A stretch of DNA of 64,000 nt, taken from NCBI GenBank assembly GCA_944325065.1, contig CALUYS010000006.1, positions 1 to 64,000 on the forward strand. The letters are read 5' to 3'. Position 1 is the stretch's first letter. Each line of letters starts with the position of its first letter. The notes beneath the pieces are model-generated. The model was not told where the DNA came from. It did no database searches and saw only the letters and a program-made list of their open reading frames with translations. The position numbers and the translations under genes are program-made. The DNA is from Candidatus Gastranaerophilales bacterium (GTDB taxonomy: Bacteria > Cyanobacteriota > Vampirovibrionia > Gastranaerophilales > Gastranaerophilaceae). Shown one piece after another: positions 1-64,000 of this stretch.

Positions 1-6
1 GATTTA

Positions 7-1143
7 ATGTCATTTGATTTAAAAACATTTGATAAACAAATTAATCTTAACTTTAAAAAAAAACTAAAAATTGATAGCAAATATCCGCAGGTTAAACTTA
101 ATGAAATAGCAAAACTTGACTGGGGTAATACTTCTTTAACTAAAGAAATTTATAAAAATGAGGGTTATAAGGCATTTAGTGCTTCGGGGCAAGATGGTTA
201 TGTTGAAAAATATGAATATGATACTGAAGCAATAATTGTTTCCGCTATAGGAGCAAGGTGTGGAAAATGTTTCAAAGCTGATGGTAAATTTACTGCAATA
301 AAAAATACGTTAGTAATAACCGATTTTAAAAACTCATTGAGAAATTATATATTTGAAATAATTAATAATGAAAATTTTTGGGATAAAGGTGGTAAAGGAC
401 AGCCGTTTATCGGTGTTGAGTCTGCAAGATCCAAAAAACTTCCACTTCCTCCAATGAATATTCAAGAAGAAATTGTTAAAGAAATACTAGCATTAGAAAA
501 CCTTAGTAAAAATAATACAGACAAAGTCAATATTTTACAAAATAATATAGCTAAAGTGTTAAAAACGGATGCAAAGGAAGAAAAATTAAATAAATATTTA
601 TTGATGCCTGTAAAAAGAGGAAAATCGCCAAAGTATTCATATAAATCTGATATTCAAATATTAAAGTCGGGACAAATAAGAGGATTGAAAGAATTTGATT
701 TTTCTAAAAAATATTATGCAGATAAATCTATGATTATTGATGAAAGATTATTGCAACGAGGTGATTTGTTAATAAATTCTACCGGAGTTGGAACTGCTGG
801 GCGAGTTAATTTATTTAATTTAAATGGTAAATTTTTTGTAGATAGTCATGTTGCTATTTGCAGATTAAACAAAGAGTTGTTATTACCATTATATGCATTG
901 TATCAATTATACTATTTTGTTGGATTTAAAAATATTGAAAAAATGGCAACCGGACAAAGTGGGCAAATAGAACTTGCTCCAGAAACAATTGGAAACATAA
1001 AAATACCCGTTCCATCAATACAGGAGCAAAAAAGAATTGTTACTGAAATTATGCCGATAGAAGAAGAAATAGAAAAATTACAAAAAGAAATTGATGCAAT
1101 ACCAGCTAAAAAACAAGCAATTCTCGATAAATATTTAAAATAA
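7..1143 (+). CDS. Type I restriction specificity (HsdS-like) protein, possibly the C-terminal part of a longer protein
   Basis: The 378 residues form two consecutive target-recognition-like halves, each followed by a helical spacer. The first half ends at about residue 150 with a proline-rich 'LPLPP..IQEEIV' segment and the second at about 335 with 'IPVPS.QEQKRIV'. This repeated 'ipvP..eqq.iv' pattern is the signature of type I S subunits, which set the DNA sequence recognised by the methylase/nuclease complex. No in-frame stop lies between the window start and the ATG, and the first 30 residues read like a linker. The gene could therefore be the end of a fused methylase-specificity (type IIG or M-S) protein that begins outside the window. 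No methylase or nuclease gene follows. The S-subunit fold is confident; completeness is not. Confidence 0.75.
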   Translation: MSFDLKTFDKQINLNFKKKLKIDSKYPQVKLNEIAKLDWGNTSLTKEIYKNEGYKAFSASGQDGYVEKYEYDTEAIIVSAIGARCGKCFKADGKFTAIKNTLVITDFKNSLRNYIFEIINNENFWDKGGKGQPFIGVESARSKKLPLPPMNIQEEIVKEILALENLSKNNTDKVNILQNNIAKVLKTDAKEEKLNKYLLMPVKRGKSPKYSYKSDIQILKSGQIRGLKEFDFSKKYYADKSMIIDERLLQRGDLLINSTGVGTAGRVNLFNLNGKFFVDSHVAICRLNKELLLPLYALYQLYYFVGFKNIEKMATGQSGQIELAPETIGNIKIPVPSIQEQKRIVTEIMPIEEEIEKLQKEIDAIPAKKQAILDKYLK

Positions 1144-1252
1144 GTATGCTTGTAAATTTTTAATATTAACGAAACTGGACTATACCAAAATAATCATTTT
1201 ATTCGTACAAATTAATCTGGTCGTGAAATTATATCAAGGTGGTTGTTAAATT

Positions 1253-1291
1253 ACAAAAAAACTCCTTTAAATTTATAAAAAACTAAAGGAG
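1253..1291 (-). terminator. Rho-independent terminator of the tRNA-Met(CAT) gene
   Basis: An 8-bp perfect stem (1262-1269 with 1284-1291, arms ctccttta/taaaggag) has a 14-nt loop. Read on the minus strand it is followed directly by a run of T. It lies about 30 bp downstream of the tRNA and in the right orientation to end its transcript. Confidence 0.7.
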
Positions 1292-1323
1292 AATTAAATA
1301 TATACAAAAAAAAGATAACTTAT

Positions 1324-1397
1324 TAGCAAGGGAGAGATTCGAACTCTCGACCTCACGGGTATGAGCCGTGCGCTCTCACCAACTGAGCTACCTTGCC
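1324..1397 (-). tRNA. tRNA with CAT anticodon (elongator Met, or Ile2 if modified)
   Basis: The minus strand folds into a cloverleaf. The acceptor 5' arm is ggcaagg (1391-1397), pairing with ccttgct with a G:U at the first position. The D-arm contains the AGTTGG loop. The anticodon stem is cacgg/ccgtg with loop CTCATAC, anticodon at 1361-1363, and the T-arm loop is TTCGAAT. The discriminator base is A and no CCA is encoded. The normal first acceptor pair argues against an initiator tRNA. Elongator Met and lysidine-modified Ile2 cannot be separated by eye. Confidence 0.93.
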
Positions 1398-1407
1398 ATT
1401 TATTTTA

Positions 1408-1436
1408 ATTATCCATTAAAATAATAAAAATTTCAA
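1408..1436 (-). promoter_or_regulatory. Sigma-70 type promoter for the tRNA
   Basis: On the minus strand TTGAAA (1431-1436) and GATAAT (1408-1413) are separated by exactly 17 bp. The expected start falls only a few bases before the mature tRNA 5' end at 1397. The site lies between the nupC stop codon and the tRNA, so the tRNA can be transcribed independently of nupC. Confidence 0.6.
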
Positions 1437-1448
1437 GTCTTTTTTTTG

Positions 1449-2726
1449 TTATAATAAAATTCCTGCTATAGAAGCTGAAATATATGAAGCAAAAGTTCCA
1501 CATATAAGTGCTTTTATACCCAATCGTGACAGATTTTTTCTTTGATTTGAAGCCATTTCTCCGACACCACCTATAAGTATTGCAATTGAACCTAAATTTG
1601 CAAAACCACATAAAGCAAACGTGGCAACAACAAAACTTTTTTCACTTATTATATCTCTTATTGAAACTAAATCAATATATGCAATGGTCTCATTTAAAAT
1701 AAACTTTTCTCCTAATAACGCACCTACTTGTGCTGATTCATTAAATGGAACACCCATAAGATATGCAAAAATTGCAAAAATTTTACCAACAATCATTTTC
1801 ATAGAAAGATTTGTTAAATCAAACCCTAAAAACATTTGATTAAAATGAAGAGCATGATGTAAAAATAACCCAAATTTTACCAAAAACCAATCTATCATAG
1901 CAATTAAAGCAACAAGTGCTATTAGAACAGCCACTACATTAATTGTAACTCGCATTCCTTCCTGTGCCCCCATTGCAATTGAATCAATTACATTAACGTG
2001 AGTTCGTTTTCTTGATATTTTTATATCATTCATTGTTTGAGGTACATCAATTTCTGGGTATACAATTTTAGATATAACTAAAGCACCTGGAGCTGCCATT
2101 ATCGAAGCAGCAAGAAGATACTGTGCAGGGATACCCATACCTACATAAATAGCCATAACTCCTCCTGAAATACATGATAAGGACCCCGTCATCGAAGCAA
2201 GAATCTCCGATTTTGTCAAATTTGGTAAATATGGTTTTATTAAAGACTGTGCTGCAACTTGACCTACAAATGAAGATGCCAAATTTGATAAAGCCTCAGC
2301 ACCTGAAACATTTAATAGTCTAGTCATTAACTTACCCAAAAAAGCCACTACTCTTTGCATTATACCATAATAATACAAAATATTAACCAAAACCATCATA
2401 AAAATCATAGCTCCCATAAGTTGTAATGCAAATATATGAGAGTTTTGACCAAAAAGTTCTGTTAGCTTTTCTGGGTTTCTTGTTAATGGACCAAAAACAA
2501 AATCTGAACCTATTTTTGCAAAATCAAGAATTTTTTGGATAAACCCACCTATAGTTTCAAATATTTTTATTCCAAGTGGTATTTTCAAAATAAAAACTCC
2601 AAGAAAAAATTGAAGCAAAAATGCTCTTGTTATTGTTTTTATGGATATTCTTTTTTTGTTATTCGACATTAAAAATGCTAATAATAAAATAAAAATAATA
2701 CCAAATATTCCAAAAAATCTATCCAT
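1449..2726 (-). CDS. nupC: NupC-family concentrative nucleoside transporter
   Basis: A 425-residue polytopic membrane protein of normal length for the CNT/NupC family, which imports nucleosides with Na+ or H+. It shows the family order: an N-terminal hydrophobic region, a 'GSDFVFGPL' segment near residue 75, a gate-like region, a nucleoside-transporter core with 'ALSNLASSFVGQ..A' near residue 150, and a 'GVPFNESAQVGALLGEK' segment near 325. A C-terminal 'ALCGFANLGSIAILIGG' helix follows. The ATG at 2726 is the first start and leaves a complete first helix. The gene is monocistronic between the tRNA and a divergent hypothetical gene. The family is confident; substrate preference cannot be read from the sequence. 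Confidence 0.92.
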   Translation of the reverse strand: MDRFFGIFGIIFILLLAFLMSNNKKRISIKTITRAFLLQFFLGVFILKIPLGIKIFETIGGFIQKILDFAKIGSDFVFGPLTRNPEKLTELFGQNSHIFALQLMGAMIFMMVLVNILYYYGIMQRVVAFLGKLMTRLLNVSGAEALSNLASSFVGQVAAQSLIKPYLPNLTKSEILASMTGSLSCISGGVMAIYVGMGIPAQYLLAASIMAAPGALVISKIVYPEIDVPQTMNDIKISRKRTHVNVIDSIAMGAQEGMRVTINVVAVLIALVALIAMIDWFLVKFGLFLHHALHFNQMFLGFDLTNLSMKMIVGKIFAIFAYLMGVPFNESAQVGALLGEKFILNETIAYIDLVSIRDIISEKSFVVATFALCGFANLGSIAILIGGVGEMASNQRKNLSRLGIKALICGTFASYISASIAGILL

Positions 2727-2863
2727 AATATCTCTCTTTCATTTTTAATATATTTATATTATTTTAATGATAAAATAAAAAACAAAATTTAATTGTTACA
2801 ATTTTTTAATATTGTTGTTCAAAACTAGCAAAAAACATTTTTACAAGCATTAAAATAATTATA

Positions 2864-3715
2864 ATGTCAATGATAGATTTTTATCCTATGGTTCCAAAAA
2901 TAGATTATCAACCTTATAATAGTGTTGAATTTGAAAGTAAAAATAGTTCAAATAACAAAAATAAAAATACTGACAACACTTCAAAAAATAATATCTTGAC
3001 TCCTAACGTCAAACAGTATCCAATTTTACAAGTTCAAACCCCACAACAACCATTTATAGTGCCTCAAAATATTATGTTAAGTTATAAAAATAAAGTGGGG
3101 AACAATCCTAATTTTATATATGGAGTTATTGGTGCCATCGTTACAATAATTGTAATTGGTAGTGGTTTTCTATTGAATAATACTAATTTGAGACAAAAAA
3201 TCTCATCTTGGTGGAAAAAAACTTGGGAAGTAAAAAATTCCTATCATCCAAATATTGTTCTTGATAACCCAAAGGATATTAAAGAATATCGAAAAAACGT
3301 TGTAAGTAATCTTGTAAATGATAAACGGTATAAAAATGATTTGAAATGTATTGATATTTTTACAGGTAATAAAACTCCTCAAGAAACCAAAGATATTTTA
3401 TCAGATGTTTATGAAATAGCAAAAACAATAAGTTATAGTAATTATAAAACACCAAAAGTTTCCATTCTTTTAAAACAAGATGCTGGTATTTTGAATTTAA
3501 GTAGTATTGATTCAAGTCTGGATGATTTTGATGTAGATATTTTAAAAAATGGCGTTTTAAGTAAAATAAAACAAATAAAATTAGGTTTTGTTACAAAGGA
3601 TAATGACTATACTGCATATACAAAAGCAACTATTTCACAAAATAAAAATGAAACAAATTATAGTATAAATTTTGCTAGGATGATAAGACGGTTTTTTGCT
3701 AATTTTTCAGATTAA
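2864..3715 (+). CDS. Hypothetical single-span membrane protein with Asn/Gln/Pro-rich N terminus
   Basis: Not a recognised family. The first 75 residues are rich in Asn, Lys, Pro and Gln and low in complexity. One clear membrane helix follows at about residues 84-105 (an Ile/Val/Gly-rich stretch), then a charged C-terminal domain of about 170 residues. There is no cleavable signal peptide because the hydrophobic segment is internal. It is transcribed in the same direction as the flagellar genes 130 bp downstream but is not obviously part of that operon. Its architecture resembles other hypotheticals in this window, for example the gene at 61094-62539. Confidence 0.6.
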   Translation: MSMIDFYPMVPKIDYQPYNSVEFESKNSSNNKNKNTDNTSKNNILTPNVKQYPILQVQTPQQPFIVPQNIMLSYKNKVGNNPNFIYGVIGAIVTIIVIGSGFLLNNTNLRQKISSWWKKTWEVKNSYHPNIVLDNPKDIKEYRKNVVSNLVNDKRYKNDLKCIDIFTGNKTPQETKDILSDVYEIAKTISYSNYKTPKVSILLKQDAGILNLSSIDSSLDDFDVDILKNGVLSKIKQIKLGFVTKDNDYTAYTKATISQNKNETNYSINFARMIRRFFANFSD

Positions 3716-3849
3716 TTTTAATATTTTTAATTGTATTTAGAAAATATAAAAAAAATACTTTAAATAGAGTATTTTAGATATATTTATGGATATTTTTGAC
3801 AAAAAAGTCGATATCATTAAAAGAGAATTATAATCTTTGAGGCGATATT

Positions 3850-4545
3850 ATGGTGTTAAAAGGTAAAGTTAACAATATAGAAAATGGTATGGTATCAAGT
3901 TTAAGAGCCATGCATGTTGCAACAGCACGTTTTAATATGCACAATGATAATGTATCAGGTTTTGATAAAGTAGGATATCAAAGACAAGAAGCTGTAATCT
4001 CATCATTTACAGAATTTTTAGGAATAAAAGGACTTGCTCAAACTACAAATGATGAAGTTGGGCGTATTGCAGTTAGTGATAATCCATTAGATATTGCCAT
4101 TACTCAAAAAGGCTATTTCCAACATTTAACAGATGAAGGAATAAAATTAAGTCGAGATGGTCGTTTTAAAATAAATAAAGAAGGATATTTGTTGACTCTT
4201 TCAAATGACAAAGTCCTTTCAACAGCAGGGAATGCAATAAAATTACCTTTTTTACCTGAAGATTTAAAAGACATTAAAATTGATGATAGTGGTAAAATTT
4301 CAATATATAACAAAAATACTAATGAAATAGATTATGTTGATACTATTTCAGTAGTGTCTAACAATAATGTAGCTGTTGTAAATCCTCATTTAAAACAAGG
4401 ATATAAAGAGTATTCAAATGTAAGCTTACAAGAAGAATTTATTAATATTTTTCCCATAAGTAAAAATTTTGATGCAAATAGACAAATGTTTATAATACAA
4501 AGTAATAATTTATCAAAGGTTATATCAGAAATAGGAAAGGCATAA
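3850..4545 (+). CDS. Flagellar rod/hook basal-body protein, FlgF-like
   Basis: A 231-residue protein of the FlgF/FlgG family of axial proteins that build the rod between the inner membrane and the hook. The N terminus carries a variant of the family 'N..N..T.GYKR' motif (here NDNVSGFDKVGYQRQ, about residues 33-47). 'PLDIAITQKGYFQ' and 'LSRDGRFKINKEGYLLT' are the standard core strand motifs. It lies 10 bp upstream of a second, more typical family member, so it most plausibly takes the proximal rod (FlgF) role. Assignment to FlgF rather than FlgG is by gene order and length only. Confidence 0.8.
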   Translation: MVLKGKVNNIENGMVSSLRAMHVATARFNMHNDNVSGFDKVGYQRQEAVISSFTEFLGIKGLAQTTNDEVGRIAVSDNPLDIAITQKGYFQHLTDEGIKLSRDGRFKINKEGYLLTLSNDKVLSTAGNAIKLPFLPEDLKDIKIDDSGKISIYNKNTNEIDYVDTISVVSNNNVAVVNPHLKQGYKEYSNVSLQEEFINIFPISKNFDANRQMFIIQSNNLSKVISEIGKA

Positions 4546-4555
4546 GAAAAATTAA

Positions 4556-5278
4556 ATGTCACATGGATATAATTTACAAGCAATAATAAGAAGAGGGTTA
4601 AATAATTCAGTTGTTCAATTTGAACGACTTGCACAAGTGGCAACAAATTTAACGAATTATAATACAAATGGATATAAATCTGTATCTTTTGATCAAATAA
4701 TATCAGAAGATGGTTTTATAAAAGGTATAACTAGACGTTATGACTCGCAGGGTTCTATAATACAAACTTCACGTGATTTTGATATAGCTATTGAGGGTAA
4801 AGGATATATCCCAGTAACTTCTCCTAACGGAGATGTAGCTTATACAAGAGAAGCATCATTTAAACTTGATAAAGAAGGAAATTTAATTACAAATGATGGT
4901 TGGTTAGTAGGTGATGGTATAAAATTACCTGTTAATTATGAACATTTTAGAATTGAATCAGATGGAACTTGTTATGTTGAATATTATGGAGATAAACCTA
5001 AAGAAGTTATAGGCAAAATTCCACTTGTAACTTTTCCTAATAGTGAAGGACTGATACAGGGTGAATATAATAAGTATTATATTACTGAAGAATCAGGTGA
5101 GCCAATGTTACAGAAGGAGCATAATAAAATAAAACAAGGTTGTATTGAACGTTCAAATGTCGACATTTATGAAAGTGTATATGATATTATGCGTATGAAC
5201 GCATCCATGTTGTCAAGCTTTAGATTGTTAAAAGTTGTTGATGACATGTATACAAAATCAATAAATTTAAGACAATAG
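4556..5278 (+). CDS. flgG: Flagellar basal-body rod protein FlgG
   Basis: A 240-residue axial protein close to the usual FlgG length (about 260). The N-terminal helix leads into 'NLTNYNTNGYKSVSF'. The central region has 'FDIAIEGKGYIPV' and 'YTREASFKLDKEGNLIT'. The C-terminal helix starts with 'GCIERSNVDIYESVYDI', matching the 'G.LE.SNVd' signature that starts the C-terminal D0 helix. It is a distal-rod component exported by the flagellar type III apparatus. It lies 10 bp after the FlgF-like gene and 45 bp before flgB. Confidence 0.87.
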   Translation: MSHGYNLQAIIRRGLNNSVVQFERLAQVATNLTNYNTNGYKSVSFDQIISEDGFIKGITRRYDSQGSIIQTSRDFDIAIEGKGYIPVTSPNGDVAYTREASFKLDKEGNLITNDGWLVGDGIKLPVNYEHFRIESDGTCYVEYYGDKPKEVIGKIPLVTFPNSEGLIQGEYNKYYITEESGEPMLQKEHNKIKQGCIERSNVDIYESVYDIMRMNASMLSSFRLLKVVDDMYTKSINLRQ

Positions 5279-5323
5279 AAACCCAAAATTAAAATTAAAT
5301 TAAAAACAAAGAGGTAGAGAATT

Positions 5324-5668
5324 ATGAATAGTTTTAATGGAATAGATAAAGTTGGCTCAATGCTAAATTTAATTTCCCAAAAACAAAAAGCAATAAGTAT
5401 TAATTTAGCAAATATAGACACACCAAATTATATAAGGCAGGATGTTGATTTTTCACAATATTTAAATGGTGCATCAAATTCGATTGAAACAAAATTATCA
5501 AATAAACTTGGTGCGTCACCATATTTAACGCAAAGTTCAAATGAAAAAGTTAATCCTGCAAATGAATTAGTAGAAATGCAAAAAAACTCACTTTTATATG
5601 CGATGGCAGTAAGAAACATTTCAAGTACAATTTCACAAATGAGAACAGTTATAAACGTTGGAAAATAG
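5324..5668 (+). CDS. flgB: Flagellar basal-body rod protein FlgB
   Basis: 114 residues, near the short end for FlgB. The motif 'INLANIDTPNYIRQDVDF' (about residues 26-43) is the classic FlgB/FlgC N-terminal signature. The C-terminal segment '..NELVEMQKNSLLYAMAV' is the conserved rod-protein helix. An AAGAGG ribosome site precedes the ATG. FlgB forms the proximal rod on the FliE/MS-ring platform. flgB and flgC are adjacent as usual, but here they follow flgF/G rather than precede them. Confidence 0.9.
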   Translation: MNSFNGIDKVGSMLNLISQKQKAISINLANIDTPNYIRQDVDFSQYLNGASNSIETKLSNKLGASPYLTQSSNEKVNPANELVEMQKNSLLYAMAVRNISSTISQMRTVINVGK

Positions 5669-5703
5669 TAGAATATAAAAGTATTAAAAGGAGATAAATG
5701 CAT

Positions 5704-6150
5704 ATGGGTATTTGGGATTCAATAGAACTTGGAGCACAAAGTCTTGATGTACATGGTAAAAGGTTAGATATTCATGCAAGAAATATAGCAAACATTGATA
5801 CACCAAATTATGTAAGAAAAATTCCTTTGATAAATTCTAAAGATGAAGTATCATTTACAAATGTTTTGGGGACAATGAAAGATAAGACATTTAATTCAAG
5901 TGGACAAGCACCTTTTCTAAGTGGAGGTGTATCATTTGGTGGTATTGTTGAAGATCCGACATTAGGAGATAAAATTTATCAACCTGGGCATCCTGATGCC
6001 GACCAGAATGGATATATTCGTTCATCGAACGTAAATCCCATGGTTGATATGGCAGATGCAATGATGGCACAAAGAGCTTATGAAGCAAATTTAGCGATAA
6101 TATCCATTACCAAAGCAATGGCACAAAGGGCTGTTGAAATAGGGAAATAA
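5704..6150 (+). CDS. flgC: Flagellar basal-body rod protein FlgC
   Basis: 148 residues from the second of two in-frame ATGs; the other, at 5698, would add Met-His. An AAAGGAG site lies 10 nt before the chosen ATG and only 4 nt before the earlier one. Family marks are 'RNIANIDTPNYVRKIPL' near residue 30 and the C-terminal 'YIRSSNVNPMVDMADAMMAQRAYEAN', which is nearly canonical FlgC. It is a proximal rod subunit placed between flgB and the muralytic enzyme gene. Confidence 0.93.
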   Translation: MGIWDSIELGAQSLDVHGKRLDIHARNIANIDTPNYVRKIPLINSKDEVSFTNVLGTMKDKTFNSSGQAPFLSGGVSFGGIVEDPTLGDKIYQPGHPDADQNGYIRSSNVNPMVDMADAMMAQRAYEANLAIISITKAMAQRAVEIGK

Positions 6151-6183
6151 ATAATTAAATTAATTTTAGGAAAGTCAAAATAA

Positions 6184-6825
6184 ATGTTTTCACCACGTAT
6201 TCAAAGTTTAATAGATTCATCAGGTCGTGAAGCCGCATTAAAGCGAGCTATGGCTTTAACTACCTATACCAATACTATTGAAAATAACAATAAAGCAAAT
6301 GGAAACATACCAAATAATACAGCTAATTTTTTTGATGTTTTGAAAAGTAGTAAACCACAAACTTTCAAAACATCAAATAATTTTAAATTTGGAGAACTTT
6401 CAACATTAAATAGACTGGGTCCTACCCAAAATATTGAAAAGACTTTAGCTAAAAATAAAATAATGACAATTATTGAACATGCAGCAAAAAAATATAATAT
6501 TGATGAAAAACTATTGAAAGCCGTTATCAAACAAGAATCAGGTTTTAACCCTAATGCAACATCAAAAGCAGGCGCTATGGGTTTAATGCAATTAATGCCA
6601 GAGACTGCAAAAGGTCTGGGGGTTATCAATCCTTATGATCCTATTCAAAATGTTGAAGGTGGCACTAGATATTTAAGATCAATGTTAGATAAATATAATG
6701 GCAATATTATTCTTGCACTTGCAGCATATAATGCAGGACCTGGAAACGTTAATAAGTATGAAGGCGTTCCACCTTTTAAAGAAACTCAAAATTATGTGAA
6801 AAATATTTTAGCGAATTATTTATAA
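6184..6825 (+). CDS. Soluble lytic transglycosylase (SLT) domain protein of the flagellar operon
   Basis: 213 residues. The C-terminal half (about residues 95-213) is a complete SLT lysozyme-like domain. The catalytic Glu118 is in 'IKQESGFNP', and '[13 protein letters not shown]' and '[12 protein letters not shown]' are standard motifs. The N-terminal 90 residues are polar and unstructured, with no signal peptide. This fits export through the flagellar apparatus, like the muramidase part of FlgJ. Lying between flgC and fliE, it probably opens the peptidoglycan for the rod. The enzyme class is certain; the flagellar role is inferred from position. Confidence 0.88.
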
Positions 6826-7351
6826 AAAATATAAGTAAGCTATTTCAAATGGTTATAATAGGAGTTTAAATAAAGTAGCGTTAAAAGAAACAAGGAAATA
6901 TATTTGTTTCTCCCCCTAAAAAAGAAAGAAAGAAAAAATGCAAGAGAATAAAGAAATAACGAAAATAAGCAACAAATGGCAACCATATCCAACTTGGAAT
7001 AAGGGGTGCTTAATAAAAAATTATCAGACGACCATCCGTTTGAATGAATAGTTTTAATTAGGCTGCTTAGGTTGGGTTTAGCACAGCTATGACAAGCAAG
7101 AGGTTGGTTGTTTTGTATAGCTTTTGTACCACCAAAGCGAATTTGCGGATGGATGAAGCGAAGCGAAACTGGATAGCGAAAAGACAGAACCGACTTGAGC
7201 AAAGCATAAAAGGCAAGACTCTGTGAGCGTGGAGTAAATCCAAAACAGTTGCTCCGTCCAAAGGATATTAAAAATAATTAAAAGAATAATAAAATACAAA
7301 AACTAAATATTGAAGTTTGATAAAAAACAATAAAATAAATAAAGGAGAAAT
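6826..7351 (+). other. Non-coding, GC-richer insert inside the flagellar operon
   Basis: About 525 bp without a convincing gene separate the transglycosylase from fliE. From roughly 7000 to 7265 the base composition is visibly richer in G and C than anything around it, with repeated aagcgaa-type runs near 7155-7180. The minus strand stays open for over 100 codons, but that reading has no ribosome site, opposes all neighbours and has no recognisable domain. It may be a structured RNA, a miniature mobile element or a decayed insert. fliE keeps its own AAAGGAG ribosome site at about 7340. Confidence 0.5.
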
Positions 7352-7681
7352 ATGTTTACAAATAGTATTAATTCATTTGGAAAAAATATTGAAACGGGTC
7401 ATATAAGCAATATTTCAGGTAATGGTAATTCGTTTAATATGATAAACGAAAGCGAAAAAGTAAGCTTTAAAGATGTTATAACTGATATGGCAAATGGTAT
7501 CAATGAAGAACTCAATGCACCAGATGAGATGTTAAATAGTATTATGCGAGGTTCAAGTGAGCATGATATTCATGATGTCATGATTGCATTATCAAAAGCT
7601 GATATGGGGATAACAATTGCTACAACAGCAGCGACAAAAGTACTTCAAACGTATGAAAAAATAATGCAAATTCAACTATAA
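7352..7681 (+). CDS. fliE: Flagellar hook-basal body complex protein FliE
   Basis: 109 residues, normal for FliE, which joins the MS ring to the proximal rod. The N-terminal 40 residues are polar and variable. The core 'VSFKDVITDMANGINEELN' and the C-terminal 'HDVMIALSKADMGITIATTAATKVLQTYEKIMQIQL' follow the FliE pattern 'dv..a...a..slql...vrnKl..AYqeimrm.v', with some divergence. It is followed 85 bp later by fliF, the common pairing. Confidence 0.88.
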   Translation: MFTNSINSFGKNIETGHISNISGNGNSFNMINESEKVSFKDVITDMANGINEELNAPDEMLNSIMRGSSEHDIHDVMIALSKADMGITIATTAATKVLQTYEKIMQIQL

Positions 7682-7766
7682 ACACCATATTTAAAAAAAA
7701 CATAGTATAATAAAAGTAGGAGAAAAAATAAGATAAAGACTTGAGGATAAAAAATAGAAATAATAT

Positions 7767-9476
7767 ATGAATTTTCAGGAACTTCTAAAAAATAAAGGCG
7801 TAATGATTGGGATAATAGCAGGTGTTGTTATTCTTGTTGTCGTATTAATTTTAGTCATAGTATTGGTTGCCGGTGGTGGAAATGGCGGTGGAGAAGGTGG
7901 TGAAAAAATAAAAAAAGAAGCCACAATAAAAGAGCCACTTGATTTATTGGCAACTGAAAATTTAGGCAAAGCTATTGAAATACAAGCATTACTTGCTCGT
8001 GAAGGAATAAATGCTCAAAGACGAATGGATGGTTCAAAATCGACTATATATTTATCCGAATATAAAATGTCCGAACGAGATAGAGCTTTGCTTGCTATTG
8101 TAAAAAGCGGATTAATGGATCAGAATGTTGGATTAGAAGTTTTTGATAAAGGTGATTTTACATCTACAAAAGAAGACAAACGAATTCGATTAATTCGTGC
8201 AGTTAACGGTGAGTTATCTCGCTTAATCCGCAAAATACCACCTATTGAAAATGCAAGTGTTTTTATATCAATACCTGAGCAATCAATGTTTGCTTCTATG
8301 CAAAAACCGACGACTGCAACTGTTCAACTGACTATTCCAAGTGGTGAAAGACTTGATAAAACAAAAGTGAAAGCTATCACAAATTTACTTTTAGGTTCTG
8401 TTGCTGGGTTAACACATGAAAATATTTCAATAACAGATACCAACGGTAATGTATACACTACTATCGAAAGTGCTGATGATAATAGGCTTGCAAAAATTGA
8501 AGAAAATGATAAATATATGCAATCAAAAGTACAAGCACAGTTGGACAGATTGTTAGGTAAAGGGAATTATGTTGTAACTGTTTCAACATCATTGCGAGAG
8601 GTGCCAATTGAAAGACAAAGTATTACATACGACCCAATAAATAAAGCTACAACAAGCGAGCAGATATTTCAAGAAGGACTTGGAGATCAATCAAAAGATT
8701 CTTCTTCAGGTGTCAATGCCGTTAGTTTATACGTGCCAAACGGCTTGCCGCAAACAGGGTCAAGTGCAAGTCAGAACAGAAACTATTCTCGTGTTGCAAA
8801 AGAAACCCAATATGGAGTGAGTAAGACACAAACTAATGAATATATAAAATCAGGTGTTGTTGAAGAAATATCAATAGCTGTTACTGTTGAAGAAGGTCGT
8901 ATACCACCAACTATAACACTTGAAGAGTTTAAGCAACTTGTTGCTGATGCAGCTAGTCCAAAAGTAAAAGTTGAAAATGTAACAATAGCATTTTCAGACC
9001 CCACTGATCCATATCTAGCACAGGACAAACCAACAAGCCTCCCTACACCTGACGAATCAGGAAACCCGTGGTGGATCGCTATCGTTTTACTTGTAGGAGG
9101 ATTACTTGGGGGATTAGGTATATTATCTTCAATAATAAACAAATCATCAAAAGAACAAGAAGAACAAATGAAAATGTTAACCCAATGGACTCAACAACAA
9201 GAAGCAATAATGCAAGGGTTTGGTAATGAAACTCGAGAATTAAAAGCAAAACAAGCACAATTAGAACAAGAAAATCTAAAACTTAAAGAAGAACAAGAAA
9301 AAACTTTAGCTCAGATACCTCAACAAATGGCTGTTATGAATGCTAATACTTTTAATTCTGGAGGAACAAATGCACCTCAAACAGTCGATGATATGCTTAA
9401 AGATATAACTTCAGATCTTCTTGATAGTGAAGATGATGAACTAGAAGAAAATATTAAAAGTTGGATAGAAAAGTAA
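7767..9476 (+). CDS. fliF: Flagellar MS-ring protein FliF
   Basis: 569 residues, the usual FliF size. The first membrane helix is at about residues 13-36, and a Gly-rich turn follows. The YscJ/FliF ring-building region starts with 'LLATENLGKAIEIQALLAREGI' and includes 'RLIRAVNGELSRLIRKIPPIENASVFISIPE'. The second membrane helix is at about 433-456, and a long Gln/Glu coiled segment leads to an acidic C-terminal tail. In known systems that tail binds FliG. FliF forms the inner-membrane base ring on which the whole flagellum and export gate assemble. Confidence 0.95.
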   Translation: MNFQELLKNKGVMIGIIAGVVILVVVLILVIVLVAGGGNGGGEGGEKIKKEATIKEPLDLLATENLGKAIEIQALLAREGINAQRRMDGSKSTIYLSEYKMSERDRALLAIVKSGLMDQNVGLEVFDKGDFTSTKEDKRIRLIRAVNGELSRLIRKIPPIENASVFISIPEQSMFASMQKPTTATVQLTIPSGERLDKTKVKAITNLLLGSVAGLTHENISITDTNGNVYTTIESADDNRLAKIEENDKYMQSKVQAQLDRLLGKGNYVVTVSTSLREVPIERQSITYDPINKATTSEQIFQEGLGDQSKDSSSGVNAVSLYVPNGLPQTGSSASQNRNYSRVAKETQYGVSKTQTNEYIKSGVVEEISIAVTVEEGRIPPTITLEEFKQLVADAASPKVKVENVTIAFSDPTDPYLAQDKPTSLPTPDESGNPWWIAIVLLVGGLLGGLGILSSIINKSSKEQEEQMKMLTQWTQQQEAIMQGFGNETRELKAKQAQLEQENLKLKEEQEKTLAQIPQQMAVMNANTFNSGGTNAPQTVDDMLKDITSDLLDSEDDELEENIKSWIEK

Positions 9477-9502
9477 AAGATAAGTTTTGATAGGATAAAT
9501 AA

Positions 9503-10450
9503 ATGGCAATTGAAGGATTTCAATACGAAGAATTTTCAAAAGAACTGTCAAGTCAGGCTTGTGAACTTATACCTAAGGATATTAAAGATAAACAACGTGA
9601 ATTTATTATTGATATTATTTATAAATTTTGTACCCTTGCAGGAAATGCTTTAAATGACGATCCTTCTTTAAATTTTACTGCTGAACAAGCATTTATGATT
9701 GTTCAATTTATTGGAGAATGGACATTCCATAAATCAATTGATATATTACGTGCAAATTTACCCATACAGTATCGTGAATCCATACTACAAAAAATAGCTT
9801 TCACTATTTTTGAAATAGCTAAACAGTCAATAATTCGTGGACTAAATCAGGATCAGATTATAATGCTTGTTGAAGCACATGTTAAAAAGACTTTTGAAGC
9901 CACTATTAAAGACTTTTTAGATAGGGGTATGCTGCTTGAGGATATTGCCGAAAGTGCTTTAAAACAATCAAATATTGATCAAATGGCAAAACAAATGCAA
10001 GAAGAAAAATATGGTGAAGTTATTGAAGATAAAAAACTTCTCAAACTTGCAAGCTTTGCTATTGTTTTAAAACGACTTCCTAAAAATAAAATAGATGCAA
10101 TAGTGAAAAAATTCTCTGAATCTGATAATAAAATATTGAATGAATATTTAGAAATGCCTGACTTAGAGAAAACATTTAAACAAGAAGAACTTATGAAACA
10201 ATTATGTGAAATTAAAAAAACTTTTTGTAAACCTATTAAACCAAAACCTGAAGATGTTGCAAATATTGAGTTTAAACTTTTAGCTGATATAATAAAAAAT
10301 GTTGATAAAAATAAATTTATGGATGCTATTGATAATGAACGAGAAAATGTACAAAAGTTCATGATTGATATCTTAAATGATGAAAAACCAAGCTTACCGT
10401 CACAAATTAGTGCTATAATATCTAAGCATATGAGAGAAAAATTTGCATGA
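9503..10450 (+). CDS. Helical protein at the FliG position of the flagellar operon
   Basis: 315 residues, predicted almost entirely helical, 26 bp after fliF and overlapping fliH by 4 bp (ATGA). The usual gene here is fliG, the rotor switch protein of about 335 residues, and the length fits. However, I cannot find the FliG middle-domain EHPQ motif or the conserved charged torque helix. It may be an extremely divergent FliG or a lineage-specific partner that replaces or bridges FliG. Possible armadillo-like repeats around residues 180-240 would suit a FliG-like fold, but that is conjecture. Confidence 0.55.
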   Translation: MAIEGFQYEEFSKELSSQACELIPKDIKDKQREFIIDIIYKFCTLAGNALNDDPSLNFTAEQAFMIVQFIGEWTFHKSIDILRANLPIQYRESILQKIAFTIFEIAKQSIIRGLNQDQIIMLVEAHVKKTFEATIKDFLDRGMLLEDIAESALKQSNIDQMAKQMQEEKYGEVIEDKKLLKLASFAIVLKRLPKNKIDAIVKKFSESDNKILNEYLEMPDLEKTFKQEELMKQLCEIKKTFCKPIKPKPEDVANIEFKLLADIIKNVDKNKFMDAIDNERENVQKFMIDILNDEKPSLPSQISAIISKHMREKFA

Positions 10451-11199
10451 TTATTAAGAAAAAAAAGAAAAAAATAAATATTAACAATGATAGTGATATA
10501 ACGTTAAAACCAGAACAAACTCAGATAAATGACGAAAATAAATTACAATCAAATTTTGTTGAAGAAAAAACAATAGTTAATGAAGAAGACGATGAATTTG
10601 GTGGCATAAACCTTGATGAAATTGACTTTGAACAGCGTGAAGAAAGACGCAGGGGTGATAGAAGACGTGGATATCGTCGAATAGACGAACGTAATCTTGT
10701 TTCACGAGCTTTTGAAGAAGCTAATTTAATAAAAAAACAAGCATTTGAAGACGGCTATAATGAAGGTATTAATAGTGCTAAAAACGACCTTACTCAATTT
10801 AAAGATGCTTTAAATGCATTTTATCAAGCTAAAGAAGATGCCTATGATAAGTTATCCAATGACATACTTTCTATTTCACTTAATATTGCTAAAAAAATAA
10901 TAAAAACCGAACTTGAAACAAATAAGGAAATAATAATAAATATGATTAATGAGGTTTTAGGTGAAGTTTCAAAAGATGAGCACAAAATAACCCTTATTGT
11001 TTCAAAACACGATTTAAATCAAGTCAAAGACAAACTTAGTGAAATAATAAAAATAAATAATATTGAAGCAAAAGTGAATGTAATTGAAGATAATGAAGTA
11101 GTAGAAGGCGGAGTTATTGTCAAAACTACATCAGGCGTTGTTGATGCTAGCATTACATCACAATTAAAGCTTGTTGAAGAAGCTTTATTAATGATTTAG
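10447..11199 (+). CDS. fliH: Flagellar assembly protein FliH (export ATPase regulator)
   Basis: 250 residues. The N-terminal third is charged, with an Arg-rich patch 'RREERRRGDRRRGYRR' near residue 64. A helical segment 'AFEDGYNEGINSAKNDL' follows, matching the 'a...G...G...G' helix of FliH. The C-terminal domain ends with 'DNEVVEGGVIVKTTSGVVDASITSQLKLVEEAL', which is the FliH/YscL signature (GG..v.t..G.iDasi..ql). The start overlaps the preceding stop. It should bind the FliI ATPase, but fliI is not downstream, so the operon ends here. Confidence 0.87.
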   Translation: MIIKKKKKKININNDSDITLKPEQTQINDENKLQSNFVEEKTIVNEEDDEFGGINLDEIDFEQREERRRGDRRRGYRRIDERNLVSRAFEEANLIKKQAFEDGYNEGINSAKNDLTQFKDALNAFYQAKEDAYDKLSNDILSISLNIAKKIIKTELETNKEIIINMINEVLGEVSKDEHKITLIVSKHDLNQVKDKLSEIIKINNIEAKVNVIEDNEVVEGGVIVKTTSGVVDASITSQLKLVEEALLMI

Positions 11200-11338
11200 A
11201 TTTCTAGCTAAAAGCATATGTATTTGTTATGAATATTTTCAACTATATTTATTTTTATTATCCTTTTTAAATTTTTCCAAGTAGCAATATTTGAAATTGT
11301 GGTAGCAGCAATTGCAAAGCCTGAAAGGCAGACGGCTA

Positions 11339-11914
11339 TTATGCCGCCTTAGTAGTCTTTTTAAGCTTATTAACTTCATCTTCACAGGCTTTAATATTTA
11401 TATTTTTTAGGAAATTTAAGGCAATACCCGTTAAAAGTGATAAGCCCAAACCCAATGCACCTCTTGTTTTAGCTTCTTTTGTTTTCATTTTATCATTCAA
11501 AGTATGACGCATTATTTCCATCGTAGGCAATACTGACAAAAAAAGGATATCGGTTGACAACTTTTCTTTTTTTAATGCATTTTTAGTCATTTCTTCCTTG
11601 TATTCTTTATTATATGTAGAAGGTCTTGTAATTATATTTAAAAATGCAAGGAACATTGCAGGAAAGAGCATATATTTCCATTCAATTTTTTTATAATTAT
11701 CTCCTTGACATAATAAAGCTAAAGGAACCATACTTAAAATGCCTAAATAATTATATCCGTGATTTGTTTGTTTAGCTTTTTCACGCATTTCAAAGATTTC
11801 ATTATTAATTATCTTTTTGTTTAAAATATCATAATTATTATTATTTTCTTTGTCTTTAAAACTTATTTTTGAAGGATAATTATTATTTAAATTAATATTT
11901 TTTATTAATTGCAT
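11339..11914 (-). CDS. Hypothetical membrane-associated protein with N-terminal SFKD motif
   Basis: Not a recognised family; 191 residues. An Asn-rich leader leads to 'KISFKDKENN' (SFKD at residues 18-21). Hydrophobic stretches follow near residues 58-70 (YLGILSMVPLALLC), 84-93 and 150-165 (LGLGLSLLTGIALNFL), and the C terminus is Lys-rich. A strong GGAGGG ribosome site lies 5 nt before the ATG. The gene overlaps the upstream one by 10 bp, so the two are probably translated together. Confidence 0.65.
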   Translation of the reverse strand: MQLIKNINLNNNYPSKISFKDKENNNNYDILNKKIINNEIFEMREKAKQTNHGYNYLGILSMVPLALLCQGDNYKKIEWKYMLFPAMFLAFLNIITRPSTYNKEYKEEMTKNALKKEKLSTDILFLSVLPTMEIMRHTLNDKMKTKEAKTRGALGLGLSLLTGIALNFLKNINIKACEDEVNKLKKTTKAA

Positions 11915-12924
11915 AAATACCCTCCACTATATCTATTTTGTGATATTGGCTTATCTTCAACCCATTCACTTGTTCCAAAATCTTTTTTATATTTTTTATC
12001 AAGAAGAACTTTATCATTTACTCTATCATATACTTTAATAACTATTTTTTTATCAAAAAAACCTGATTTATCATCTGTTAGTCTATAAGTATCATCTATA
12101 TCCAAATGTCTTGGTATATAAAATTTATTCATTGCATTATGTAGCTCAATAAATTTATTAAAAGTATTTTCATCTAAATTTCTAAAATAATTTAAAACAT
12201 CCTCAGGCGAATTTAATCTTTTAACTTCAGGCAATTTCATCAAGTCACCTGAACCTCCAGAACCGGATGAGCTGTCACCACCATTTCTTTTTCTATATTC
12301 TAAATATGTAATTACCCCTGCACCATAACCTTCAACAATACCAACATTTGTTGCAATTCTATTTCTTTCCTCGGCTGAAAGTTTTGAAACTAATCCTGCT
12401 ACAGCACCTATTAATACATTACCGCCTGTTGCAGCCGTAACAGCTGCTGTTGTCATAAGTGCCTGAGAATTTGAAGTGCTTAACTTATCACATAAACAAT
12501 CAATACCTGTAACAATTGAGGGAACAGCATACATAGCTTTCTTTAAATTTCCTCTAGCACCATAGTCATTATAATTATCACAAAATAAATCATTTATGGC
12601 ATTAATCATTCCTATAGTAAAGCCGCTACAAATATGGCGACTAGGTACAAAACCAGCAAAAGCACCAGTTGCAACTGCAAAACCTTGTAATTGTGCTAAA
12701 GATTTAATTGCTGGATTTCTATTTGCCAATTTTTTCCATTCATCAATACCTTTAAAACTTATAACTTTTGTTTTGTTTAAATTAGCAATATTTGTTGTCA
12801 AATTATACTTACTTCTTAAAGCATTTAAAGGCACTAAAGTTAAATTTTGAGATGTATTTTTATTATCTATTACTGCCTGGTTTTGCATATTCATCTTCAT
12901 GCCAAAACTTGTTGTTTGCTTCAT
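11905..12924 (-). CDS. Hypothetical protein with N-terminal SFG and SFKG motifs and glycine-rich hydrophobic core
   Basis: 339 residues with no family match I recognise. The N terminus has 'TTSFGMKM' (residues 4-11) and 'VISFKGIDEW' (SFKG at 56-59). A middle part (about 80-215) alternates small hydrophobic segments with Gly/Ala and could enter membranes. A GGDSSSGSGGSGD linker follows near 215-227, then a basic/aromatic C-terminal domain of about 110 residues. The ATG has only a weak ribosome site. A 16-codon reading frame with an excellent one lies just upstream (12938-12988) and might couple translation. Confidence 0.65.
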   Translation of the reverse strand: MKQTTSFGMKMNMQNQAVIDNKNTSQNLTLVPLNALRSKYNLTTNIANLNKTKVISFKGIDEWKKLANRNPAIKSLAQLQGFAVATGAFAGFVPSRHICSGFTIGMINAINDLFCDNYNDYGARGNLKKAMYAVPSIVTGIDCLCDKLSTSNSQALMTTAAVTAATGGNVLIGAVAGLVSKLSAEERNRIATNVGIVEGYGAGVITYLEYRKRNGGDSSSGSGGSGDLMKLPEVKRLNSPEDVLNYFRNLDENTFNKFIELHNAMNKFYIPRHLDIDDTYRLTDDKSGFFDKKIVIKVYDRVNDKVLLDKKYKKDFGTSEWVEDKPISQNRYSGGYLCN

Positions 12925-12937
12925 ACCTCTTTTTACT

Positions 12938-12988
12938 CTAGAAGCTACGTTTGTTTGTTACTCCAAAATTAATGTTGCTAATTCTCAT
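12938..12988 (-). CDS. Possible 16-residue leader peptide
   Basis: A short frame (ATG at 12988, TAG at 12938-12940) encodes a 16-residue peptide containing 'NINFGV'. It has a near-perfect AGGAGGA ribosome site at 12997-13003, 8 nt before the ATG, much better than the site of the gene that follows 13 bp later. The Asn-Phe-Gly resembles the N-terminal motif of neighbouring hypotheticals. It may be a leader peptide or an out-of-frame remnant of an N terminus. Confidence 0.35.
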   Translation of the reverse strand: MRISNINFGVTNKRSF

Positions 12989-13108
12989 CTCTCATGTCCT
13001 CCTATTAACTTTATACAGAAAATATACATTTATATAAAACATGTCAAAAAATAATTTGCTATTTGAATTAAAAATGTTTACAAAAAGTTAATAAAAAGAT
13101 TTTAATGT

Positions 13109-13816
13109 TTAACTAAAGAAATGGCCACGTTTTGAATTAAGAGTTATATTATCAAAAGAATATAGCCTTGCAGGGCGTTTTGAGGTTGATTTTGAGAATT
13201 CATCAAGTTCTTTAACAATATTTGAAGATAGAACTTTTTTACGAAAGTTTCGTTTGTCAAGTTTTTTACCCATAATAAGCTCATAAGAATACTGAAGTTC
13301 TGTCAAAGTAAATTTTTTTGGAAGAAGTTGGAATGCAATCGGACAAAGCTCAAGTCTTTCCCGCATACGTTTTAGAGAATATTCAATAATTTCCTTATGG
13401 TCAAATGCAAGTGAAGGAAGTTGATTTACTTTATGCCATTGGACATCAGTAATTTGCGTTGAATCTTCAAATGATAATTCTAAATCATCAGAACGTATTA
13501 AAGCAAAATAAGCACAGGTAATAACACGAGAATTAGGATAACGAAGCGGATCACCAAATGTATAAAGCTGCTCAAGATAGATATTTTGAACATTTGTTTT
13601 TTCTTTCAAAATACGCAAAGCAGCAGCATCTAAATCTTCAGATAACCTAATAAACCCTCCAGGAATAGCCCAACGTCCCTTAAATGGTTCGTTGGCACGA
13701 CGAACAAGAAGTACCATAAGTTTGCTATTTTTTATAGTAAATATTACAACGTCAGTTGTAACTTCATGTGTTTTGGTTTCTTTAATCAGCATATTATTAT
13801 TATATAAAAAACACAT
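13109..13816 (-). CDS. Nudix-domain winged-helix transcriptional regulator (NrtR-like)
   Basis: 235 residues: a Nudix domain (about 15-150) followed by the winged-helix-like C-terminal domain that includes 'KLDKRNFRKKVL..NIV', typical of NrtR/COG4111-type regulators. The Nudix box starts as G54-x5-E60, but the catalytic R-E-U-x-E-E is R68-I-L-K-E72-K. Key acidic residues are lost, so it is more likely a nucleotide sensor than an enzyme. NrtR family members bind ADP-ribose and repress NAD-related genes; no NAD gene is adjacent here. The start may be Met9 (13792). It is divergent from pyrH. Confidence 0.8.
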   Translation of the reverse strand: MCFLYNNNMLIKETKTHEVTTDVVIFTIKNSKLMVLLVRRANEPFKGRWAIPGGFIRLSEDLDAAALRILKEKTNVQNIYLEQLYTFGDPLRYPNSRVITCAYFALIRSDDLELSFEDSTQITDVQWHKVNQLPSLAFDHKEIIEYSLKRMRERLELCPIAFQLLPKKFTLTELQYSYELIMGKKLDKRNFRKKVLSSNIVKELDEFSKSTSKRPARLYSFDNITLNSKRGHFFS

Positions 13817-13850
13817 GCTAAATCAACTAATTTATAAAAAACAAAATATT

Positions 13851-13879
13851 CTGACTTTATTATTTTTTTATGGTAAAAT
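13851..13879 (+). promoter_or_regulatory. Sigma-70 type promoter of the pyrH operon
   Basis: CTGACT (13851-13856) and TAAAAT (13874-13879) are separated by exactly 17 bp, 31 bp before the pyrH ATG. The site lies in the intergenic space between the divergent Nudix regulator and pyrH, at the expected head of a tight co-directional operon. Confidence 0.5.
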
Positions 13880-13910
13880 TAGATAAAAGAATATTTTATA
13901 GTGGGTTAAT

Positions 13911-14636
13911 ATGGACGGGAATTTAAAATATACAAGGATTTTACTTAAAGTAAGTGGTGAAGCTTTAATGGGAGATGAAAAATATGGTATTTCTAATGAA
14001 CCAGTGATGATGATAGCAAATGAAATAAAACTAGCTCATGACTTAGGGGCACAAATTGCTGTTGTTGTTGGAGGGGGCAATATATTTCGTGGTTTAAAAA
14101 ATAGTGCAAAAATAGGGCTTGACCGAGCAAGCGGTGATTATATGGGGATGCTTGCAACAGTTATGAATGCCATTGCTCTTCAAAGTGCTTTGCGAAGTAT
14201 GGATGTATCAACTCGTGTTATGACGGCAATAGCTATGAATCAAATAGCAGAACCATATGTTAGATTCCGTGCAATAAGACATTTAGAAAAAGGTAGAATT
14301 GTAATTTTTGCAGCAGGTACCGGCAATCCATTTTTTACAACTGATACTGCAAGTGCTTTAAGAGCTTCTGAAATAGATGCTCAAGCCATGCTTATGGCTA
14401 AAAATGGAGTTAACGGTGTCTATTCTGATGATCCTAAAACTAATAAAAATGCAAAAAAATATGATACAATAAGTTATGATGACATAATTATGAAAGGACT
14501 TAAAGTTATGGATACAGCTGCTTGTGATTTATGCAAACAAAACAAAGTCCCTATTATAGTTTTTGATTTTAAGGAAAAAGGCAGTATATGTAAGGTTATA
14601 AAAGGTGAAGAAATAGGTACATTTGTAGGAGATTGA
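13911..14636 (+). CDS. pyrH: UMP kinase
   Basis: 241 residues, the normal size for the bacterial amino-acid-kinase type UMP kinase, which makes UDP from UMP and ATP in the cytosol. Motifs are 'ILLKVSGEAL' (nucleotide loop), 'VVVGGGNIFRG', 'TRVMTAIAMNQIAEPYVRFRA', 'VIFAAGTGNPFFTTDTAS' and 'GVYSDDPKTNKNA'. It is first in an operon with frr 3 bp downstream, an order conserved across many bacteria. Confidence 0.97.
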   Translation: MDGNLKYTRILLKVSGEALMGDEKYGISNEPVMMIANEIKLAHDLGAQIAVVVGGGNIFRGLKNSAKIGLDRASGDYMGMLATVMNAIALQSALRSMDVSTRVMTAIAMNQIAEPYVRFRAIRHLEKGRIVIFAAGTGNPFFTTDTASALRASEIDAQAMLMAKNGVNGVYSDDPKTNKNAKKYDTISYDDIIMKGLKVMDTAACDLCKQNKVPIIVFDFKEKGSICKVIKGEEIGTFVGD

Positions 14637-14639
14637 TTT

Positions 14640-15200
14640 ATGACAATTGATAATTTATTTAAAAGTATGAATGAAAAAATGGAAAAAGCAATTGCACAAA
14701 TGAAACGTGAATTTACAACAATTCGGACAGGACGTGCTAATCCGCTTATTTTAGAGCGTATAAATATTGATTATTATGGGGTGCCAACACCTTTAAGGCA
14801 AATATCTCAAGTTAGTGTTCAAGATGGATGCACTTTAGTTATTTCACCATATGATAAAACTATATTAAAAGAAATTGAAAAAGCTTTAATTAAAGCGGAC
14901 TTAGGAGTTCAACCAAATAACGATGGTATTATAATAAGAATGACATTCCCACCTTTAACTGAAGAAAAACGAAAAGAAACGGTTAAAGAAGTAAAAAAAA
15001 TTGGAGAAGATGCTAAAGTGGCCATTCGCAACATCCGTCGTGATGCAATCGATGATGTTAAAAAACTTGAAAAAGAAGAAAATTTATCAGAAGATAGCGT
15101 AAGTGATGCAAATGATAAAATCCAAAAAGTGACAGATAAATTTATTAAAAATATAGAAACACTTGTAAGCGAAAAAGAAAAAGAAGTTCTTACCGTATAA
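14640..15200 (+). CDS. frr: Ribosome recycling factor
   Basis: 186 residues, full length. It carries the family motifs 'FTTIRTGRANPLILERI' and 'YYGVPTPLRQISQVSV' and the C-terminal helix with 'RNIRRDAIDDVKKLEKE'. With EF-G it splits the terminated ribosome from mRNA. It lies 3 bp after pyrH and 4 bp before cdsA. Confidence 0.98.
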   Translation: MTIDNLFKSMNEKMEKAIAQMKREFTTIRTGRANPLILERINIDYYGVPTPLRQISQVSVQDGCTLVISPYDKTILKEIEKALIKADLGVQPNNDGIIIRMTFPPLTEEKRKETVKEVKKIGEDAKVAIRNIRRDAIDDVKKLEKEENLSEDSVSDANDKIQKVTDKFIKNIETLVSEKEKEVLTV

Positions 15201-15204
15201 AATA

Positions 15205-16092
15205 ATGAAGGATATTCTTGAAAAACTAAATAAAAATAAAAAACGAGTGGTAACAGGAATAGTGCTTGGGTTGCTTGTGCTGTTTTGTGCAATTACAGGT
15301 GGTATTCCTTTGCTTATACTTGTGTCCATTGTTTGTTTCTTTGGGACAAAGGAATATGTTGATATATTAAAACATAAAGGTTTTTTGCCTTCTTTGAATA
15401 TAATTTTGTTTAATGAAGCAGCCTTTATAGCTTTAATTGCACTAAAAAAATACGATGCAATATTGTTTATAATAACTTTGGGAACTATTTTGGCATTTTG
15501 TTCGGTTTTATTTAAAGGGAAACAACCTTATATCGCAAATGTTGCAACAACAGTATTGGGTGCAATATATTGTGCTTTCATGCCTGTACATTTTATATTA
15601 ATACGCCAGCTTAATTCCGATGGAATGGGTTTATTGAGAGTTGTATTTAATGATGGACTAGGGTTTTTAATGCTAACGTTTTTTGTAGTTATTTTTACCG
15701 ATATTGGAGCTTATTATTGTGGAAGCAAGTTTGGTAAAAAACCTCTTGCTCCTGTTATAAGCCCTAAAAAAACAATTGAAGGTTCAATTGGGGGAACAAT
15801 TACTGCTATTATTTTTGGCATTATAATTGGTTGGTTTATAAATTTACCTTGGTATCATAGCTTTATGGCATCAATTATTATTTCTGGTGCAGCACAATTG
15901 GGTGATTTATCAGAATCACTTATTAAACGTGATGCTGGTGTTAAAGATTCAGGCAACACATTGCCTGGTCATGGCGGATTTATGGATAGGTGCGATAGCT
16001 TTATTTTTGCTGCACCAATAGCTTATTATTATTTTAAATTTTTAGTTATTGATAAACATTATCTATTTGATCTTTTTAAAATATTTTATTAA
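15205..16092 (+). CDS. cdsA: Phosphatidate cytidylyltransferase (CDP-diacylglycerol synthase)
   Basis: 295 residues with about eight membrane helices. The C-terminal signature is complete: 'SLIKRDAGVKDSG..LPGHGGFMDRCDSF' (about residues 235-265). The enzyme activates phosphatidate with CTP at the membrane for phospholipid synthesis. 'DIGAYYCGSKFGKKPLAPVISPKKTIEG' upstream is the second conserved region. It is tightly packed between frr and rnc. Confidence 0.96.
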   Translation: MKDILEKLNKNKKRVVTGIVLGLLVLFCAITGGIPLLILVSIVCFFGTKEYVDILKHKGFLPSLNIILFNEAAFIALIALKKYDAILFIITLGTILAFCSVLFKGKQPYIANVATTVLGAIYCAFMPVHFILIRQLNSDGMGLLRVVFNDGLGFLMLTFFVVIFTDIGAYYCGSKFGKKPLAPVISPKKTIEGSIGGTITAIIFGIIIGWFINLPWYHSFMASIIISGAAQLGDLSESLIKRDAGVKDSGNTLPGHGGFMDRCDSFIFAAPIAYYYFKFLVIDKHYLFDLFKIFY

Positions 16093-16101
16093 TAAAGATA
16101 A

Positions 16102-16848
16102 ATGTTGGAAAGTATAAATATTATGTCAAAAAATAATAATGAAAAAATTTATGAATTTTTAAAATTAATAAATTTCTCAGAAATTCAAGATATATCCATT
16201 ATTAAAAGTGCATTAACTCACAGTTCTTATATTAAGGAAAATGAAGAAAAATTTGATGAAAACCAATATAATGAACGACTTGAGTTTTTAGGCGATGCAG
16301 TTTTAAAGTTGTGTGCAAGTGATTATTTGTATAAATTATATCCAAGTTATTCAGAAGGTGAATTATCTAAAATTCGTGCAACACTTGTAAGTGATTTAAT
16401 GTTATCAAAATTAGCACGAAGAATTAATCTTGATAAATATATACTTTTAGGTAATAACGAGGAAAAAAATCAAGGACGAAATAAAAACTCCACTCTTGCT
16501 TGTGCTTTTGAAGCAATATTAGGAGCTTTATATTTATTAACATCAATTGATAGTGTGAACTCATTTTTAATTAAATTATATAAAAATGACGTTATTGAAA
16601 TCGATGGTAATTATGAAAAATATAATGCTAAAACTATTCTTCAAGAATATACTCAAAGCATAAATAAAAACTTGCCTATATATCATATTGTTGAAATTAA
16701 TGGTGTAGCTCACAATTGTGAGTTTACAGCTCAAGTTGAATATGAAAATAAAATACTTGGACATGGTGTTGGTAAAAGCAAAAAAGAAGCCCAATCTAAA
16801 GCAGCTTATGAAGCTTGTTTGAAATTAAAACTTATCAAAGAAGAATAA
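16102..16848 (+). CDS. rnc: Ribonuclease III
   Basis: 248 residues: an RNase III catalytic domain with 'NERLEFLGDAVLKL' (the acidic signature helix) and a second acidic site in 'CAFEAILGALYL'. A C-terminal double-stranded-RNA-binding domain ends in 'GHGVGKSKKEAQSKAAYEACLKL'. It processes rRNA and structured mRNAs. A second Met eight residues in (16126) could be the true start. It lies 9 bp after cdsA. Confidence 0.96.
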   Translation: MLESINIMSKNNNEKIYEFLKLINFSEIQDISIIKSALTHSSYIKENEEKFDENQYNERLEFLGDAVLKLCASDYLYKLYPSYSEGELSKIRATLVSDLMLSKLARRINLDKYILLGNNEEKNQGRNKNSTLACAFEAILGALYLLTSIDSVNSFLIKLYKNDVIEIDGNYEKYNAKTILQEYTQSINKNLPIYHIVEINGVAHNCEFTAQVEYENKILGHGVGKSKKEAQSKAAYEACLKLKLIKEE

Positions 16849-16853
16849 AAATT

Positions 16854-17501
16854 ATGATTAATAAAAATATAATTATATCTCCATCTATATTATCAGCTGA
16901 TTTTTCAAATTTAGATTATGAATTAAAAAAAATTGAAAAATCTAATGCAAAATGGGTACACCTTGATATCATGGATGGACATTTTGTACCAAATATAACA
17001 TTTGGTTCTACTTTAATAAAATGTATCCGTGAAAAATCAAACCTTTTTTTTGATGCACATTTAATGATTGAAAATCCACATAAATATATTGAAAAGTTTG
17101 CTCAATGTGGATGTGACTTAATCAATTTTCATTACGAAGCAACAAAAGATAAAACATCTGACGTTATTAATCAAATAAAAAATTTTAACAAAAAAGTTGG
17201 AATTAGTATAAAACCCCAAACAAATGTAAAACTTATTGAAAAATATTTTGACAAAGTTGACATGGTTTTGATTATGACAGTTGAACCTGGGTTTTCAGGT
17301 CAAAAATTTATGGATTTTTGCCTTCCTAAAATTGAATTTGTAAAAAAACACGCACCAAATAATATCCTTATTCAAGTTGATGGCGGGATAAATGACAAAA
17401 CGGCAAGACTTGTAAAACAAGCAGGTGCAAATGTTCTTGTTTCGGGTAATTTTGTTTTCAAAGCCAAGGATTTGAATTTGGCAGTAAAAAGTTTATTATA
17501 A
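16854..17501 (+). CDS. rpe: Ribulose-phosphate 3-epimerase
   Basis: 215 residues from an ATG 5 bp after rnc. A longer reading would overlap rnc and add 13 atypical residues. TIM-barrel motifs are all present: 'SPSILSADFSNL', 'HLDIMDGHFVPNITFG', 'FDAHLMIENP', 'VLIMTVEPGFSGQKF' and 'QVDGGI'. It interconverts ribulose-5-P and xylulose-5-P in the pentose phosphate pathway. It is part of the pyrH-frr-cdsA-rnc run. Confidence 0.96.
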   Translation: MINKNIIISPSILSADFSNLDYELKKIEKSNAKWVHLDIMDGHFVPNITFGSTLIKCIREKSNLFFDAHLMIENPHKYIEKFAQCGCDLINFHYEATKDKTSDVINQIKNFNKKVGISIKPQTNVKLIEKYFDKVDMVLIMTVEPGFSGQKFMDFCLPKIEFVKKHAPNNILIQVDGGINDKTARLVKQAGANVLVSGNFVFKAKDLNLAVKSLL

Positions 17502-17505
17502 AATT

Positions 17506-17706
17506 ATGTATATTATTGAACTTGTTTATAAACTCTTAACAAATAGGAAAAAGAAAAAAACAGTTGATACGGAAGATAAAGAATATATCAAATGTAATCA
17601 TCTTTTTTTGCCTCTTGATAGCACAAAAAAATACCTAGCTTGCACAAAATGCGGACTTGTTATAAAAAAAGAAGATGAAAAAAATTTTTTTAAGGGAGAA
17701 AACTAA
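17506..17706 (+). CDS. Small zinc-ribbon-like protein
   Basis: 66 residues. A hydrophobic/basic N terminus is followed by 'KCNHLFLPLDSTKKYLACTKCGLVI'. The spaced C-x-H and C-x2-C could bind one zinc ion. The start is 4 bp after rpe, and the stop overlaps the next start (TAATG), so it is translationally embedded in the operon. Function unknown; it may be a small nucleic-acid-binding or regulatory peptide. Confidence 0.7.
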   Translation: MYIIELVYKLLTNRKKKKTVDTEDKEYIKCNHLFLPLDSTKKYLACTKCGLVIKKEDEKNFFKGEN

Positions 17707-18638
17707 TGAAAATAAAAAATGTTTTAATATGTGGAATAGGGGCAATTGGTAGTATTTATGCAGTTAAACTTTTAGAAAATAATATATGTAACTTGAAAAT
17801 TCTTGTTGACACAGCAAGGCTTGAAAGATACAAACAAAACGGACTTGATTTTAACGAGAAACGTTATGATTTTGATTATATTTTGCCACAAAATGATGAA
17901 AATTTTAAAGCTGATTTAATAATTATAGCTGTTAAAAGTAACGGATTAAAATGGGTTATAAAAAACATAAAAAATTTCTTGAAAAAAGAAACAGTAATAA
18001 TGTCTTTATTAAATGGTATTACAAGTGAAGACGAAATTTTAGAGGAATACAACAATGCTAAAGTTTTGTATAGTTATTTTGTTGGACATACTTCAACAAG
18101 ATTGGACAGAAAAATAACTTTTGACGGTATTGGTAACATTATATTTGGAACATTAAACGATAATTTAAAAAAAGAAGTTGAAGATGTTGAAAACTTTTTT
18201 AAGGAAAATAACATTACTTATGAAATTCCAAAAGACATAAATTATGCAAGGTTTTGTAAATTTATGATGAATGTCGGGTTAAACCAAACATCTGCTTTGT
18301 CAAGAGCGTCTTACAAAATTTTTCAACAAAAAGGTGCAAATTATCATCTTATGTTAAAGTTGTTTGAAGAGGTAAGCATAATTGCAAAAGCAATGGGAGT
18401 TCAAAACTATCAAAACTTAATTCCTGATGCTTTAAAATACTTAGATTTAATGATACCAGACGGTAAATCCTCAATGTTGCAAGATATTTTAAATAATAAT
18501 AAAACAGAGGTGGAAATATTCTCTAAAACTATTATTAATTTAGCAAAAAAATATAATATAAATGTTCCATACAACCAAGTAGTTTATGATGCCATTTGTG
18601 CTTTAGAAGAAAATATAACTAAATCTGAAAAAAATTAA
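17706..18638 (+). CDS. Ketopantoate reductase family protein (PanE/ApbA)
   Basis: 310 residues. The N-terminal Rossmann fold starts with 'VLICGIGAIGSIYAVKL', and 'ADLIIIAVKSNGL' and 'VIMSLLNGIT' are typical PanE. The C-terminal helical domain has 'KFMMNVGLNQTSALSRASY' and 'DGKSSMLQDILNNNKTEVE', which carry the conserved N..N and K-S-S-M..D motifs. It would reduce 2-ketopantoate with NADPH in pantothenate synthesis. No other pantothenate gene is adjacent, so another 2-keto acid substrate is possible. Confidence 0.87.
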   Translation: MKIKNVLICGIGAIGSIYAVKLLENNICNLKILVDTARLERYKQNGLDFNEKRYDFDYILPQNDENFKADLIIIAVKSNGLKWVIKNIKNFLKKETVIMSLLNGITSEDEILEEYNNAKVLYSYFVGHTSTRLDRKITFDGIGNIIFGTLNDNLKKEVEDVENFFKENNITYEIPKDINYARFCKFMMNVGLNQTSALSRASYKIFQQKGANYHLMLKLFEEVSIIAKAMGVQNYQNLIPDALKYLDLMIPDGKSSMLQDILNNNKTEVEIFSKTIINLAKKYNINVPYNQVVYDAICALEENITKSEKN

Positions 18639-18655
18639 CATAAGTTTATATTAGT

Positions 18656-18684
18656 TTGTAATTTTATTATGGCTTTTGTATAAT
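18656..18684 (+). promoter_or_regulatory. Sigma-70 type promoter before the HerA-like gene
   Basis: TTGTAA (18656-18661) and TATAAT (18679-18684) are separated by 17 bp, with a TG extension directly before the -10. It sits just after the panE-like gene and 48 bp before the ATG at 18733, so that large gene can be transcribed on its own. Confidence 0.62.
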
Positions 18685-18732
18685 TAAAAGAATGAACAAT
18701 AGTAAGTTGATTTGAGCTAAGATAATAAAAAT

Positions 18733-20916
18733 ATGGAAATATTAGATATAAAAAATGATTTAGCGAGAATATTATATTCACCTTTAAATGACAAAAAGTT
18801 AATGTTATCAGATTTTTTGGTTGTTCAAGATACAAACGAAATCATTTTTGCTCAAATTATTAATATCGAAACATCACGATACGAAGACTGCAATATTGCA
18901 GTGTTAAAGTTTGTTTTAAATTATAACCCTAAAACCAATAGTGTAATGACATATAATGGTTATGTTCCATCAAAATCATCACAACTAAAATATTTAAACC
19001 CTGTTGATATAGTTAAACACATACGTAAAAAAGAAAAAGTTATAAATTGGGGTAATCTTCTAAATACTAAAGTTGATTTGAAAACTGATTTAAAGATACT
19101 CAATAACAATTTTTATATTGAATGTGATAATAAACGTTCAACACAAATAATTAATAGCAATATTATTGAAACATTAAATGAACTTAATGAAAAAGTTGTT
19201 GTTATTGATTTCGAAAGTAGATTTAAAAATAAATGTGCAAAAAACATAAAACTTGGCGAAGATATTAAAATACCTTTTAATGAAGATGCTTTTGACTATA
19301 TTATTCAAAACGATATCGGTTTAGGTGCTTATGAAAACAGAATTATTGTTGAAGGAATTTTACTTGAACTTCAAAGTTATGCAAGAACTTTAGAAAATAA
19401 ATTCTTACCATTTAAAACTTTAGAAAAAGTTATTGAAGATGAATTTGCAAAAACAAAACTTCCTGAAATGGGATTATTTCGAAATAAACTTATAAAATAT
19501 TCTCGCCAAAACCTTTTTGCACAATATGAATCTCAAATTTCCATAATAAATAAATATATTGAAGAAAATAATGTAACAATAATAAATACTTATCATGTTG
19601 ATGATAGTTGGAAAAAACTTGTTTTAAATTCAATTATTGACAGCATAAATACTGATTGTTATTTCGTCGTAATACTTGATGATATAAATTCAAATAAAAA
19701 AACTTTAGAAAAAATTTATCAAAATAAATATATCAAGCCTATTTTGAGCACTAATTATTTATATAAAGAAAATTTTTATATAAAAACTTCATCTTCAAAC
19801 GGAATTTTATTTAAACAACAACAACGCTCAAAAGATTTTGCAACGTATAGCTCATTTATACATAAACTTGGTTTAAATGAATATATTATTGATGGTGAAG
19901 AAACTTATGATATTCCATTTATTTTAAAATTAAAGAAATTTGATTTTGAACGTGAAAGATTAATTGACGAACAAATAAAAGCTGATGTCGACACGATTAT
20001 GCAACGTGGTTCTTTAGCTTATTTTTCAAATGAAAACTATCAAAATTTTAAACCACTTGAAACAAGTAAGTTTGATATGGAAAATTTTGATGAAAAAAAT
20101 ATAAATGTTTCTAATGATGAAAAAGAATCTTTTATGAATATGACTATAGAAGAAGTAATAAATAATAATACCCAAAATGAAAAAAATGAAATAGATTTAG
20201 AAAAAGAAAATTTTCAAACAAACAAAGAAGAAATAATTGATCCAAATATTCAAAATTCCGTAAATGAAAATCAAAATATTATTGAAAATACAGCTTATAT
20301 TGAACCTAGTAATAATAAAGATATTGTAACTTCAAGTGTTGGCATTGATAATACCTCTAATTTAAATATCGATATTGAAAATAATAATAATATTTTAGAT
20401 GAACCTAATGTTTCTAATGAAAATAACGAATTTGAACAAAATAATGAAAATGATATACTTGATTCAAATATGTTAAATCTACTTGATGTTTTGGATGTAA
20501 ATAATAACATCCCAGAAGAAAATAATTTAGATAATATTAATGACCTTAATGATATTAGTGATATTAATGAAAATATTGAAGTTCACAACCAAGAAAACAT
20601 AATAATTGAAAATGAAAATCAAGATGAAGAAAAAGATATAATTACAAGTGAAATTGAAAGTAATATCGATGAAGAGCTTCCATATTCAAAAAATGATGAC
20701 ATACCTATTGTAGGTATTGATGATTTAGAAAAAAATGAAAATATATCTGACACAAAATTTAAAGAAGGCGATAAAATATACAATAAAAAATATGGTAATG
20801 GCACTATTGAAAAAATATTAAAATGTAATGATAAATATTTATTTTCAATTCAATTTGATAAACATGGAAGAAAGCTTTTAAATCCACAACTTGCAAATAT
20901 TAAAGTTATAGAATAG
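18733..20916 (+). CDS. Large protein with degenerate HerA-like region and C-terminal UvrD-type Tudor-like domain
   Basis: 727 residues. Residues 1-100 resemble the HAS-barrel of HerA/VirB4-type ATPases. A segment near 127-165 (FYIECDNKRSTQIINSNI then VVVIDFESRF) looks like a P-loop fold whose Walker A Gly-Lys-Thr has been lost. A globular region continues to about 460. Residues 470-675 are an extreme Asn/Glu/Asp/Ile-rich low-complexity linker. The last 50 residues (FKEGDKIYNKKYGNGTIEKIL...) match the C-terminal UvrD/PcrA-type domain that contacts RNA polymerase. It is expressed alone. A nucleic-acid or transcription-coupled role is inference; the HerA relation is tentative. Confidence 0.55.
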   Translation: MEILDIKNDLARILYSPLNDKKLMLSDFLVVQDTNEIIFAQIINIETSRYEDCNIAVLKFVLNYNPKTNSVMTYNGYVPSKSSQLKYLNPVDIVKHIRKKEKVINWGNLLNTKVDLKTDLKILNNNFYIECDNKRSTQIINSNIIETLNELNEKVVVIDFESRFKNKCAKNIKLGEDIKIPFNEDAFDYIIQNDIGLGAYENRIIVEGILLELQSYARTLENKFLPFKTLEKVIEDEFAKTKLPEMGLFRNKLIKYSRQNLFAQYESQISIINKYIEENNVTIINTYHVDDSWKKLVLNSIIDSINTDCYFVVILDDINSNKKTLEKIYQNKYIKPILSTNYLYKENFYIKTSSSNGILFKQQQRSKDFATYSSFIHKLGLNEYIIDGEETYDIPFILKLKKFDFERERLIDEQIKADVDTIMQRGSLAYFSNENYQNFKPLETSKFDMENFDEKNINVSNDEKESFMNMTIEEVINNNTQNEKNEIDLEKENFQTNKEEIIDPNIQNSVNENQNIIENTAYIEPSNNKDIVTSSVGIDNTSNLNIDIENNNNILDEPNVSNENNEFEQNNENDILDSNMLNLLDVLDVNNNIPEENNLDNINDLNDISDINENIEVHNQENIIIENENQDEEKDIITSEIESNIDEELPYSKNDDIPIVGIDDLEKNENISDTKFKEGDKIYNKKYGNGTIEKILKCNDKYLFSIQFDKHGRKLLNPQLANIKVIE

Positions 20917-20963
20917 TGTTTTATTTTTAAACATGTTAATTTTTTTTAATATTTAAAGTAATT

Positions 20964-20991
20964 TTGTTATTTTTTTTGTACTATGTATAAG
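20964..20991 (+). promoter_or_regulatory. Possible promoter of the COG2509 flavoprotein gene
   Basis: TTGTTA (20964-20969) and TATAAG (20986-20991) are separated by 16 bp, 26 bp before the start codon. The flanking DNA is T-rich, so chance matches are common. Confidence 0.4.
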
Positions 20992-21017
20992 TAAAAGATG
21001 ACAAGTGGAGTATTGTA

Positions 21018-22394
21018 ATGTACAATTTAGCAATTATAGGTGCAGGACCTGCGGGCATATTTACAGCTTTGGAAATCCAAAAAATAAAGCCTGAATGGAA
21101 GATAATTATTATTGAAAAAGGTTCAAGAATAGAAAAAAGAACTTGTTTACTTCGTGAAGGTTATCAGAAGTGTCCAAGATGTAAAAAATGTGGTTTATTA
21201 TGCGGTTGGGGCGGTGGTGGTGCTTTTTCCGACGGTAAGCTTACTTTGACACCTGATGTTGGCGGTCACTTGCTTGATTATATGGATCGAGTTCATGTTA
21301 ATGAAATAATTAAGTATACTGATGATTTATATTTAAAATTTGGAGCGACCAATGTTGTATATGGAAATGATAGAAGTCTATCAGTAGATATAGAAAGAGC
21401 TGCGACATTAGCAGAATTAAAGCTTGTACATTCTCCTGTTCGACATCTTGGAACAGAACGTAGTTTACATGTTCTAAAAGCTATGCAAGATTTCTTAGAT
21501 AAAAAAGTAACTATTTTAACAGATGTACAAGCTTGCGATTTAATAGTTGAAAATGAACAAATTAAAGGTTTTACATTATCAAATGGTGACAAAATAGAAG
21601 CTCAATATGTTGTAGTTGCACCAGGACGTGAAGGAGCTGATTGGTTAGCAAAAGAATTTGCAAGAAATAAAATTGGAATGGTCAATAATGCTGTTGATGT
21701 AGGAGTTCGTGTTGAATTACCAGCTGCTGTTATGGAACCTATTACAGATAAGTTATATGAATCAAAACTTGTATATCATTCCCCAACATTTGGTGATGAA
21801 GTTCGTACATTTTGTATGAATCCGCACGGTGAAGTCGTAATGGAAAATTATAACGGTATTTCAACAGTAAATGGTCATAGTTATGCAAATAAAAAAACAC
21901 AAAATACAAACTTTGCATTACTTGTAAGCAAAAAATTTACAGAACCATTTAAAGAACCTATTGCCTATGGACAACATATAGCACGTTTGGCAAATATGTT
22001 ATCAGGTGGTGTGCTTGTTCAACGTTTTGGTGATTTACTTGATGGAAGACGTTCAACTCCTGAAAGAATTAAAGCTAGCACTCTTACACCTACTTTAACT
22101 TGTGCAACACCCGGTGATTTAAGTCTTGTTCTTCCATATCGTCAATTATTAAGCATCATTGAAATGCTTTATGCATTAGATAAAATAGCACCTGGAGTTG
22201 CATCTCGGTATACACTTTTATATGGTGTTGAAGTTAAATTTTATTCTGCTCGTGTCAAATTAACAAATAATTTAGAAACACAAGGTGTAAAAAATATGTT
22301 TTGTATTGGTGACGGGGCAGGTGTTACACGAGGTTTAATCCAAGCATCTGCATCTGGTGTTCTTGCAGCTAGGACAATTGCCAGTCGAGGTTAA
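21018..22394 (+). CDS. FAD-dependent dehydrogenase, COG2509 family
   Basis: 458 residues. The N-terminal dinucleotide-binding motif is 'LAIIGAGPAGIFTAL', followed by a cysteine-rich stretch (CPRCKKCGLLCG, about residues 53-64). 'GWGGGGAFSDGKLTLTPDVGG' is the signature of the COG2509 uncharacterised flavoproteins. The C terminus 'MFCIGDGAGVTRGLIQASASGVLAA' closes the FAD site. The substrate of the family is unknown. A GGAG ribosome site precedes the ATG, and a strong hairpin terminator follows the stop. Confidence 0.88.
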   Translation: MYNLAIIGAGPAGIFTALEIQKIKPEWKIIIIEKGSRIEKRTCLLREGYQKCPRCKKCGLLCGWGGGGAFSDGKLTLTPDVGGHLLDYMDRVHVNEIIKYTDDLYLKFGATNVVYGNDRSLSVDIERAATLAELKLVHSPVRHLGTERSLHVLKAMQDFLDKKVTILTDVQACDLIVENEQIKGFTLSNGDKIEAQYVVVAPGREGADWLAKEFARNKIGMVNNAVDVGVRVELPAAVMEPITDKLYESKLVYHSPTFGDEVRTFCMNPHGEVVMENYNGISTVNGHSYANKKTQNTNFALLVSKKFTEPFKEPIAYGQHIARLANMLSGGVLVQRFGDLLDGRRSTPERIKASTLTPTLTCATPGDLSLVLPYRQLLSIIEMLYALDKIAPGVASRYTLLYGVEVKFYSARVKLTNNLETQGVKNMFCIGDGAGVTRGLIQASASGVLAARTIASRG

Positions 22395-22413
22395 ATCTAA
22401 AATTAAGAAAATA

Positions 22414-22449
22414 AAAAGGCGGCGGATTCTTAAGAATCCGCCGCCTTTT
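22414..22449. terminator. Bidirectional Rho-independent terminator
   Basis: A perfect 36-bp palindrome with arms aaaaggcggcggattctt (22414-22431) and its complement (22432-22449). The GC-rich core is flanked by A and T runs, so it works in both directions. It ends the flavoprotein gene on the plus strand and the converging phage-tail cassette on the minus strand. Confidence 0.9.
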
Positions 22450-22460
22450 ATAATTAATTA

Positions 22461-22793
22461 TTATATTTTATTTACTTCACTTAAAATAGTTTTTGAAGCT
22501 TCAATTAATTTAACTCCAATAACATTTAAAGCTTGACAACCAAGCGATAAACCTTCTAAGTGTGCTTTTTTCTTGATGTCATCATCTGTCTTTTTGGCCT
22601 TTTCAACTAAATTACATAAATCCTCGATTCTATCGTCAACAAAGCTATCTAAATGTTCATATGCTTTACATTTTAAATTCGGTATTACTTTACTTTGTAT
22701 AAGCCTTATAATAGAAGGACCGGTTAATGAAAATAATTTAATTATAGCATTTTTTAAATTCATTTGTTTTTTACTCCATTTAACTTTAATCAT
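22461..22793 (-). CDS. Hypothetical protein of the phage-tail cassette
   Basis: 110 residues, mostly helical, no recognised domain. It has moderately hydrophobic N-terminal helices and a charged Asp/Lys middle. The first ATG overlaps the upstream stop by 8 bp. A second Met (22763) has a better GGAG ribosome site 10 nt upstream and may be the real start. It is third in a minus-strand run after the tail-fibre and DUF4376 genes, so a phage-related role is likely but unproven. Confidence 0.6.
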   Translation of the reverse strand: MIKVKWSKKQMNLKNAIIKLFSLTGPSIIRLIQSKVIPNLKCKAYEHLDSFVDDRIEDLCNLVEKAKKTDDDIKKKAHLEGLSLGCQALNVIGVKLIEASKTILSEVNKI

Positions 22794-23364
22794 TATTATT
22801 CAAAATTAACAAAGGGTTGGAAATATTATCATAATCAATAATAATATTGTTAACTTCTTCAATTGTTTCACAATCATTTATAGTGTTAATATAATACTGA
22901 TTAAGACCATCATTACCCCAAATAGCTGAAGTAAGTTGAGCAATTATATTTCCAATATTCAACAAATCTTCTTTTGTACAATTAAGCGGGTCATTTTCTT
23001 TTCCAAGCCAAATTATAGTATCATTATCGTCCATAAAACTTGACATTGCTAATAAATTAACTTTTTGGTCAGTATCTGAATCAAAAATAATATTCTTATA
23101 TATAATTCCTGCATTCAAACGTTCATCACGTTTTTTAATATTTTCATTAAGCTTATTCTTTTTAGCCTCATCAAGTAGTCTTAACTCATAATTTGAATCC
23201 ACTATAGGCTGATTTTTAGTTTCATCCCATATTTCATTTGGCAGAAGTGCCCATATTTTCTTTTCTTCTAAAATTTCATATATTTTATATCCATTATTAT
23301 GATTGTAATTAATTATAAAATCCATACGTTCTTGATCATTTTGATAATTTAAATAATAACTCAT
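22786..23364 (-). CDS. DUF4376-like phage tail-fibre accessory protein
   Basis: 192 residues. The C-terminal half resembles DUF4376, found next to tail-fibre genes of phages: 'RDERLNAGIIYKNIIFDSD', a 'DQKVNLLAM' segment, then 'IIWLGKENDPLNCTKEDLLN'. The N terminus carries a short aromatic region, as in fibre-assembly proteins. A strong TAAGGAGG ribosome site lies before the ATG. It lies 16 bp after the tail-fibre gene, the usual phage order. Confidence 0.65.
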   Translation of the reverse strand: MSYYLNYQNDQERMDFIINYNHNNGYKIYEILEEKKIWALLPNEIWDETKNQPIVDSNYELRLLDEAKKNKLNENIKKRDERLNAGIIYKNIIFDSDTDQKVNLLAMSSFMDDNDTIIWLGKENDPLNCTKEDLLNIGNIIAQLTSAIWGNDGLNQYYINTINDCETIEEVNNIIIDYDNISNPLLILNNND

Positions 23365-23380
23365 AATTTCCTCCTTATTC

Positions 23381-24370
23381 CTAATATCCTATCGCAAGCC
23401 ATTGGATGTTAGATTGACTTCCATCGGAACCATTATTTGCAATTCTAAAGCAGTTAGTTCTAAAATTTTTTGCCTGAGGTGTCCAGTTGGCGGTTGCATT
23501 AAAACGTTGCAAAAAGACTCGATAAACATTATAAGTAAATGTTTTTAAAAAATAGACATCTTCTTCTGAATTTATAGGTAAATAAGAAGAAAGCCCCCAT
23601 TGTACTTTAAGCCCATCGCTAAAAATAAAATATCCACTATTTATATTAAAATAATTCTCAATAACCACCATAGGTTTATATTTCGATGCACTTGAGATAG
23701 TGTTTGGGCTTGAATTACATAAATTATATGGATAAAGTTTTAATGGTGCATAACTGAGAAAATAATTTATAGTTCCTGAATTTATTTTTATTTGACCAAT
23801 TCGACATAATTTTTTAGTTTCATCAATAACACCTGAAGTAACAGGATTAATATAGTTTGTTGATGTATTATAAAAAACTCCACTATAACTACTATCAATA
23901 GATGTACCTTCTCTTTCACTTGCATAAGCATACAAAACACCTGAATTATCAATATATAAGGCACCATTTATAGTTGTATTTGAAAAATCTTTTGTTACAT
24001 CCTCAGATAAAGTATATTCAAGATTTTTAAAACTGCCATCATCATTTTTACCATCAGGTATCAAAAGTTTTAAACCGCTATATGCTGTTACATTACTACC
24101 TGAATAAGATACAACTCCATTCGGAGCTTCTATTATACAATTTGTTATAAAACCTGATTCATTTAATTTTTTATCACATTTTGTATCTTGAAGACTTTGT
24201 ATATCGTTTTGAGTGTCGGTCATAAAGGTGTCCAGCTCACCTGATGTTGACGATATTGATGTTTGTATTTCATCAATTTTATCTTTTATAAATGTAAAAT
24301 TTGCATTTACTTCAGAAGCTTTTGCTTTTGTCCCTGGAATAAATGTATATGGTATTGCGTTTTGATTCAT
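23381..24370 (-). CDS. Phage-type tail fibre protein
   Basis: 329 residues. The N terminus 'IPGTKAKASEVNANFTFIKDKIDEI' is the common attachment segment of tail-fibre-like proteins (K-A-x-x-V-N-x-N-F). A low-complexity Ser/Thr/Gly beta-rich shaft follows. The C terminus 'NCFRIANNGSDG..NIQWLAIGY' matches the receptor-binding tip ending W-x-A-I-G-Y seen in tail fibres. No capsid, portal or terminase gene is near. It could be a prophage relic, or a fibre serving a tailocin or contractile injection system encoded elsewhere. Confidence 0.72.
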   Translation of the reverse strand: MNQNAIPYTFIPGTKAKASEVNANFTFIKDKIDEIQTSISSTSGELDTFMTDTQNDIQSLQDTKCDKKLNESGFITNCIIEAPNGVVSYSGSNVTAYSGLKLLIPDGKNDDGSFKNLEYTLSEDVTKDFSNTTINGALYIDNSGVLYAYASEREGTSIDSSYSGVFYNTSTNYINPVTSGVIDETKKLCRIGQIKINSGTINYFLSYAPLKLYPYNLCNSSPNTISSASKYKPMVVIENYFNINSGYFIFSDGLKVQWGLSSYLPINSEEDVYFLKTFTYNVYRVFLQRFNATANWTPQAKNFRTNCFRIANNGSDGSQSNIQWLAIGY

Positions 24371-24553
24371 ATAAAATCCTTTCTTTTAACTTATAATAAA
24401 AAATAATTGTTGGATTCAAACACAACAAGAAAATAAAGTCAGTCCACATTGGTGAATTTAAACTTTACTTAAACATTTCTAGTCCATTATATATAACTTA
24501 AACTGTTTTTTTTATTATAACAAATTACAAAAATAATACATCTGTAAAAATAC

Positions 24554-25675
24554 TTAAGCAACATTATTTATGTTAAATATCTGAACATTTTCAAGATATT
24601 TTTTATCAAATTGAAGCGCATCAACTGCAGTTATAATTGTCTGAATATTATTATTAATAGTTTTAAGTAAAAAGCTTTGGCGAATATCATCTAATTCTGC
24701 TAAAACATCATCTAAAAGCAACAATGGGTTATAGCCTGTTTTACTTTTTATTAAGTTAACTTCAGCAAATTTTAAACTAAGGACTATTGTACGTTGCTGT
24801 CCCTGGGAAGCATACTTTTTTGAATCGACATCGTTTATAAAATATGAAATATCATCACGATGTACGCCAACCAATGCTTGAAGTCGTAATAGCTCTAATT
24901 CTTTTTTTTCTTCAAGTTTTTGATTGTATATATCAACAATATCATTTATTGATGGCAAATCATAATTTTCATCAATATAAATGTCGCCTAAAACAGTTGA
25001 ATTATATATAATAGCTAAATTTTCATTAGATGCAATATTATTATGTGTAATTTTAGCAAATTTTATAATCTCTTTTAAAAATTTTAACCTTAAAAATAAA
25101 ATATTACTACCGGCTATTGCAATTTGGGAATTATAAACATCAAATAAACTTGGATCAAAAGTTAAAAGTTTTGAATTTTTAAGGTAATTTACTTTCTGCT
25201 GACGGATTTTATCATACTTACTTAATCTGTCATAATAAGCACTATAAATTTGACTTATAGCTAAATCAAGCCAATCACGTCGATTTTCAGGAGTTCCTCT
25301 CAATAGAAGCAAATCATTAACTTGAAACTTAACGGTTTTAAGTTGCGAAATAAAATCCGAATATTTATTTTTTCTAACATCGTTTACTTTTAATATTTTT
25401 TTCTTAGGTGGATTTAAAATAAGCTCAAGTTTTGAATTAATATCTGATTTATTAAAATTTAATCGTATTGAAGCAAAGTCTTCACCCCATAATATAAGTT
25501 CTTTTTCTGTTTGAGCTCGAAGTGACTTTAATGATGACATATAATAAATACTTTCAAGTATATTTGTCTTCCCCTGTGCATTTTTACCTATTATAAGAAT
25601 CTTATTTGAGTTAAAGTTAAGTTTTAAATTTTTATAGTTTCTAAAATTAACAAGTTCAAGCTTATTTATCTTCAT
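24554..25675 (-). CDS. recF: DNA replication and repair protein RecF
   Basis: 373 residues, the normal RecF length. The ABC-type head has 'ILIIGKNAQGKTNILESIYYMSSLKSLR' (Walker A, residues 28-36), the signature-like 'YASQGQQRTIVLSLKFAEV' and Walker B 'NPLLLLDDVLAELDDIRQ'. It loads RecA at single-strand gaps together with RecO and RecR. It heads away from the phage cassette and is not next to dnaN or gyrB as in many genomes. Confidence 0.96.
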   Translation of the reverse strand: MKINKLELVNFRNYKNLKLNFNSNKILIIGKNAQGKTNILESIYYMSSLKSLRAQTEKELILWGEDFASIRLNFNKSDINSKLELILNPPKKKILKVNDVRKNKYSDFISQLKTVKFQVNDLLLLRGTPENRRDWLDLAISQIYSAYYDRLSKYDKIRQQKVNYLKNSKLLTFDPSLFDVYNSQIAIAGSNILFLRLKFLKEIIKFAKITHNNIASNENLAIIYNSTVLGDIYIDENYDLPSINDIVDIYNQKLEEKKELELLRLQALVGVHRDDISYFINDVDSKKYASQGQQRTIVLSLKFAEVNLIKSKTGYNPLLLLDDVLAELDDIRQSFLLKTINNNIQTIITAVDALQFDKKYLENVQIFNINNVA

Positions 25676-25687
25676 AAAATTATTATA

Positions 25688-26251
25688 CTACAATTCAAAT
25701 GTTGTAGCTTTATTCATCATTCTATCCCAGCGAAAATAACTATAGTATATTTTTACGTTTTTTATTGTATCAATCCAATACTCATAAACTTTATTAAACC
25801 GATTATAATCATATATAATATAATGCATTGAAACTAAACCTTCATAACTTTTTGCAGTTCTAACTATTTCGCATTGTTGTTTTTTTGTATATTTATTTTC
25901 TCCGCACCAATAAATCATAGAATCGTCATTTGACACTTTTAAAGAAACATACTTAATTTTTTCATTATATTTTTTAGCTTTATTGAATAGAAAAAGAAGT
26001 AAATTATTTGCATCTAAACTTTTATTTTTATATCCATGAAAAATTACGGTTTCGTTATAATTAAATTTATTTTGAGTGTTTAATATAAACTGAACAATTG
26101 ACTCTTTGTTTGTTTTTTTATATAATATAGTATTCCAAGTTCCATAAGGAAAAGTTATAATACATGTTTCATAACTATATGCCTTATTCCCAAATTCAAT
26201 AATAAAAAAGCAAATTATAAAAATAACAATATATTTAAATGATTTTAGCAT
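25688..26251 (-). CDS. Secreted hypothetical protein
   Basis: 187 residues from the Met that gives a classic signal peptide: Lys-containing n-region, hydrophobic 'IVIFIICFFIIEF', cut near 'KAYS'. Earlier in-frame ATGs (26278, 26263) would only lengthen the n-region. The mature part is rich in Tyr, Lys and Asn with three Cys, and matches no family I know. It overlaps the end of the Nif3 gene by 17 bp and is followed by recF after 12 bp, so it is co-transcribed with housekeeping genes. Confidence 0.6.
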   Translation of the reverse strand: MLKSFKYIVIFIICFFIIEFGNKAYSYETCIITFPYGTWNTILYKKTNKESIVQFILNTQNKFNYNETVIFHGYKNKSLDANNLLLFLFNKAKKYNEKIKYVSLKVSNDDSMIYWCGENKYTKKQQCEIVRTAKSYEGLVSMHYIIYDYNRFNKVYEYWIDTIKNVKIYYSYFRWDRMMNKATTFEL

Positions 26252-26963
26252 TTGATATTTCATTATAAATTTTAACATCTAAATTTTCATTTTGAATTAA
26301 TTTTTTTAAACAATTTAACACAGGCTTTTCACTATGTAAATGTCCAACATCAAAAATTGTAAGATTTGGCTTTTCTAAGCTTTGATGATATTTTATATCA
26401 GATGTAATATATAAATCAATGTTGTCATCAAGCTCAGAAATAAAATCACCACCACTTCCTGCACAAAACGCAACTTTATTATAAAACTTTTTTGAGGGGT
26501 TAAAATTGTAAGAAATAAAATTTTTAATACAAAGTTTTTGTTTTATCTTAAATATTAAATTGTTTATATCAATATTTGCATCTTCTTCAACAATAACATA
26601 GTCATTTATATTAATAATATTATTAAAATCAAATAAAGCAGCAAAAATTTTTGAAGTTGCAATCTTATCTAAATTAGTATGAAGTGAATAAATTTGAATA
26701 TTATTTTTTATGGCATTTATTAAAATCTTATTATCGATTTTTTTTATATTTGGAAAAATAACAGGATGATGTGCAACAATAAATTTATAATCATTATCTA
26801 TAGCAAAATTAATAACATCTAATGTAACACTAATTGTCAATAAAACTTTATTAATATCAATAGATTCATCAATTTTAATTTGCCACCCAGAATTATCCCA
26901 ACTTTCTGCTAAATTTAAAGGTGCAAAATTTTCAAGTTTTTCTCTAATAGTTTTTACTAACAT
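26235..26963 (-). CDS. Nif3-like dinuclear metal centre protein
   Basis: 242 residues of the Nif3/YbgI/YqfO family, a hexameric toroid with a two-metal site. Motifs are 'LNLAESWDNSGWQI', 'FIVAHHPVIF' (metal-binding His pair), 'SLHTNLD' and the C-terminal 'DVGHLHSEKPVL'. The biochemical role is uncertain; GTP cyclohydrolase activity has been proposed for some members. The start overlaps the coaBC end by 20 bp. Confidence 0.93.
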   Translation of the reverse strand: MLVKTIREKLENFAPLNLAESWDNSGWQIKIDESIDINKVLLTISVTLDVINFAIDNDYKFIVAHHPVIFPNIKKIDNKILINAIKNNIQIYSLHTNLDKIATSKIFAALFDFNNIININDYVIVEEDANIDINNLIFKIKQKLCIKNFISYNFNPSKKFYNKVAFCAGSGGDFISELDDNIDLYITSDIKYHQSLEKPNLTIFDVGHLHSEKPVLNCLKKLIQNENLDVKIYNEISNAKII

Positions 26964-28146
26964 ATTTTAAAATCTCATAAGCAATTTTATCTTTTGTATT
27001 ATATTCAATTTTTTCAACATTTAGGTTTTTATCGATAATAAAAACTTCATTATGATCAGAATTGAAGCCTATATTTTTATTAGAGATGTCATTTGCCACA
27101 ATAAAATCACAATTTTTAGCTTTTATTTTGTCTTTTGCATTATCAATTAAATTTTGACTTTCAGCACAAAATCCAACAACAATTTGTTTTTCGTGTTTTT
27201 CATTTGAAATTTGAGTTAAGATATCAGGATTTTTGACAAGATTTAGAGTCAAATCTGAACTATTTTTTTTAATTTTTTGCTCACTTGGGTTCTGACATCT
27301 AAAATCACTGACAGCAGCAGCCATAATAACAATATCAGCTTTTTTAAAATTTTCAAATACTGCTTTTTGCATTTGAAGTGCTGTTTGAACTTGAGTAATT
27401 TGAAATTTAGGATTTCTAACTTCAAAAGTGCTAATCAAATGAACACAAGCACCAAGGTATAAAGCTTGTTTTGCAAGAGCAAGACCCATTTTACCAGAGC
27501 TTTTGTTTGTGATAAACCTCACACAGTCAATTGGCTCGATTGTTCCTCCTGCTGTTATTAAAACTTTTTTACCTGTTAAAAATTTGTTTTTATAATTTAA
27601 AATAGAAATAACATCATCAACAATATCGCTTTCATCTTTCATTTTACCGATTCCACTATCTCCACAGGCAAGTAAACCTGAAACAGGTTCAATGATAGTA
27701 AAATTAAAACTTTTAAGTTTTTTTAAATTGTCTTTTACAATTGCATTTTTCCACATATTAGTGTTCATTGCAGGACAAAGAATAATAGGCTTATTAAAAG
27801 CAAGAACAATGGATGTCAAAAGATTGTCTGCAATTCCATTGGCGATTTTACTCAAGGTATTTGCACTCAATGGTGCAATAAGTAGCAAATCTGCTTTTTT
27901 TGAAAGTGAAATATGTTCTATATCAAAATCTTTTGTATCAAATTCATCAACATAAACTTTATTGTTTGAAACTGTTTGCAAAGTAAGTTTGGTAACAAAA
28001 TTTAAAGCGTTTGAAGTTGCAACAACAATAACATCTGCCCCCCTTTTTTTCAAAAGCCTAATAAGATTAGGAACTTTATAAGCAGCAATTCCACCTGTCA
28101 CTGCTAGTAATATTGTTTTATTGGCTAAATCATCTTGCAAAATCAT
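26944..28146 (-). CDS. coaBC: Bifunctional phosphopantothenoylcysteine decarboxylase/phosphopantothenate-cysteine ligase
   Basis: 400 residues. The N-terminal CoaC flavoprotein half has 'ILLAVTGGIAAYKVPNLIR', the 'PAMNTNMW' motif and the 'ACGDSGIGKM' active-site loop. The C-terminal CoaB half starts at 'VLITAGGTIEPIDCVRFITNKSSGKMG'. The fusion makes two successive steps of coenzyme A synthesis. It overlaps the Nif3 gene and follows the epimerase gene by 4 bp. Confidence 0.97.
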   Translation of the reverse strand: MILQDDLANKTILLAVTGGIAAYKVPNLIRLLKKRGADVIVVATSNALNFVTKLTLQTVSNNKVYVDEFDTKDFDIEHISLSKKADLLLIAPLSANTLSKIANGIADNLLTSIVLAFNKPIILCPAMNTNMWKNAIVKDNLKKLKSFNFTIIEPVSGLLACGDSGIGKMKDESDIVDDVISILNYKNKFLTGKKVLITAGGTIEPIDCVRFITNKSSGKMGLALAKQALYLGACVHLISTFEVRNPKFQITQVQTALQMQKAVFENFKKADIVIMAAAVSDFRCQNPSEQKIKKNSSDLTLNLVKNPDILTQISNEKHEKQIVVGFCAESQNLIDNAKDKIKAKNCDFIVANDISNKNIGFNSDHNEVFIIDKNLNVEKIEYNTKDKIAYEILKYVSKNY

Positions 28147-28150
28147 ATTG

Positions 28151-29005
28151 TTATTTTACCACAATAATTTCATTTTTTATAAAATTAAATAATTTTGAAA
28201 GCCCAACTTCATAAGTTGTAAATTCAAAATCAGTAATGTACTTTAAAAGCTCTCTATTATCTCCTGTATATTCAAAATTTAAAACTTTATTTTTTATAAT
28301 AATACTGGATTTATAATCACTTATTTTGTTAATAATATTGGCTATTTCAAGTAAACTTATACTTTTTATTGGTGTAATATTAATAATATTTTGTTTATCC
28401 CAACCAAACTTAATAAAATGTTCAACAATTTTATTTAAATCTTCAATAAAAAGATAATCAAAGACAACATTTTGATTAATAATAATATCTTGTTTTTTTA
28501 AGTTTTGATTTATAGCATAACTTGGGAACCTTGACGACTTTTCATTGTATCCATAACAAGCAAAAATATTTAAGCACAAAACATCCAAACGATTTTGAAT
28601 TTTTTGTGCAATAAGCATTTTAGATTTACCGTATAAATCATTAGGTATACTTTTCCCAATTTCATTTTCTTTGACTTTTTTTAAATGCCTTGATTTGTTA
28701 TACATAGCACCTGAGCCAAAAGTAATAACTTTAGTTTCTTTTTTCTTAGCCAAAATAAGATTATCAATCATTTTTAAATTGGCATATAAAGTATTTTCAT
28801 CATCTTCTTTTCCTCGAACACCACCAATTGAACTACAATGTATAATAAAGTCAATATTATTGTTATTAAAATAATTAATGACAGCGGCAGTATTTGTAAT
28901 ATCAAGCTCATAGCTTCTTGGTGAAAAAACATTATAATATGAAGATAAATATTTTTTTAGGTTTTGTCCTATAAATCCACCTGAACCTGTTAATAATATA
29001 TTCAT
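28151..29005 (-). CDS. NAD-dependent epimerase/dehydratase (extended SDR)
   Basis: 284 residues. The Rossmann start is 'ILLTGSGGFIGQNLKKYL', followed by 'FIIHCSSIGGVRG', a Tyr-x3-Lys catalytic pair in 'DLYGKSKML' (Ser partner region 'FGSGAMYNK') and a sugar-binding C-terminal part. Such enzymes modify nucleotide sugars for surface polysaccharide. The pattern resembles GDP-fucose synthase-type members, but I cannot fix the substrate. It lies 4 bp upstream of coaBC. Confidence 0.85.
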   Translation of the reverse strand: MNILLTGSGGFIGQNLKKYLSSYYNVFSPRSYELDITNTAAVINYFNNNNIDFIIHCSSIGGVRGKEDDENTLYANLKMIDNLILAKKKETKVITFGSGAMYNKSRHLKKVKENEIGKSIPNDLYGKSKMLIAQKIQNRLDVLCLNIFACYGYNEKSSRFPSYAINQNLKKQDIIINQNVVFDYLFIEDLNKIVEHFIKFGWDKQNIINITPIKSISLLEIANIINKISDYKSSIIIKNKVLNFEYTGDNRELLKYITDFEFTTYEVGLSKLFNFIKNEIIVVK

Positions 29006-29051
29006 AATAATATAATAACAGAATAATAAAAAATGTGGTATAAAATTGGAA

Positions 29052-29767
29052 CTAAAACCCTAAAACCTAGATAAAGTAAAAAAAAATGGTTTTAGGGTTT
29101 TATCTCCATTGCAAGTATTTATTAAAGCAGAAATAGATGTAAATATACTATAGGTCAAGAACAACCATAAAAAATGTTTGTTTTGTTGAAAATAAATTCA
29201 TGATACCTTTTGGAATAGAAAGACTCTTAAAAGGAAATAAAGAGCTTGGAAACATTATATAACCCAAGAAAAACAACTTTCATAATAAACGAAAAATCGC
29301 AAAAGCTCAAACAAAAAATGAAATTGTTGAAACAACAGGTAAAATTCCTAAAAAAAGTTCCCAAGCAGGAGTTAAAAGAAGTAACTTAAAATTTTGAATT
29401 TATTTATTTTGTATTCTATCCATCATTCGATGTCTTTTTTTTTATGTGCTTGTTTAATAGTAAATCAAAGTAGTTATTACTATAAAAAAACACAAAGAAA
29501 ATCTTGCTAGAAAAGAAAAATACCTGAAAAAATTAAAACAATAGAAATAATTCCATAAAAAGATGCAAAAACATCTAAGAATGTTAATAGCATTGAATGA
29601 ACTTAAAAAATTAAAAACAAAAATAATATGATCCAATCAATTTCTAGGAAAGGGAAATTATATATAATTACACCAACGGAATGTTTCAATAGAACAAATT
29701 AAAAAAGGTTCCTGTATTCAACAAGAACCTTTTAAACATTTTTTACTTTGTCTAGGGTTTTGGGTAA
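29052..29767 (+). mobile_element. Decayed IS3-family element, copy 1 (plus orientation)
   Basis: About 716 bp with no intact frame, ending in inverted repeats: 'aaaaccctaaaacctagataaagtaaaa' at the left and '..tttactttgtctagggttttggg' at the right. Internal DNA matches copy 2 (33509-34371) nearly base for base over long stretches, for example 'gaaaatcttgctagaaaa' near 29500. Near the right end, codons for the transposase C terminus (QWNKLK..P) can be recognised by comparison with copy 2. It is shorter than a full IS3 element, with stops and deletions. A 14-bp inverted repeat (aaaaccctaaaacc/ggttttagggtttt) is nested in the left end. Confidence 0.8.
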
Positions 29768-29800
29768 GATTCAAAATAAAGTAAAAATAAAAATTAAAAA

Positions 29801-29971
29801 TTATTTAAGTCCTAAAACTTTTCGATACCAGCTAAAGCTTTCAATTTCAAGTCCATTAAATGTTGTTTTAACACATTGACGCTTTAAATATTTATTAAAA
29901 TCATCTTGATATTGGCATTTTAATTGATTTCTTAATTTTAAAGAATCAGTTACGTTTAATGAATTTGACAT
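29801..29971 (-). CDS. Small hypothetical protein, 56 residues
   Basis: An intact short frame with an excellent AGGAGGG ribosome site (at about 29981-29987) 9 nt before the ATG at 29971. The peptide is polar and mainly helical, with 'YQDDFNKYLKRQCVKT' in the centre and 'SFSWYRKVLGLK' at the end. It lies just inside the IS3 copy 1 boundary, divergent from the phosphorylase-like gene. No family recognised; the strong ribosome site and clean frame argue that it is real. Confidence 0.6.
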   Translation of the reverse strand: MSNSLNVTDSLKLRNQLKCQYQDDFNKYLKRQCVKTTFNGLEIESFSWYRKVLGLK

Positions 29972-30177
29972 ATTAGCGTCCCTCCTATTTTTACCACATA
30001 TAAATTTATTAACCTAGCAGATTTTCTTAGATTATATCATAATTTTTTTAATTTGGCTAGAGTAAGTTAAATAATATTAATTTTTTTTACTATAAATTAA
30101 AATATAAAAACTTGAATAAAAAAAAATTTAAAGTTATAATTAAAAAGTTCAAAAAACGACTTAAAAAGATGTTTTTT

Positions 30178-30218
30178 TTGGATAAAGTCTTGTATTTATG
30201 TTATATTAGTATTATGAT
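30178..30218 (+). promoter_or_regulatory. Probable overlapping promoters of the phosphorylase-like gene
   Basis: Two candidate sigma-70 pairs overlap: TTGGAT (30178-30183) with TATATT (30202-30207), 18 bp spacer, and TTGTAT (30190-30195) with TATGAT (30213-30218), 17 bp spacer. Both lie 55-65 bp before the ATG. Confidence 0.45.
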
Positions 30219-30271
30219 AGCAAAGTACAATTAGTTACGTAGTTAGTAAAATAAAAAGAGGGAACGAAAGT

Positions 30272-31960
30272 ATGGGTTTACCAAAAGTAGCGTATTTATC
30301 AATGGAAATTGCCATGGATCAATCACTATGTACATATTCAGGTGGTTTAGGGTTTTTAGCTGGTTCACATATGCAATCAGCTGGTTATTTACAAATGCCA
30401 ATGGTTGGTGTAACAATGTTGTGGTCATATGGTTATTATGATCAACGAATTGATCATGAAGGAAATGTTGAAGTTGCTTATATTCGTAAGCATTATGACT
30501 TTTTAACAGATTTGAATGTAGAAGTTGAAATTGATACATTTGGAGAAAAGGTTAAGGTTAAAGCTTATCGTGTTGAACCATCATTGTTTGGCACTTGTCC
30601 TGTATATCTTTTAACAACGGATATTGAAGGTAATAGTGAATGGGCACGTAAAATATCACATAGGTTATATGATGGTGATGAAAAAATAAGAATAGCACAA
30701 GAAACAGTACTTGGTATCGGTGGTGTTCGTGTGTTACAAGCTTGTGGATTGGATTTTGATGTTATCCATATGAATGAAGGTCATGCACTTCCAGCTGCCT
30801 TTGAATTGTTGCGTCAATACAATGGTGATTTAAATGCAGTAAAACAAAAGACAGTATTTACAACACACACACCTGTTGCTGCAGGCAATGAAGTTCATTG
30901 GGTTGATACGTTAATGGAAGGTGGCTTTTTTGCTGGATGTTCTCGTGAAAGAGCTATTGAGTTGGGTGGTGAAAATTTCTCATTAACTGTCGCAGCTCTA
31001 AGAATGAGTAGGATTGCAAATGCTGTTTCTCAACTTCACGGCTTGGTTGCAAATAAAATGTGGGAATGGGTTGAAGGACGTTGTCCTATAAGAGCTATTA
31101 CAAATGCTGTTAATCTACATTACTGGCAAGATGAACGTATGAAAAATGCGAAAACATTTGATGATTTGCTTGATGCAAAATTTGAAATGAAACAGGAATT
31201 ATTTAAATATATTGCAGATACAGCGGGTAAAAGATTCGATCCTAATGTTTTAACAATAACTTGGGCACGTCGTTTTGCTGATTATAAACGTGCTTGGCTT
31301 ATATTTATGGATAAAGAACGTATTACTAAGTTATTAAACGAAAATAAAGTTCAACTTATTTTTGCTGGTAAGTTTCATCCAGATGATGTTATGGGTCGTG
31401 AGATGTTTAATAAAATTTTAAATATGTCGCATGATTTGAAAAATGTTGTTGTATTACCAGGTTATGAGCTTGAATTATCAGGACGTTTGAAACGTGGATC
31501 TGATATTTGGTTTAATACACCACTTCGTCCGTTAGAAGCTTCTGGTACTTCAGGTATGTCTGCTAATATGAATGGAGCATTACATTTTTCTATTTATGAT
31601 GGTTGGACTGTTGAAGGTACTTTCCCGGGTATTAATGGTTATACCGTTGAATATCCAGGACTTGACGATGAGATACCTTGGGAAGAACGTCATTGGAAAG
31701 ACCACGATTGTATTATGAATATTTTGGAAAATCAAATTATTCCTACATACTATCATAATAAGCTTGAATGGGCTCGTTTGATGCGTCAAGCTATACGTAC
31801 TTCTGAAGCTTATTTTAACTCCGATAGAATGGTTATTGAATATTATAACCGTATATATAAACCAATCGCTCACGGTGAAGCTTCTAAAGAAATGACACAC
31901 GAAATAGGTCAAGTACAATCGCCTAATCAAGATGCTTGGAATTATTCAAATATTAAATAA
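30272..31960 (+). CDS. Alpha-glucan phosphorylase homologue (GT35) lacking the PLP lysine
   Basis: 562 residues, the short form of glycogen/starch phosphorylase. Family motifs are 'SMEIAMDQSLCTYSGGLGFLAG', 'HMNEGHALPAAFELL' (166-180), 'FTTHTPVAAGNE', 'TWARRFADYKRAWL' (330-343), 'FAGKFHPDD' and 'LRPLEASGTSGM'. After M429 the invariant lysine that carries pyridoxal phosphate (G-x-M-K) is Ser430 (GMSANMNGAL). The classic PLP-phosphate chemistry should therefore fail, and it may have another transferase, binding or regulatory role. It has its own promoter and a hairpin terminator, and it lies between inverted IS3 relics. Confidence 0.85.
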   Translation: MGLPKVAYLSMEIAMDQSLCTYSGGLGFLAGSHMQSAGYLQMPMVGVTMLWSYGYYDQRIDHEGNVEVAYIRKHYDFLTDLNVEVEIDTFGEKVKVKAYRVEPSLFGTCPVYLLTTDIEGNSEWARKISHRLYDGDEKIRIAQETVLGIGGVRVLQACGLDFDVIHMNEGHALPAAFELLRQYNGDLNAVKQKTVFTTHTPVAAGNEVHWVDTLMEGGFFAGCSRERAIELGGENFSLTVAALRMSRIANAVSQLHGLVANKMWEWVEGRCPIRAITNAVNLHYWQDERMKNAKTFDDLLDAKFEMKQELFKYIADTAGKRFDPNVLTITWARRFADYKRAWLIFMDKERITKLLNENKVQLIFAGKFHPDDVMGREMFNKILNMSHDLKNVVVLPGYELELSGRLKRGSDIWFNTPLRPLEASGTSGMSANMNGALHFSIYDGWTVEGTFPGINGYTVEYPGLDDEIPWEERHWKDHDCIMNILENQIIPTYYHNKLEWARLMRQAIRTSEAYFNSDRMVIEYYNRIYKPIAHGEASKEMTHEIGQVQSPNQDAWNYSNIK

Positions 31961-31972
31961 AAATAACTAAAT

Positions 31973-32006
31973 AAAAAAGAAGCTTTTTTGAAAAAGCTTC
32001 TTTTTT
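31973..32006 (+). terminator. Rho-independent terminator after the phosphorylase-like gene
   Basis: An inverted repeat 'aaaaaagaagctttttt' and its complement, separated by one base, ends in a T run, 13 bp after the stop codon. Because of its A/T flanks it may act in both directions. Confidence 0.8.
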
Positions 32007-32078
32007 ATTGTGCTTTATTTTCATTTTTCAATTAGTATTAACTAGCCAATAATAGCCGAAATTTAAAAAGGAAACAAT

Positions 32079-33041
32079 ATGAGTATAAATATTTCTAAAA
32101 TTAAGAAAGATCTAATTTCTATTAGATCTAATTATAAAAAGTCACAATATAAAACATTAACATTAAATAAATCTAAACAAGATAAAAAATATATAGTACC
32201 AACTTTTAATCATTACAAAGCAAAGTATTTAATTATTAATAATCCAGAAAAAAAACAGCAAAAAACACTTGATGAATATTCAGAAAGAATTTATACATAT
32301 GCCAATCAATACTTTAGTGACAATTATGATTTAATAAAAGAGCAATTTAGTATTTTGGGAAAAGTTTCATCTCGTGTAAAAACCCTTACATCAATAAAAG
32401 CTAAATTAACAAGAGTGTTTAAAAACCCAACCGAAAAAATTTCATATAAACAAGCATTATCAAACGTTGGAGATGCAATAGGTTGGAGATTAGTTGTAAG
32501 TAAGGAACAAAAGATCCAATCAATAGTCGATAAGTTATGTGATCTTATCAATAAAGATGAATTAAAAGTAACAATCCTTCATAATTATGTAGGAGAAAAT
32601 GGTCAACCTTATTTTTCAGAAGAGCAAGTAAACCAAATTCAATTAACAATGAAAAAAAAATATCCCGATATAGAATTTATTGGATTTCAAGGTCAAGAAA
32701 TAAAAAAATCAGGATATACAACAACTCAAATGATGGTTATCCTAAAAAATGGAATTCAGGGTGAATTACAGATTAGAGGAGAAGAAATACAAAGACTTGC
32801 AGAAATTGAACATTTATATTATGATATTGATTTGGGGAAACCTACTAAATATCCTGAGTTAAAAGCAATTGTAAGTAATATGACTCAAGATCAAAAAAAA
32901 CTATATAATATATATTTGTCCAATTTATATAATTGGGCACGCAAGAAAGAGCGTGGTGAGGCTGTCGAACAACCTTCATTACCTATTAATATAAGTCCTG
33001 AATTGTCATATGATTCACTCAAGAAAAAACATGATGCATAA
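32079..33041 (+). CDS. RelA/SpoT-domain protein (putative alarmone synthetase or related toxin)
   Basis: 320 residues. A nucleotidyltransferase core of the (p)ppGpp synthetase family spans about 90-250: 'SSRVKTLTSIKAKL' (R99, K101, S105, K107), 'GDAIGWRLVV' (D132, R137), 'KKSGYTTTQMMVILKNGIQGELQIR' (G212-Y213, E229, Q231, R233) and 'EIEHLYYD'. The His of the usual G-Y-x3-H is Gln217. No HD hydrolase, TGS or ACT domain is present, so it would be a small synthetase, or a tRNA- or nucleotide-modifying toxSAS-like protein. The N-terminal 85 residues are basic. It is followed 26 bp later by a 140-residue partner gene. Confidence 0.75.
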   Translation: MSINISKIKKDLISIRSNYKKSQYKTLTLNKSKQDKKYIVPTFNHYKAKYLIINNPEKKQQKTLDEYSERIYTYANQYFSDNYDLIKEQFSILGKVSSRVKTLTSIKAKLTRVFKNPTEKISYKQALSNVGDAIGWRLVVSKEQKIQSIVDKLCDLINKDELKVTILHNYVGENGQPYFSEEQVNQIQLTMKKKYPDIEFIGFQGQEIKKSGYTTTQMMVILKNGIQGELQIRGEEIQRLAEIEHLYYDIDLGKPTKYPELKAIVSNMTQDQKKLYNIYLSNLYNWARKKERGEAVEQPSLPINISPELSYDSLKKKHDA

Positions 33042-33067
33042 AAGAGCTAAATCAAAGGAGTTTATTA

Positions 33068-33490
33068 ATGTTCCCCAATATTAATAATAGAATAACAGAA
33101 TCAGTATCGTCAATTAAAATAGAGAAAACAAATATGAATACTTTAAAAAAAACAATTGAAAGGTTATATGCACGAGCAGAAAGAGAAATTCCTGAATACG
33201 GTTCTTTTTCCTTAGTATCTGAAAATGTAGAAGCTGGAGAACTTGTTAGTGATAAAATTGGCAATTTAGTTTTTGTAATTAGACCTAATGAGGATAAAAA
33301 GTATCCTAAAGAAAGAATTATGGAAATAAAAGTTGCTACCCCATCAAAAAAGAGTAGTGCTTCAATGATAATATCATTAGGCTCAAAAGAACAGATTCTG
33401 GAAAAATTAAAAAAAGAAACACTTTGTGAAGATGTACAAAAATTTATTAATACTTGTGCTGAAAAATTTGAAGAAAATAATTATATATAA
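33068..33490 (+). CDS. Hypothetical protein paired with the RelA/SpoT-domain gene
   Basis: 140 residues with a strong AAAGGAG site before the ATG. An N-terminal helix (KKTIERLYARAEREIPEYG) is followed by a compact alpha/beta-looking domain with 'GNLVFVIRPNEDKKYP' and a charged C-terminal helix. No family recognised. Its close spacing to the RelA-like gene and shared strand suggest co-expression. A toxin-antitoxin style pairing is possible but the sequence gives no direct proof. Confidence 0.6.
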   Translation: MFPNINNRITESVSSIKIEKTNMNTLKKTIERLYARAEREIPEYGSFSLVSENVEAGELVSDKIGNLVFVIRPNEDKKYPKERIMEIKVATPSKKSSASMIISLGSKEQILEKLKKETLCEDVQKFINTCAEKFEENNYI

Positions 33491-33508
33491 AAAAAGATTT
33501 ATTTAATC

Positions 33509-34371
33509 TTACCCAAAACCCTAGCAAAGTAAAAAAGGTGTTTCAAGAAACTTTTAACAAATGGTTCCTGTATTCAACGGGAGCCATTTTTAATTTGTTC
33601 CATTGATACCTTTCATGATTGTAATAATACATATATTCATTTATTTTTTCAACTAATTCACTAAACGTTTTACAATTTTTGTAATCAATCTTATTTTATA
33701 AATGCCCAAAGGAGCTTTCTATAGAAGCATTATCTATATAATTTCCCTTTACTAGAAATTGATTGGATAATATTATTTTTGTTTTTAATTTTTTAATTAC
33801 ATTCAATACTATTGATATTGTTAGATATTTTACATCTTTTTATGAAACTATTTTTTCTGTTTTAATATCTTTCTTTTTAGGGCTTTTATTTACAAACAAA
33901 AGTTTTAGTATGATATTTCTTAATTCATTGTATATTTTTATTTTCTTTTTACTGTAACTCCATATTAACTTTCTAAATTCATTGTTCTTGTCCTATATCT
34001 TGCAAGCTTTTTTTGATTATTAAATTTTTTTCTAGCAAGATTTTCTTTGTGTTTTTTTATAGTAATAACTACTTTGATTGACTCTTGAACAAGCACATAA
34101 AAAAAAAAGACATCGAATGATGAATAGGATGTAAAATCAATAAATTCAAAATTTTAAGTTACTTCTTTTAACTCCTGCTTGGGAACTTTTTTTTAGAAAT
34201 TCTATCTGTTGTTTTATGCATTTCATTTCTTATTTGAGCTTTTGCGATTTTTCGTTTATTGTGAATATTGTTTTTCTTGGGTTATATAATGTTCCCGAGT
34301 ATTCTATTTTCTCTTAAAATTAAAACCCTAAAACCAATTTTTTTTACTTTGTCTAGGTTTTAGGGTTTTAG
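33509..34371 (-). mobile_element. Decayed IS3-family element, copy 2 (minus orientation)
   Basis: About 863 bp in reverse orientation to copy 1, with ends 'ttacccaaaaccctagcaaagtaaaa' and '..ttttactttgtctaggttttagggtttt'. On the minus strand, blocks of an IS3/IS150-type transposase are readable. One is 'YIDNASIESSFGHL' followed by a stop and 'NKIDYKNCKTFSELVEKI' (33615-33740). Another is 'NEYMYYYNHERYQWNKLKMA' then 'PVEYRN' near 33560-33620. These are the C-terminal D-x..E region and the characteristic Y-Y-N-x-x-R-x-Q..L..M-x-P-x-E-Y. Frameshifts, stops and lost 5' parts make it inactive. Confidence 0.85.
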
Positions 34372-34410
34372 TTGATTTATAATTCAATCATTTACTATAT
34401 CTGAAGTTGT

Positions 34411-34983
34411 TTAACAAACTTCCCATTTAAAATTATTCCAATTAAATTTACATTTTGAACTGAACATTTTTTGAAACCAATTCATACAATCGACATCAAC
34501 TTGGTTTTGTTGTTGAATTGTTGTATTTTGTCTAAAAGACTTAATTGTTTTTTTATAATTAGAATTTTCTTTTGTTGATGATTTTAAAGATGTTTTTAAA
34601 TTTTTATTTTCATTTTTCAACGTCTTAATTTGTTTTTGATATTGAGCAATTTGTTTTTGTAAGTCTTCAGCTGTTGTTTGAATTGATGTTTTGCTTACTA
34701 CATTTGATGATGAAGAATTTTGTGATTTCGCCGAATGAAATATTTTACTCCAAAGTCTTGAAAAAAAACCTCCTGTTTTATTTATACTATTTGCTTGACT
34801 TTCAATAATTGTTGATGCAACATCAGAACTTTCTTGTCTTAAACCATTTGCAAGAGCTTCACCTATCTCACCGGTAGTTTCACTTACTACCTCTTTAATT
34901 GCTTTTGATTGAGCTAGTTTTGTAACATCTTCAACATCAACTTGTCTTACTACAGATTGAACAATTTTATCAATACCACTCAT
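34411..34983 (-). CDS. Hypothetical coiled-coil protein
   Basis: 190 residues, no recognised family. The Ser/Glu-rich N-terminal half has helices ending in 'GGFFSRLWSKIFHSAKS' (about residues 70-87). A clear Gln/Lys/Asn coiled coil follows ('LQKQIAQYQKQIKTLKNENKNLKTSL', about 108-133). The C-terminal tail has Cys, Trp and aromatic residues (DCMNWFQKMFSSKCKFNWNN). No signal peptide. It is isolated between two transposon relics, so it may be part of the accessory region. Confidence 0.55.
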   Translation of the reverse strand: MSGIDKIVQSVVRQVDVEDVTKLAQSKAIKEVVSETTGEIGEALANGLRQESSDVASTIIESQANSINKTGGFFSRLWSKIFHSAKSQNSSSSNVVSKTSIQTTAEDLQKQIAQYQKQIKTLKNENKNLKTSLKSSTKENSNYKKTIKSFRQNTTIQQQNQVDVDCMNWFQKMFSSKCKFNWNNFKWEVC

Positions 34984-35149
34984 TAATAATGCCCTTCATT
35001 TTTCTTATTTATTTATTTATATAATATTTAAAACAATAAAAAATCTATAATTTCATTAATATAAATATATTTAACAAAATGTTACAAATACAATAAATTG
35101 AATTCAATAAGTAATCGAAACACTATCACCTAAAATAAATTAGGATAGC

Positions 35150-35835
35150 AAGAAAAGAAGATAGCAAGGATGAAACAATTTTAGAGAATTTAAGTTCTAG
35201 CAAACCAGTTGAAATAATAAAATAATACTTCAAGACGAAGGATTGTCAATAAAAAATAACAAAAGAGCTAGGAAGCATTTCAAGTGCTATACAAAAAAAT
35301 TAAATTTTTAAGGAGATATTTATTACAAAGGCAAATATATAATTTTTTAGGCAGGTATTAGAGCCTAAAATAAATGTAAGTAATCCCATAAAAACGAGAA
35401 AATCAATATTTTTTAATAACGTTAGATGCAAAATTTTATTAAAAATAACTTAAAATATTAATATTCCTCAGAAATAAATTATCGCATTTATTACTAAGAC
35501 ACTTAGTGGAAGAATCAAGAAGAATAAGAAATAAATAATCAAGCTGTTTAATAGTGATGGTAAATAATTAAACTTGTAAATCTATTATTAAAAAACGATT
35601 AAAAAGACATCTAACACCACATCCAATTCGATAAGTAGTCTAATGAAACATTATCGAAAAACTATTAAAAGTATACGAAATGATAATGGATGTGGGTTCT
35701 CTAAATATAAAAAAAATAACAGAGGGGGAAAATGTGTATGTCGAAAATTGGATTAACAATAGACCGATAAAAATTCTTGATTATATTCCAACTAAAGAAG
35801 TTTTTGCACTTGATAGTGTTGCGATTGCTTCTTGA
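35150..35835 (+). pseudogene. Decayed IS30-family transposase
   Basis: This stretch has no intact frame, but fragments of an IS30 transposase can be read on the plus strand in changing frames. Near 35228-35295 an N-terminal helix-turn-helix 'LQDEGLSIKN' then 'KELGSISSAIQKN' appears. Near 35645-35700 'RKTIKSIRNDNG' matches the catalytic 'k.i.sDNG.EF'. At about 35745-35835 'WINNRPIKILDYIPTKEVF' matches the C-terminal 'LN.RPRK.LGY.TP.EVF'. It ends with a stop at 35833-35835. The element is heavily frameshifted, and inverted termini are not obvious. Confidence 0.65.
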
Positions 35836-35876
35836 ATTCACCCATTAATATTTGTAAACAAAAATTTGCAAGAAGA

Positions 35877-36449
35877 TTAATATTTATTTTTATCAATAAG
35901 ATTAAACAACATAACATAAATATCATCAGCATAATAAAGTTTTACTAAGAGATATTTATGCTCATAACGTTCAGCTGTAATAAAAGCACTTGGAGGTGTC
36001 ACTTTTCGTGAACTTTTAAAAAAATTGTTCATTTTTTCAAAAAATCCATCGTGGAATTTTTGCCATTTTGTTTTTTTTACCTTTGGTATATTCTTTTCAT
36101 AAAATCCAAATGGAACAGGTTCCTTTTTAATTGCTGGAATTATATAACTTACTTTGCCACTTACTTTAAATAAAACAATATCCCTATTTTTATAATGTCT
36201 TGGGGTTAAAATATAATAACCATGTGGGACCATTGTATCTTTAAAATATAAGTCAGTTGATGTCCTAAATAAAGGATAGGGCGAATATGCATAGCGAAAA
36301 TTATCCTCATCCTGATATGGATCAATATTATTATAAAAAGTAAAATCAACTTTGTTTGTTTGTTCATATAATTTTATATAATCAGTTGCAGTTGCAAAAG
36401 ATGTTATATTTATAGCTATTAAAATTAAAATATAAAATATTTTCCTCAT
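35877..36449 (-). CDS. Secreted or periplasmic hypothetical protein
   Basis: 190 residues with a signal peptide (basic start, hydrophobic 'IFYILILIAINITSFA', likely cut near residue 21). The mature part is rich in Tyr, Pro and Lys and has 'RKVTPPSAFITAERYE' near the C terminus; no known domain. It lies 24 bp after the AsmA/TamB-like giant gene in the same operon direction, so it may act in the same envelope process. Confidence 0.65.
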   Translation of the reverse strand: MRKIFYILILIAINITSFATATDYIKLYEQTNKVDFTFYNNIDPYQDEDNFRYAYSPYPLFRTSTDLYFKDTMVPHGYYILTPRHYKNRDIVLFKVSGKVSYIIPAIKKEPVPFGFYEKNIPKVKKTKWQKFHDGFFEKMNNFFKSSRKVTPPSAFITAERYEHKYLLVKLYYADDIYVMLFNLIDKNKY

Positions 36450-36473
36450 AATTAAAATAATAATTCTTTCCTC

Positions 36474-39400
36474 TTAATTTTCAATCCACTTAAATGATTT
36501 TACATAGTCATTTGAATTTATATCACCATCAACAACAGCTTCGAAATATCGACAAGCTTCCATTTTATCGTTTTTTACAAGTGTTGGAATTTTCTTTAAA
36601 TTATTATCATCATAAATTGATTCTTTTCCAATTATTGAAAATAATGAACTGATAGAAGCATTTCCTATTGGACCTAACAATGATATTGCACTTGGTGATA
36701 ATTTCCCATACACGTTCATTTTTGCATCCATATTAATATAATTATAGTTACCATTTACATATACACTCATATTTTCACCCTGTGAATATATATTTATATC
36801 TTTTACTTGAGAATCTTTTATAATAAGATTACCTTTTATACGTGCAAAATAACCTGTTTTAATGGGCACAACTAAATCTATTATATTATTTATAGTTAAC
36901 CCTAAAGGACCTCTTTTTATAACATTCCCTGCTCTTAATAAATACTCCAATGAGCCTAACTTAGGAAGCCTGCCATCATTTATTTCAAAATTTATATCAC
37001 CATCCAAATTTTTTATACGTTCTTCTTCTGTTTCCCCTGAGGTTATTAAATTTACATCACCATTTAACCTGCCTTGTATTTGATTTTCTACATCAAGTAA
37101 AAATTTTGCACTCATATTTGCATCCAAATTATTTAACTTTAAACTTGTATTTATTTTATTTGTTTTTAAATTATAATCTACACGACCAAACAAATTACCA
37201 CCAAGACCTTCTATTCTTAGCTTTTCTATTCTGAAAATACCATCATTATCCTTTTTTAAATTAGCAAGAAAATTTTTACCAATTTCATTACGTATTAATA
37301 CATTATCTATATGCAAATTTGCATTTTCGATAATTATATTATCAAAATTTGCTTTAAATTTCATATCGTCTATATTGTTTGAAACGAGAATTGTATTAAA
37401 TTCTCTTTTCTGGGAATTTGTCGCTCTTGATATAAAATTTATTGCTTCACTTAGATTTAAATTTGTTAAATGAAAGTTTAAACTATCTACTTTTAATGGA
37501 CTATTTATATTATTCTTTATATGTGTATCAAATTCAAAATCTGAATTTAATGTTGAACCATTTGAGTTTATATTTATTGAATTGTCTGACTTAAATTGCA
37601 TATTTAAAGTCTTTATTTTTGTTCCATATAAAGGCATATTTGCATTAAGTATATCTAAATACCCAACAATTTTAGGGTCTTGTATTTTTCCATTTAATTT
37701 TATATCACAATTAAAAATGCCTTCTTTAAATATTGATTTTTTAAAGATAATATTTAACAATCTGGAATTTAAAGGCTTTTCTGTTTTTATATGAATATTA
37801 TTAAAATATACATTTTTAATATCTTTATAATTTAAAATATTTCCTCTTATACAAATCATTTTTAACGGATTTTTTTTGTTATTTTGTGTTTTAACATATT
37901 TTAAATATTCTAAATTTTTTAAATCAATTTTTTTATTTTCAAATAATATTATACTTCTAATTTCACGTAAATAATCTTCATCGCCTATATTTGCACCCAT
38001 ATAAGATATATCAGATCCTTCATTTAATCTCAAAATAGGACTAATGTTTAAATTATTATCATAAAATACAAAATCCGTAAGTACATTTATATCTCCTTTA
38101 ACTTTTAAAGGATAAACCATAAAAGAATTTATAGCTTTTGTTACTAAATTATCAGTTAATTTAAATGTAAAATACCCTTTTATATATGGATTATAGAAAT
38201 TACTAATTTCTGATTTTAAAAATATAGGCGTCTTATCAATTTCACCAGTTAGTGATTTTATAATTATTCTATTTTTCATCATTTCAATATTTGATGTATT
38301 TATAACAATTGGAAATTTTAATATACTATGATTAAAACGAAGATCGTTTATAGTTATTACCCCATTTACACTCTCATTTTTTATTTTTAAGCAGCAATTA
38401 CAACTACCTTTAAAATTTTCATAAACATTAAATATTTTATCCAACTCTTTTATTTTTAAATTTAAATCTTTATACTTGTTTAAAAAGCTTAAATCAAAAT
38501 TTTGTGCATCAAATAATAAATTTATATTTCTTTTTTGAAATATATTATTAATATTTCCATTAATAAACATACTTGAATCAGCAGGGGCATTAATTTTTAA
38601 ATTATTAACATAAATATTTTTATCAAGTTTTATTTTACCACTTATTGCTCTTAAAGGATAATTATTTTCATTTATAGTATTTAAAAATTCAAATCTACCA
38701 ACTAATTTATTTAAATCAAAATTGCTAATATTGCCATAATATTTTAGCTTAAATTTTAATCTACCTCCAATTTGACTTAAAAGTTTAAAAGCAAAATCTT
38801 TTAGACCTAACTGATTTAATAGAAAAGACTTATTCATTCCTTTAATACAACTATTTAAATTAATATTAGAAGATTCAATAATAATAGGTTGTTTATTATC
38901 TTTAATATCTGTTTTAACAATTATTTTATCATTATTAAATTTGCCATTTAAATCTATTATAAGATTTTCTTTATTTTTGTCATAAGTTTTATATTGTATT
39001 TTACCATTTAAGTCATTAATAGGATTATTTAAAAAGGTGAGATAAACATCATTATCCTTCATTTTTATATCACAATTGCAATTTAAATCATCAATTAAGT
39101 TTTCACCTTTGTTTTCATCAATTTTTCCATAGAGTGATAAATTGATATCCATTTTTTTTGTTAATTTTGCTATTAAATTAAAATTATGAGAGTATTTTTT
39201 TAACCCTTGACTCAAGACAACAAGGTTTTTAGCAACATCAGCATCAAGATTGCTTGAAGATATATTCAAATTAACGTCACTATATATTGTAAAATCGCCT
39301 TTAACTTTTATTTCATTATTTTCAATATATGCTTTTTTCGTTTCAAAATGCATATCTTTACCATTAAAAATTAAGTTACCAGTTGCATTTTTTATTATTC

Positions 39401-40937
39401 CATTTATTGTGTCGTATTCAACACTTGAATTATTAAAATTAAATTCACCATATAAAAAACTTTCACTTAATGTTCCTTTTGCAAGTAAATTAATATTCCC
39501 AAATCCATCTATTTTCATATAAGGCAAAGGTCCAAGTTTAAATCCTATTATTTTTTTTATAGGTATAAGTGAAACCATAGCTCGATTTAAATCGACATTA
39601 TTACTTGAGATAATTTTATATTCCCCACTTTTATCGTCATACAGTTTTGAAAATCCTAAAATTTTGACAAATTCACTCTTACTTGTATAAACTTTTGTAT
39701 TTAAATTAAAAGTATCTCCTTCAAATTTAATATCCACTTTTGCTTTTGGAACATCAGGGAAAGATTTAACCACATAACAATCACTTGCAAGAATACTTCC
39801 ATAAACTTTTGGCTTATTATACTTCCCTTGAATCTTAACATTACCATTTATTTTACTATATATCTTATATTTTTTTAAATTAACGATTGGTTCAAACTGA
39901 ATATTATTTATTTTTTGAGGCAAAATATCTATTAGCTTTTCTGCTCTCAAATCATTGATTTTTAAATTTAAATCAAAAAATGGCTTTTGATAAGATATGT
40001 TTTTAATTTTTCCCGATAGTAATATATCTAAAAAATTATTATTAATATTTAAATTATCAACAAATAAGTCGTCTTTTTTTATAATAACATTTGAAATTAT
40101 TTTAGTTTTATCTTTTAAAATTACATCTTCATATTTAAACTTGTTTAAAATAATATAAAGTTTAAATTTGTTTATTTTATTATCTGTTAATGTTTTAACA
40201 AATAAGTCTCCATTTGTATATATTTGATATTTAGGAAAATATTTTACTAATACTTTTGTATCAAAACCTTTTATATAGCCATTCAAACTGAATTTTTCAT
40301 CATCAAAATATTGATTTAATGGCAATTTTGAAGCAAGCTCAAAATCAAAAATAGTATTTTTATTATTTATATTTAAATTACCATCAATTTCAACTTTTAA
40401 AAATTTTGATTTATAATTATTTACTAAAAGTTTATTACCTTTAAAACATATTTTATTATTATAAAATTTATCATTAAAACTTATATCATAATTAAATAAA
40501 TTAACATTAATATTATCATATTTAAGTTTTAAATTTGTTGATTTCAATGGAATATTAATAAAATTAAAAAAACCTTCTTTATCTCGACTAATGTTTAGTT
40601 TAAGATTTTTTATATATAATGATTTTAAATCAACAATTTTAAATATTATTTTTAAAGGATAAAATTCAAAATTTGTTTGTTCCAAATTTAAAATATTAAT
40701 ATTTTGTTTTGTTTTTATATTTAAATTGTCAATATTTAAAGAACAAGAAAAATCTAATTTTGTCTTAAAATTAAATTTATCATAATTTAAGACAACATTT
40801 GATTTGTTTTCAAAAATTTTTATTATCTTATTTACATTGCTATTTATTAACTTTGGGAAAATATACAGATATGAAAATTCAAAGATAATAAATAATAAAA
40901 ATATTATGATAAAAATATATTTAAATTGTTTACTCAT
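36474..40937 (-). CDS. AsmA/TamB-like giant envelope protein
   Basis: 1487 residues, starting at an ATG that gives a single N-terminal membrane anchor (IFIIIFLLFIIFEFSYLYIF). The rest is a long succession of beta-strand-rich repeats, with Asn/Asp/Lys-rich strands such as 'LNIKTKQNINILNLEQTNF'. This is the architecture of AsmA-like/TamB/YhdP proteins, which form periplasmic hydrophobic grooves for lipid transport between membranes. The C-terminal 'GKLSPSAISLLGPIGNASIS' and 'FEAVVDGDI' region fits AsmA-type C-terminal domains. It implies an outer membrane. A TTG further upstream (40955) could add six residues. Confidence 0.8.
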   Translation of the reverse strand: MSKQFKYIFIIIFLLFIIFEFSYLYIFPKLINSNVNKIIKIFENKSNVVLNYDKFNFKTKLDFSCSLNIDNLNIKTKQNINILNLEQTNFEFYPLKIIFKIVDLKSLYIKNLKLNISRDKEGFFNFINIPLKSTNLKLKYDNINVNLFNYDISFNDKFYNNKICFKGNKLLVNNYKSKFLKVEIDGNLNINNKNTIFDFELASKLPLNQYFDDEKFSLNGYIKGFDTKVLVKYFPKYQIYTNGDLFVKTLTDNKINKFKLYIILNKFKYEDVILKDKTKIISNVIIKKDDLFVDNLNINNNFLDILLSGKIKNISYQKPFFDLNLKINDLRAEKLIDILPQKINNIQFEPIVNLKKYKIYSKINGNVKIQGKYNKPKVYGSILASDCYVVKSFPDVPKAKVDIKFEGDTFNLNTKVYTSKSEFVKILGFSKLYDDKSGEYKIISSNNVDLNRAMVSLIPIKKIIGFKLGPLPYMKIDGFGNINLLAKGTLSESFLYGEFNFNNSSVEYDTINGIIKNATGNLIFNGKDMHFETKKAYIENNEIKVKGDFTIYSDVNLNISSSNLDADVAKNLVVLSQGLKKYSHNFNLIAKLTKKMDINLSLYGKIDENKGENLIDDLNCNCDIKMKDNDVYLTFLNNPINDLNGKIQYKTYDKNKENLIIDLNGKFNNDKIIVKTDIKDNKQPIIIESSNINLNSCIKGMNKSFLLNQLGLKDFAFKLLSQIGGRLKFKLKYYGNISNFDLNKLVGRFEFLNTINENNYPLRAISGKIKLDKNIYVNNLKINAPADSSMFINGNINNIFQKRNINLLFDAQNFDLSFLNKYKDLNLKIKELDKIFNVYENFKGSCNCCLKIKNESVNGVITINDLRFNHSILKFPIVINTSNIEMMKNRIIIKSLTGEIDKTPIFLKSEISNFYNPYIKGYFTFKLTDNLVTKAINSFMVYPLKVKGDINVLTDFVFYDNNLNISPILRLNEGSDISYMGANIGDEDYLREIRSIILFENKKIDLKNLEYLKYVKTQNNKKNPLKMICIRGNILNYKDIKNVYFNNIHIKTEKPLNSRLLNIIFKKSIFKEGIFNCDIKLNGKIQDPKIVGYLDILNANMPLYGTKIKTLNMQFKSDNSININSNGSTLNSDFEFDTHIKNNINSPLKVDSLNFHLTNLNLSEAINFISRATNSQKREFNTILVSNNIDDMKFKANFDNIIIENANLHIDNVLIRNEIGKNFLANLKKDNDGIFRIEKLRIEGLGGNLFGRVDYNLKTNKINTSLKLNNLDANMSAKFLLDVENQIQGRLNGDVNLITSGETEEERIKNLDGDINFEINDGRLPKLGSLEYLLRAGNVIKRGPLGLTINNIIDLVVPIKTGYFARIKGNLIIKDSQVKDINIYSQGENMSVYVNGNYNYINMDAKMNVYGKLSPSAISLLGPIGNASISSLFSIIGKESIYDDNNLKKIPTLVKNDKMEACRYFEAVVDGDINSNDYVKSFKWIEN

Positions 40938-40991
40938 ATAAATTATTATAAACAATTTTTGATAATTAGACCAATATTTTATAAAAGATTA

Positions 40992-41645
40992 TTAAAATAA
41001 TCTAATTTGTTGTTGTTGATATGGGATATATGGTGAATTATTTGGGATATATGGAGTTGCAGGGCTAATAATTTGAGAGCCATAAACTGGCATATTTGAA
41101 TATACATTAACAGGATTCAAATAAGAAACATTTGAATTAGTAGGTGATATAGGGACGTTTGATATTTTTGAATATGGAATTTGATTATTGTTTAACATAA
41201 TACTACCTAACGGGTTATTTGAAGGTTTTGAAACATTAAAAAGATTTTTACCTAAAAAAGAAGTAATTGACCCGACAAAAAATAATTTCCCCAAATAATT
41301 ACGACTAAAAATTGTACCTAAACAAGCTAGACTTAAAGTTAGAAAATTACTTGATAATGATTTAATAGCACCTTTTAACCAACCTTTTGTTTTAGCATAT
41401 AAATTTTGTAAATTAGTAGGTTGGTTTGATCTTAAATACGATACTGACTGATATGGATTATTTATTAACATATTTGCATTTATTGGATTATTAAATTGAT
41501 TTTGCATGTTTAATTCAGATACATCTGCATTTGCTGAATTTTTTGCATTTTTATATGCATCATAACCACAAGATGCCATAATAGTTAATGAGCCAATAGT
41601 TGTAATAGTGGACAATAAGGAACTAAAAAGATTTTTATTTGCCAT
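40992..41645 (-). CDS. Hypothetical membrane protein with Asn/Pro/Tyr-rich C terminus
   Basis: 217 residues from the ATG with a GAGG site 6 nt upstream; an earlier ATG at 41660 lacks one. The N-terminal hydrophobic segment 'LFSSLLSTITTIGSLTIMASCG' ends in Ala-Ser-Cys-Gly, which could be a lipobox-like site. A second hydrophobic pair (about 95-135) is followed by a C-terminal 75 residues rich in Asn, Pro, Tyr and Ser. It overlaps the HEAT-repeat gene by 11 bp. No family recognised. Confidence 0.6.
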   Translation of the reverse strand: MANKNLFSSLLSTITTIGSLTIMASCGYDAYKNAKNSANADVSELNMQNQFNNPINANMLINNPYQSVSYLRSNQPTNLQNLYAKTKGWLKGAIKSLSSNFLTLSLACLGTIFSRNYLGKLFFVGSITSFLGKNLFNVSKPSNNPLGSIMLNNNQIPYSKISNVPISPTNSNVSYLNPVNVYSNMPVYGSQIISPATPYIPNNSPYIPYQQQQIRLF

Positions 41646-42540
41646 TATTATCAACCTCATTTTGAATTATTTTATCATTTTGAGTAACTTGTATTTTTTG
41701 AGTATTCATTTCAAGTAAAACCTTTGATGCCATTTTTGCTTCTTCTCCACCATATGCTGTTGATTTTTGAAGTTGAGTTAATATATCATAAGTTAAATCA
41801 TCACCTTTAGCATCTTTTGTATCAAGTAAACACATAGCAAGAATTCTAATACGTGGTTCAACATCTTGAAGAGCTAAATTTAAAAGATTATTTAATGCAA
41901 CATCATCATAACGTGATTTATCTTCACGAAAACATTTGCCTAACATTTCAATCCCTTGAGTTCTAATATCACGATTATCATTTCTCAAATAATTTTCCAA
42001 AGTTTTGATATACTCATCAGTCAACAAAGTTAATTCTTTTGTTTCAACTTTTCCTTTTTCATTATCATAAGATGGTAAATTTAATTCATTATTATTTTTA
42101 GTTTCTTCAAAATTTTCTTGTTTTTTGTTTTCTTCTGGAGTTATATTTTCATTATCATTATCATTAAAATTGTCATATATATTTTTATCATTTTGAGATT
42201 CATTCTCAAATGTCGGCATTTGAGTTTGATTTAATTTTTCTTCATTAATAGAGTTTAACTTTGGACTTTCTGTATAATGATTATTAAAAGTTGTATTATT
42301 ACCGGGGACTACAGCAGGGTTATATATAATTATATTTACACCTGACCCATTTCCATTGGGTGTTTTTGTCGGAACATAAACTGTTTTTTGATTTGGTAAT
42401 TGAGTTGTTGTTAATTCATTTTGTATATTTTCTCCAAAACTCATTTGTTTCTTTTTGGGGATACATTTTGAATTTTGTATAACTTGATTATTATAACAAA
42501 AAGAATTATTATTAAAATTAGGGTATGATATATTATACAT
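41635..42540 (-). CDS. HEAT-repeat protein with N-terminal SFGE motif
   Basis: 301 residues; the ATG at 42540 is preferred over a GTG two codons earlier. The N-terminal leader is Asn/Gln/Tyr-rich and includes 'KKKQMSFGENIQ' (SFGE at 34-37). A disordered acidic Asn/Glu stretch runs to about 160. A C-terminal helical-repeat domain contains 'LLTDEYIKTLENYLRNDNRD', 'IRTQGIEMLGKCF', 'VEPRIRILAMCLLD' and 'EEAKMASKVLLEM', the pattern of HEAT repeats used for protein contacts. It is co-transcribed with the membrane protein downstream. Confidence 0.72.
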   Translation of the reverse strand: MYNISYPNFNNNSFCYNNQVIQNSKCIPKKKQMSFGENIQNELTTTQLPNQKTVYVPTKTPNGNGSGVNIIIYNPAVVPGNNTTFNNHYTESPKLNSINEEKLNQTQMPTFENESQNDKNIYDNFNDNDNENITPEENKKQENFEETKNNNELNLPSYDNEKGKVETKELTLLTDEYIKTLENYLRNDNRDIRTQGIEMLGKCFREDKSRYDDVALNNLLNLALQDVEPRIRILAMCLLDTKDAKGDDLTYDILTQLQKSTAYGGEEAKMASKVLLEMNTQKIQVTQNDKIIQNEVDNNGK

Positions 42541-42635
42541 AATCACATTCTATAAAATATTTACACATATAAGTAAAAACAAATAGAAAAAAAATAATGC
42601 CTAAAAAATAATAAATATTAAGAAAATTTAACAAT

Positions 42636-43130
42636 ATGACAGATTTTGTAAAAGAAGTTGAAAAATTAATGCAAATACCTGAAGGATATTGCAAAGCTTG
42701 TGGAAAATGTTGTGAAATAGGAACAGCACGAGGTTGTTTAACATACGATGAACTTTTAAAGGTTGCAAATAATGAAACTAATGCTCCTTATAATATTGTA
42801 AATAGTGCTAATGATTTTCTTGCGACTTTTGTTCCTTTTGAGACAATAGATGAAGCTAGGAAGGTCAATTCACATTTTGTCGATATGATATTAAAAACAA
42901 CTAATAAAAATGAAAATGAAGTCACTTTTTTTCATTGTCGTTACTTAAAAAAAGATAAAAAATGTCAAATATATGAAGATCGCCCCACTTTTTGTCGCAA
43001 ATATCCAGCTGTAGATGAACGTACTTTTTTCTTTGAAGGATGTGGTTTAGAAAAAGTTATAAAAGAAAATATAAAAAAAGTTGCTGATATAATAAATTAT
43101 TTAGAACAAAAAGAAAAAAATAATGGATAA
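42636..43130 (+). CDS. YkgJ-type cysteine-cluster (metal-chelating) protein
   Basis: 164 residues. 'YCKACGKCCEIG' (about 18-29) and then 'FHCRYLKKDKKCQIYEDRPTFCRKYPAV' form the Cys pattern of the YkgJ/UPF0153 family, thought to bind zinc or an Fe-S cluster. The biochemical role is unknown. The stop overlaps the uvrB start by 8 bp, so the two are translated together. Confidence 0.9.
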   Translation: MTDFVKEVEKLMQIPEGYCKACGKCCEIGTARGCLTYDELLKVANNETNAPYNIVNSANDFLATFVPFETIDEARKVNSHFVDMILKTTNKNENEVTFFHCRYLKKDKKCQIYEDRPTFCRKYPAVDERTFFFEGCGLEKVIKENIKKVADIINYLEQKEKNNG

Positions 43131-45117
43131 TAAGTTTAAAATAGAAAGTAAGTTTAAACCAACAGGCGATCAACCAAAAGCAATAGCATCACTTGTAAAT
43201 GGTTTAAATAATGGATTAAAAAATCAAACACTACTTGGGATTACAGGAAGCGGTAAAACGTTTACTATCGCTAATGTTATTGAAGAAATACAAAAACCAA
43301 CCCTTGTTATAGCTCATAATAAAACACTTGCGGCACAGTTATATAACGAATTTAAAGAAATTTTCCCAAATAATGCTGTTGAATATTTTATAAGTTATTA
43401 TGACTATTATCAACCTGAAGCATATATACCAAGAACGGATACATATATTGAAAAAAGTGCAATGATAAATGAAGAAATAGATAGATTACGTCATAATACA
43501 ACTCGTAGTTTATACGAACGAAAAGATGTAATAATAGTTGCATCAGTCAGCTGTATTTATGGTTTAGGGACACCTCAAAGTTACTATAAAGGAACAATTA
43601 CAATAAATACAACTGATAATTTAAATAGAGATGATTTTTTAAGACATTTAGTTTTCACTCAATATTCTCGTAACGACCTTGAGCTGAAACCTGGAACTTT
43701 TAGAGCAAGAGGTGATATTGTTGAGTTTATGCCAACATTTGAAAAAGTCATAAATAGGATTGCTTTTTTTGGTGATGAAATTGAAAAAATAACCCGCATT
43801 GATCCATTGTCAGGTGAAATCCTTGGGAAACCGGATAAACTAATAATTTATCCTGCCGTTCACTATTTGTCATATGATAATGATGTCGATGAAACTATTG
43901 GTTTAATCAAAAATGAATTGAACAATCGACTTGTTGAATTAAAAAGCCAAAATAAACTTTTAGAAGCACAAAGACTAAATGAAAGAGTCAATTATGATAT
44001 AGAAATGATAAAAGAAATGGGATATTGTAATGGAATTGAAAACTATTCAAGGATTATAGAAAGACGACCACCAGGGAGTGCTCCAAGTGTATTGCTTGAT
44101 TATTTTCAAGATGATTTCTTACTTGTAATTGATGAATCACATGTTACCTTGCCACAATTGCGAGGAATGTATAATGCCGATAAATCAAGAAAAGAAGTGT
44201 TGGTTGATTATGGTTTTCGTCTGCCTTGTGCTGTAGATAACCGCCCTTTGATGTTTGAAGAATTTTGGAATAAAGTCAACCAAAAAATATTTGTCTCTGC
44301 AACACCTGGAGATTTTGAGCTTGAAGTTTCTCAAAATAAAGTTGACCAAATTATTCGTCCCACAGGTCTTCTTGACCCTGATATTAAAATTTATCCAACT
44401 TTAAACCAAATTGATGTCTTAATGGATGAAATAAAGACAACTACATCAAATGGATATAGGACTTTGATTACTACTTTGACAAAACGTATGGCTGAAGATT
44501 TAACTGACTATTTATCAAAATTTGATATCAAAGTTAAGTATCTTCATAGTGGAATTGAATCAATTGAACGTGTTGAAATATTGCGTGATTTAAGACTTGG
44601 CAATTTTGATGTATTAGTAGGCGTAAATTTACTGCGTGAAGGACTTGATATGCCTGAAGTCGAACTTGTTGCTATTATGGATGCTGATAAAGAAGGATTT
44701 TTACGATCTTCAAAAAGTCTTATTCAAACTATAGGAAGATCTGCAAGAAATGCAAACGGACGAGTTATACTCTTCGCTGATAAAATTACCGATAGCATGA
44801 AAGATGCCATTGACAAAACTTTATTTAGACGACAAATTCAAAAGGATTATAATAAAAAATATAATATAATTCCAAAAACAATAATCAAACCCATTGAAAA
44901 CAACCTTCTTCAACTTATAAACTCTTATCGAAGTGTTGAGGATATTGTTTTTGAAGAATTGACTAACTTAAATCTTGATATAAATGATGTTCCAAAACTT
45001 ATTAAACGTATTGAAAAAGAAATGCATAGTGCTGCAAAACAGCTTGATTTTGAACGTGCAGCAAGTTTGAGAGATCAATTAAAAAAAATGAAAGAATTAA
45101 ATAAATTTAATAAATAA
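43123..45117 (+). CDS. uvrB: UvrABC excision nuclease subunit B
   Basis: 664 residues, full length. Walker A is 'LLGITGSGKTFTIANV'. The UvrA/damage-binding beta-hairpin is 'YYDYYQPEAYIPRTDTYIEK'. Also present are 'VIDESHVTLPQLRGMY', helicase motif VI 'QTIGRSARNANG' and a C-terminal UVR domain (SAAKQLDFERAASLRDQLKK). It verifies damage and prepares incision in nucleotide excision repair. uvrA and uvrC are not in the window. Confidence 0.99.
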   Translation: MDNKFKIESKFKPTGDQPKAIASLVNGLNNGLKNQTLLGITGSGKTFTIANVIEEIQKPTLVIAHNKTLAAQLYNEFKEIFPNNAVEYFISYYDYYQPEAYIPRTDTYIEKSAMINEEIDRLRHNTTRSLYERKDVIIVASVSCIYGLGTPQSYYKGTITINTTDNLNRDDFLRHLVFTQYSRNDLELKPGTFRARGDIVEFMPTFEKVINRIAFFGDEIEKITRIDPLSGEILGKPDKLIIYPAVHYLSYDNDVDETIGLIKNELNNRLVELKSQNKLLEAQRLNERVNYDIEMIKEMGYCNGIENYSRIIERRPPGSAPSVLLDYFQDDFLLVIDESHVTLPQLRGMYNADKSRKEVLVDYGFRLPCAVDNRPLMFEEFWNKVNQKIFVSATPGDFELEVSQNKVDQIIRPTGLLDPDIKIYPTLNQIDVLMDEIKTTTSNGYRTLITTLTKRMAEDLTDYLSKFDIKVKYLHSGIESIERVEILRDLRLGNFDVLVGVNLLREGLDMPEVELVAIMDADKEGFLRSSKSLIQTIGRSARNANGRVILFADKITDSMKDAIDKTLFRRQIQKDYNKKYNIIPKTIIKPIENNLLQLINSYRSVEDIVFEELTNLNLDINDVPKLIKRIEKEMHSAAKQLDFERAASLRDQLKKMKELNKFNK

Positions 45118-45121
45118 ACTT

Positions 45122-46570
45122 TTAAGTTTTATATTTTATATGTTCATTATAAAAATCAAGACATTCTTTGGGATAATCCATATTTTTAAACTCGTCGGAT
45201 AATAGTTCGCTTGGAATTCCAGCATGATGAATACGTGGAATTAAATCTTTAGCTTTCATTTCTATTGGCTTTTGATATTCATCATCAGTATCATTTAAAA
45301 TAAATACAAGTTCATTATTTTTGTTGTTTTTGTAACCAACAACTGTTAATTCATGACCATTTGTAACACGATTATTTTTATCCCAATAAGTAATTCCAAC
45401 AATTACATTTGAGTCATGATTTAATGACTGAATCAAGTGATCAACTTTTTGTTTATAATCGCCTTTATCCTGTAAAATATTATTTTCATCAATCATTTGA
45501 TAAGTAATTGTTACTTTATTTTTATTTTCAACAATTTGTTCAACAAAATTTTTCTCAATGGCAGTTAATCCTCGACCATCAGCACTAAAAATGCTATCAT
45601 TTGTATCTGTTAAAGAATTATAAGTTCCCTGAGTCCCCAAACTCATGAAAGTTGATTGAAGAAGAACATCAATACAAGACCTTTCTCCACGTTTTTTTGA
45701 AGCTGCTTGTTTTGTTGCTCTTATAATTGCATTTTTATCTGGCTTCATCATAACGGTTACATAATCTAAATTATCATTTTCAAAATCAACCTTAAAATCA
45801 ACTAAATCATTTATTGAATTAATAATTGAATCTGACATACTTTTTAAATTGACTTTTTTATATATTGTCATTTCATTTGATGTCACATTTTCAACCATAC
45901 GAGCAAATTCCGCAGGATGCTTAATTGCCAAATTAAACTCCATACTTGCTGCCACACAACAATTTGAAAAAGGATTTAGAGTATAAGCATTTATATTATT
46001 ATTTATAGGATTTTCACTTTGTGTTTTTACATATAAACTATCTTTATTTTTTAATAATTGATTTACTTCTTTTCTTGAAAAAGTGCCAAACTTTTGTTCA
46101 ATAGAAAATGGATTTGCCAATTCTTTAATTGTTTCATCAAGCACAACTTTGTTAGATAAACCATTGGCACGTTTTGTTGTTGCTATTTTATAAAGATTAC
46201 TTATAACAGTTGATTTATCATTTGAATTACTATTAAATAATATTTTTTTATCAAGTAAATACTTTAAAGCACTTTTTGTCGTTTGAGAACAAGTATTAAA
46301 GACAACATCATACATTTTCTTATTATTTATATCATTTAATTCAAAGTTATTTTCAAAATTTATTGCATTACCAAATGATAAATTAGGATATCTCTGACTA
46401 TAATAATTTCTTTGTTGCTGTAAATTTAAAATACTTTTATTATCTTGATATAATGAATTTCTCAAACTTAAAGAAGTCTGCTCTTTATTATCATTCACAT
46501 TTTGTTTCTGTGAATTTGATAATATTCCAATACCTATTCTATTATTAACACTTGATGTAAAACTGACCAT
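45122..46570 (-). CDS. Papain-like cysteine-hydrolase candidate with N-terminal SFGN motif
   Basis: 482 residues, no family name I can give. The Asn/Gln-rich leader ends in 'NLSFGNAINF' (SFGN at 65-68). The later half has the ordered triad typical of papain/C39-like folds: Cys204-Cys205 at the start of a helix ('SNCCVAASMEF'), His406 in 'NGHELTVVGY', and Asn426-Asp427 in 'FILNDTDDE'. This makes a peptidase or transamidase plausible, though the spacing between Cys and His is long. No signal peptide or membrane span. It converges on uvrB with a 4 bp gap. Confidence 0.6.
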   Translation of the reverse strand: MVSFTSSVNNRIGIGILSNSQKQNVNDNKEQTSLSLRNSLYQDNKSILNLQQQRNYYSQRYPNLSFGNAINFENNFELNDINNKKMYDVVFNTCSQTTKSALKYLLDKKILFNSNSNDKSTVISNLYKIATTKRANGLSNKVVLDETIKELANPFSIEQKFGTFSRKEVNQLLKNKDSLYVKTQSENPINNNINAYTLNPFSNCCVAASMEFNLAIKHPAEFARMVENVTSNEMTIYKKVNLKSMSDSIINSINDLVDFKVDFENDNLDYVTVMMKPDKNAIIRATKQAASKKRGERSCIDVLLQSTFMSLGTQGTYNSLTDTNDSIFSADGRGLTAIEKNFVEQIVENKNKVTITYQMIDENNILQDKGDYKQKVDHLIQSLNHDSNVIVGITYWDKNNRVTNGHELTVVGYKNNKNNELVFILNDTDDEYQKPIEMKAKDLIPRIHHAGIPSELLSDEFKNMDYPKECLDFYNEHIKYKT

Positions 46571-46669
46571 AACTTTTTCCTAACTATTTGTATTAAACAC
46601 AAATATAAAAAAAATTGCTATTTTTTTTAAACTTTATTAAGTTTTGTTAATTTATGGTATTATGTTAAC

Positions 46670-47587
46670 ATGAATTCTTTAACTATAAATAATATTAAAT
46701 TTAAACCTATATGTGAAGATAGACTTATATTTTATTTAAAAAAATTATTTAAATTTAAAAATCCAACACAAAAAATAAAAAAAATATATTTAGATATCAT
46801 AAATAAATATTTGATATCTCCAAAGCTAAATTTGGAACACTATATTTTATATAATACCAATGAAACTGTTCAAATTATTGAAACAATTTGGAATAGCTCA
46901 ATTTATGAAATATATAAGGTTAATTACAATTATTCAGATATTTTAATGCAGAATCTAAATCAAATTTTTATTTTAAATGAATTTGAAAAAAAAATATTTG
47001 AATCTAAAATAATTTTGGAACCACTTATTAGAAAATCAGGGTTAAATCTAAATATACCAACAACAAAAAAACTTATACTAACCGAAGGGATAACAGAACA
47101 ATTATTGTTACCAAGATTTGCACAAGTTTATGGTTACGATTTTGAGCAAAATAATGTGGAACTCATTCAAGCAGGTGGCAAAAATCAAGTTGCAAAATAT
47201 TATCTTGATTATATCAACTATGTTAAAATTCCCATAATTATTTTACTTGATAGTGATGCAAAAACTATTTATGATATTTTAAAATCAAAACTTAGAAAAT
47301 CAGATAAAATAATTATACTTAAAACTGGAGAATTTGAAGATTTGCTTTTATCTTCACTTATTAAAAAAGCTATTAATTCAAATTTTAAAAATGTTGTTCA
47401 AATTAACATTTCCGATATTGATAAAAATATATCAAAAGTGGAAGCTTTGGAAAAACTTTATCGTGTTAAGTGTCTAGGAGATTTTCAAAAAGGTGAGTTT
47501 GCTAAACTTATTGAAAAAAATATTTCAAATAAAACACACCTTTCAAAATCTATTATTAATATTTTAGATATTATAAAAAATGTTTAA
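46670..47587 (+). CDS. TOPRIM-domain protein (OLD-like)
   Basis: 305 residues. The first 130 are helical and unassigned. 'KLILTEGITEQLLLPRFAQ' (Glu139) and 'IPIIILLDSDAKTI' (Asp194, Asp196) are the two metal-binding motifs of a TOPRIM domain like those at the C terminus of OLD-family nucleases. The ABC ATPase part of OLD is absent here. It may be a stand-alone nuclease or a repair/defence factor. Flanked by a converging rhodanese gene, 1 bp from its stop. Confidence 0.75.
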   Translation: MNSLTINNIKFKPICEDRLIFYLKKLFKFKNPTQKIKKIYLDIINKYLISPKLNLEHYILYNTNETVQIIETIWNSSIYEIYKVNYNYSDILMQNLNQIFILNEFEKKIFESKIILEPLIRKSGLNLNIPTTKKLILTEGITEQLLLPRFAQVYGYDFEQNNVELIQAGGKNQVAKYYLDYINYVKIPIIILLDSDAKTIYDILKSKLRKSDKIIILKTGEFEDLLLSSLIKKAINSNFKNVVQINISDIDKNISKVEALEKLYRVKCLGDFQKGEFAKLIEKNISNKTHLSKSIINILDIIKNV

Positions 47588-47588
47588 A

Positions 47589-47978
47589 CTAACTTTCTTC
47601 AATATCATATCCAAAGCTTTTCCATATATTAAACCCACCCATTAATATTTTTGACGGGTATTCATTTATTGTTAATTTTAATGCCGCTTTTGCACTAAGT
47701 AAACAATCTTGATTATAACTATAAAGAATATGTATTTGATTTTTGGACAAATTTGACATATATTTTTCCAAACGTTCATAAGGTACACTTATAGCACTTG
47801 GTATATGTTCATCATTAAATGAAGCTTCATCTCTTACATCAATTAAAATAATTTTTTCATCATTTTTATTTATTTTTTGAGAGAGTTCATTTGGACTTAT
47901 TAAATAAGCAAGTTTCTTAGCAAAAAACTTTTGTGCTTTTTTTGTATCATATGTTAAATCATTTATATATTCATGCAT
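47589..47978 (-). CDS. Rhodanese-like domain protein
   Basis: 129 residues: a single rhodanese fold with 'ILIDVRDEASFNDEHIPSAISVPYERL' and the C-terminal 'ILMGGFNIWKSFGYD'. In the active-site loop (ILYSYNQDCLLSAKAA) the usual Cys after 'vvY' is Ser87. A Cys92 sits four to five residues later, as in a subfamily with two loop cysteines. Sulfurtransferase activity is therefore uncertain. Confidence 0.85.
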   Translation of the reverse strand: MHEYINDLTYDTKKAQKFFAKKLAYLISPNELSQKINKNDEKIILIDVRDEASFNDEHIPSAISVPYERLEKYMSNLSKNQIHILYSYNQDCLLSAKAALKLTINEYPSKILMGGFNIWKSFGYDIEES

Positions 47979-48171
47979 TATCTTTTACTCCTTAATATCA
48001 TTTTCATAAATATAATATTATGATTATTTAAAAAATTTATTAATCATTTGAATATTCTTCATGTATAGGAAAATAACTATAACAAATTGAATCTTTTTAA
48101 CATATTATATAGTGTTAAATAAACTATATCACAAGTAAAAATTAATAGACAATTATTTTATAATAAAATTT

Positions 48172-48411
48172 ATGGATGAAATAAGTTTAAGAAGTCAAAT
48201 AGCTCAAAATATAAGAATTTATCGTGCAAAATTTAATATAACTCAGGAACAACTTGCAAATATGTGTAACACTACACAACAATATATTAATCAAATTGAA
48301 AATGAAAAAGTAACAATTAGTGTATATACATTATTAAAAATTGCAGAATCACTTGAGATTGAAGCTAATGATTTAATTTATGCTTCAACCTTAAATAAAT
48401 CTTTGCGATAA
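48172..48411 (+). CDS. XRE-family helix-turn-helix regulator
   Basis: 79 residues, essentially one HTH_XRE domain (about residues 8-65): 'NIRIYRAKFNITQEQLANMCNTTQQYINQIENEK' then 'LLKIAESLEI'. It is a small DNA-binding repressor of unknown target. Its last 34 bp overlap the 3' end of the converging purD gene. Confidence 0.9.
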   Translation: MDEISLRSQIAQNIRIYRAKFNITQEQLANMCNTTQQYINQIENEKVTISVYTLLKIAESLEIEANDLIYASTLNKSLR

Positions 48412-49628
48412 TATTTATTTTTAAATATTAATTCATTTACAAACTTATATATATCATTTTTATTGAATGAACATAAGGAGAGAACTCGGCCACCATTGGA
48501 CAAAAGTTTGTCTTCTTTTTTTTTGACATTTGCAAAATAAACATCAACATTTTTGTATTTTTGCTTTAATTCTTTTAAATTTAATATTTCATCACCAATT
48601 ATAGGTTGCTGTGGATAACCTTTTGACGATACTACAAGACAATAGGATTTTTTATCATTCCATTTTAATTTTATTTTATCTAAATTTTTATTCTTTGCAT
48701 ATATTAAAATTTTAAGGAAATCAGTTTTCAAAGATGTCAGCAAAGCCTGTGTTTCAGGGTCACCCAAACGCATATTATATTCCAAAACTTTTATACCATT
48801 ATAAGTTAAGATTAGACCGCTATAAATAAATCCAATAAAATCAGCTTTTTCAGAAATAAGAGCTTCTTGCAATTTTTTTAAATATTCATCAATCTGATTT
48901 TTATATTTATCTTCAACAATTACTGGGCAATATGCCCCCATACCACCTGTATTTGGACCTAAATTATTTTCATACAGTCTTTTATAATCTTGAGAATATA
49001 AAAAAGGCAACAAAGTTTTCCCGTCAAATAAGCTGATAAGTGAAATTTCATCACCTTCTTGATATTGTTCAACCAAAACTTTTTTTGAAGCTTCACCGAA
49101 CTCTCCATTTAAAAGTGTTTTTAGTTTTTCTTTGGCAACTTCAACATCATCACAAATAAAAACACCTTTTCCTTTACATAAACCATCTGCTTTCAAAACT
49201 ATTTTTGTTTGGTTATATTTTTTTATAAATTCAACAAATTTTGTGTCGATATCTTCTTTTGAATTTATTATTTCAAAATGACTTGTAGGGATATTATATT
49301 TTTTCATAAATTTTTTTGCAAATATTTTGCTTGACTCAAGAGTTGAAAAATGTTTGTTTGCACCAATTGTTGAAATCCCATAAGAATTTAAAATATCAAC
49401 AATACCATTTGAAAGGGGTTCTTCAGGTCCAATTATAGCTAGGTCTATTTTATATTCATTACATTTTTTAGCTAAATCATAAAAATCACAAAATTTAACC
49501 ATTTCTCCTAAATCTTTAAATCCCTCATTTGGGTTTGCAAGAAACAACCTTGACAAAAATTTTGACTGTGAAATTTTTTTTGCAATTATATGTTCTCGAG
49601 CACCTGAACCATAAACAAGTACATTCAT
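48378..49628 (-). CDS. purD: Phosphoribosylamine-glycine ligase
   Basis: 416 residues beginning at 'MNVLVYGSGAREHIIAKKI', the typical PurD start; an ATG six codons earlier is less likely. ATP-grasp motifs are 'IGPEEPLSNGIVD', 'VLKADGLCKGKGVFI', 'EISLISLFDGKTLLPFLYSQDYKR' and 'PNTGGMGAYCPV', then 'EYNMRLGDPETQALLT'. It makes GAR, the second step of purine synthesis. It sits at the end of a minus-strand run, away from other pur genes. Confidence 0.95.
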   Translation of the reverse strand: MNVLVYGSGAREHIIAKKISQSKFLSRLFLANPNEGFKDLGEMVKFCDFYDLAKKCNEYKIDLAIIGPEEPLSNGIVDILNSYGISTIGANKHFSTLESSKIFAKKFMKKYNIPTSHFEIINSKEDIDTKFVEFIKKYNQTKIVLKADGLCKGKGVFICDDVEVAKEKLKTLLNGEFGEASKKVLVEQYQEGDEISLISLFDGKTLLPFLYSQDYKRLYENNLGPNTGGMGAYCPVIVEDKYKNQIDEYLKKLQEALISEKADFIGFIYSGLILTYNGIKVLEYNMRLGDPETQALLTSLKTDFLKILIYAKNKNLDKIKLKWNDKKSYCLVVSSKGYPQQPIIGDEILNLKELKQKYKNVDVYFANVKKKEDKLLSNGGRVLSLCSFNKNDIYKFVNELIFKNKYYRKDLFKVEA

Positions 49629-49659
49629 TTTTCTTTTACCATACAATATTTATCCATTT

Positions 49660-49992
49660 CTATTTAAACAAAAAGATAGCTATTATCAAACTTAATACAA
49701 AAAAAAGATTTTGAATGTTTGTATAAAAATTAATTCGTTTGTAATTTGCAAATATACCAATCACAAACGGAATAAAAATAAACGGTAATAATATCAAATT
49801 TAAATATTGTTTAAAAATAAAAGATTTGACACAAATTATCATAATTAAGCAAAGATAAAAAACCAAAATTACTGTTAGCAAAACTGAAAAATTAGCCATT
49901 AATTTAGGTCTATCTAGTTTTAAAAAACATTGAGCAACTACAAATGCAAGAATAAGCAATATATTTATAATAATAAAAAAATTAATTAACAT
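49660..49992 (-). CDS. Hypothetical small membrane protein
   Basis: 110 residues with about four hydrophobic helices and few charges: 'FFIIINILLILAFVVAQC', 'FSVLLTVILVFYLCLIMII', 'LNLILLPFIFIPFVIGIF' and 'NLFFVLSLIIAIFLF'. No family recognised. It overlaps the alpha/beta-hydrolase gene by 11 bp and precedes purD by 31 bp. Confidence 0.65.
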   Translation of the reverse strand: MLINFFIIINILLILAFVVAQCFLKLDRPKLMANFSVLLTVILVFYLCLIMIICVKSFIFKQYLNLILLPFIFIPFVIGIFANYKRINFYTNIQNLFFVLSLIIAIFLFK

Positions 49993-50821
49993 TATTTATA
50001 ATTTCCTTATTTTGTTTTAATTTATATAAAAATTCAACACTTTTATCAAAGACAAAATCTTTATCATTATCATATAACATAAGATGATAGCTGTTGTTAA
50101 GTATAAATAATTCTTTTTTTGTTGAATTTATATTATTATAAACAAACTTTGCACTTTTTACACTTGTTAAATCATCATCTTTTGAATGCATAATTAAAAT
50201 AGGAGATATTACTTCATTCATATTTTTACGAGCTAATTTAGATAATTTCAGAAGTTCATAAACGCAACTGAGCGGGTAATTATCCATGGCGATTGAATTT
50301 TTACCCATTATCTTTTGAATACTTCTTCTTTTTTTTATATTTTTTATACCATACGGCTCACGTTCGGGGAATGTATAATAATAACGAATCAAAGTATATA
50401 ACCCCAAAGGCATCATAAAATTATACCAAGGAATGGTCCAACCATCCAAATATAATGTTGTTGAAAGAGAAATTATACCACTAACTTGAGATTTATACTT
50501 TTGTCCTAGGATAAGAGCTAAGACAGCTCCTAAACATAAACCACCCAAATATACATTATTATATTTTTTCTTTAACTTTTTAAATTTATAGCTAGCAAAA
50601 CTTATCCAATCTAAATAACGAACAGATCGTATTTGACAAGTATCTTCACCATGACCTGGAAGACAATATGCAAAAACATCATAACCTTGTGAGTGTAAAT
50701 GTTGTGCATATTTTTTCATCTCAAAAGTACTGCCTGTTAATCCATGAAAAAGTAATATGGCATTGTTATATCTGTTATTTTCACAAATAAACTCAAAGTC
50801 TAAATCAGGTGAACTTTTCAC
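49982..50821 (-). CDS. Alpha/beta hydrolase (carboxylesterase/monoglyceride lipase-like)
   Basis: 279 residues, GTG start. 'NAILLFHGLTGSTFEMKKYAQHL' holds the oxyanion loop and 'YCLPGHGED' the cap start. The nucleophile elbow is unusual: 'VYLGGLCLGAVLAL' has Cys where Ser is usual (G-x-C-x-G), giving a possible Cys nucleophile. 'ILIMHSKDDDLTSV' supplies the acid and 'NNSYHLML' the His. The likely substrate is an ester or thioester. It lies 2 bp after the aminotransferase gene. Confidence 0.82.
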   Translation of the reverse strand: MKSSPDLDFEFICENNRYNNAILLFHGLTGSTFEMKKYAQHLHSQGYDVFAYCLPGHGEDTCQIRSVRYLDWISFASYKFKKLKKKYNNVYLGGLCLGAVLALILGQKYKSQVSGIISLSTTLYLDGWTIPWYNFMMPLGLYTLIRYYYTFPEREPYGIKNIKKRRSIQKIMGKNSIAMDNYPLSCVYELLKLSKLARKNMNEVISPILIMHSKDDDLTSVKSAKFVYNNINSTKKELFILNNSYHLMLYDNDKDFVFDKSVEFLYKLKQNKEIINNVN

Positions 50822-50823
50822 AA

Positions 50824-52215
50824 TTATCTTTCTAACCTCATAAATAATTGATCTAAAAGTTCTATTGCCATATTTATTTCATCTTTTGTAATATATAAAG
50901 AAGGTACAAATGTTATAACATTTTTATAATAACCACCATTATTTAAAACAAGGCCACATTTTTTGCCTTTATAAGTTAAATCACCCTTTAATCCTTCTTC
51001 TTGAAGTTTGTCACATAACTCACGATTAGGAGTAAATCCATCGGTTTGAGTTATTTCCATACGTAATGCAAGACCTAAACCATCAACATCACCGATAACA
51101 GAATATTTTGATTTTAAAGTTTTAAGTCCCTCTAAAAAAAGTTGACCTTTTTCATTAACACTTGTTTCAAAATCCTCTTCTTCCATAATTGACATAACTT
51201 CATATCCCGCTCTTGTTCCCAAAGGATTTGAAGAATATGTAGAATGAGCTCGTCCTGGTGGGAATATATCAGGTGCAATTAGCTTTTCTTTAGCCCACAA
51301 TCCTGCAAGCGGATTTAAACCATTTGTTAAAGACTTTCCAAATGTGATTAAATCAGGAGTAACACCAAAATGCTCAATAGCCCATAATTTTCCTGTTCTA
51401 TAAAGTCCCATTTGTATTTCATCAACAGCAAAAACTATATTAAATTCATCTAAAACTTTTTTTAATTCTTTAAAATAACCTTTTGGAGGTACAACATATC
51501 CGCCTGTTCCAAGCAATGGTTCGCAAATAAATGCACCGAATTCACAATCTCCTGTTTTTCTATCGTAAAAAGAATTATATTCACTTTCAAAATTCTTCGC
51601 AAATTGCTTTACACAATAGAAGTTACAATTTTCGCATTTTTTTCCATAATGACAACGAAAACAATAAGGGAATGGAACAAAATGTGCTCTATCTGAAAAA
51701 TGACCATATGATTCACGATAACGATAACTTGATGTAATACAAGATGCCCCTATTGTTCGACCGTGATAACCACCCATAAATGCAAACTGCCTATTTTTAT
51801 GGGTATAATTTCTCAAAACTTTTATAGCATCTTCAATAGCCTGTGCTCCGCCAACATTGAAATGAACACGCCCCTTTTCTCCAAATCTTTTTATCATACC
51901 TTTTGCTATTTTTTGAGACAATAAAGCTTTATAATTATATATAAATTTTGGTGCAATCCCTGGCATTGTATTTATTTGGTCAATAACAGCTTCACTTACA
52001 CGCTTATTTTTATATCCAAGATTACAAGATGCATACCACATTTGAAGATCTAAATATGGGGTATCCTTACTATCATACATGTATGATCCATTACATGATG
52101 AAAATATTTTTGGTAATTCGCTATAATGTGCCGTATCTCCCCATGAGCAATACTTATTATCAAGTTCACGTATTTGTTCATCAGTCAAATTATTTACATC
52201 TTCTTTTAATATCAT
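50824..52215 (-). CDS. Class III PLP-dependent aminotransferase with cysteine cluster
   Basis: 463 residues. PLP fold motifs are 'HFNVGGAQAIEDAIKVLRNYT', 'AFMGGYHGRTIGA', 'FAVDEIQMGLYRTGKLWA' (Asp265) and 'LITFGKSLTNGL', with Lys294 as the Schiff base. Residues 185-201 hold five Cys (C-x2-C-x5-C-x2-C-x3-C) in an insertion, which could bind zinc. Similar inserts occur in 4-aminobutyrate-type aminotransferases. The substrate is probably an omega-amino or diamino compound. A GAGG site precedes the ATG. It is third in the radical SAM-HAD-aminotransferase-hydrolase run. Confidence 0.9.
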   Translation of the reverse strand: MILKEDVNNLTDEQIRELDNKYCSWGDTAHYSELPKIFSSCNGSYMYDSKDTPYLDLQMWYASCNLGYKNKRVSEAVIDQINTMPGIAPKFIYNYKALLSQKIAKGMIKRFGEKGRVHFNVGGAQAIEDAIKVLRNYTHKNRQFAFMGGYHGRTIGASCITSSYRYRESYGHFSDRAHFVPFPYCFRCHYGKKCENCNFYCVKQFAKNFESEYNSFYDRKTGDCEFGAFICEPLLGTGGYVVPPKGYFKELKKVLDEFNIVFAVDEIQMGLYRTGKLWAIEHFGVTPDLITFGKSLTNGLNPLAGLWAKEKLIAPDIFPPGRAHSTYSSNPLGTRAGYEVMSIMEEEDFETSVNEKGQLFLEGLKTLKSKYSVIGDVDGLGLALRMEITQTDGFTPNRELCDKLQEEGLKGDLTYKGKKCGLVLNNGGYYKNVITFVPSLYITKDEINMAIELLDQLFMRLER

Positions 52216-52265
52216 TCTTCTACCTCGTCCCTTTTATTATTTATAAAGCTTTATAATATAATTAA

Positions 52266-52898
52266 CTATATTTTTATGTCGTTAAAACTATTAAATCTAA
52301 TATAGGGTATATTATTTCTACTCAAATATATAGCTAAATAATTTTTAGCATATATTTTATTCATTTTACCTGAAACACAAACATCTGACAAGCCATCACC
52401 AATATAAATCAAATCATGTTTTTCAAGTCTTTCAACTTCCACAACATTACATTTACAAACTCCTGATTTTCTTTTGCATAATTTATATTTATCATCATAA
52501 ATCGGAATAAATTTACCATCTATTTTTTCAAGTTTATTTGCAAAAACCTTAATACCTTCAATATTATATTTTTTTAAAACATTATATATAAAGATATCAA
52601 ATCCGTCACTTACAATTGTAAATTTAATATTTCTTTTTTTTATTTCATTATAAAAATCGAGAAATGTTACATCAATTTCTAAACTATCAAAAAAATCTTC
52701 CAATTCTTTTTTAGAAAGTGTTCTCACAAGTTCCATTTGCTGTTTTAAGCATTCCCTTGATCCAATTTTGCCATCTTTCCATAGTTTTTCAATGTCAAGC
52801 CATTTATCATTTGCAAAAAATTTAAGAAATTTTCCGATTGTATCTTCTTTGGTTATTGTACCATCAAAATCACAAAATATTTGAAATTCTTTATACAT
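52266..52898 (-). CDS. HAD-superfamily phosphatase, MtnX/SerB-like
   Basis: 210 residues. HAD motif I is 'FCDFDGTITKED' (Asp10, Asp12) and motif II 'FTIVSDGFD'. A 'CKRKSGVCKCNVV' stretch near 135 matches the MtnX-like subfamily. Motif IV is 'IYIGDGLSDVCVS'. MtnX removes a phosphate in methionine salvage, but no other salvage gene is here. It probably dephosphorylates an intermediate made by its neighbours, the aminotransferase 50 bp downstream and the radical SAM enzyme 55 bp upstream. Confidence 0.85.
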   Translation of the reverse strand: MYKEFQIFCDFDGTITKEDTIGKFLKFFANDKWLDIEKLWKDGKIGSRECLKQQMELVRTLSKKELEDFFDSLEIDVTFLDFYNEIKKRNIKFTIVSDGFDIFIYNVLKKYNIEGIKVFANKLEKIDGKFIPIYDDKYKLCKRKSGVCKCNVVEVERLEKHDLIYIGDGLSDVCVSGKMNKIYAKNYLAIYLSRNNIPYIRFNSFNDIKI

Positions 52899-52953
52899 AA
52901 CTTTTTTATTATATTACAAATAAAAAATCATGGACAAATTTTTTACAAAAAAA

Positions 52954-53799
52954 TTAATCAGTAAAAAATCTCTTATTTTTTTTCAAACATAAACTACAAC
53001 ATGGTGCTTCTAAGTAAGTTTTTGTTGAAAATTCGTTTAAATCAGGTCCACTTCGACCACGATAATCATTTGCTAGAAAGTTACAACAATATACACCTTT
53101 TGATGTTAAAATTCGACTTGTTTTGCAATCAATATTGTCAATTTTATAATCCATTTCCAATAATTCATCATCTACTTTAGATTTATCATAATAAGGAATT
53201 ATTTTAACATTTTGTTTTGGCAAATAAGCATTATATCTTGCTAAGATTTGATTAAAACCATTAAGTAAATTTTCTTCGTTTTCATCATAATAATTTGTAC
53301 ATAAAATTATTGGAGAAAAGTCATATTTTAAAAGACTTATAATAGCATTTATACTTTTACGGAATATTCCACGTCCTTTTAAATCATCAACTTTAAACTC
53401 ATCATAGTGTTCAATACCTATTTTAAAATACAAGTTTGAATTGTCAAACTCGTCTTCAACTTTTGCAAAAAAACGTGCTTTTTTATCATTTATATTAACA
53501 CCATTTGTAATAATTGTTGTATTAGTTTTTCTTAAAGACATTCTTAATATATTATTAAACTGAGGATGCAACAAAGGTTCACCTCCAGTAAGGTAAATAT
53601 TTTCAACAGATTTTGTTGCATTAGAGTATATTGTATTTTTTATTAAATCAACAGATATAAAATCCGATTTTTCTAATTTTTTATGTGGAGTTATATAACA
53701 ATGTTTACATCTTAAATTACAATTAGCATAAGTAAGCTGTATAAAAAGATTTTCAAGTCGATTTAACTCACAAACCTGTGATGTGATTATTTTATCCAT
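52954..53799 (-). CDS. Radical SAM enzyme with extra C-terminal cysteines
   Basis: 281 residues. The 4Fe-4S/SAM motif is Cys27-x3-Cys31-x2-Cys34 (NCNLRCKHCY), and 'YLTGGEPLLHP' is the glycine-rich SAM loop. The C terminus has six further Cys (225, 238, 239, 267, 268, 271), which could hold an auxiliary cluster as in SPASM/twitch enzymes. SPASM members often modify peptides or sugars, but no precursor peptide is visible nearby. A TAAGGAG site starts the transcript, making this the first gene of the run ending at purD. Confidence 0.85.
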   Translation of the reverse strand: MDKIITSQVCELNRLENLFIQLTYANCNLRCKHCYITPHKKLEKSDFISVDLIKNTIYSNATKSVENIYLTGGEPLLHPQFNNILRMSLRKTNTTIITNGVNINDKKARFFAKVEDEFDNSNLYFKIGIEHYDEFKVDDLKGRGIFRKSINAIISLLKYDFSPIILCTNYYDENEENLLNGFNQILARYNAYLPKQNVKIIPYYDKSKVDDELLEMDYKIDNIDCKTSRILTSKGVYCCNFLANDYRGRSGPDLNEFSTKTYLEAPCCSLCLKKNKRFFTD

Positions 53800-53955
53800 A
53801 AATACTCCTTAAATATAATTGATTAATTTTTTATAAATTCATATTATTCGAAATATAAATATTTAAATATTCCCAAATTGTATAAATTAATATTAATCTT
53901 ATCCATCATCTGCATATTAACCCTATGGCTAATAAATTAAAAATAAATAATATAT

Positions 53956-53984
53956 TTGTAAAAATTATAATAATAGTCTATACT
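53956..53984 (+). promoter_or_regulatory. Sigma-70 type promoter before the FkbM methyltransferase
   Basis: TTGTAA (53956-53961) and TATACT (53979-53984) have a 17 bp spacer and lie 35 bp before the ATG, in the divergent intergenic region with the radical SAM gene. Confidence 0.55.
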
Positions 53985-54018
53985 AATTTCATATAGATAT
54001 TTACGGAGATAAATTTAT

Positions 54019-55215
54019 ATGAGCTTTTTCCCAAATAAATATCAAAAATTATTTTCACAGATCAAAGAAAATGCGAGAATTGCAATATACGGAACTTGTG
54101 ATTTAGGCTTAAAAATAAAAGAAAATTTGGAAATTTATAGACCTGATATTCAGCTTTTATGTTTTTTAGATTCTTTTAAAGAGGGTAAAATTAATAATTT
54201 AAGAATCAATTCTCCTTTTGAATATGAAAATTTAAATAATGAATTTGATTATATAATAATTTCATCAATTACAAATAAAAATAAAATTGAAATAATTCTT
54301 AATAATTTGAATTTCTACAATATCATATTTTTAAATAAAGATTTTACAAAATATAATGATGGTTTTATTATCTCAGAAGAATTATACAAAAAATACAAAA
54401 TATCAAAAAAAATTTTTGAAACGAAAAATGAACAAAAATTATATAAAATGTTATTTTTAAATATTTTATCGGGATTTAAAAACAACAAAAAACTGCTTGA
54501 TTTTAATCAAAAATTAAGAAAAAAATATTTTAAAAATGAAATTTGTCCACAATATTGTGAATATTTAAATAAAGATGTTATAAAGACAGTAATTGATGGT
54601 GGAGCTAATACTGGAGAAATATCAACTATTTTTTCCTCTCAATTTAAAAATGTAGAAAAAATATATGCTTTTGAGCCTTTATATAATATGTGCAAAAAAG
54701 AATTTGAGGACAAATTAATTTCAAAAAACGACAAAATAAAGATTGTTGAAAAAGCACTTTGGGATAAAAAAGAAACTTTGCAATTCAAAGCTATTTCCCA
54801 AGCAGCATACACAGGTTCATCTGTAAAAGATGTTTCAAACACAATTACTTTAAGCAAAGAAGGGGATTTTATTAATATTGAAGCCATTTCAATCGATGAA
54901 TTTGTTGCAGAAAATAATGTTGAAAAAGTCGATTTTATAAAAATGGACTTGGAAAACTCTGAACTTAATGCACTAAATGGTGCAATTGAAACAATCAAAC
55001 GTGACAGACCCCAAATGGCAATTTGCATATATCATTCTTTTGAACATTTTGTTGAAATCCCTTCATTGCTTAATAAAATGCTTGACGATTATGTATACAA
55101 ATTATACTATGACCCTATTGACAGACTTTGTGAAGTCATAATCCAAGCTGTTCCAAAAGAAAAATATAAAAAAAGACATAATTTATTATGGACAAAACTT
55201 TTCAAGAAGCAATAA
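54019..55215 (+). CDS. FkbM-family methyltransferase
   Basis: 398 residues in two parts. The N-terminal Rossmann-like segment (about 20-110, 'IAIYGTCDLGLKIKENL', 'FDYIIISSIT') is of the type found on sugar-modifying proteins. The C-terminal FkbM methyltransferase domain starts with 'VIDGGANTGEISTIF' and ends with 'VDFIKMDLENSELNALNGA' and 'PQMAICIYHSFEH'. It probably O-methylates a surface sugar or lipid. It overlaps folC by 28 bp. Confidence 0.88.
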   Translation: MSFFPNKYQKLFSQIKENARIAIYGTCDLGLKIKENLEIYRPDIQLLCFLDSFKEGKINNLRINSPFEYENLNNEFDYIIISSITNKNKIEIILNNLNFYNIIFLNKDFTKYNDGFIISEELYKKYKISKKIFETKNEQKLYKMLFLNILSGFKNNKKLLDFNQKLRKKYFKNEICPQYCEYLNKDVIKTVIDGGANTGEISTIFSSQFKNVEKIYAFEPLYNMCKKEFEDKLISKNDKIKIVEKALWDKKETLQFKAISQAAYTGSSVKDVSNTITLSKEGDFINIEAISIDEFVAENNVEKVDFIKMDLENSELNALNGAIETIKRDRPQMAICIYHSFEHFVEIPSLLNKMLDDYVYKLYYDPIDRLCEVIIQAVPKEKYKKRHNLLWTKLFKKQ

Positions 55216-56444
55216 ATATACTAAATAAAAATGGTAAATTTTATATCGAACTTGGTTTAAGCAGGATAGAAAAAGTTCTTAAACTAATTAATAATCCTCA
55301 AGAAGATTTAAAAATAATTCATATTGCAGGTACAAATGGCAAAGGTTCAACTTGTGCAATGTTATGTGAGTTATTAAAAAATACCGGACTTAATGTCGGG
55401 CTTTACACCTCTCCACATATTTTATCATATTGCGAAAGAATACGGATAAACGATAAAAATATTGAAGAAGATGATTTAACCGAACTTATTTTTAAAATCG
55501 AAAAGATTTCAAAAGAAAACAATATACAATTAACAGAATTTGAAATATTAACAGCTGTAGCATTTTTGTATTTTAAGAAAGAAAATGTAGATGTTGTTAT
55601 TTTAGAAACAGGACTTGGCGGACGTTTTGATGCAACAAATATTGTAAAAAAGCCTATTTTAACTATTATAACTTCAATATCAATTGACCACAAAGACCGT
55701 CTTGGGAATACAATTGAACAAATAGCATTTGAAAAAGCAGGAATAATAAAAGAACATGTTCCTCTTGTTATTTCAAAATATAATCAAGGATTTAACGTTA
55801 TAAGAAATATTGCCATTCAAAAAAATGTTAAAGTTATTTTGAATGAAAATGATATAAAATTAAATTTCAAAAACAACAAAAACTATGTTAAAATTAATAG
55901 TAGTGAAGAATATGAATTTAATCTTTTAGGCTTATGGCAAGCTGAAAATCTTAATTTAGTTTTAAAAGCATTTGAATATTTAAAAGATAATTTATTAAGA
56001 AATAGAAAATATGATAAACAAAAAGTACTAAAAGATAGTTTAAAAAATGTAAAATGGGATTATCGTTTTCAATTTATAAATAATCACGTTATTTTAGATG
56101 GAGCACACAATTTTGATGCTGCAATAAAATTAAGAGAAAGTCTTGATTTTTACTTTAAAAACAAAAAAATTCAATTTATATACGGTTCCTTAAACACAAA
56201 AGAGTATGAAAAAATCGTAAATGTATTGTTCACTTCAAATGATAAAGTTTTTTTATATGATTTTAATTGTCAAAATGCAGTCAAAGCAGGTGATTTAGAA
56301 AAAATAATAACTCAACCTGTGAAGATACTGAATAAATCAGAAGTTTTAAATATTATTAATAATGAAACAAAAGATAAAATATTAACAGTAATATGTGGGT
56401 CTTTTTATATGCTAGGTGAGATTTTTGAAAAAAAAGTCGTTTGA
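55188..56444 (+). CDS. folC: Folylpolyglutamate synthase/dihydrofolate synthase
   Basis: 418 residues, normal for FolC. The P-loop is 'IHIAGTNGKGSTCAMLCELL', followed by 'YTSPHILSYCERIRIN', 'VVILETGLGGRFDATNI', 'SIDHKDRLG' and the C-terminal 'VILDGAHNFDAA'. It adds glutamate to folate. Its final codons and stop form one arm of the terminator serving the converging rplK-rplA transcript. Confidence 0.95.
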   Translation: MDKTFQEAINILNKNGKFYIELGLSRIEKVLKLINNPQEDLKIIHIAGTNGKGSTCAMLCELLKNTGLNVGLYTSPHILSYCERIRINDKNIEEDDLTELIFKIEKISKENNIQLTEFEILTAVAFLYFKKENVDVVILETGLGGRFDATNIVKKPILTIITSISIDHKDRLGNTIEQIAFEKAGIIKEHVPLVISKYNQGFNVIRNIAIQKNVKVILNENDIKLNFKNNKNYVKINSSEEYEFNLLGLWQAENLNLVLKAFEYLKDNLLRNRKYDKQKVLKDSLKNVKWDYRFQFINNHVILDGAHNFDAAIKLRESLDFYFKNKKIQFIYGSLNTKEYEKIVNVLFTSNDKVFLYDFNCQNAVKAGDLEKIITQPVKILNKSEVLNIINNETKDKILTVICGSFYMLGEIFEKKVV

Positions 56445-56462
56445 AAAAAATCCAAACGACTT
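56434..56462 (-). terminator. Rho-independent terminator of the rplKA operon
   Basis: A 10-bp stem (aagtcgtttg 56434-56443, caaacgactt 56453-56462). Read on the minus strand it is followed by a long T run. It lies 30 bp after the rplA stop, and its left arm is formed from the last codons and stop of folC on the other strand. Confidence 0.75.
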
Positions 56463-56492
56463 AAAAAATAATATACTTATACTATTTTATTA

Positions 56493-57215
56493 TTAAACAA
56501 GTTCTTTAACTTCAGAAGCTATATTTTTAGCATCAAGCTTGATACTTGGTCCCATAGTTGTAGTCAAGAAAGCTGACTTAATATAGACACCTTTAGCAGC
56601 AGATGGTTTAGCTTTCAAAATAGCCTCAGCAAGTGTAGCGTAGTTTTTCACCAAATCTTCTTCAGAAAATTCGATTTTACCAATAGGAACGTGAATCATA
56701 CCTTGCTTATCAGCACGAAATTCAACTTTACCAGCTTTAGCATCTTTAACAGCCTTGGCAACTTCCAATGTAACAGTACCTGTTTTTGGGTTAGGCATTA
56801 GACCTTTAGGACCTAAAACACGACCTAACTTACCTAACATACCCATACAATCAGGTGTTGCAATCAATGTATCAAAATCAAACCAACCACCTGAGATTTT
56901 ATCAATAATATCCTCAGTACCTGCAAAGTCAGCACCTGCATCAATAGCTTCCTGAACTTTATTACCTTTAGCAATAACACAAACACGAACAGTCTTACCC
57001 AAACCAGCGGGTAACACAGTTGTTGAGCGAACTTGTTGGTCAGCATGTTTTACATCAATACCCAAACGCATATGACATTCAACTGTTTCATTGAATTTTG
57101 CTATTTCCTTTGACACTTCTTTAAGTTTTTTTATCGCTTCACAAGCACCAACAGGTTGATTAAAATTTTCCATCAATTCTTGTATTTTTTTCTGTTTTTT
57201 AGTCAACTTTGACAT
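56493..57215 (-). CDS. rplA: 50S ribosomal protein L1
   Basis: 240 residues from the ATG preceded by AAAGGAG (10 nt). A longer frame would add 17 atypical residues. L1 motifs include '[20 protein letters not shown]', '[33 protein letters not shown]', '[19 protein letters not shown]' and the C-terminal '[18 protein letters not shown]'. It forms the ribosomal stalk of the E site and commonly represses its own operon. rplJ and rplL do not follow. Confidence 0.98.
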
Positions 57216-57268
57216 AATAAAATATCTCCTTTCGTGGTGATAACGTTTTTTCTCAAAAACTCCCACAA

Positions 57269-57694
57269 TTAATCTACTACAGTAACTCCCATTGCACGTG
57301 CTGAACCTTTAATCATTTCAACAGCAGCTTCCAAGGTAGTCGCATTTAAGTCGTTCATTTTAGTTTTAGCAATTTCTTCCAATTGTGCTTTTGTTATTTG
57401 TCCAACTTTTGTTTTATTTGGAACAGCCGAACCTTTTTCAAGCCCTATTGCTTTTTTTATTAAAACAGCAGCTGGTGGCGATTTTGTAACAAATGAAAAA
57501 CTTCTATCTTCATATACATCAATAACTACAGGAATTATGTAACCAGCTTGAGATTCAGTTTTTGCGTTAAACTGCTTACAAAACTCCATTATGTTAACAC
57601 CATGTTGACCTAATGCTGGACCAACAGGAGGCGACGGATTTGCTTTCCCGGCTTGGATTTGTAATTTAATTTTGCCTACTACTTTTTTTGCCAT
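57269..57694 (-). CDS. rplK: 50S ribosomal protein L11
   Basis: 141 residues, exact family length, from the ATG with a GAAAGGAG site. Motifs are '[31 protein letters not shown]' and '[11 protein letters not shown]', and the C terminus is '[24 protein letters not shown]'. It binds the GTPase-associated rRNA. Its leader has a repeat shared with the rplA leader. Confidence 0.98.
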
Positions 57695-57776
57695 TTTTGT
57701 CTCCTTTCGTGGTAATAACGGCAACAACTTTAATGCCTTCCACGCTTATTTACTAAAATAATATATTCTAATTTAA

Positions 57777-58484
57777 TTATACCTTTTGAATTTGTTTATA
57801 TTCTAACTCAACAGGTGTTTCTCGTCCAAAAATAGAAACACTTGCTCTTAATTTTGCTTTGTCTGGGTAAACATCAGTAATATCACCAATAAAGTCTGCA
57901 AATGGACCTGAAACAATACGCACCTGATCACCAACTTTAACATCCAACTCAACCTTAACTGTTTGTGACTGCGTCCTTTGAATAATTTTCTTAATTTCAC
58001 TTTCTCGAGCCGGAATAGGTCGTTTTGAAGAACCAACAAATTTTGTTACACCAGCTGTATGTCGAACAACATACCAAGAATCATCATCCATAATCATTTC
58101 AACAAGCACATAACCTGGGAATATTTTCTCTTCAACATCGTGTTTCTTCCCATCACGAACTTTAGTTACTGCTTTTTGAGGAACTTCTATACGAAAGATT
58201 TTTTCACCCATATTCATATATTCAATACGTTTTTCTAAATTTACTTTAACTTTGTTTTCATGACCTGAATAAACATGAACAACATACCAGCGTTTCTTGG
58301 GTTCTTTTGAACCATTTAGTGAATCATTTGACGTTTTTTTCCTCTGAACTTTAGATGCAGATTGCACCTCAACACTTTTATATTTGCCCAAATTTTCGTC
58401 AAATTCAATCTCGCGGTCAGCTTTTTTTACTATTACTTCTTTATTATTTTCGCTATTATTTGTTGACATATTCCAAAAACCCAT
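57777..58484 (-). CDS. nusG: Transcription termination/antitermination protein NusG
   Basis: 235 residues. A basic 60-residue N-terminal extension precedes the NGN domain ('KKRWYVVHVYSGHENKVKVNLEKRI', about 63-87), then 'EKIFPGYVLVEMIMDDDSWYVVRHTAGVTKFVG'. A KOW domain follows with 'VGDQVRIVSGPFADFIGDITDV'. It couples RNA polymerase to ribosomes and Rho. The start could also be Met6 (58469); neither has a clear ribosome site. It lies 3 bp after secE. Confidence 0.96.
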   Translation of the reverse strand: MGFWNMSTNNSENNKEVIVKKADREIEFDENLGKYKSVEVQSASKVQRKKTSNDSLNGSKEPKKRWYVVHVYSGHENKVKVNLEKRIEYMNMGEKIFRIEVPQKAVTKVRDGKKHDVEEKIFPGYVLVEMIMDDDSWYVVRHTAGVTKFVGSSKRPIPARESEIKKIIQRTQSQTVKVELDVKVGDQVRIVSGPFADFIGDITDVYPDKAKLRASVSIFGRETPVELEYKQIQKV

Positions 58485-58487
58485 TTC

Positions 58488-58715
58488 CTAATTTATTTTT
58501 AAAAAGCTTAAGATACCTTTATAAACCAAATCAAGTATTAAAATAAACAATGTGAACACAAATACAATCGCAATTACATATATCGTTTCAACAAAAACTT
58601 GCCTTTTTTCAGGCCAAGTAATTTTTCCCCATTCTATTCTTACACCCTTAAAATAAGCCTTCATTTGCGAAACAAAATTATCATTCTTTTTCTCAAATTT
58701 AGTTATACTTCCCAT
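58488..58715 (-). CDS. secE: Preprotein translocase subunit SecE
   Basis: 75 residues. A basic amphipathic start is followed by 'GVRIEWGKITWPEKRQVFVETIYVI', the SecE signature (E-x-x-K-x-x-W-P). A single membrane helix is at about 46-68. It is the essential clamp subunit of SecYEG. It has an AAAGGG site and lies between tRNA-Trp and nusG. Confidence 0.95.
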   Translation of the reverse strand: MGSITKFEKKNDNFVSQMKAYFKGVRIEWGKITWPEKRQVFVETIYVIAIVFVFTLFILILDLVYKGILSFLKIN

Positions 58716-58743
58716 TATTTACCCTTTAATTACTTTGAAAAAA

Positions 58744-58816
58744 CGCGCCCTAAAGGACTTGAACCCTTGACATCCGGTTTTGGAGACCGACGTTCTACCA
58801 ACTGAACTAAAGGCGC
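58744..58816 (-). tRNA. tRNA-Trp (CCA anticodon)
   Basis: The minus strand gives acceptor GCGCCTT/AGGGCGC (one T:G pair), a D-arm with AGTTGGTAG, anticodon loop CTCCAAA (anticodon CCA) in stem cggt/accg, and T-loop TTCAAGT. The discriminator base is G, as expected for tRNA-Trp, and no CCA end is encoded. Located between rpmG and secE, the usual place. Confidence 0.96.
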
Positions 58817-58831
58817 GCATATATACAACCC

Positions 58832-58999
58832 TTACTTTGTTTCTTTATGACTTGTATGTGCCTTACAACGTGGACAATACTTCTTTAACTCTAAACGTTC
58901 TTTATTTGTTTTCTTATTCTTTGTAGTTGTATAATTACGCTCCTTGCAATCTTCACAAGCCAATACAACCATTTTGTCATTTTTACCTTTGATTCCCAT
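58832..58999 (-). CDS. rpmG: 50S ribosomal protein L33
   Basis: 55 residues. '[20 protein letters not shown]' and '[15 protein letters not shown]' give the two C-x2-C pairs of the zinc-binding form of L33. An AAGGTATATT region with a weak ribosome site lies before the ATG at 58999. First gene of the rpmG-trnW-secE-nusG-rplK-rplA block. Confidence 0.96.
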
Positions 59000-59220
59000 A
59001 ATATACCTTCTTTAAACTTATTTTAAACACTCCAAATTATAGAATACATACTTTCCCTATATTCTATTTTCTTTCGAGAATTTAACTTTTACTTATAGTT
59101 TATAATATACTATAAATATTATTTTTTGCAAATATATAATTTACAAAAATTTATAATTAATAATTATTTACTTTTATGTTAAAATTAACATTGTCGAAAC
59201 AGTCATAATTACAGATTAAT

Positions 59221-59820
59221 ATGAAAATTAACAATAATACTTTTTATTACACAAATAAATATATAAATAAAAAAAATAAATTATCAAAAAATCCTTCATT
59301 TAAAGGATTTTCATACGATTATGTAAAAAAACTGTCTTTAAAACCTGCGTTTAAATCTTTTTTTAATGTCCAAAAATTTGCTTCATTTCTTGCAACTTTA
59401 GGATATAACTTTGAAAATACTAATATAATTGCTGATTCTCTTTTTGGGTTAATCCCAAAAATTAATAATTCTCTTTGTAAAGAATATGATGATAAAGATG
59501 CGAAAGAAAACTTAAATTATAATACCTCCATTATGGTCCCTATTGTTAAAGAATTAAATAATTTAATAAAAACGGATGACACTCAAAATAATATAAAAAA
59601 CTTTATCGAAAATATTTTAAAAAATTTTAAACCAGATAATTTATTCTTTAATATTATAAATTTTGTCCTTACAAAATTACTTAATTCTAATATTCAAAGA
59701 GCTTTGTTAAATTTTAGTATTATCGAATTATATGGTTCATTTGTTATTTTTTATCTTGAGTACAGAAAATATAACAAGGAAAAAGAAATAAAAAATAATC
59801 CAACATCTGGTAATAATTAA
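59221..59820 (+). CDS. Hypothetical protein with N-terminal SFKG motif
   Basis: 199 residues, no recognised family. The leader is Asn/Lys/Tyr-rich and ends in 'NPSFKGFSYDYVKKL' (SFKG at 26-29). A Phe/Leu-rich helical domain follows, with 'SFFNVQKFASFLATLGYNF' and a hydrophobic 'LNFSIIELYGSFVIFYLEYRKY' near the C terminus, possibly a membrane helix. The last segment shares 'YLEYRK' with the hypothetical at 11905-12924, whose N terminus also carries SFKG, so the two may be distant relatives. Confidence 0.65.
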   Translation: MKINNNTFYYTNKYINKKNKLSKNPSFKGFSYDYVKKLSLKPAFKSFFNVQKFASFLATLGYNFENTNIIADSLFGLIPKINNSLCKEYDDKDAKENLNYNTSIMVPIVKELNNLIKTDDTQNNIKNFIENILKNFKPDNLFFNIINFVLTKLLNSNIQRALLNFSIIELYGSFVIFYLEYRKYNKEKEIKNNPTSGNN

Positions 59821-59937
59821 TTTGAAATATTCCCCACATGGTAAAGTTTTACATGTCCGACTGTCGAATATATTTCTCATTCATATCCACATAAAATTCT
59901 ATTAGTCATTTAAGTTAAGATTTATGGAGAATGAAAA

Positions 59938-60633
59938 ATGGAGAATGTTGCTACTCAAATTAACTTTCAAACAAAGGAAATATCACTAATTATTGTAGAA
60001 GATTATAAACTTACTCGTGTAGGTTTAAGATCTGTATTAAATGAATTTGATGGATTATCTGTTATTGGTGAAGCTCAAAGCGGAGAAGAGGCTATTGAAA
60101 AAGTTAAATCACTTAATCCTGATGTCGTACTTATGGATTTAGGATTACCAGGTATGAATGGATTGGAAGCAACAACAAAAATTAAAGAAATTATGCCTAA
60201 ATGTGAAATTATTATGCTTACTTCGCATGAACGTGATGAAGAAATTACTGCTGCTTTAGGATGTGGTGCCTCTGGTTATTGTTTAAAAGATATCACTCCT
60301 GATTTACTTGCCGATACAATAAAAAATGTTTATAAAGGAGCTTGCTTTTTATCACCTAAAGTTCGGAATGCTGCTTTAAAAGCCTTCCCAAAACCTGAAA
60401 ATACAAATTTATCAACAAAACCAAAATATGATAACATTAAAGCACAGCTAACCGAAAGAGAATTAGAAGTTTTAAAACATTTAGTCGACGGTAAAAGCAA
60501 TACCGAAATAGCAAATGAGCTTATTGTTTCTGTTCATACTGCAAAAGCACACGTTTGTTCAATACTTCAAAAATTGTGTGTTGAAGATAGAGTCCAAGCT
60601 GCTGTTAAGGCTATACGTGAAAATATTGTTTAA
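59938..60633 (+). CDS. NarL/FixJ-type response regulator
   Basis: 231 residues. The receiver domain (about 15-130) has 'IIVEDYKLTRVGLRSVL' (acidic pocket Glu18-Asp19), the phospho-acceptor in 'PDVVLMDLGLPGMNGLEA', 'IMLTSHERDEE' and 'GYCLKD'. The LuxR helix-turn-helix near the C terminus is 'LTERELEVLKHLVDGKSNTEIANELIVSVHTAKAHV'. It is a DNA-binding regulator phosphorylated by an unlinked histidine kinase; none is adjacent. It has a GGAGA ribosome site 7 nt before the ATG. Confidence 0.95.
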   Translation: MENVATQINFQTKEISLIIVEDYKLTRVGLRSVLNEFDGLSVIGEAQSGEEAIEKVKSLNPDVVLMDLGLPGMNGLEATTKIKEIMPKCEIIMLTSHERDEEITAALGCGASGYCLKDITPDLLADTIKNVYKGACFLSPKVRNAALKAFPKPENTNLSTKPKYDNIKAQLTERELEVLKHLVDGKSNTEIANELIVSVHTAKAHVCSILQKLCVEDRVQAAVKAIRENIV

Positions 60634-61093
60634 AAGCCAATATTCAAAACAAAAAAATGCCCGTTTTTTTAAATTCTTAAAATTTCGGGCTTTGGTTTAC
60701 AATTTTAAATACTATCATACTTAAATGATTTGTTATTTGTTTTATTATACAATTTATTTTATACAAAGAAAGTGAATTACATATGTTTCATAAATTAATA
60801 CTTGATAATTAAACACTTATTAATCTTGAGAAAATTGGATGTATAATAGGACGATTAAAAAGTTTAGAAAAATTATTTTAAATTTAATTTCAATATATTT
60901 AGATGATGACATAAATCTATCGGAAATTGTTGTTTTAAATTTACTTATGAAAAATGAACTTAAAAGTATTAGCGATAAAATTTAATACCTTACATTTAAA
61001 ATTTGGCATATAAATTATTAAAATAACTTAACATTTTAGCAATTTTTAACCTTTTTATTTTTTTATATAGTTGAGTATAAAAATGTGTGAAAA
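60634..61093. other. Intergenic region with weak terminator-like hairpin and one possible tiny gene
   Basis: Just after the response regulator a gcccg...cgggc inverted repeat (about 60658-60690) with A/T-rich loop could end transcription. The rest is very AT-rich. Apart from the 48-codon frame listed separately I see no gene, repeat or RNA fold here. Confidence 0.4.
60839..60985 (+). CDS. Possible small hypothetical protein, 48 residues
   Basis: An uninterrupted frame (ATG 60839, TAA 60983-60985) encodes a basic-to-acidic helical peptide with 'DDDINLSEIVVLNLLMKNEL'. The ribosome site is weak (only GAG upstream). Such frames are expected by chance in AT-rich DNA less often than shorter ones, so it is noted at low confidence. 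Confidence 0.25.
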   Translation: MYNRTIKKFRKIILNLISIYLDDDINLSEIVVLNLLMKNELKSISDKI

Positions 61094-62539
61094 ATGTTAA
61101 ATTATAACGGACAAATAAATTATAACCCTCAATTTAACGAACAATCGTCAATATTTAATCGCAATAAAGATAAAAACGATAATCAATTGACAATTGATTA
61201 TAATAATGTTTACAGCGTTCAGCAAAATAATAATGATGAATTACAAATTGGTAATATAGAAAATAAATTAAGTTTGAGGAAAAAAATAGGTTTAGGTCTT
61301 GGACTTGGATCTACAGTTATAATGGGGCTTGGGTTTTTATTTTTTTTAGGCAAAGGAAACTTTAAAGCTAAAGTTGATATTTTAAATAAAGAAGCTAAAA
61401 AAAATAATCTTGATTATAAAAATAAAAAATTTTTAAGTTATTGGACAAAATATAAAAATAAAGTTACAGAAAAAACAACTAATGTTCTTACAAAAATTAA
61501 TGACTTTATAAATCCATGGATAAATAATCCTGTTGCTATTCGAGATATTGCAATTGAAGAAACAACGGATAAATTACATCTATCAAAAATAACAAACGGT
61601 TTAAAAAGTTTTTATCAAAAACTATCAATTGGCACTCTTGATTCAATGTATTCAAAATCAGGTAATAAGTTTTCATCTGCATATTTAGAACTTGAAAAAA
61701 CTATTGAGAATTTAGCCAAATCCAATAAAATTGAAACTTCAAAAAAAGACTCGCTTTTAAAATCGTTAAAATCAATAAATTCTTTATTTGAAGAAGGTTT
61801 TTCGCAAGTTAATAGAAATAAAAGATTCCATGTTGCAAGGGAAAAACTTGACTGTGCTAAAAAAATAGTTCGGGATTACATTTTTAATTATAAAAAAGGT
61901 GAGGGAATTAAAGGATATATAAAAAAACATCTAATGATTTTTGGTAAAGATAAAAAATATATTAGTTTTAATTTGCCTGAAATATTAAAAAAGAAAAAAG
62001 AATTAAGTGATGTTGTTTTAAAACAATATTTAACAATTGATAAAGGTTTAAAATCTCAACTTGAAGAACTTGCAACTATAATGGGCAAAGATTCAAAAGA
62101 ATATAAAGCACTTGCAAAAAAGGTATTAAATGCCAATAACAGTTTATCAAAGACCGTAAATACAGAAAGTGAGCTTTTATACGAAAAATTTATTGAATTA
62201 TCAGTTGGATCAGCAACAAGTGACACCTTATTCTTCCTTATTCCAGCAGCAGGTTTTGGTTATAATTTATGTAAATCAAAAGATCAAGAAGAAAGAATGT
62301 CAAAAACATTAACTGTTGGGATACCTTTGATTGCAGGTTTGGGTGTAAGTTTTGTCTCAGCGGCTAAAATGGATAATGCAATAAAATCTCTTGCTATTGG
62401 AACAGTATCCGGTTGGATTTTGAATTTATTCGGCAAGAAAATTGATGATTTTCGTAAGAAATTAAAACAACAAAGAGAATTTAACCAACAAGCTCGGGAT
62501 TTTTATATTAAAAATTCTAAAAATATCCAACAAGCGTAA
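61094..62539 (+). CDS. Hypothetical membrane protein with Asn-rich N terminus
   Basis: 481 residues, no family recognised. The first 55 residues are Asn/Gln/Tyr-rich. Next come a glycine-rich membrane helix (LGLGLGSTVIMGLGFLFFLG, about 70-89) and a long basic helical region to about 370. A C-terminal part has two or three short hydrophobic segments ('TLFFLIPAAGFGYNL', 'LTVGIPLIAGLGVSFVSAA', 'LAIGTVSGWILNLFG') separated by charged loops. It shares the layout (polar Asn-rich leader, then one helix) with the gene at 2864-3715. Confidence 0.65.
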   Translation: MLNYNGQINYNPQFNEQSSIFNRNKDKNDNQLTIDYNNVYSVQQNNNDELQIGNIENKLSLRKKIGLGLGLGSTVIMGLGFLFFLGKGNFKAKVDILNKEAKKNNLDYKNKKFLSYWTKYKNKVTEKTTNVLTKINDFINPWINNPVAIRDIAIEETTDKLHLSKITNGLKSFYQKLSIGTLDSMYSKSGNKFSSAYLELEKTIENLAKSNKIETSKKDSLLKSLKSINSLFEEGFSQVNRNKRFHVAREKLDCAKKIVRDYIFNYKKGEGIKGYIKKHLMIFGKDKKYISFNLPEILKKKKELSDVVLKQYLTIDKGLKSQLEELATIMGKDSKEYKALAKKVLNANNSLSKTVNTESELLYEKFIELSVGSATSDTLFFLIPAAGFGYNLCKSKDQEERMSKTLTVGIPLIAGLGVSFVSAAKMDNAIKSLAIGTVSGWILNLFGKKIDDFRKKLKQQREFNQQARDFYIKNSKNIQQA

Positions 62540-62592
62540 AAAAAAATAAAGCTGGTAATTTTCTTAAAAATAGTGTAATATAATTAAAAATA

Positions 62593-62621
62593 TTGTTAAT
62601 ATAACACTTATTATATATATT
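62593..62621 (+). promoter_or_regulatory. Possible promoter of the PEP carboxykinase gene
   Basis: TTGTTA (62593-62598) and TATATT (62616-62621) are 17 bp apart, 19 bp before the ATG, with a TAGGAG ribosome site in between. The local A/T content makes chance matches likely. Confidence 0.35.
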
Positions 62622-62640
62622 TAATTTAGGAGAGAAAATT

Positions 62641-64000
62641 ATGGCAACAAAAGAATTTTTTGAGTCAAGTGAAGAGTTAAAAAAACTTTATTCAAGTGCA
62701 AAAGCAACAATCACAGCACCTTTTTATGGGAATAATGTTGAAGTGGTAAAATCAGTTTCTGAAGCATACAAACTTGCAAAAGACAGTCCAGGAACTGTTG
62801 AACTTACAGGGATGCCTATTTTTGAGCCTGAAAAAATAGGTTTACCGCAAAATGCAAATCAACTTTTATTTAATGATGGTACAGTGGTTGGGCGATGTGC
62901 TGCAGCAAGAAAAATAGTAGGTGAACCAAATTGTGATTTACCAACATTGTTGCCAATAATCCGTGAAGCTTGTTACCAAACACGTGATAAACTTATGTAT
63001 CGAACAGAAGTATATGTCGGACTTGACGAAGATTTTATGGTGAAAGCTCATTTGCTTATTCCTGAAGGTTTTGAGAACATTATGTATTCTTGGATGTTAA
63101 ATTTCCAATATATAAATGAAGAATATGCAAAAATGTATCAAAATTCACGTGAATTGCCTGAAGGTGACATTTTTATATTTTCTGATCCTAATTGGACACA
63201 TCCTGATTTTCCATATGGTTTAACATTCTTTGACCCAAAACATAACTGTGCTGCTATTTTGGGTATGAGATATTTCGGAGAACATAAAAAAGGTACATTA
63301 ACTTTGGCTTGGGGATGTGCAGCTCGAAATGGCTATGCATCTTGCCATGGCGGTATGAAACGTTATAATCTTCCGCAAAAATCATTCCAAGCTGCAGTTT
63401 TTGGACTTTCAGGTTCTGGAAAATCTACAATAACACACGCAAAACACAATAATAAGTATGATATAACAGTACTTCACGATGATGCATTTATTATAAATGT
63501 TCATGACAAATATACAATAGCATTAGAACCAGCATATTTTGATAAAACACAAGATTATCCAATCGGTTGCGAAGACAATAAATATATTCTAACTCAGCAA
63601 AATAATGGTGTAATCCAAACAAAAGACGGGAAATTGTTATCAATAACAGAAGATATAAGAAATGGTAACGGTCGGGCTGTTAAGTCAAAATTGTGGTCTC
63701 CAAATCGTGTTGACCGTATTAATGAACCTATTGATGCTATTTTCTGGTTAATGAAAGATCCTACCATTCCTCCTGTGTTGAAGTTATCTGGTGCATCACT
63801 TGGTTCAGCGATGGGTGCAACACTTGCAACAAAAAGAACAACTGCAGAACGCCTTGCAAAAGGTGTTGACCCAAATGCTTTAGTTGTTGAACCTTATGCT
63901 AATCCATTTCGTGTTTATCCATTGGAATTGGATTATACTCGGTTCAAACAGTTGATTGAAGATGGTGTCGATTGCTACATATTAAACACTGGTGAATTTA
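62641..64000 (+). CDS. Phosphoenolpyruvate carboxykinase (ATP)-like protein, truncated by window end
   Basis: The frame is open from the ATG at 62641 (TAGGAGAG ribosome site) through the last base, so 453 codons are visible. The PCK fold has a P-loop at about 255-262 ('FGLSGSGKST') and a second metal/nucleotide motif 'VLHDDAF' (Asp280-Asp281). Upstream, 'LGMRYFGEHKKGTLTLAWGCAA' resembles the substrate-binding block. The motifs differ from standard ATP-PCK (G-L-S-G-T-G-K-T-T), so it is a divergent member. It would convert oxaloacetate to PEP with ATP. The C terminus is missing. Confidence 0.85.
   Translation, partial: MATKEFFESSEELKKLYSSAKATITAPFYGNNVEVVKSVSEAYKLAKDSPGTVELTGMPIFEPEKIGLPQNANQLLFNDGTVVGRCAAARKIVGEPNCDLPTLLPIIREACYQTRDKLMYRTEVYVGLDEDFMVKAHLLIPEGFENIMYSWMLNFQYINEEYAKMYQNSRELPEGDIFIFSDPNWTHPDFPYGLTFFDPKHNCAAILGMRYFGEHKKGTLTLAWGCAARNGYASCHGGMKRYNLPQKSFQAAVFGLSGSGKSTITHAKHNNKYDITVLHDDAFIINVHDKYTIALEPAYFDKTQDYPIGCEDNKYILTQQNNGVIQTKDGKLLSITEDIRNGNGRAVKSKLWSPNRVDRINEPIDAIFWLMKDPTIPPVLKLSGASLGSAMGATLATKRTTAERLAKGVDPNALVVEPYANPFRVYPLELDYTRFKQLIEDGVDCYILNTGEF

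Follow-up and report, generated by a model that had tools for sequence, protein, structure and literature searches.

The genes for a HAD-IB phosphatase (HAD), a class III PLP enzyme annotated as "aminotransferase" (AT) and an alpha/beta hydrolase (ABH) form one conserved pathway unit; this conclusion is well supported by their clustering in related genomes. Across the order Gastranaerophilales the three genes recur together with a gene for a small membrane protein (TM110) as a tightly packed cassette. The window, i.e., the whole stretch of 64,000 nucleotides which was analysed, belongs to a draft genome of 1.86 Mb. A sequence-only reading of this DNA had proposed a small-molecule unit of four genes, consisting of HAD, AT, ABH and a radical SAM gene. 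Conserved clustering upholds the proposal for the first three, and synteny removes the radical SAM gene from it. TM110, whose gene overlaps that of ABH, had been overlooked.

The four open reading frames are present, all on the minus strand, with gaps of 55, 50 and 2 bp in the order radical SAM, HAD, AT and ABH; coordinates, gaps and Pfam/NCBIfam matches all agree with the families and motifs that had been assigned to them. The features of the locus are as follows:

52954..53799, minus strand: radical SAM protein, 281 aa (PF04055, 1.3e-18), a local neighbour and not a conserved member
52266..52898, minus strand: HAD-IB phosphatase, MtnX-like, 210 aa (PF12710, 1.1e-13; TIGR01489 above cut-off)
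50824..52215, minus strand: class III PLP enzyme AT, 463 aa, the core of the cassette (PF00202, 1.6e-71)
51613..51663, minus strand: Cys cluster of AT (C185, C188, C194, C197, C201)
51505..51507, minus strand: Thr237 of AT, at the switch-Glu position of typical class III transaminases (T or S in 102/103 homologues)
51334..51336, minus strand: Lys294 of AT, the PLP lysine (conserved in 102/103 homologues)
50911..50913, minus strand: Thr435 of AT, at the position of the alpha-carboxylate-binding Arg of typical class III transaminases (T in 102/103 homologues)
49982..50821, minus strand: ABH, 279 aa, monoacylglycerol-lipase type with Cys nucleophile (PF12146, Hydrolase_4, 3.9e-26)
50534..50536, minus strand: nucleophile-elbow Cys96 of ABH (GLCLGA), with triad partners in D215-D217 and His246
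49660..49992, minus strand: TM110, small membrane protein, 110 aa, four predicted helices; its start overlaps the ABH gene by 11 bp
48378..49646, minus strand: purD (TIGR00877, 394 bits, above cut-off), 13 bp after TM110

The last of these, purD, follows TM110 also in the other member of the genus (G001) and not so in the other genomes compared alongside; it is a housekeeping gene outside the conserved cassette.

With HMM thresholds set by us, and with many loci on draft contigs where absent partners may reflect assembly gaps, ABH was found to adjoin AT in 43 of 47 distinct loci of the order, TM110 to be near AT in 42, usually overlapping ABH by 4–16 bp, and HAD to be near AT in 39, directly adjacent in 32. 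HAD stands beside AT also in all five loci from the class and in 44 of the 51 loci outside it. HAD, AT and ABH lie close together far more often than chance would allow. As a negative control, 16 loci surrounding paralogous class III ATs from these genomes were read, and none carried HAD, ABH or TM110. Spacings in the loci of the order were mostly -4 to +5 bp between AT and ABH (most within -4 to +33 bp) and mostly -16 to -4 bp between ABH and TM110; distances so short, or overlapping, suggest translational coupling of the three genes. The AT family is patchy: according to our reading of the homologue listing in related genomes, it occurs in 31 genomes of the order, a number in which the window's genome and one degenerate copy are counted, and in 5 of the class. 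In the AT tree the sequences of the order lie on one side of a branch with a support of 93, just below the mark of 95, which would fit inheritance within the order.

The radical SAM gene was ruled out as a pathway member by synteny. Its homologues are almost universal in the order (99 related genomes), including many genomes without the AT cassette, and show 36–50% identity outside the window's genus. Only in this genus (G000 and G001) is the gene located beside HAD-AT; elsewhere in the order it was never on the AT contig and, where neighbourhoods were read, was surrounded by comF, a 104-aa ORF and pilN/pilO-like genes. In relatives, then, it is this gene alone that is scattered, and HAD, AT and ABH stay together. 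These data speak against the original scheme, with four genes in one pathway and the radical SAM enzyme as the source of its substrate, and render it very improbable, although the gene lies 55 bp upstream of HAD in the window and at a similar distance (about 60 bp) in the second genus member, and may be co-transcribed in this genus. The protein contains the motif C27xxxC31xxC34 and, as had been noticed, a C terminus with six Cys (225, 238, 239, 267, 268, 271), four of which are conserved in relatives (C225, C239, C268, C271); by eye, these four look more like a twitch than a full SPASM domain.

HAD contains the motifs DFDGT (residues 10–14), C141...C148xC150 and GDGLSD (167–172); DFDGT and the C...CxC segment are kept. 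The description as an MtnX/SerB-type phosphatase was borne out with respect to the HAD family (PF12710) and the MtnX-like HAD-IB subfamily (TIGR01489, 101.5 bits with a cut-off of 81.55), and the closest solved relative is MtnX (2fea, 2.9e-18). The MtnX equivalog TIGR03333 (89.6 bits, cut-off 303.2) and the SerB equivalog (48.6 bits, cut-off 144.15) were not reached. Identities of HAD as a methionine salvage enzyme or a phosphoserine phosphatase were rejected on these cut-offs.

AT is a member of the class III fold family, as judged by PF00202 and the PLP lysine Lys294; among 103 homologues this position is occupied by Asp only in a degenerate copy (L060). Identities amount to 61–75% within the order, to about 55% for homologues from the class and to 54–62% for those from other phyla. 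The AlphaFold model, in which residues 149–175 are poorly modelled, matches class III folds with Z of about 42; it confirms this fold and does not discriminate between transaminase, lyase and racemase. Amino acid racemases are among the top Foldseek and phmmer matches. The equivalog models for argD (208.5 bits, cut-off 410) and GABA transaminase (205.9 bits, cut-off 506.65) and the PbfA model (217.5 bits, cut-off 525) were not reached, and these three identities were rejected for this reason. The annotations "aspartate aminotransferase" or "4-aminobutyrate aminotransferase" for this family are probably wrong.

In class III transaminases, a Glu/Arg pair acts as a switch which lets 2-oxoglutarate bind. 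Both the switch Glu and the alpha-carboxylate-binding Arg of 2-oxoglutarate-dependent enzymes (GABA-AT, OAT, ArgD) are absent from AT, which retains R153. At the position of Thr237, PuuE has E, a GabT1-type AT has Asn and human ETNPPL has Cys; at that of Thr435, PuuE and the Ala/Ser racemase have R, and the GabT1-type AT and ETNPPL have Lys. Since the change from Glu/Arg to Thr is near-invariant (102/103), it is functional and not a sign of decay. The class III assignment with five Cys at positions 185, 188, 194, 197 and 201 was correct in the sequence-only reading; the insert which they form is not special. Four of these Cys are common to the GabT1-type AT and C194 is specific to the order; the cluster was rejected as a special feature, since its PxCxRC start is also present in paralogous ATs of the same genomes.

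The nearest solved relatives of ABH are lipases, including thermostable monoacylglycerol lipases. The Cys in the nucleophile elbow, to which attention had been drawn, was found in every order-level homologue that was read and is therefore not a sequencing error. It is present also in Rhizobium, Agrobacterium and Phyllobacterium, in Magnetococcales and in a Sulfurihydrogenibium MAG, and the other homologues have Ser at this place; the triad's Asp and His are retained. For TM110 (AlphaFold pLDDT 93.8), neither a Pfam family nor a PDB structure match with E below 0.1 was obtained. It was also considered as a diverged EamA half, which was rejected for want of profile similarity.

Loci beyond the order came from 84,980 genomes, which were scanned with the AT alignment, and were picked by AT similarity alone. 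They derived from Omnitrophota, Acidobacteriota, alpha-, beta- and gammaproteobacteria, Chlamydiota, Magnetococcales and records labelled as Myxococcota and Aquificota; a search of plasmids added Rhizobium, Agrobacterium, Bartonella and Xanthomonas. The HAD-AT core, in part with ABH, recurs in Omnitrophota, Acidobacteriota, Pseudomonadota, Chlamydiota and Aquificota, and ABH is nearby in 32 of the 51 loci outside the class. Recurrent partners there, as identified by Pfam, are a FemAB-like/GNAT protein, pairs of EamA half-transporters, a DegT-type aminotransferase and an arginase-like protein, and further an ACP, a FabF-like ketosynthase and an acyl-activating (acyl-AMP) ligase. RefSeq annotation independently names acyl partners on plasmids of Rhizobium, Agrobacterium and Xanthomonas, and the locus of Rhizobium sp. 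Pop5 includes a fatty acid desaturase and a cyclopropane-fatty-acyl synthase. Fusions were also found: HAD with ABH in one locus (L046), the C-terminal domain of an acyl-AMP ligase with ACP and ABH in a Legionella MAG (L114) and, by eye, ABH followed by a region resembling a GNAT N-terminus in a Magnetococcales MAG (L134).

The gut order retains HAD, AT and ABH, and TM110 is its only addition. The GNAT family was detected in 6 of 98 relatives, all six AT-positive; for independent genomes this would have a probability by chance of about 0.002, but these genomes are not independent of each other. In the window's genome neither a GNAT-family protein nor a convincing arginase-like partner was found, and the acyl part of the proposal below therefore rests on other phyla. 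A relationship of the outside GNAT protein to ceramide synthase (CerS) was considered and rejected, since neither BLASTP nor HMM comparison gave a significant match to the homologue YghO.

The preferred reading, which is held tentatively and at slightly less than an even chance, is that HAD, AT and ABH carry out three steps of one uncharacterised pathway, with AT and HAD producing an amino alcohol and ABH handling an acyl group. Substrate, reaction order, product and the acyl link in the window's genome are what we infer in the following. AT would aminate a phosphorylated aldehyde or ketone, as the azasugar enzyme GabT1 does with a phospho-ketose, and HAD would remove the phosphate, yielding an amino alcohol or amino polyol. 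This assignment is proposed because of the azasugar logic and because the GabT1-type AT likewise has no Glu/Arg pair. ABH, with its Cys-His-Asp triad, could cleave or transfer an acyl (thio)ester, giving an acylated, lipid-like amine; in other phyla, ACP, ketosynthase, ligase and GNAT protein could, with ABH, attach, remodel or release the acyl chain. In Gastranaerophilales the acyl group would have to be supplied by the housekeeping pool; alternatively, the product may be left without one. TM110 may hold the complex at the membrane or help in movement of the product, and the radical SAM protein would act elsewhere. The clustering across phyla, the fusions, the intact catalytic residues and an AT without the Glu/Arg pair are points in favour of such a pathway. 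On the other side, loss of Glu/Arg alone is no proof of phospho-carbonyl transamination, as ETNPPL has neither residue; the motif SGNxFRxxxFPN is missing from the window's AT, and the cassette has no dehydrogenase gene. With respect to the acyl role, alpha/beta hydrolases are generic, and in the outside loci ABH is close to AT in only the 32 mentioned. The earlier sequence of events, "make, dephosphorylate, aminate, release", was not established: the closest known logic is amination followed by dephosphorylation (PMC8382821), and the neighbours of the hydrolase suggest acyl handling instead of a simple release step.

The main rival reading takes AT for a PLP lyase, which might be a phospho-lyase of the ETNPPL kind or an ammonia-lyase of the PbfA kind, or else for a racemase, and gives the cassette a role in the salvage or breakdown of an amine that is phosphorylated or acylated: ABH would deacylate, HAD dephosphorylate and the PLP enzyme eliminate. 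The residue pattern of AT would be compatible with this, the Glu/Arg pair being lost as in ETNPPL; the racemases among the top structure and sequence matches point in the same direction, and PbfA is a precedent for an annotated transaminase which proved to be a lyase after changes of key residues had been noticed (PMC8154272). However, AT is far under the PbfA cut-off, a phosphatase next to a phospho-lyase would waste the same substrate, and the ACP, ketosynthase, acyl-AMP ligase and EamA pairs outside the class indicate synthesis and export rather than breakdown; this reading is considered unlikely. In another reading, AT might act on a carrier-bound beta-ketoacyl group, much as class III amination domains do in lipopeptide synthases, ABH would then release a beta-amino fatty acid, and HAD would act on another building block. 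ACP and FabF-like ketosynthase do adjoin AT-ABH in loci from Methylotenera, Thermoanaerobaculia, Ferrovum and Omnitrophota, and a fusion of ACP with ABH exists. Yet only 13–14 of the 51 outside loci contain ACP and ketosynthase, which hardly occur in the order, and the scheme leaves HAD, the partner found most constantly, without a role; it is regarded as quite improbable. Finally, the generic domain labels would allow for ordinary housekeeping neighbours brought together by chance, namely MtnX of methionine salvage, an ornithine- or GABA-type transaminase and a lipase. With the equivalog models for MtnX, SerB, argD and GABA transaminase all missed, and with clustering across phyla and gene fusions, there is hardly any likelihood left for this explanation.

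If the amino alcohol pathway outlined above is taken further, the cassette could perhaps represent an undescribed cluster family, present in at least six phyla, for an acylated amino alcohol or polyol, i.e., a new bacterial aminolipid, of which gut Gastranaerophilales keep a stripped-down version whose hydrolase has a Cys nucleophile and which includes a small membrane protein; this is a possibility which we regard as less probable than not. The window's three-gene core is the minimal form of a gene-cluster family whose range extends from Omnitrophota and Acidobacteriota as far as Rhizobium and Agrobacterium plasmids. Should the aminolipid reading be true, the chemistry of many environmental bacteria, and that of a gut order still uncultured, would gain a lipid or lipid-like compound. 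Cultured hosts (Rhizobium, Phyllobacterium) are available for a search for the product.

No description of the gene set or its parts was found in open-access papers, in agreement with the earlier remark that no standard pathway with this set was known. The nearest known systems share some of its features. MtnX (2-hydroxy-3-keto-5-methylthiopentenyl-1-phosphate phosphatase, 2fea) belongs to the same HAD-IB subfamily TIGR01489 and is the solved structure closest to HAD, which nevertheless is far under the MtnX equivalog cut-off and has no methionine-salvage genes nearby. ABH shares the fold family and triad arrangement with monoacylglycerol lipases and Hydrolase_4 esterases (4ke9, 3rm3); it differs by its Cys nucleophile (in the order), by the tie of its gene to HAD-AT and, elsewhere, by fusion to HAD, ACP or a GNAT-like region. 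Human ethanolamine-phosphate phospho-lyase (ETNPPL) is, like AT, a class III PLP enzyme without the Glu/Arg pair and with a transaminase-like annotation, and its structure 6tor superimposes on the AT model with Z 40.9 and an rmsd of 2.4 over 383 residues, but it has HGH where AT has HGR (R153). ETNPPL and PbfA both have quite other gene neighbours, and the PbfA model is not reached by AT. Bacterial sphingolipid and aminolipid gene sets (SPT, ACP, acyl-ACP synthetase, N-acyltransferase) resemble the outside loci in their logic, a PLP enzyme surrounded by an ACP, a ligase for acyl activation and an N-acyltransferase (PMC9386255, PMC11631085); in contrast to them, no serine palmitoyltransferase was noticed in the clusters described here, and the GNAT protein is unrelated in sequence to YghO.

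The azasugar clusters offer the closest parallel in enzymatic logic. They consist of GabT1, a phosphatase, which is sometimes a HAD enzyme of PF12710, and the dehydrogenase GutB1; the class III AT (GabT1) aminates a phospho-ketose, and then the phosphatase acts (PMC8382821). As a yardstick, a GabT1-type AT from a Paenibacillus polymyxa plasmid, encoded next to gutB1 and a HAD phosphatase, was used; the window's AT showed 27% identity to it over 423 residues. No GutB1-type aminopolyol dehydrogenase was found among the window's neighbouring genes, and none was noticed among the recurring partners elsewhere; of the consensus SGNxFRxxxFPN...LxVPxPYCxRC only the PYCxRC end is present in AT. Membership of the cassette in the azasugar clusters was rejected on these two grounds, the missing dehydrogenase and the missing diagnostic motif. 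A further difference is the third gene of the cassette, which is an alpha/beta hydrolase, with acyl enzymes as partners outside. What both systems have in common is a class III (PF00202) AT beside a phosphatase gene, a PYCxRC...C...C segment in the AT, and the absence of the Glu/Arg pair, which is replaced by Thr/Thr in the window and by Asn/Lys in P. polymyxa.

At one of the compared loci of a relative (L060, on contig G041:C81), a diverged copy of the gene for the class III PLP enzyme (AT) was found, with about 46% identity:

2421-3791 of L060 (G041:C81), diverged AT copy

The PLP lysine is replaced by Asp in this copy and the genes for the HAD phosphatase and the alpha/beta hydrolase are gone from the locus, while an ORF resembling the 110-aa membrane protein still adjoins the AT copy; L060 thus looks like a cassette in decay.

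Around the radical SAM gene, the local neighbour of the cassette, the relatives' loci L005-L022 show a conserved arrangement, in which this gene adjoins a 104-aa ORF, comF, a histidine kinase fragment and pilN/pilO-like genes. The C terminus of the radical SAM protein of these loci looks twitch-like by eye. The arrangement makes it possible that this uncharacterised enzyme is linked to competence or type IV pili. Other genes of the window were:

46670-47587, stand-alone protein, OLD-like TOPRIM domain (Pfam)
54019-55215, FkbM methyltransferase
55188-56444, folC ORF, overlapping the preceding gene by 28 bp

No ATPase domain was detected by Pfam in the TOPRIM protein. The sister genome, too, keeps the FkbM methyltransferase gene, which is divergent from the radical SAM gene and lies upstream of it.

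In the AT tree, a record labelled Clostridiaceae (L093) falls within Gastranaerophilales; it is probably a mislabelled MAG. The whole cluster is present twice, with identical gene lay-out, on a single contig of Acinetobacter rathckeae (NZ_VTDO01000003.1; L107 and L109), reflecting either an extensive duplication or an error in the assembly. On Bartonella plasmids from bat faeces (L143, the plasmid of Bartonella sp. HY406), HAD was not found alongside the AT, GNAT and arginase-like genes, which are consecutive there, with an MBOAT O-acyltransferase gene close to the row.
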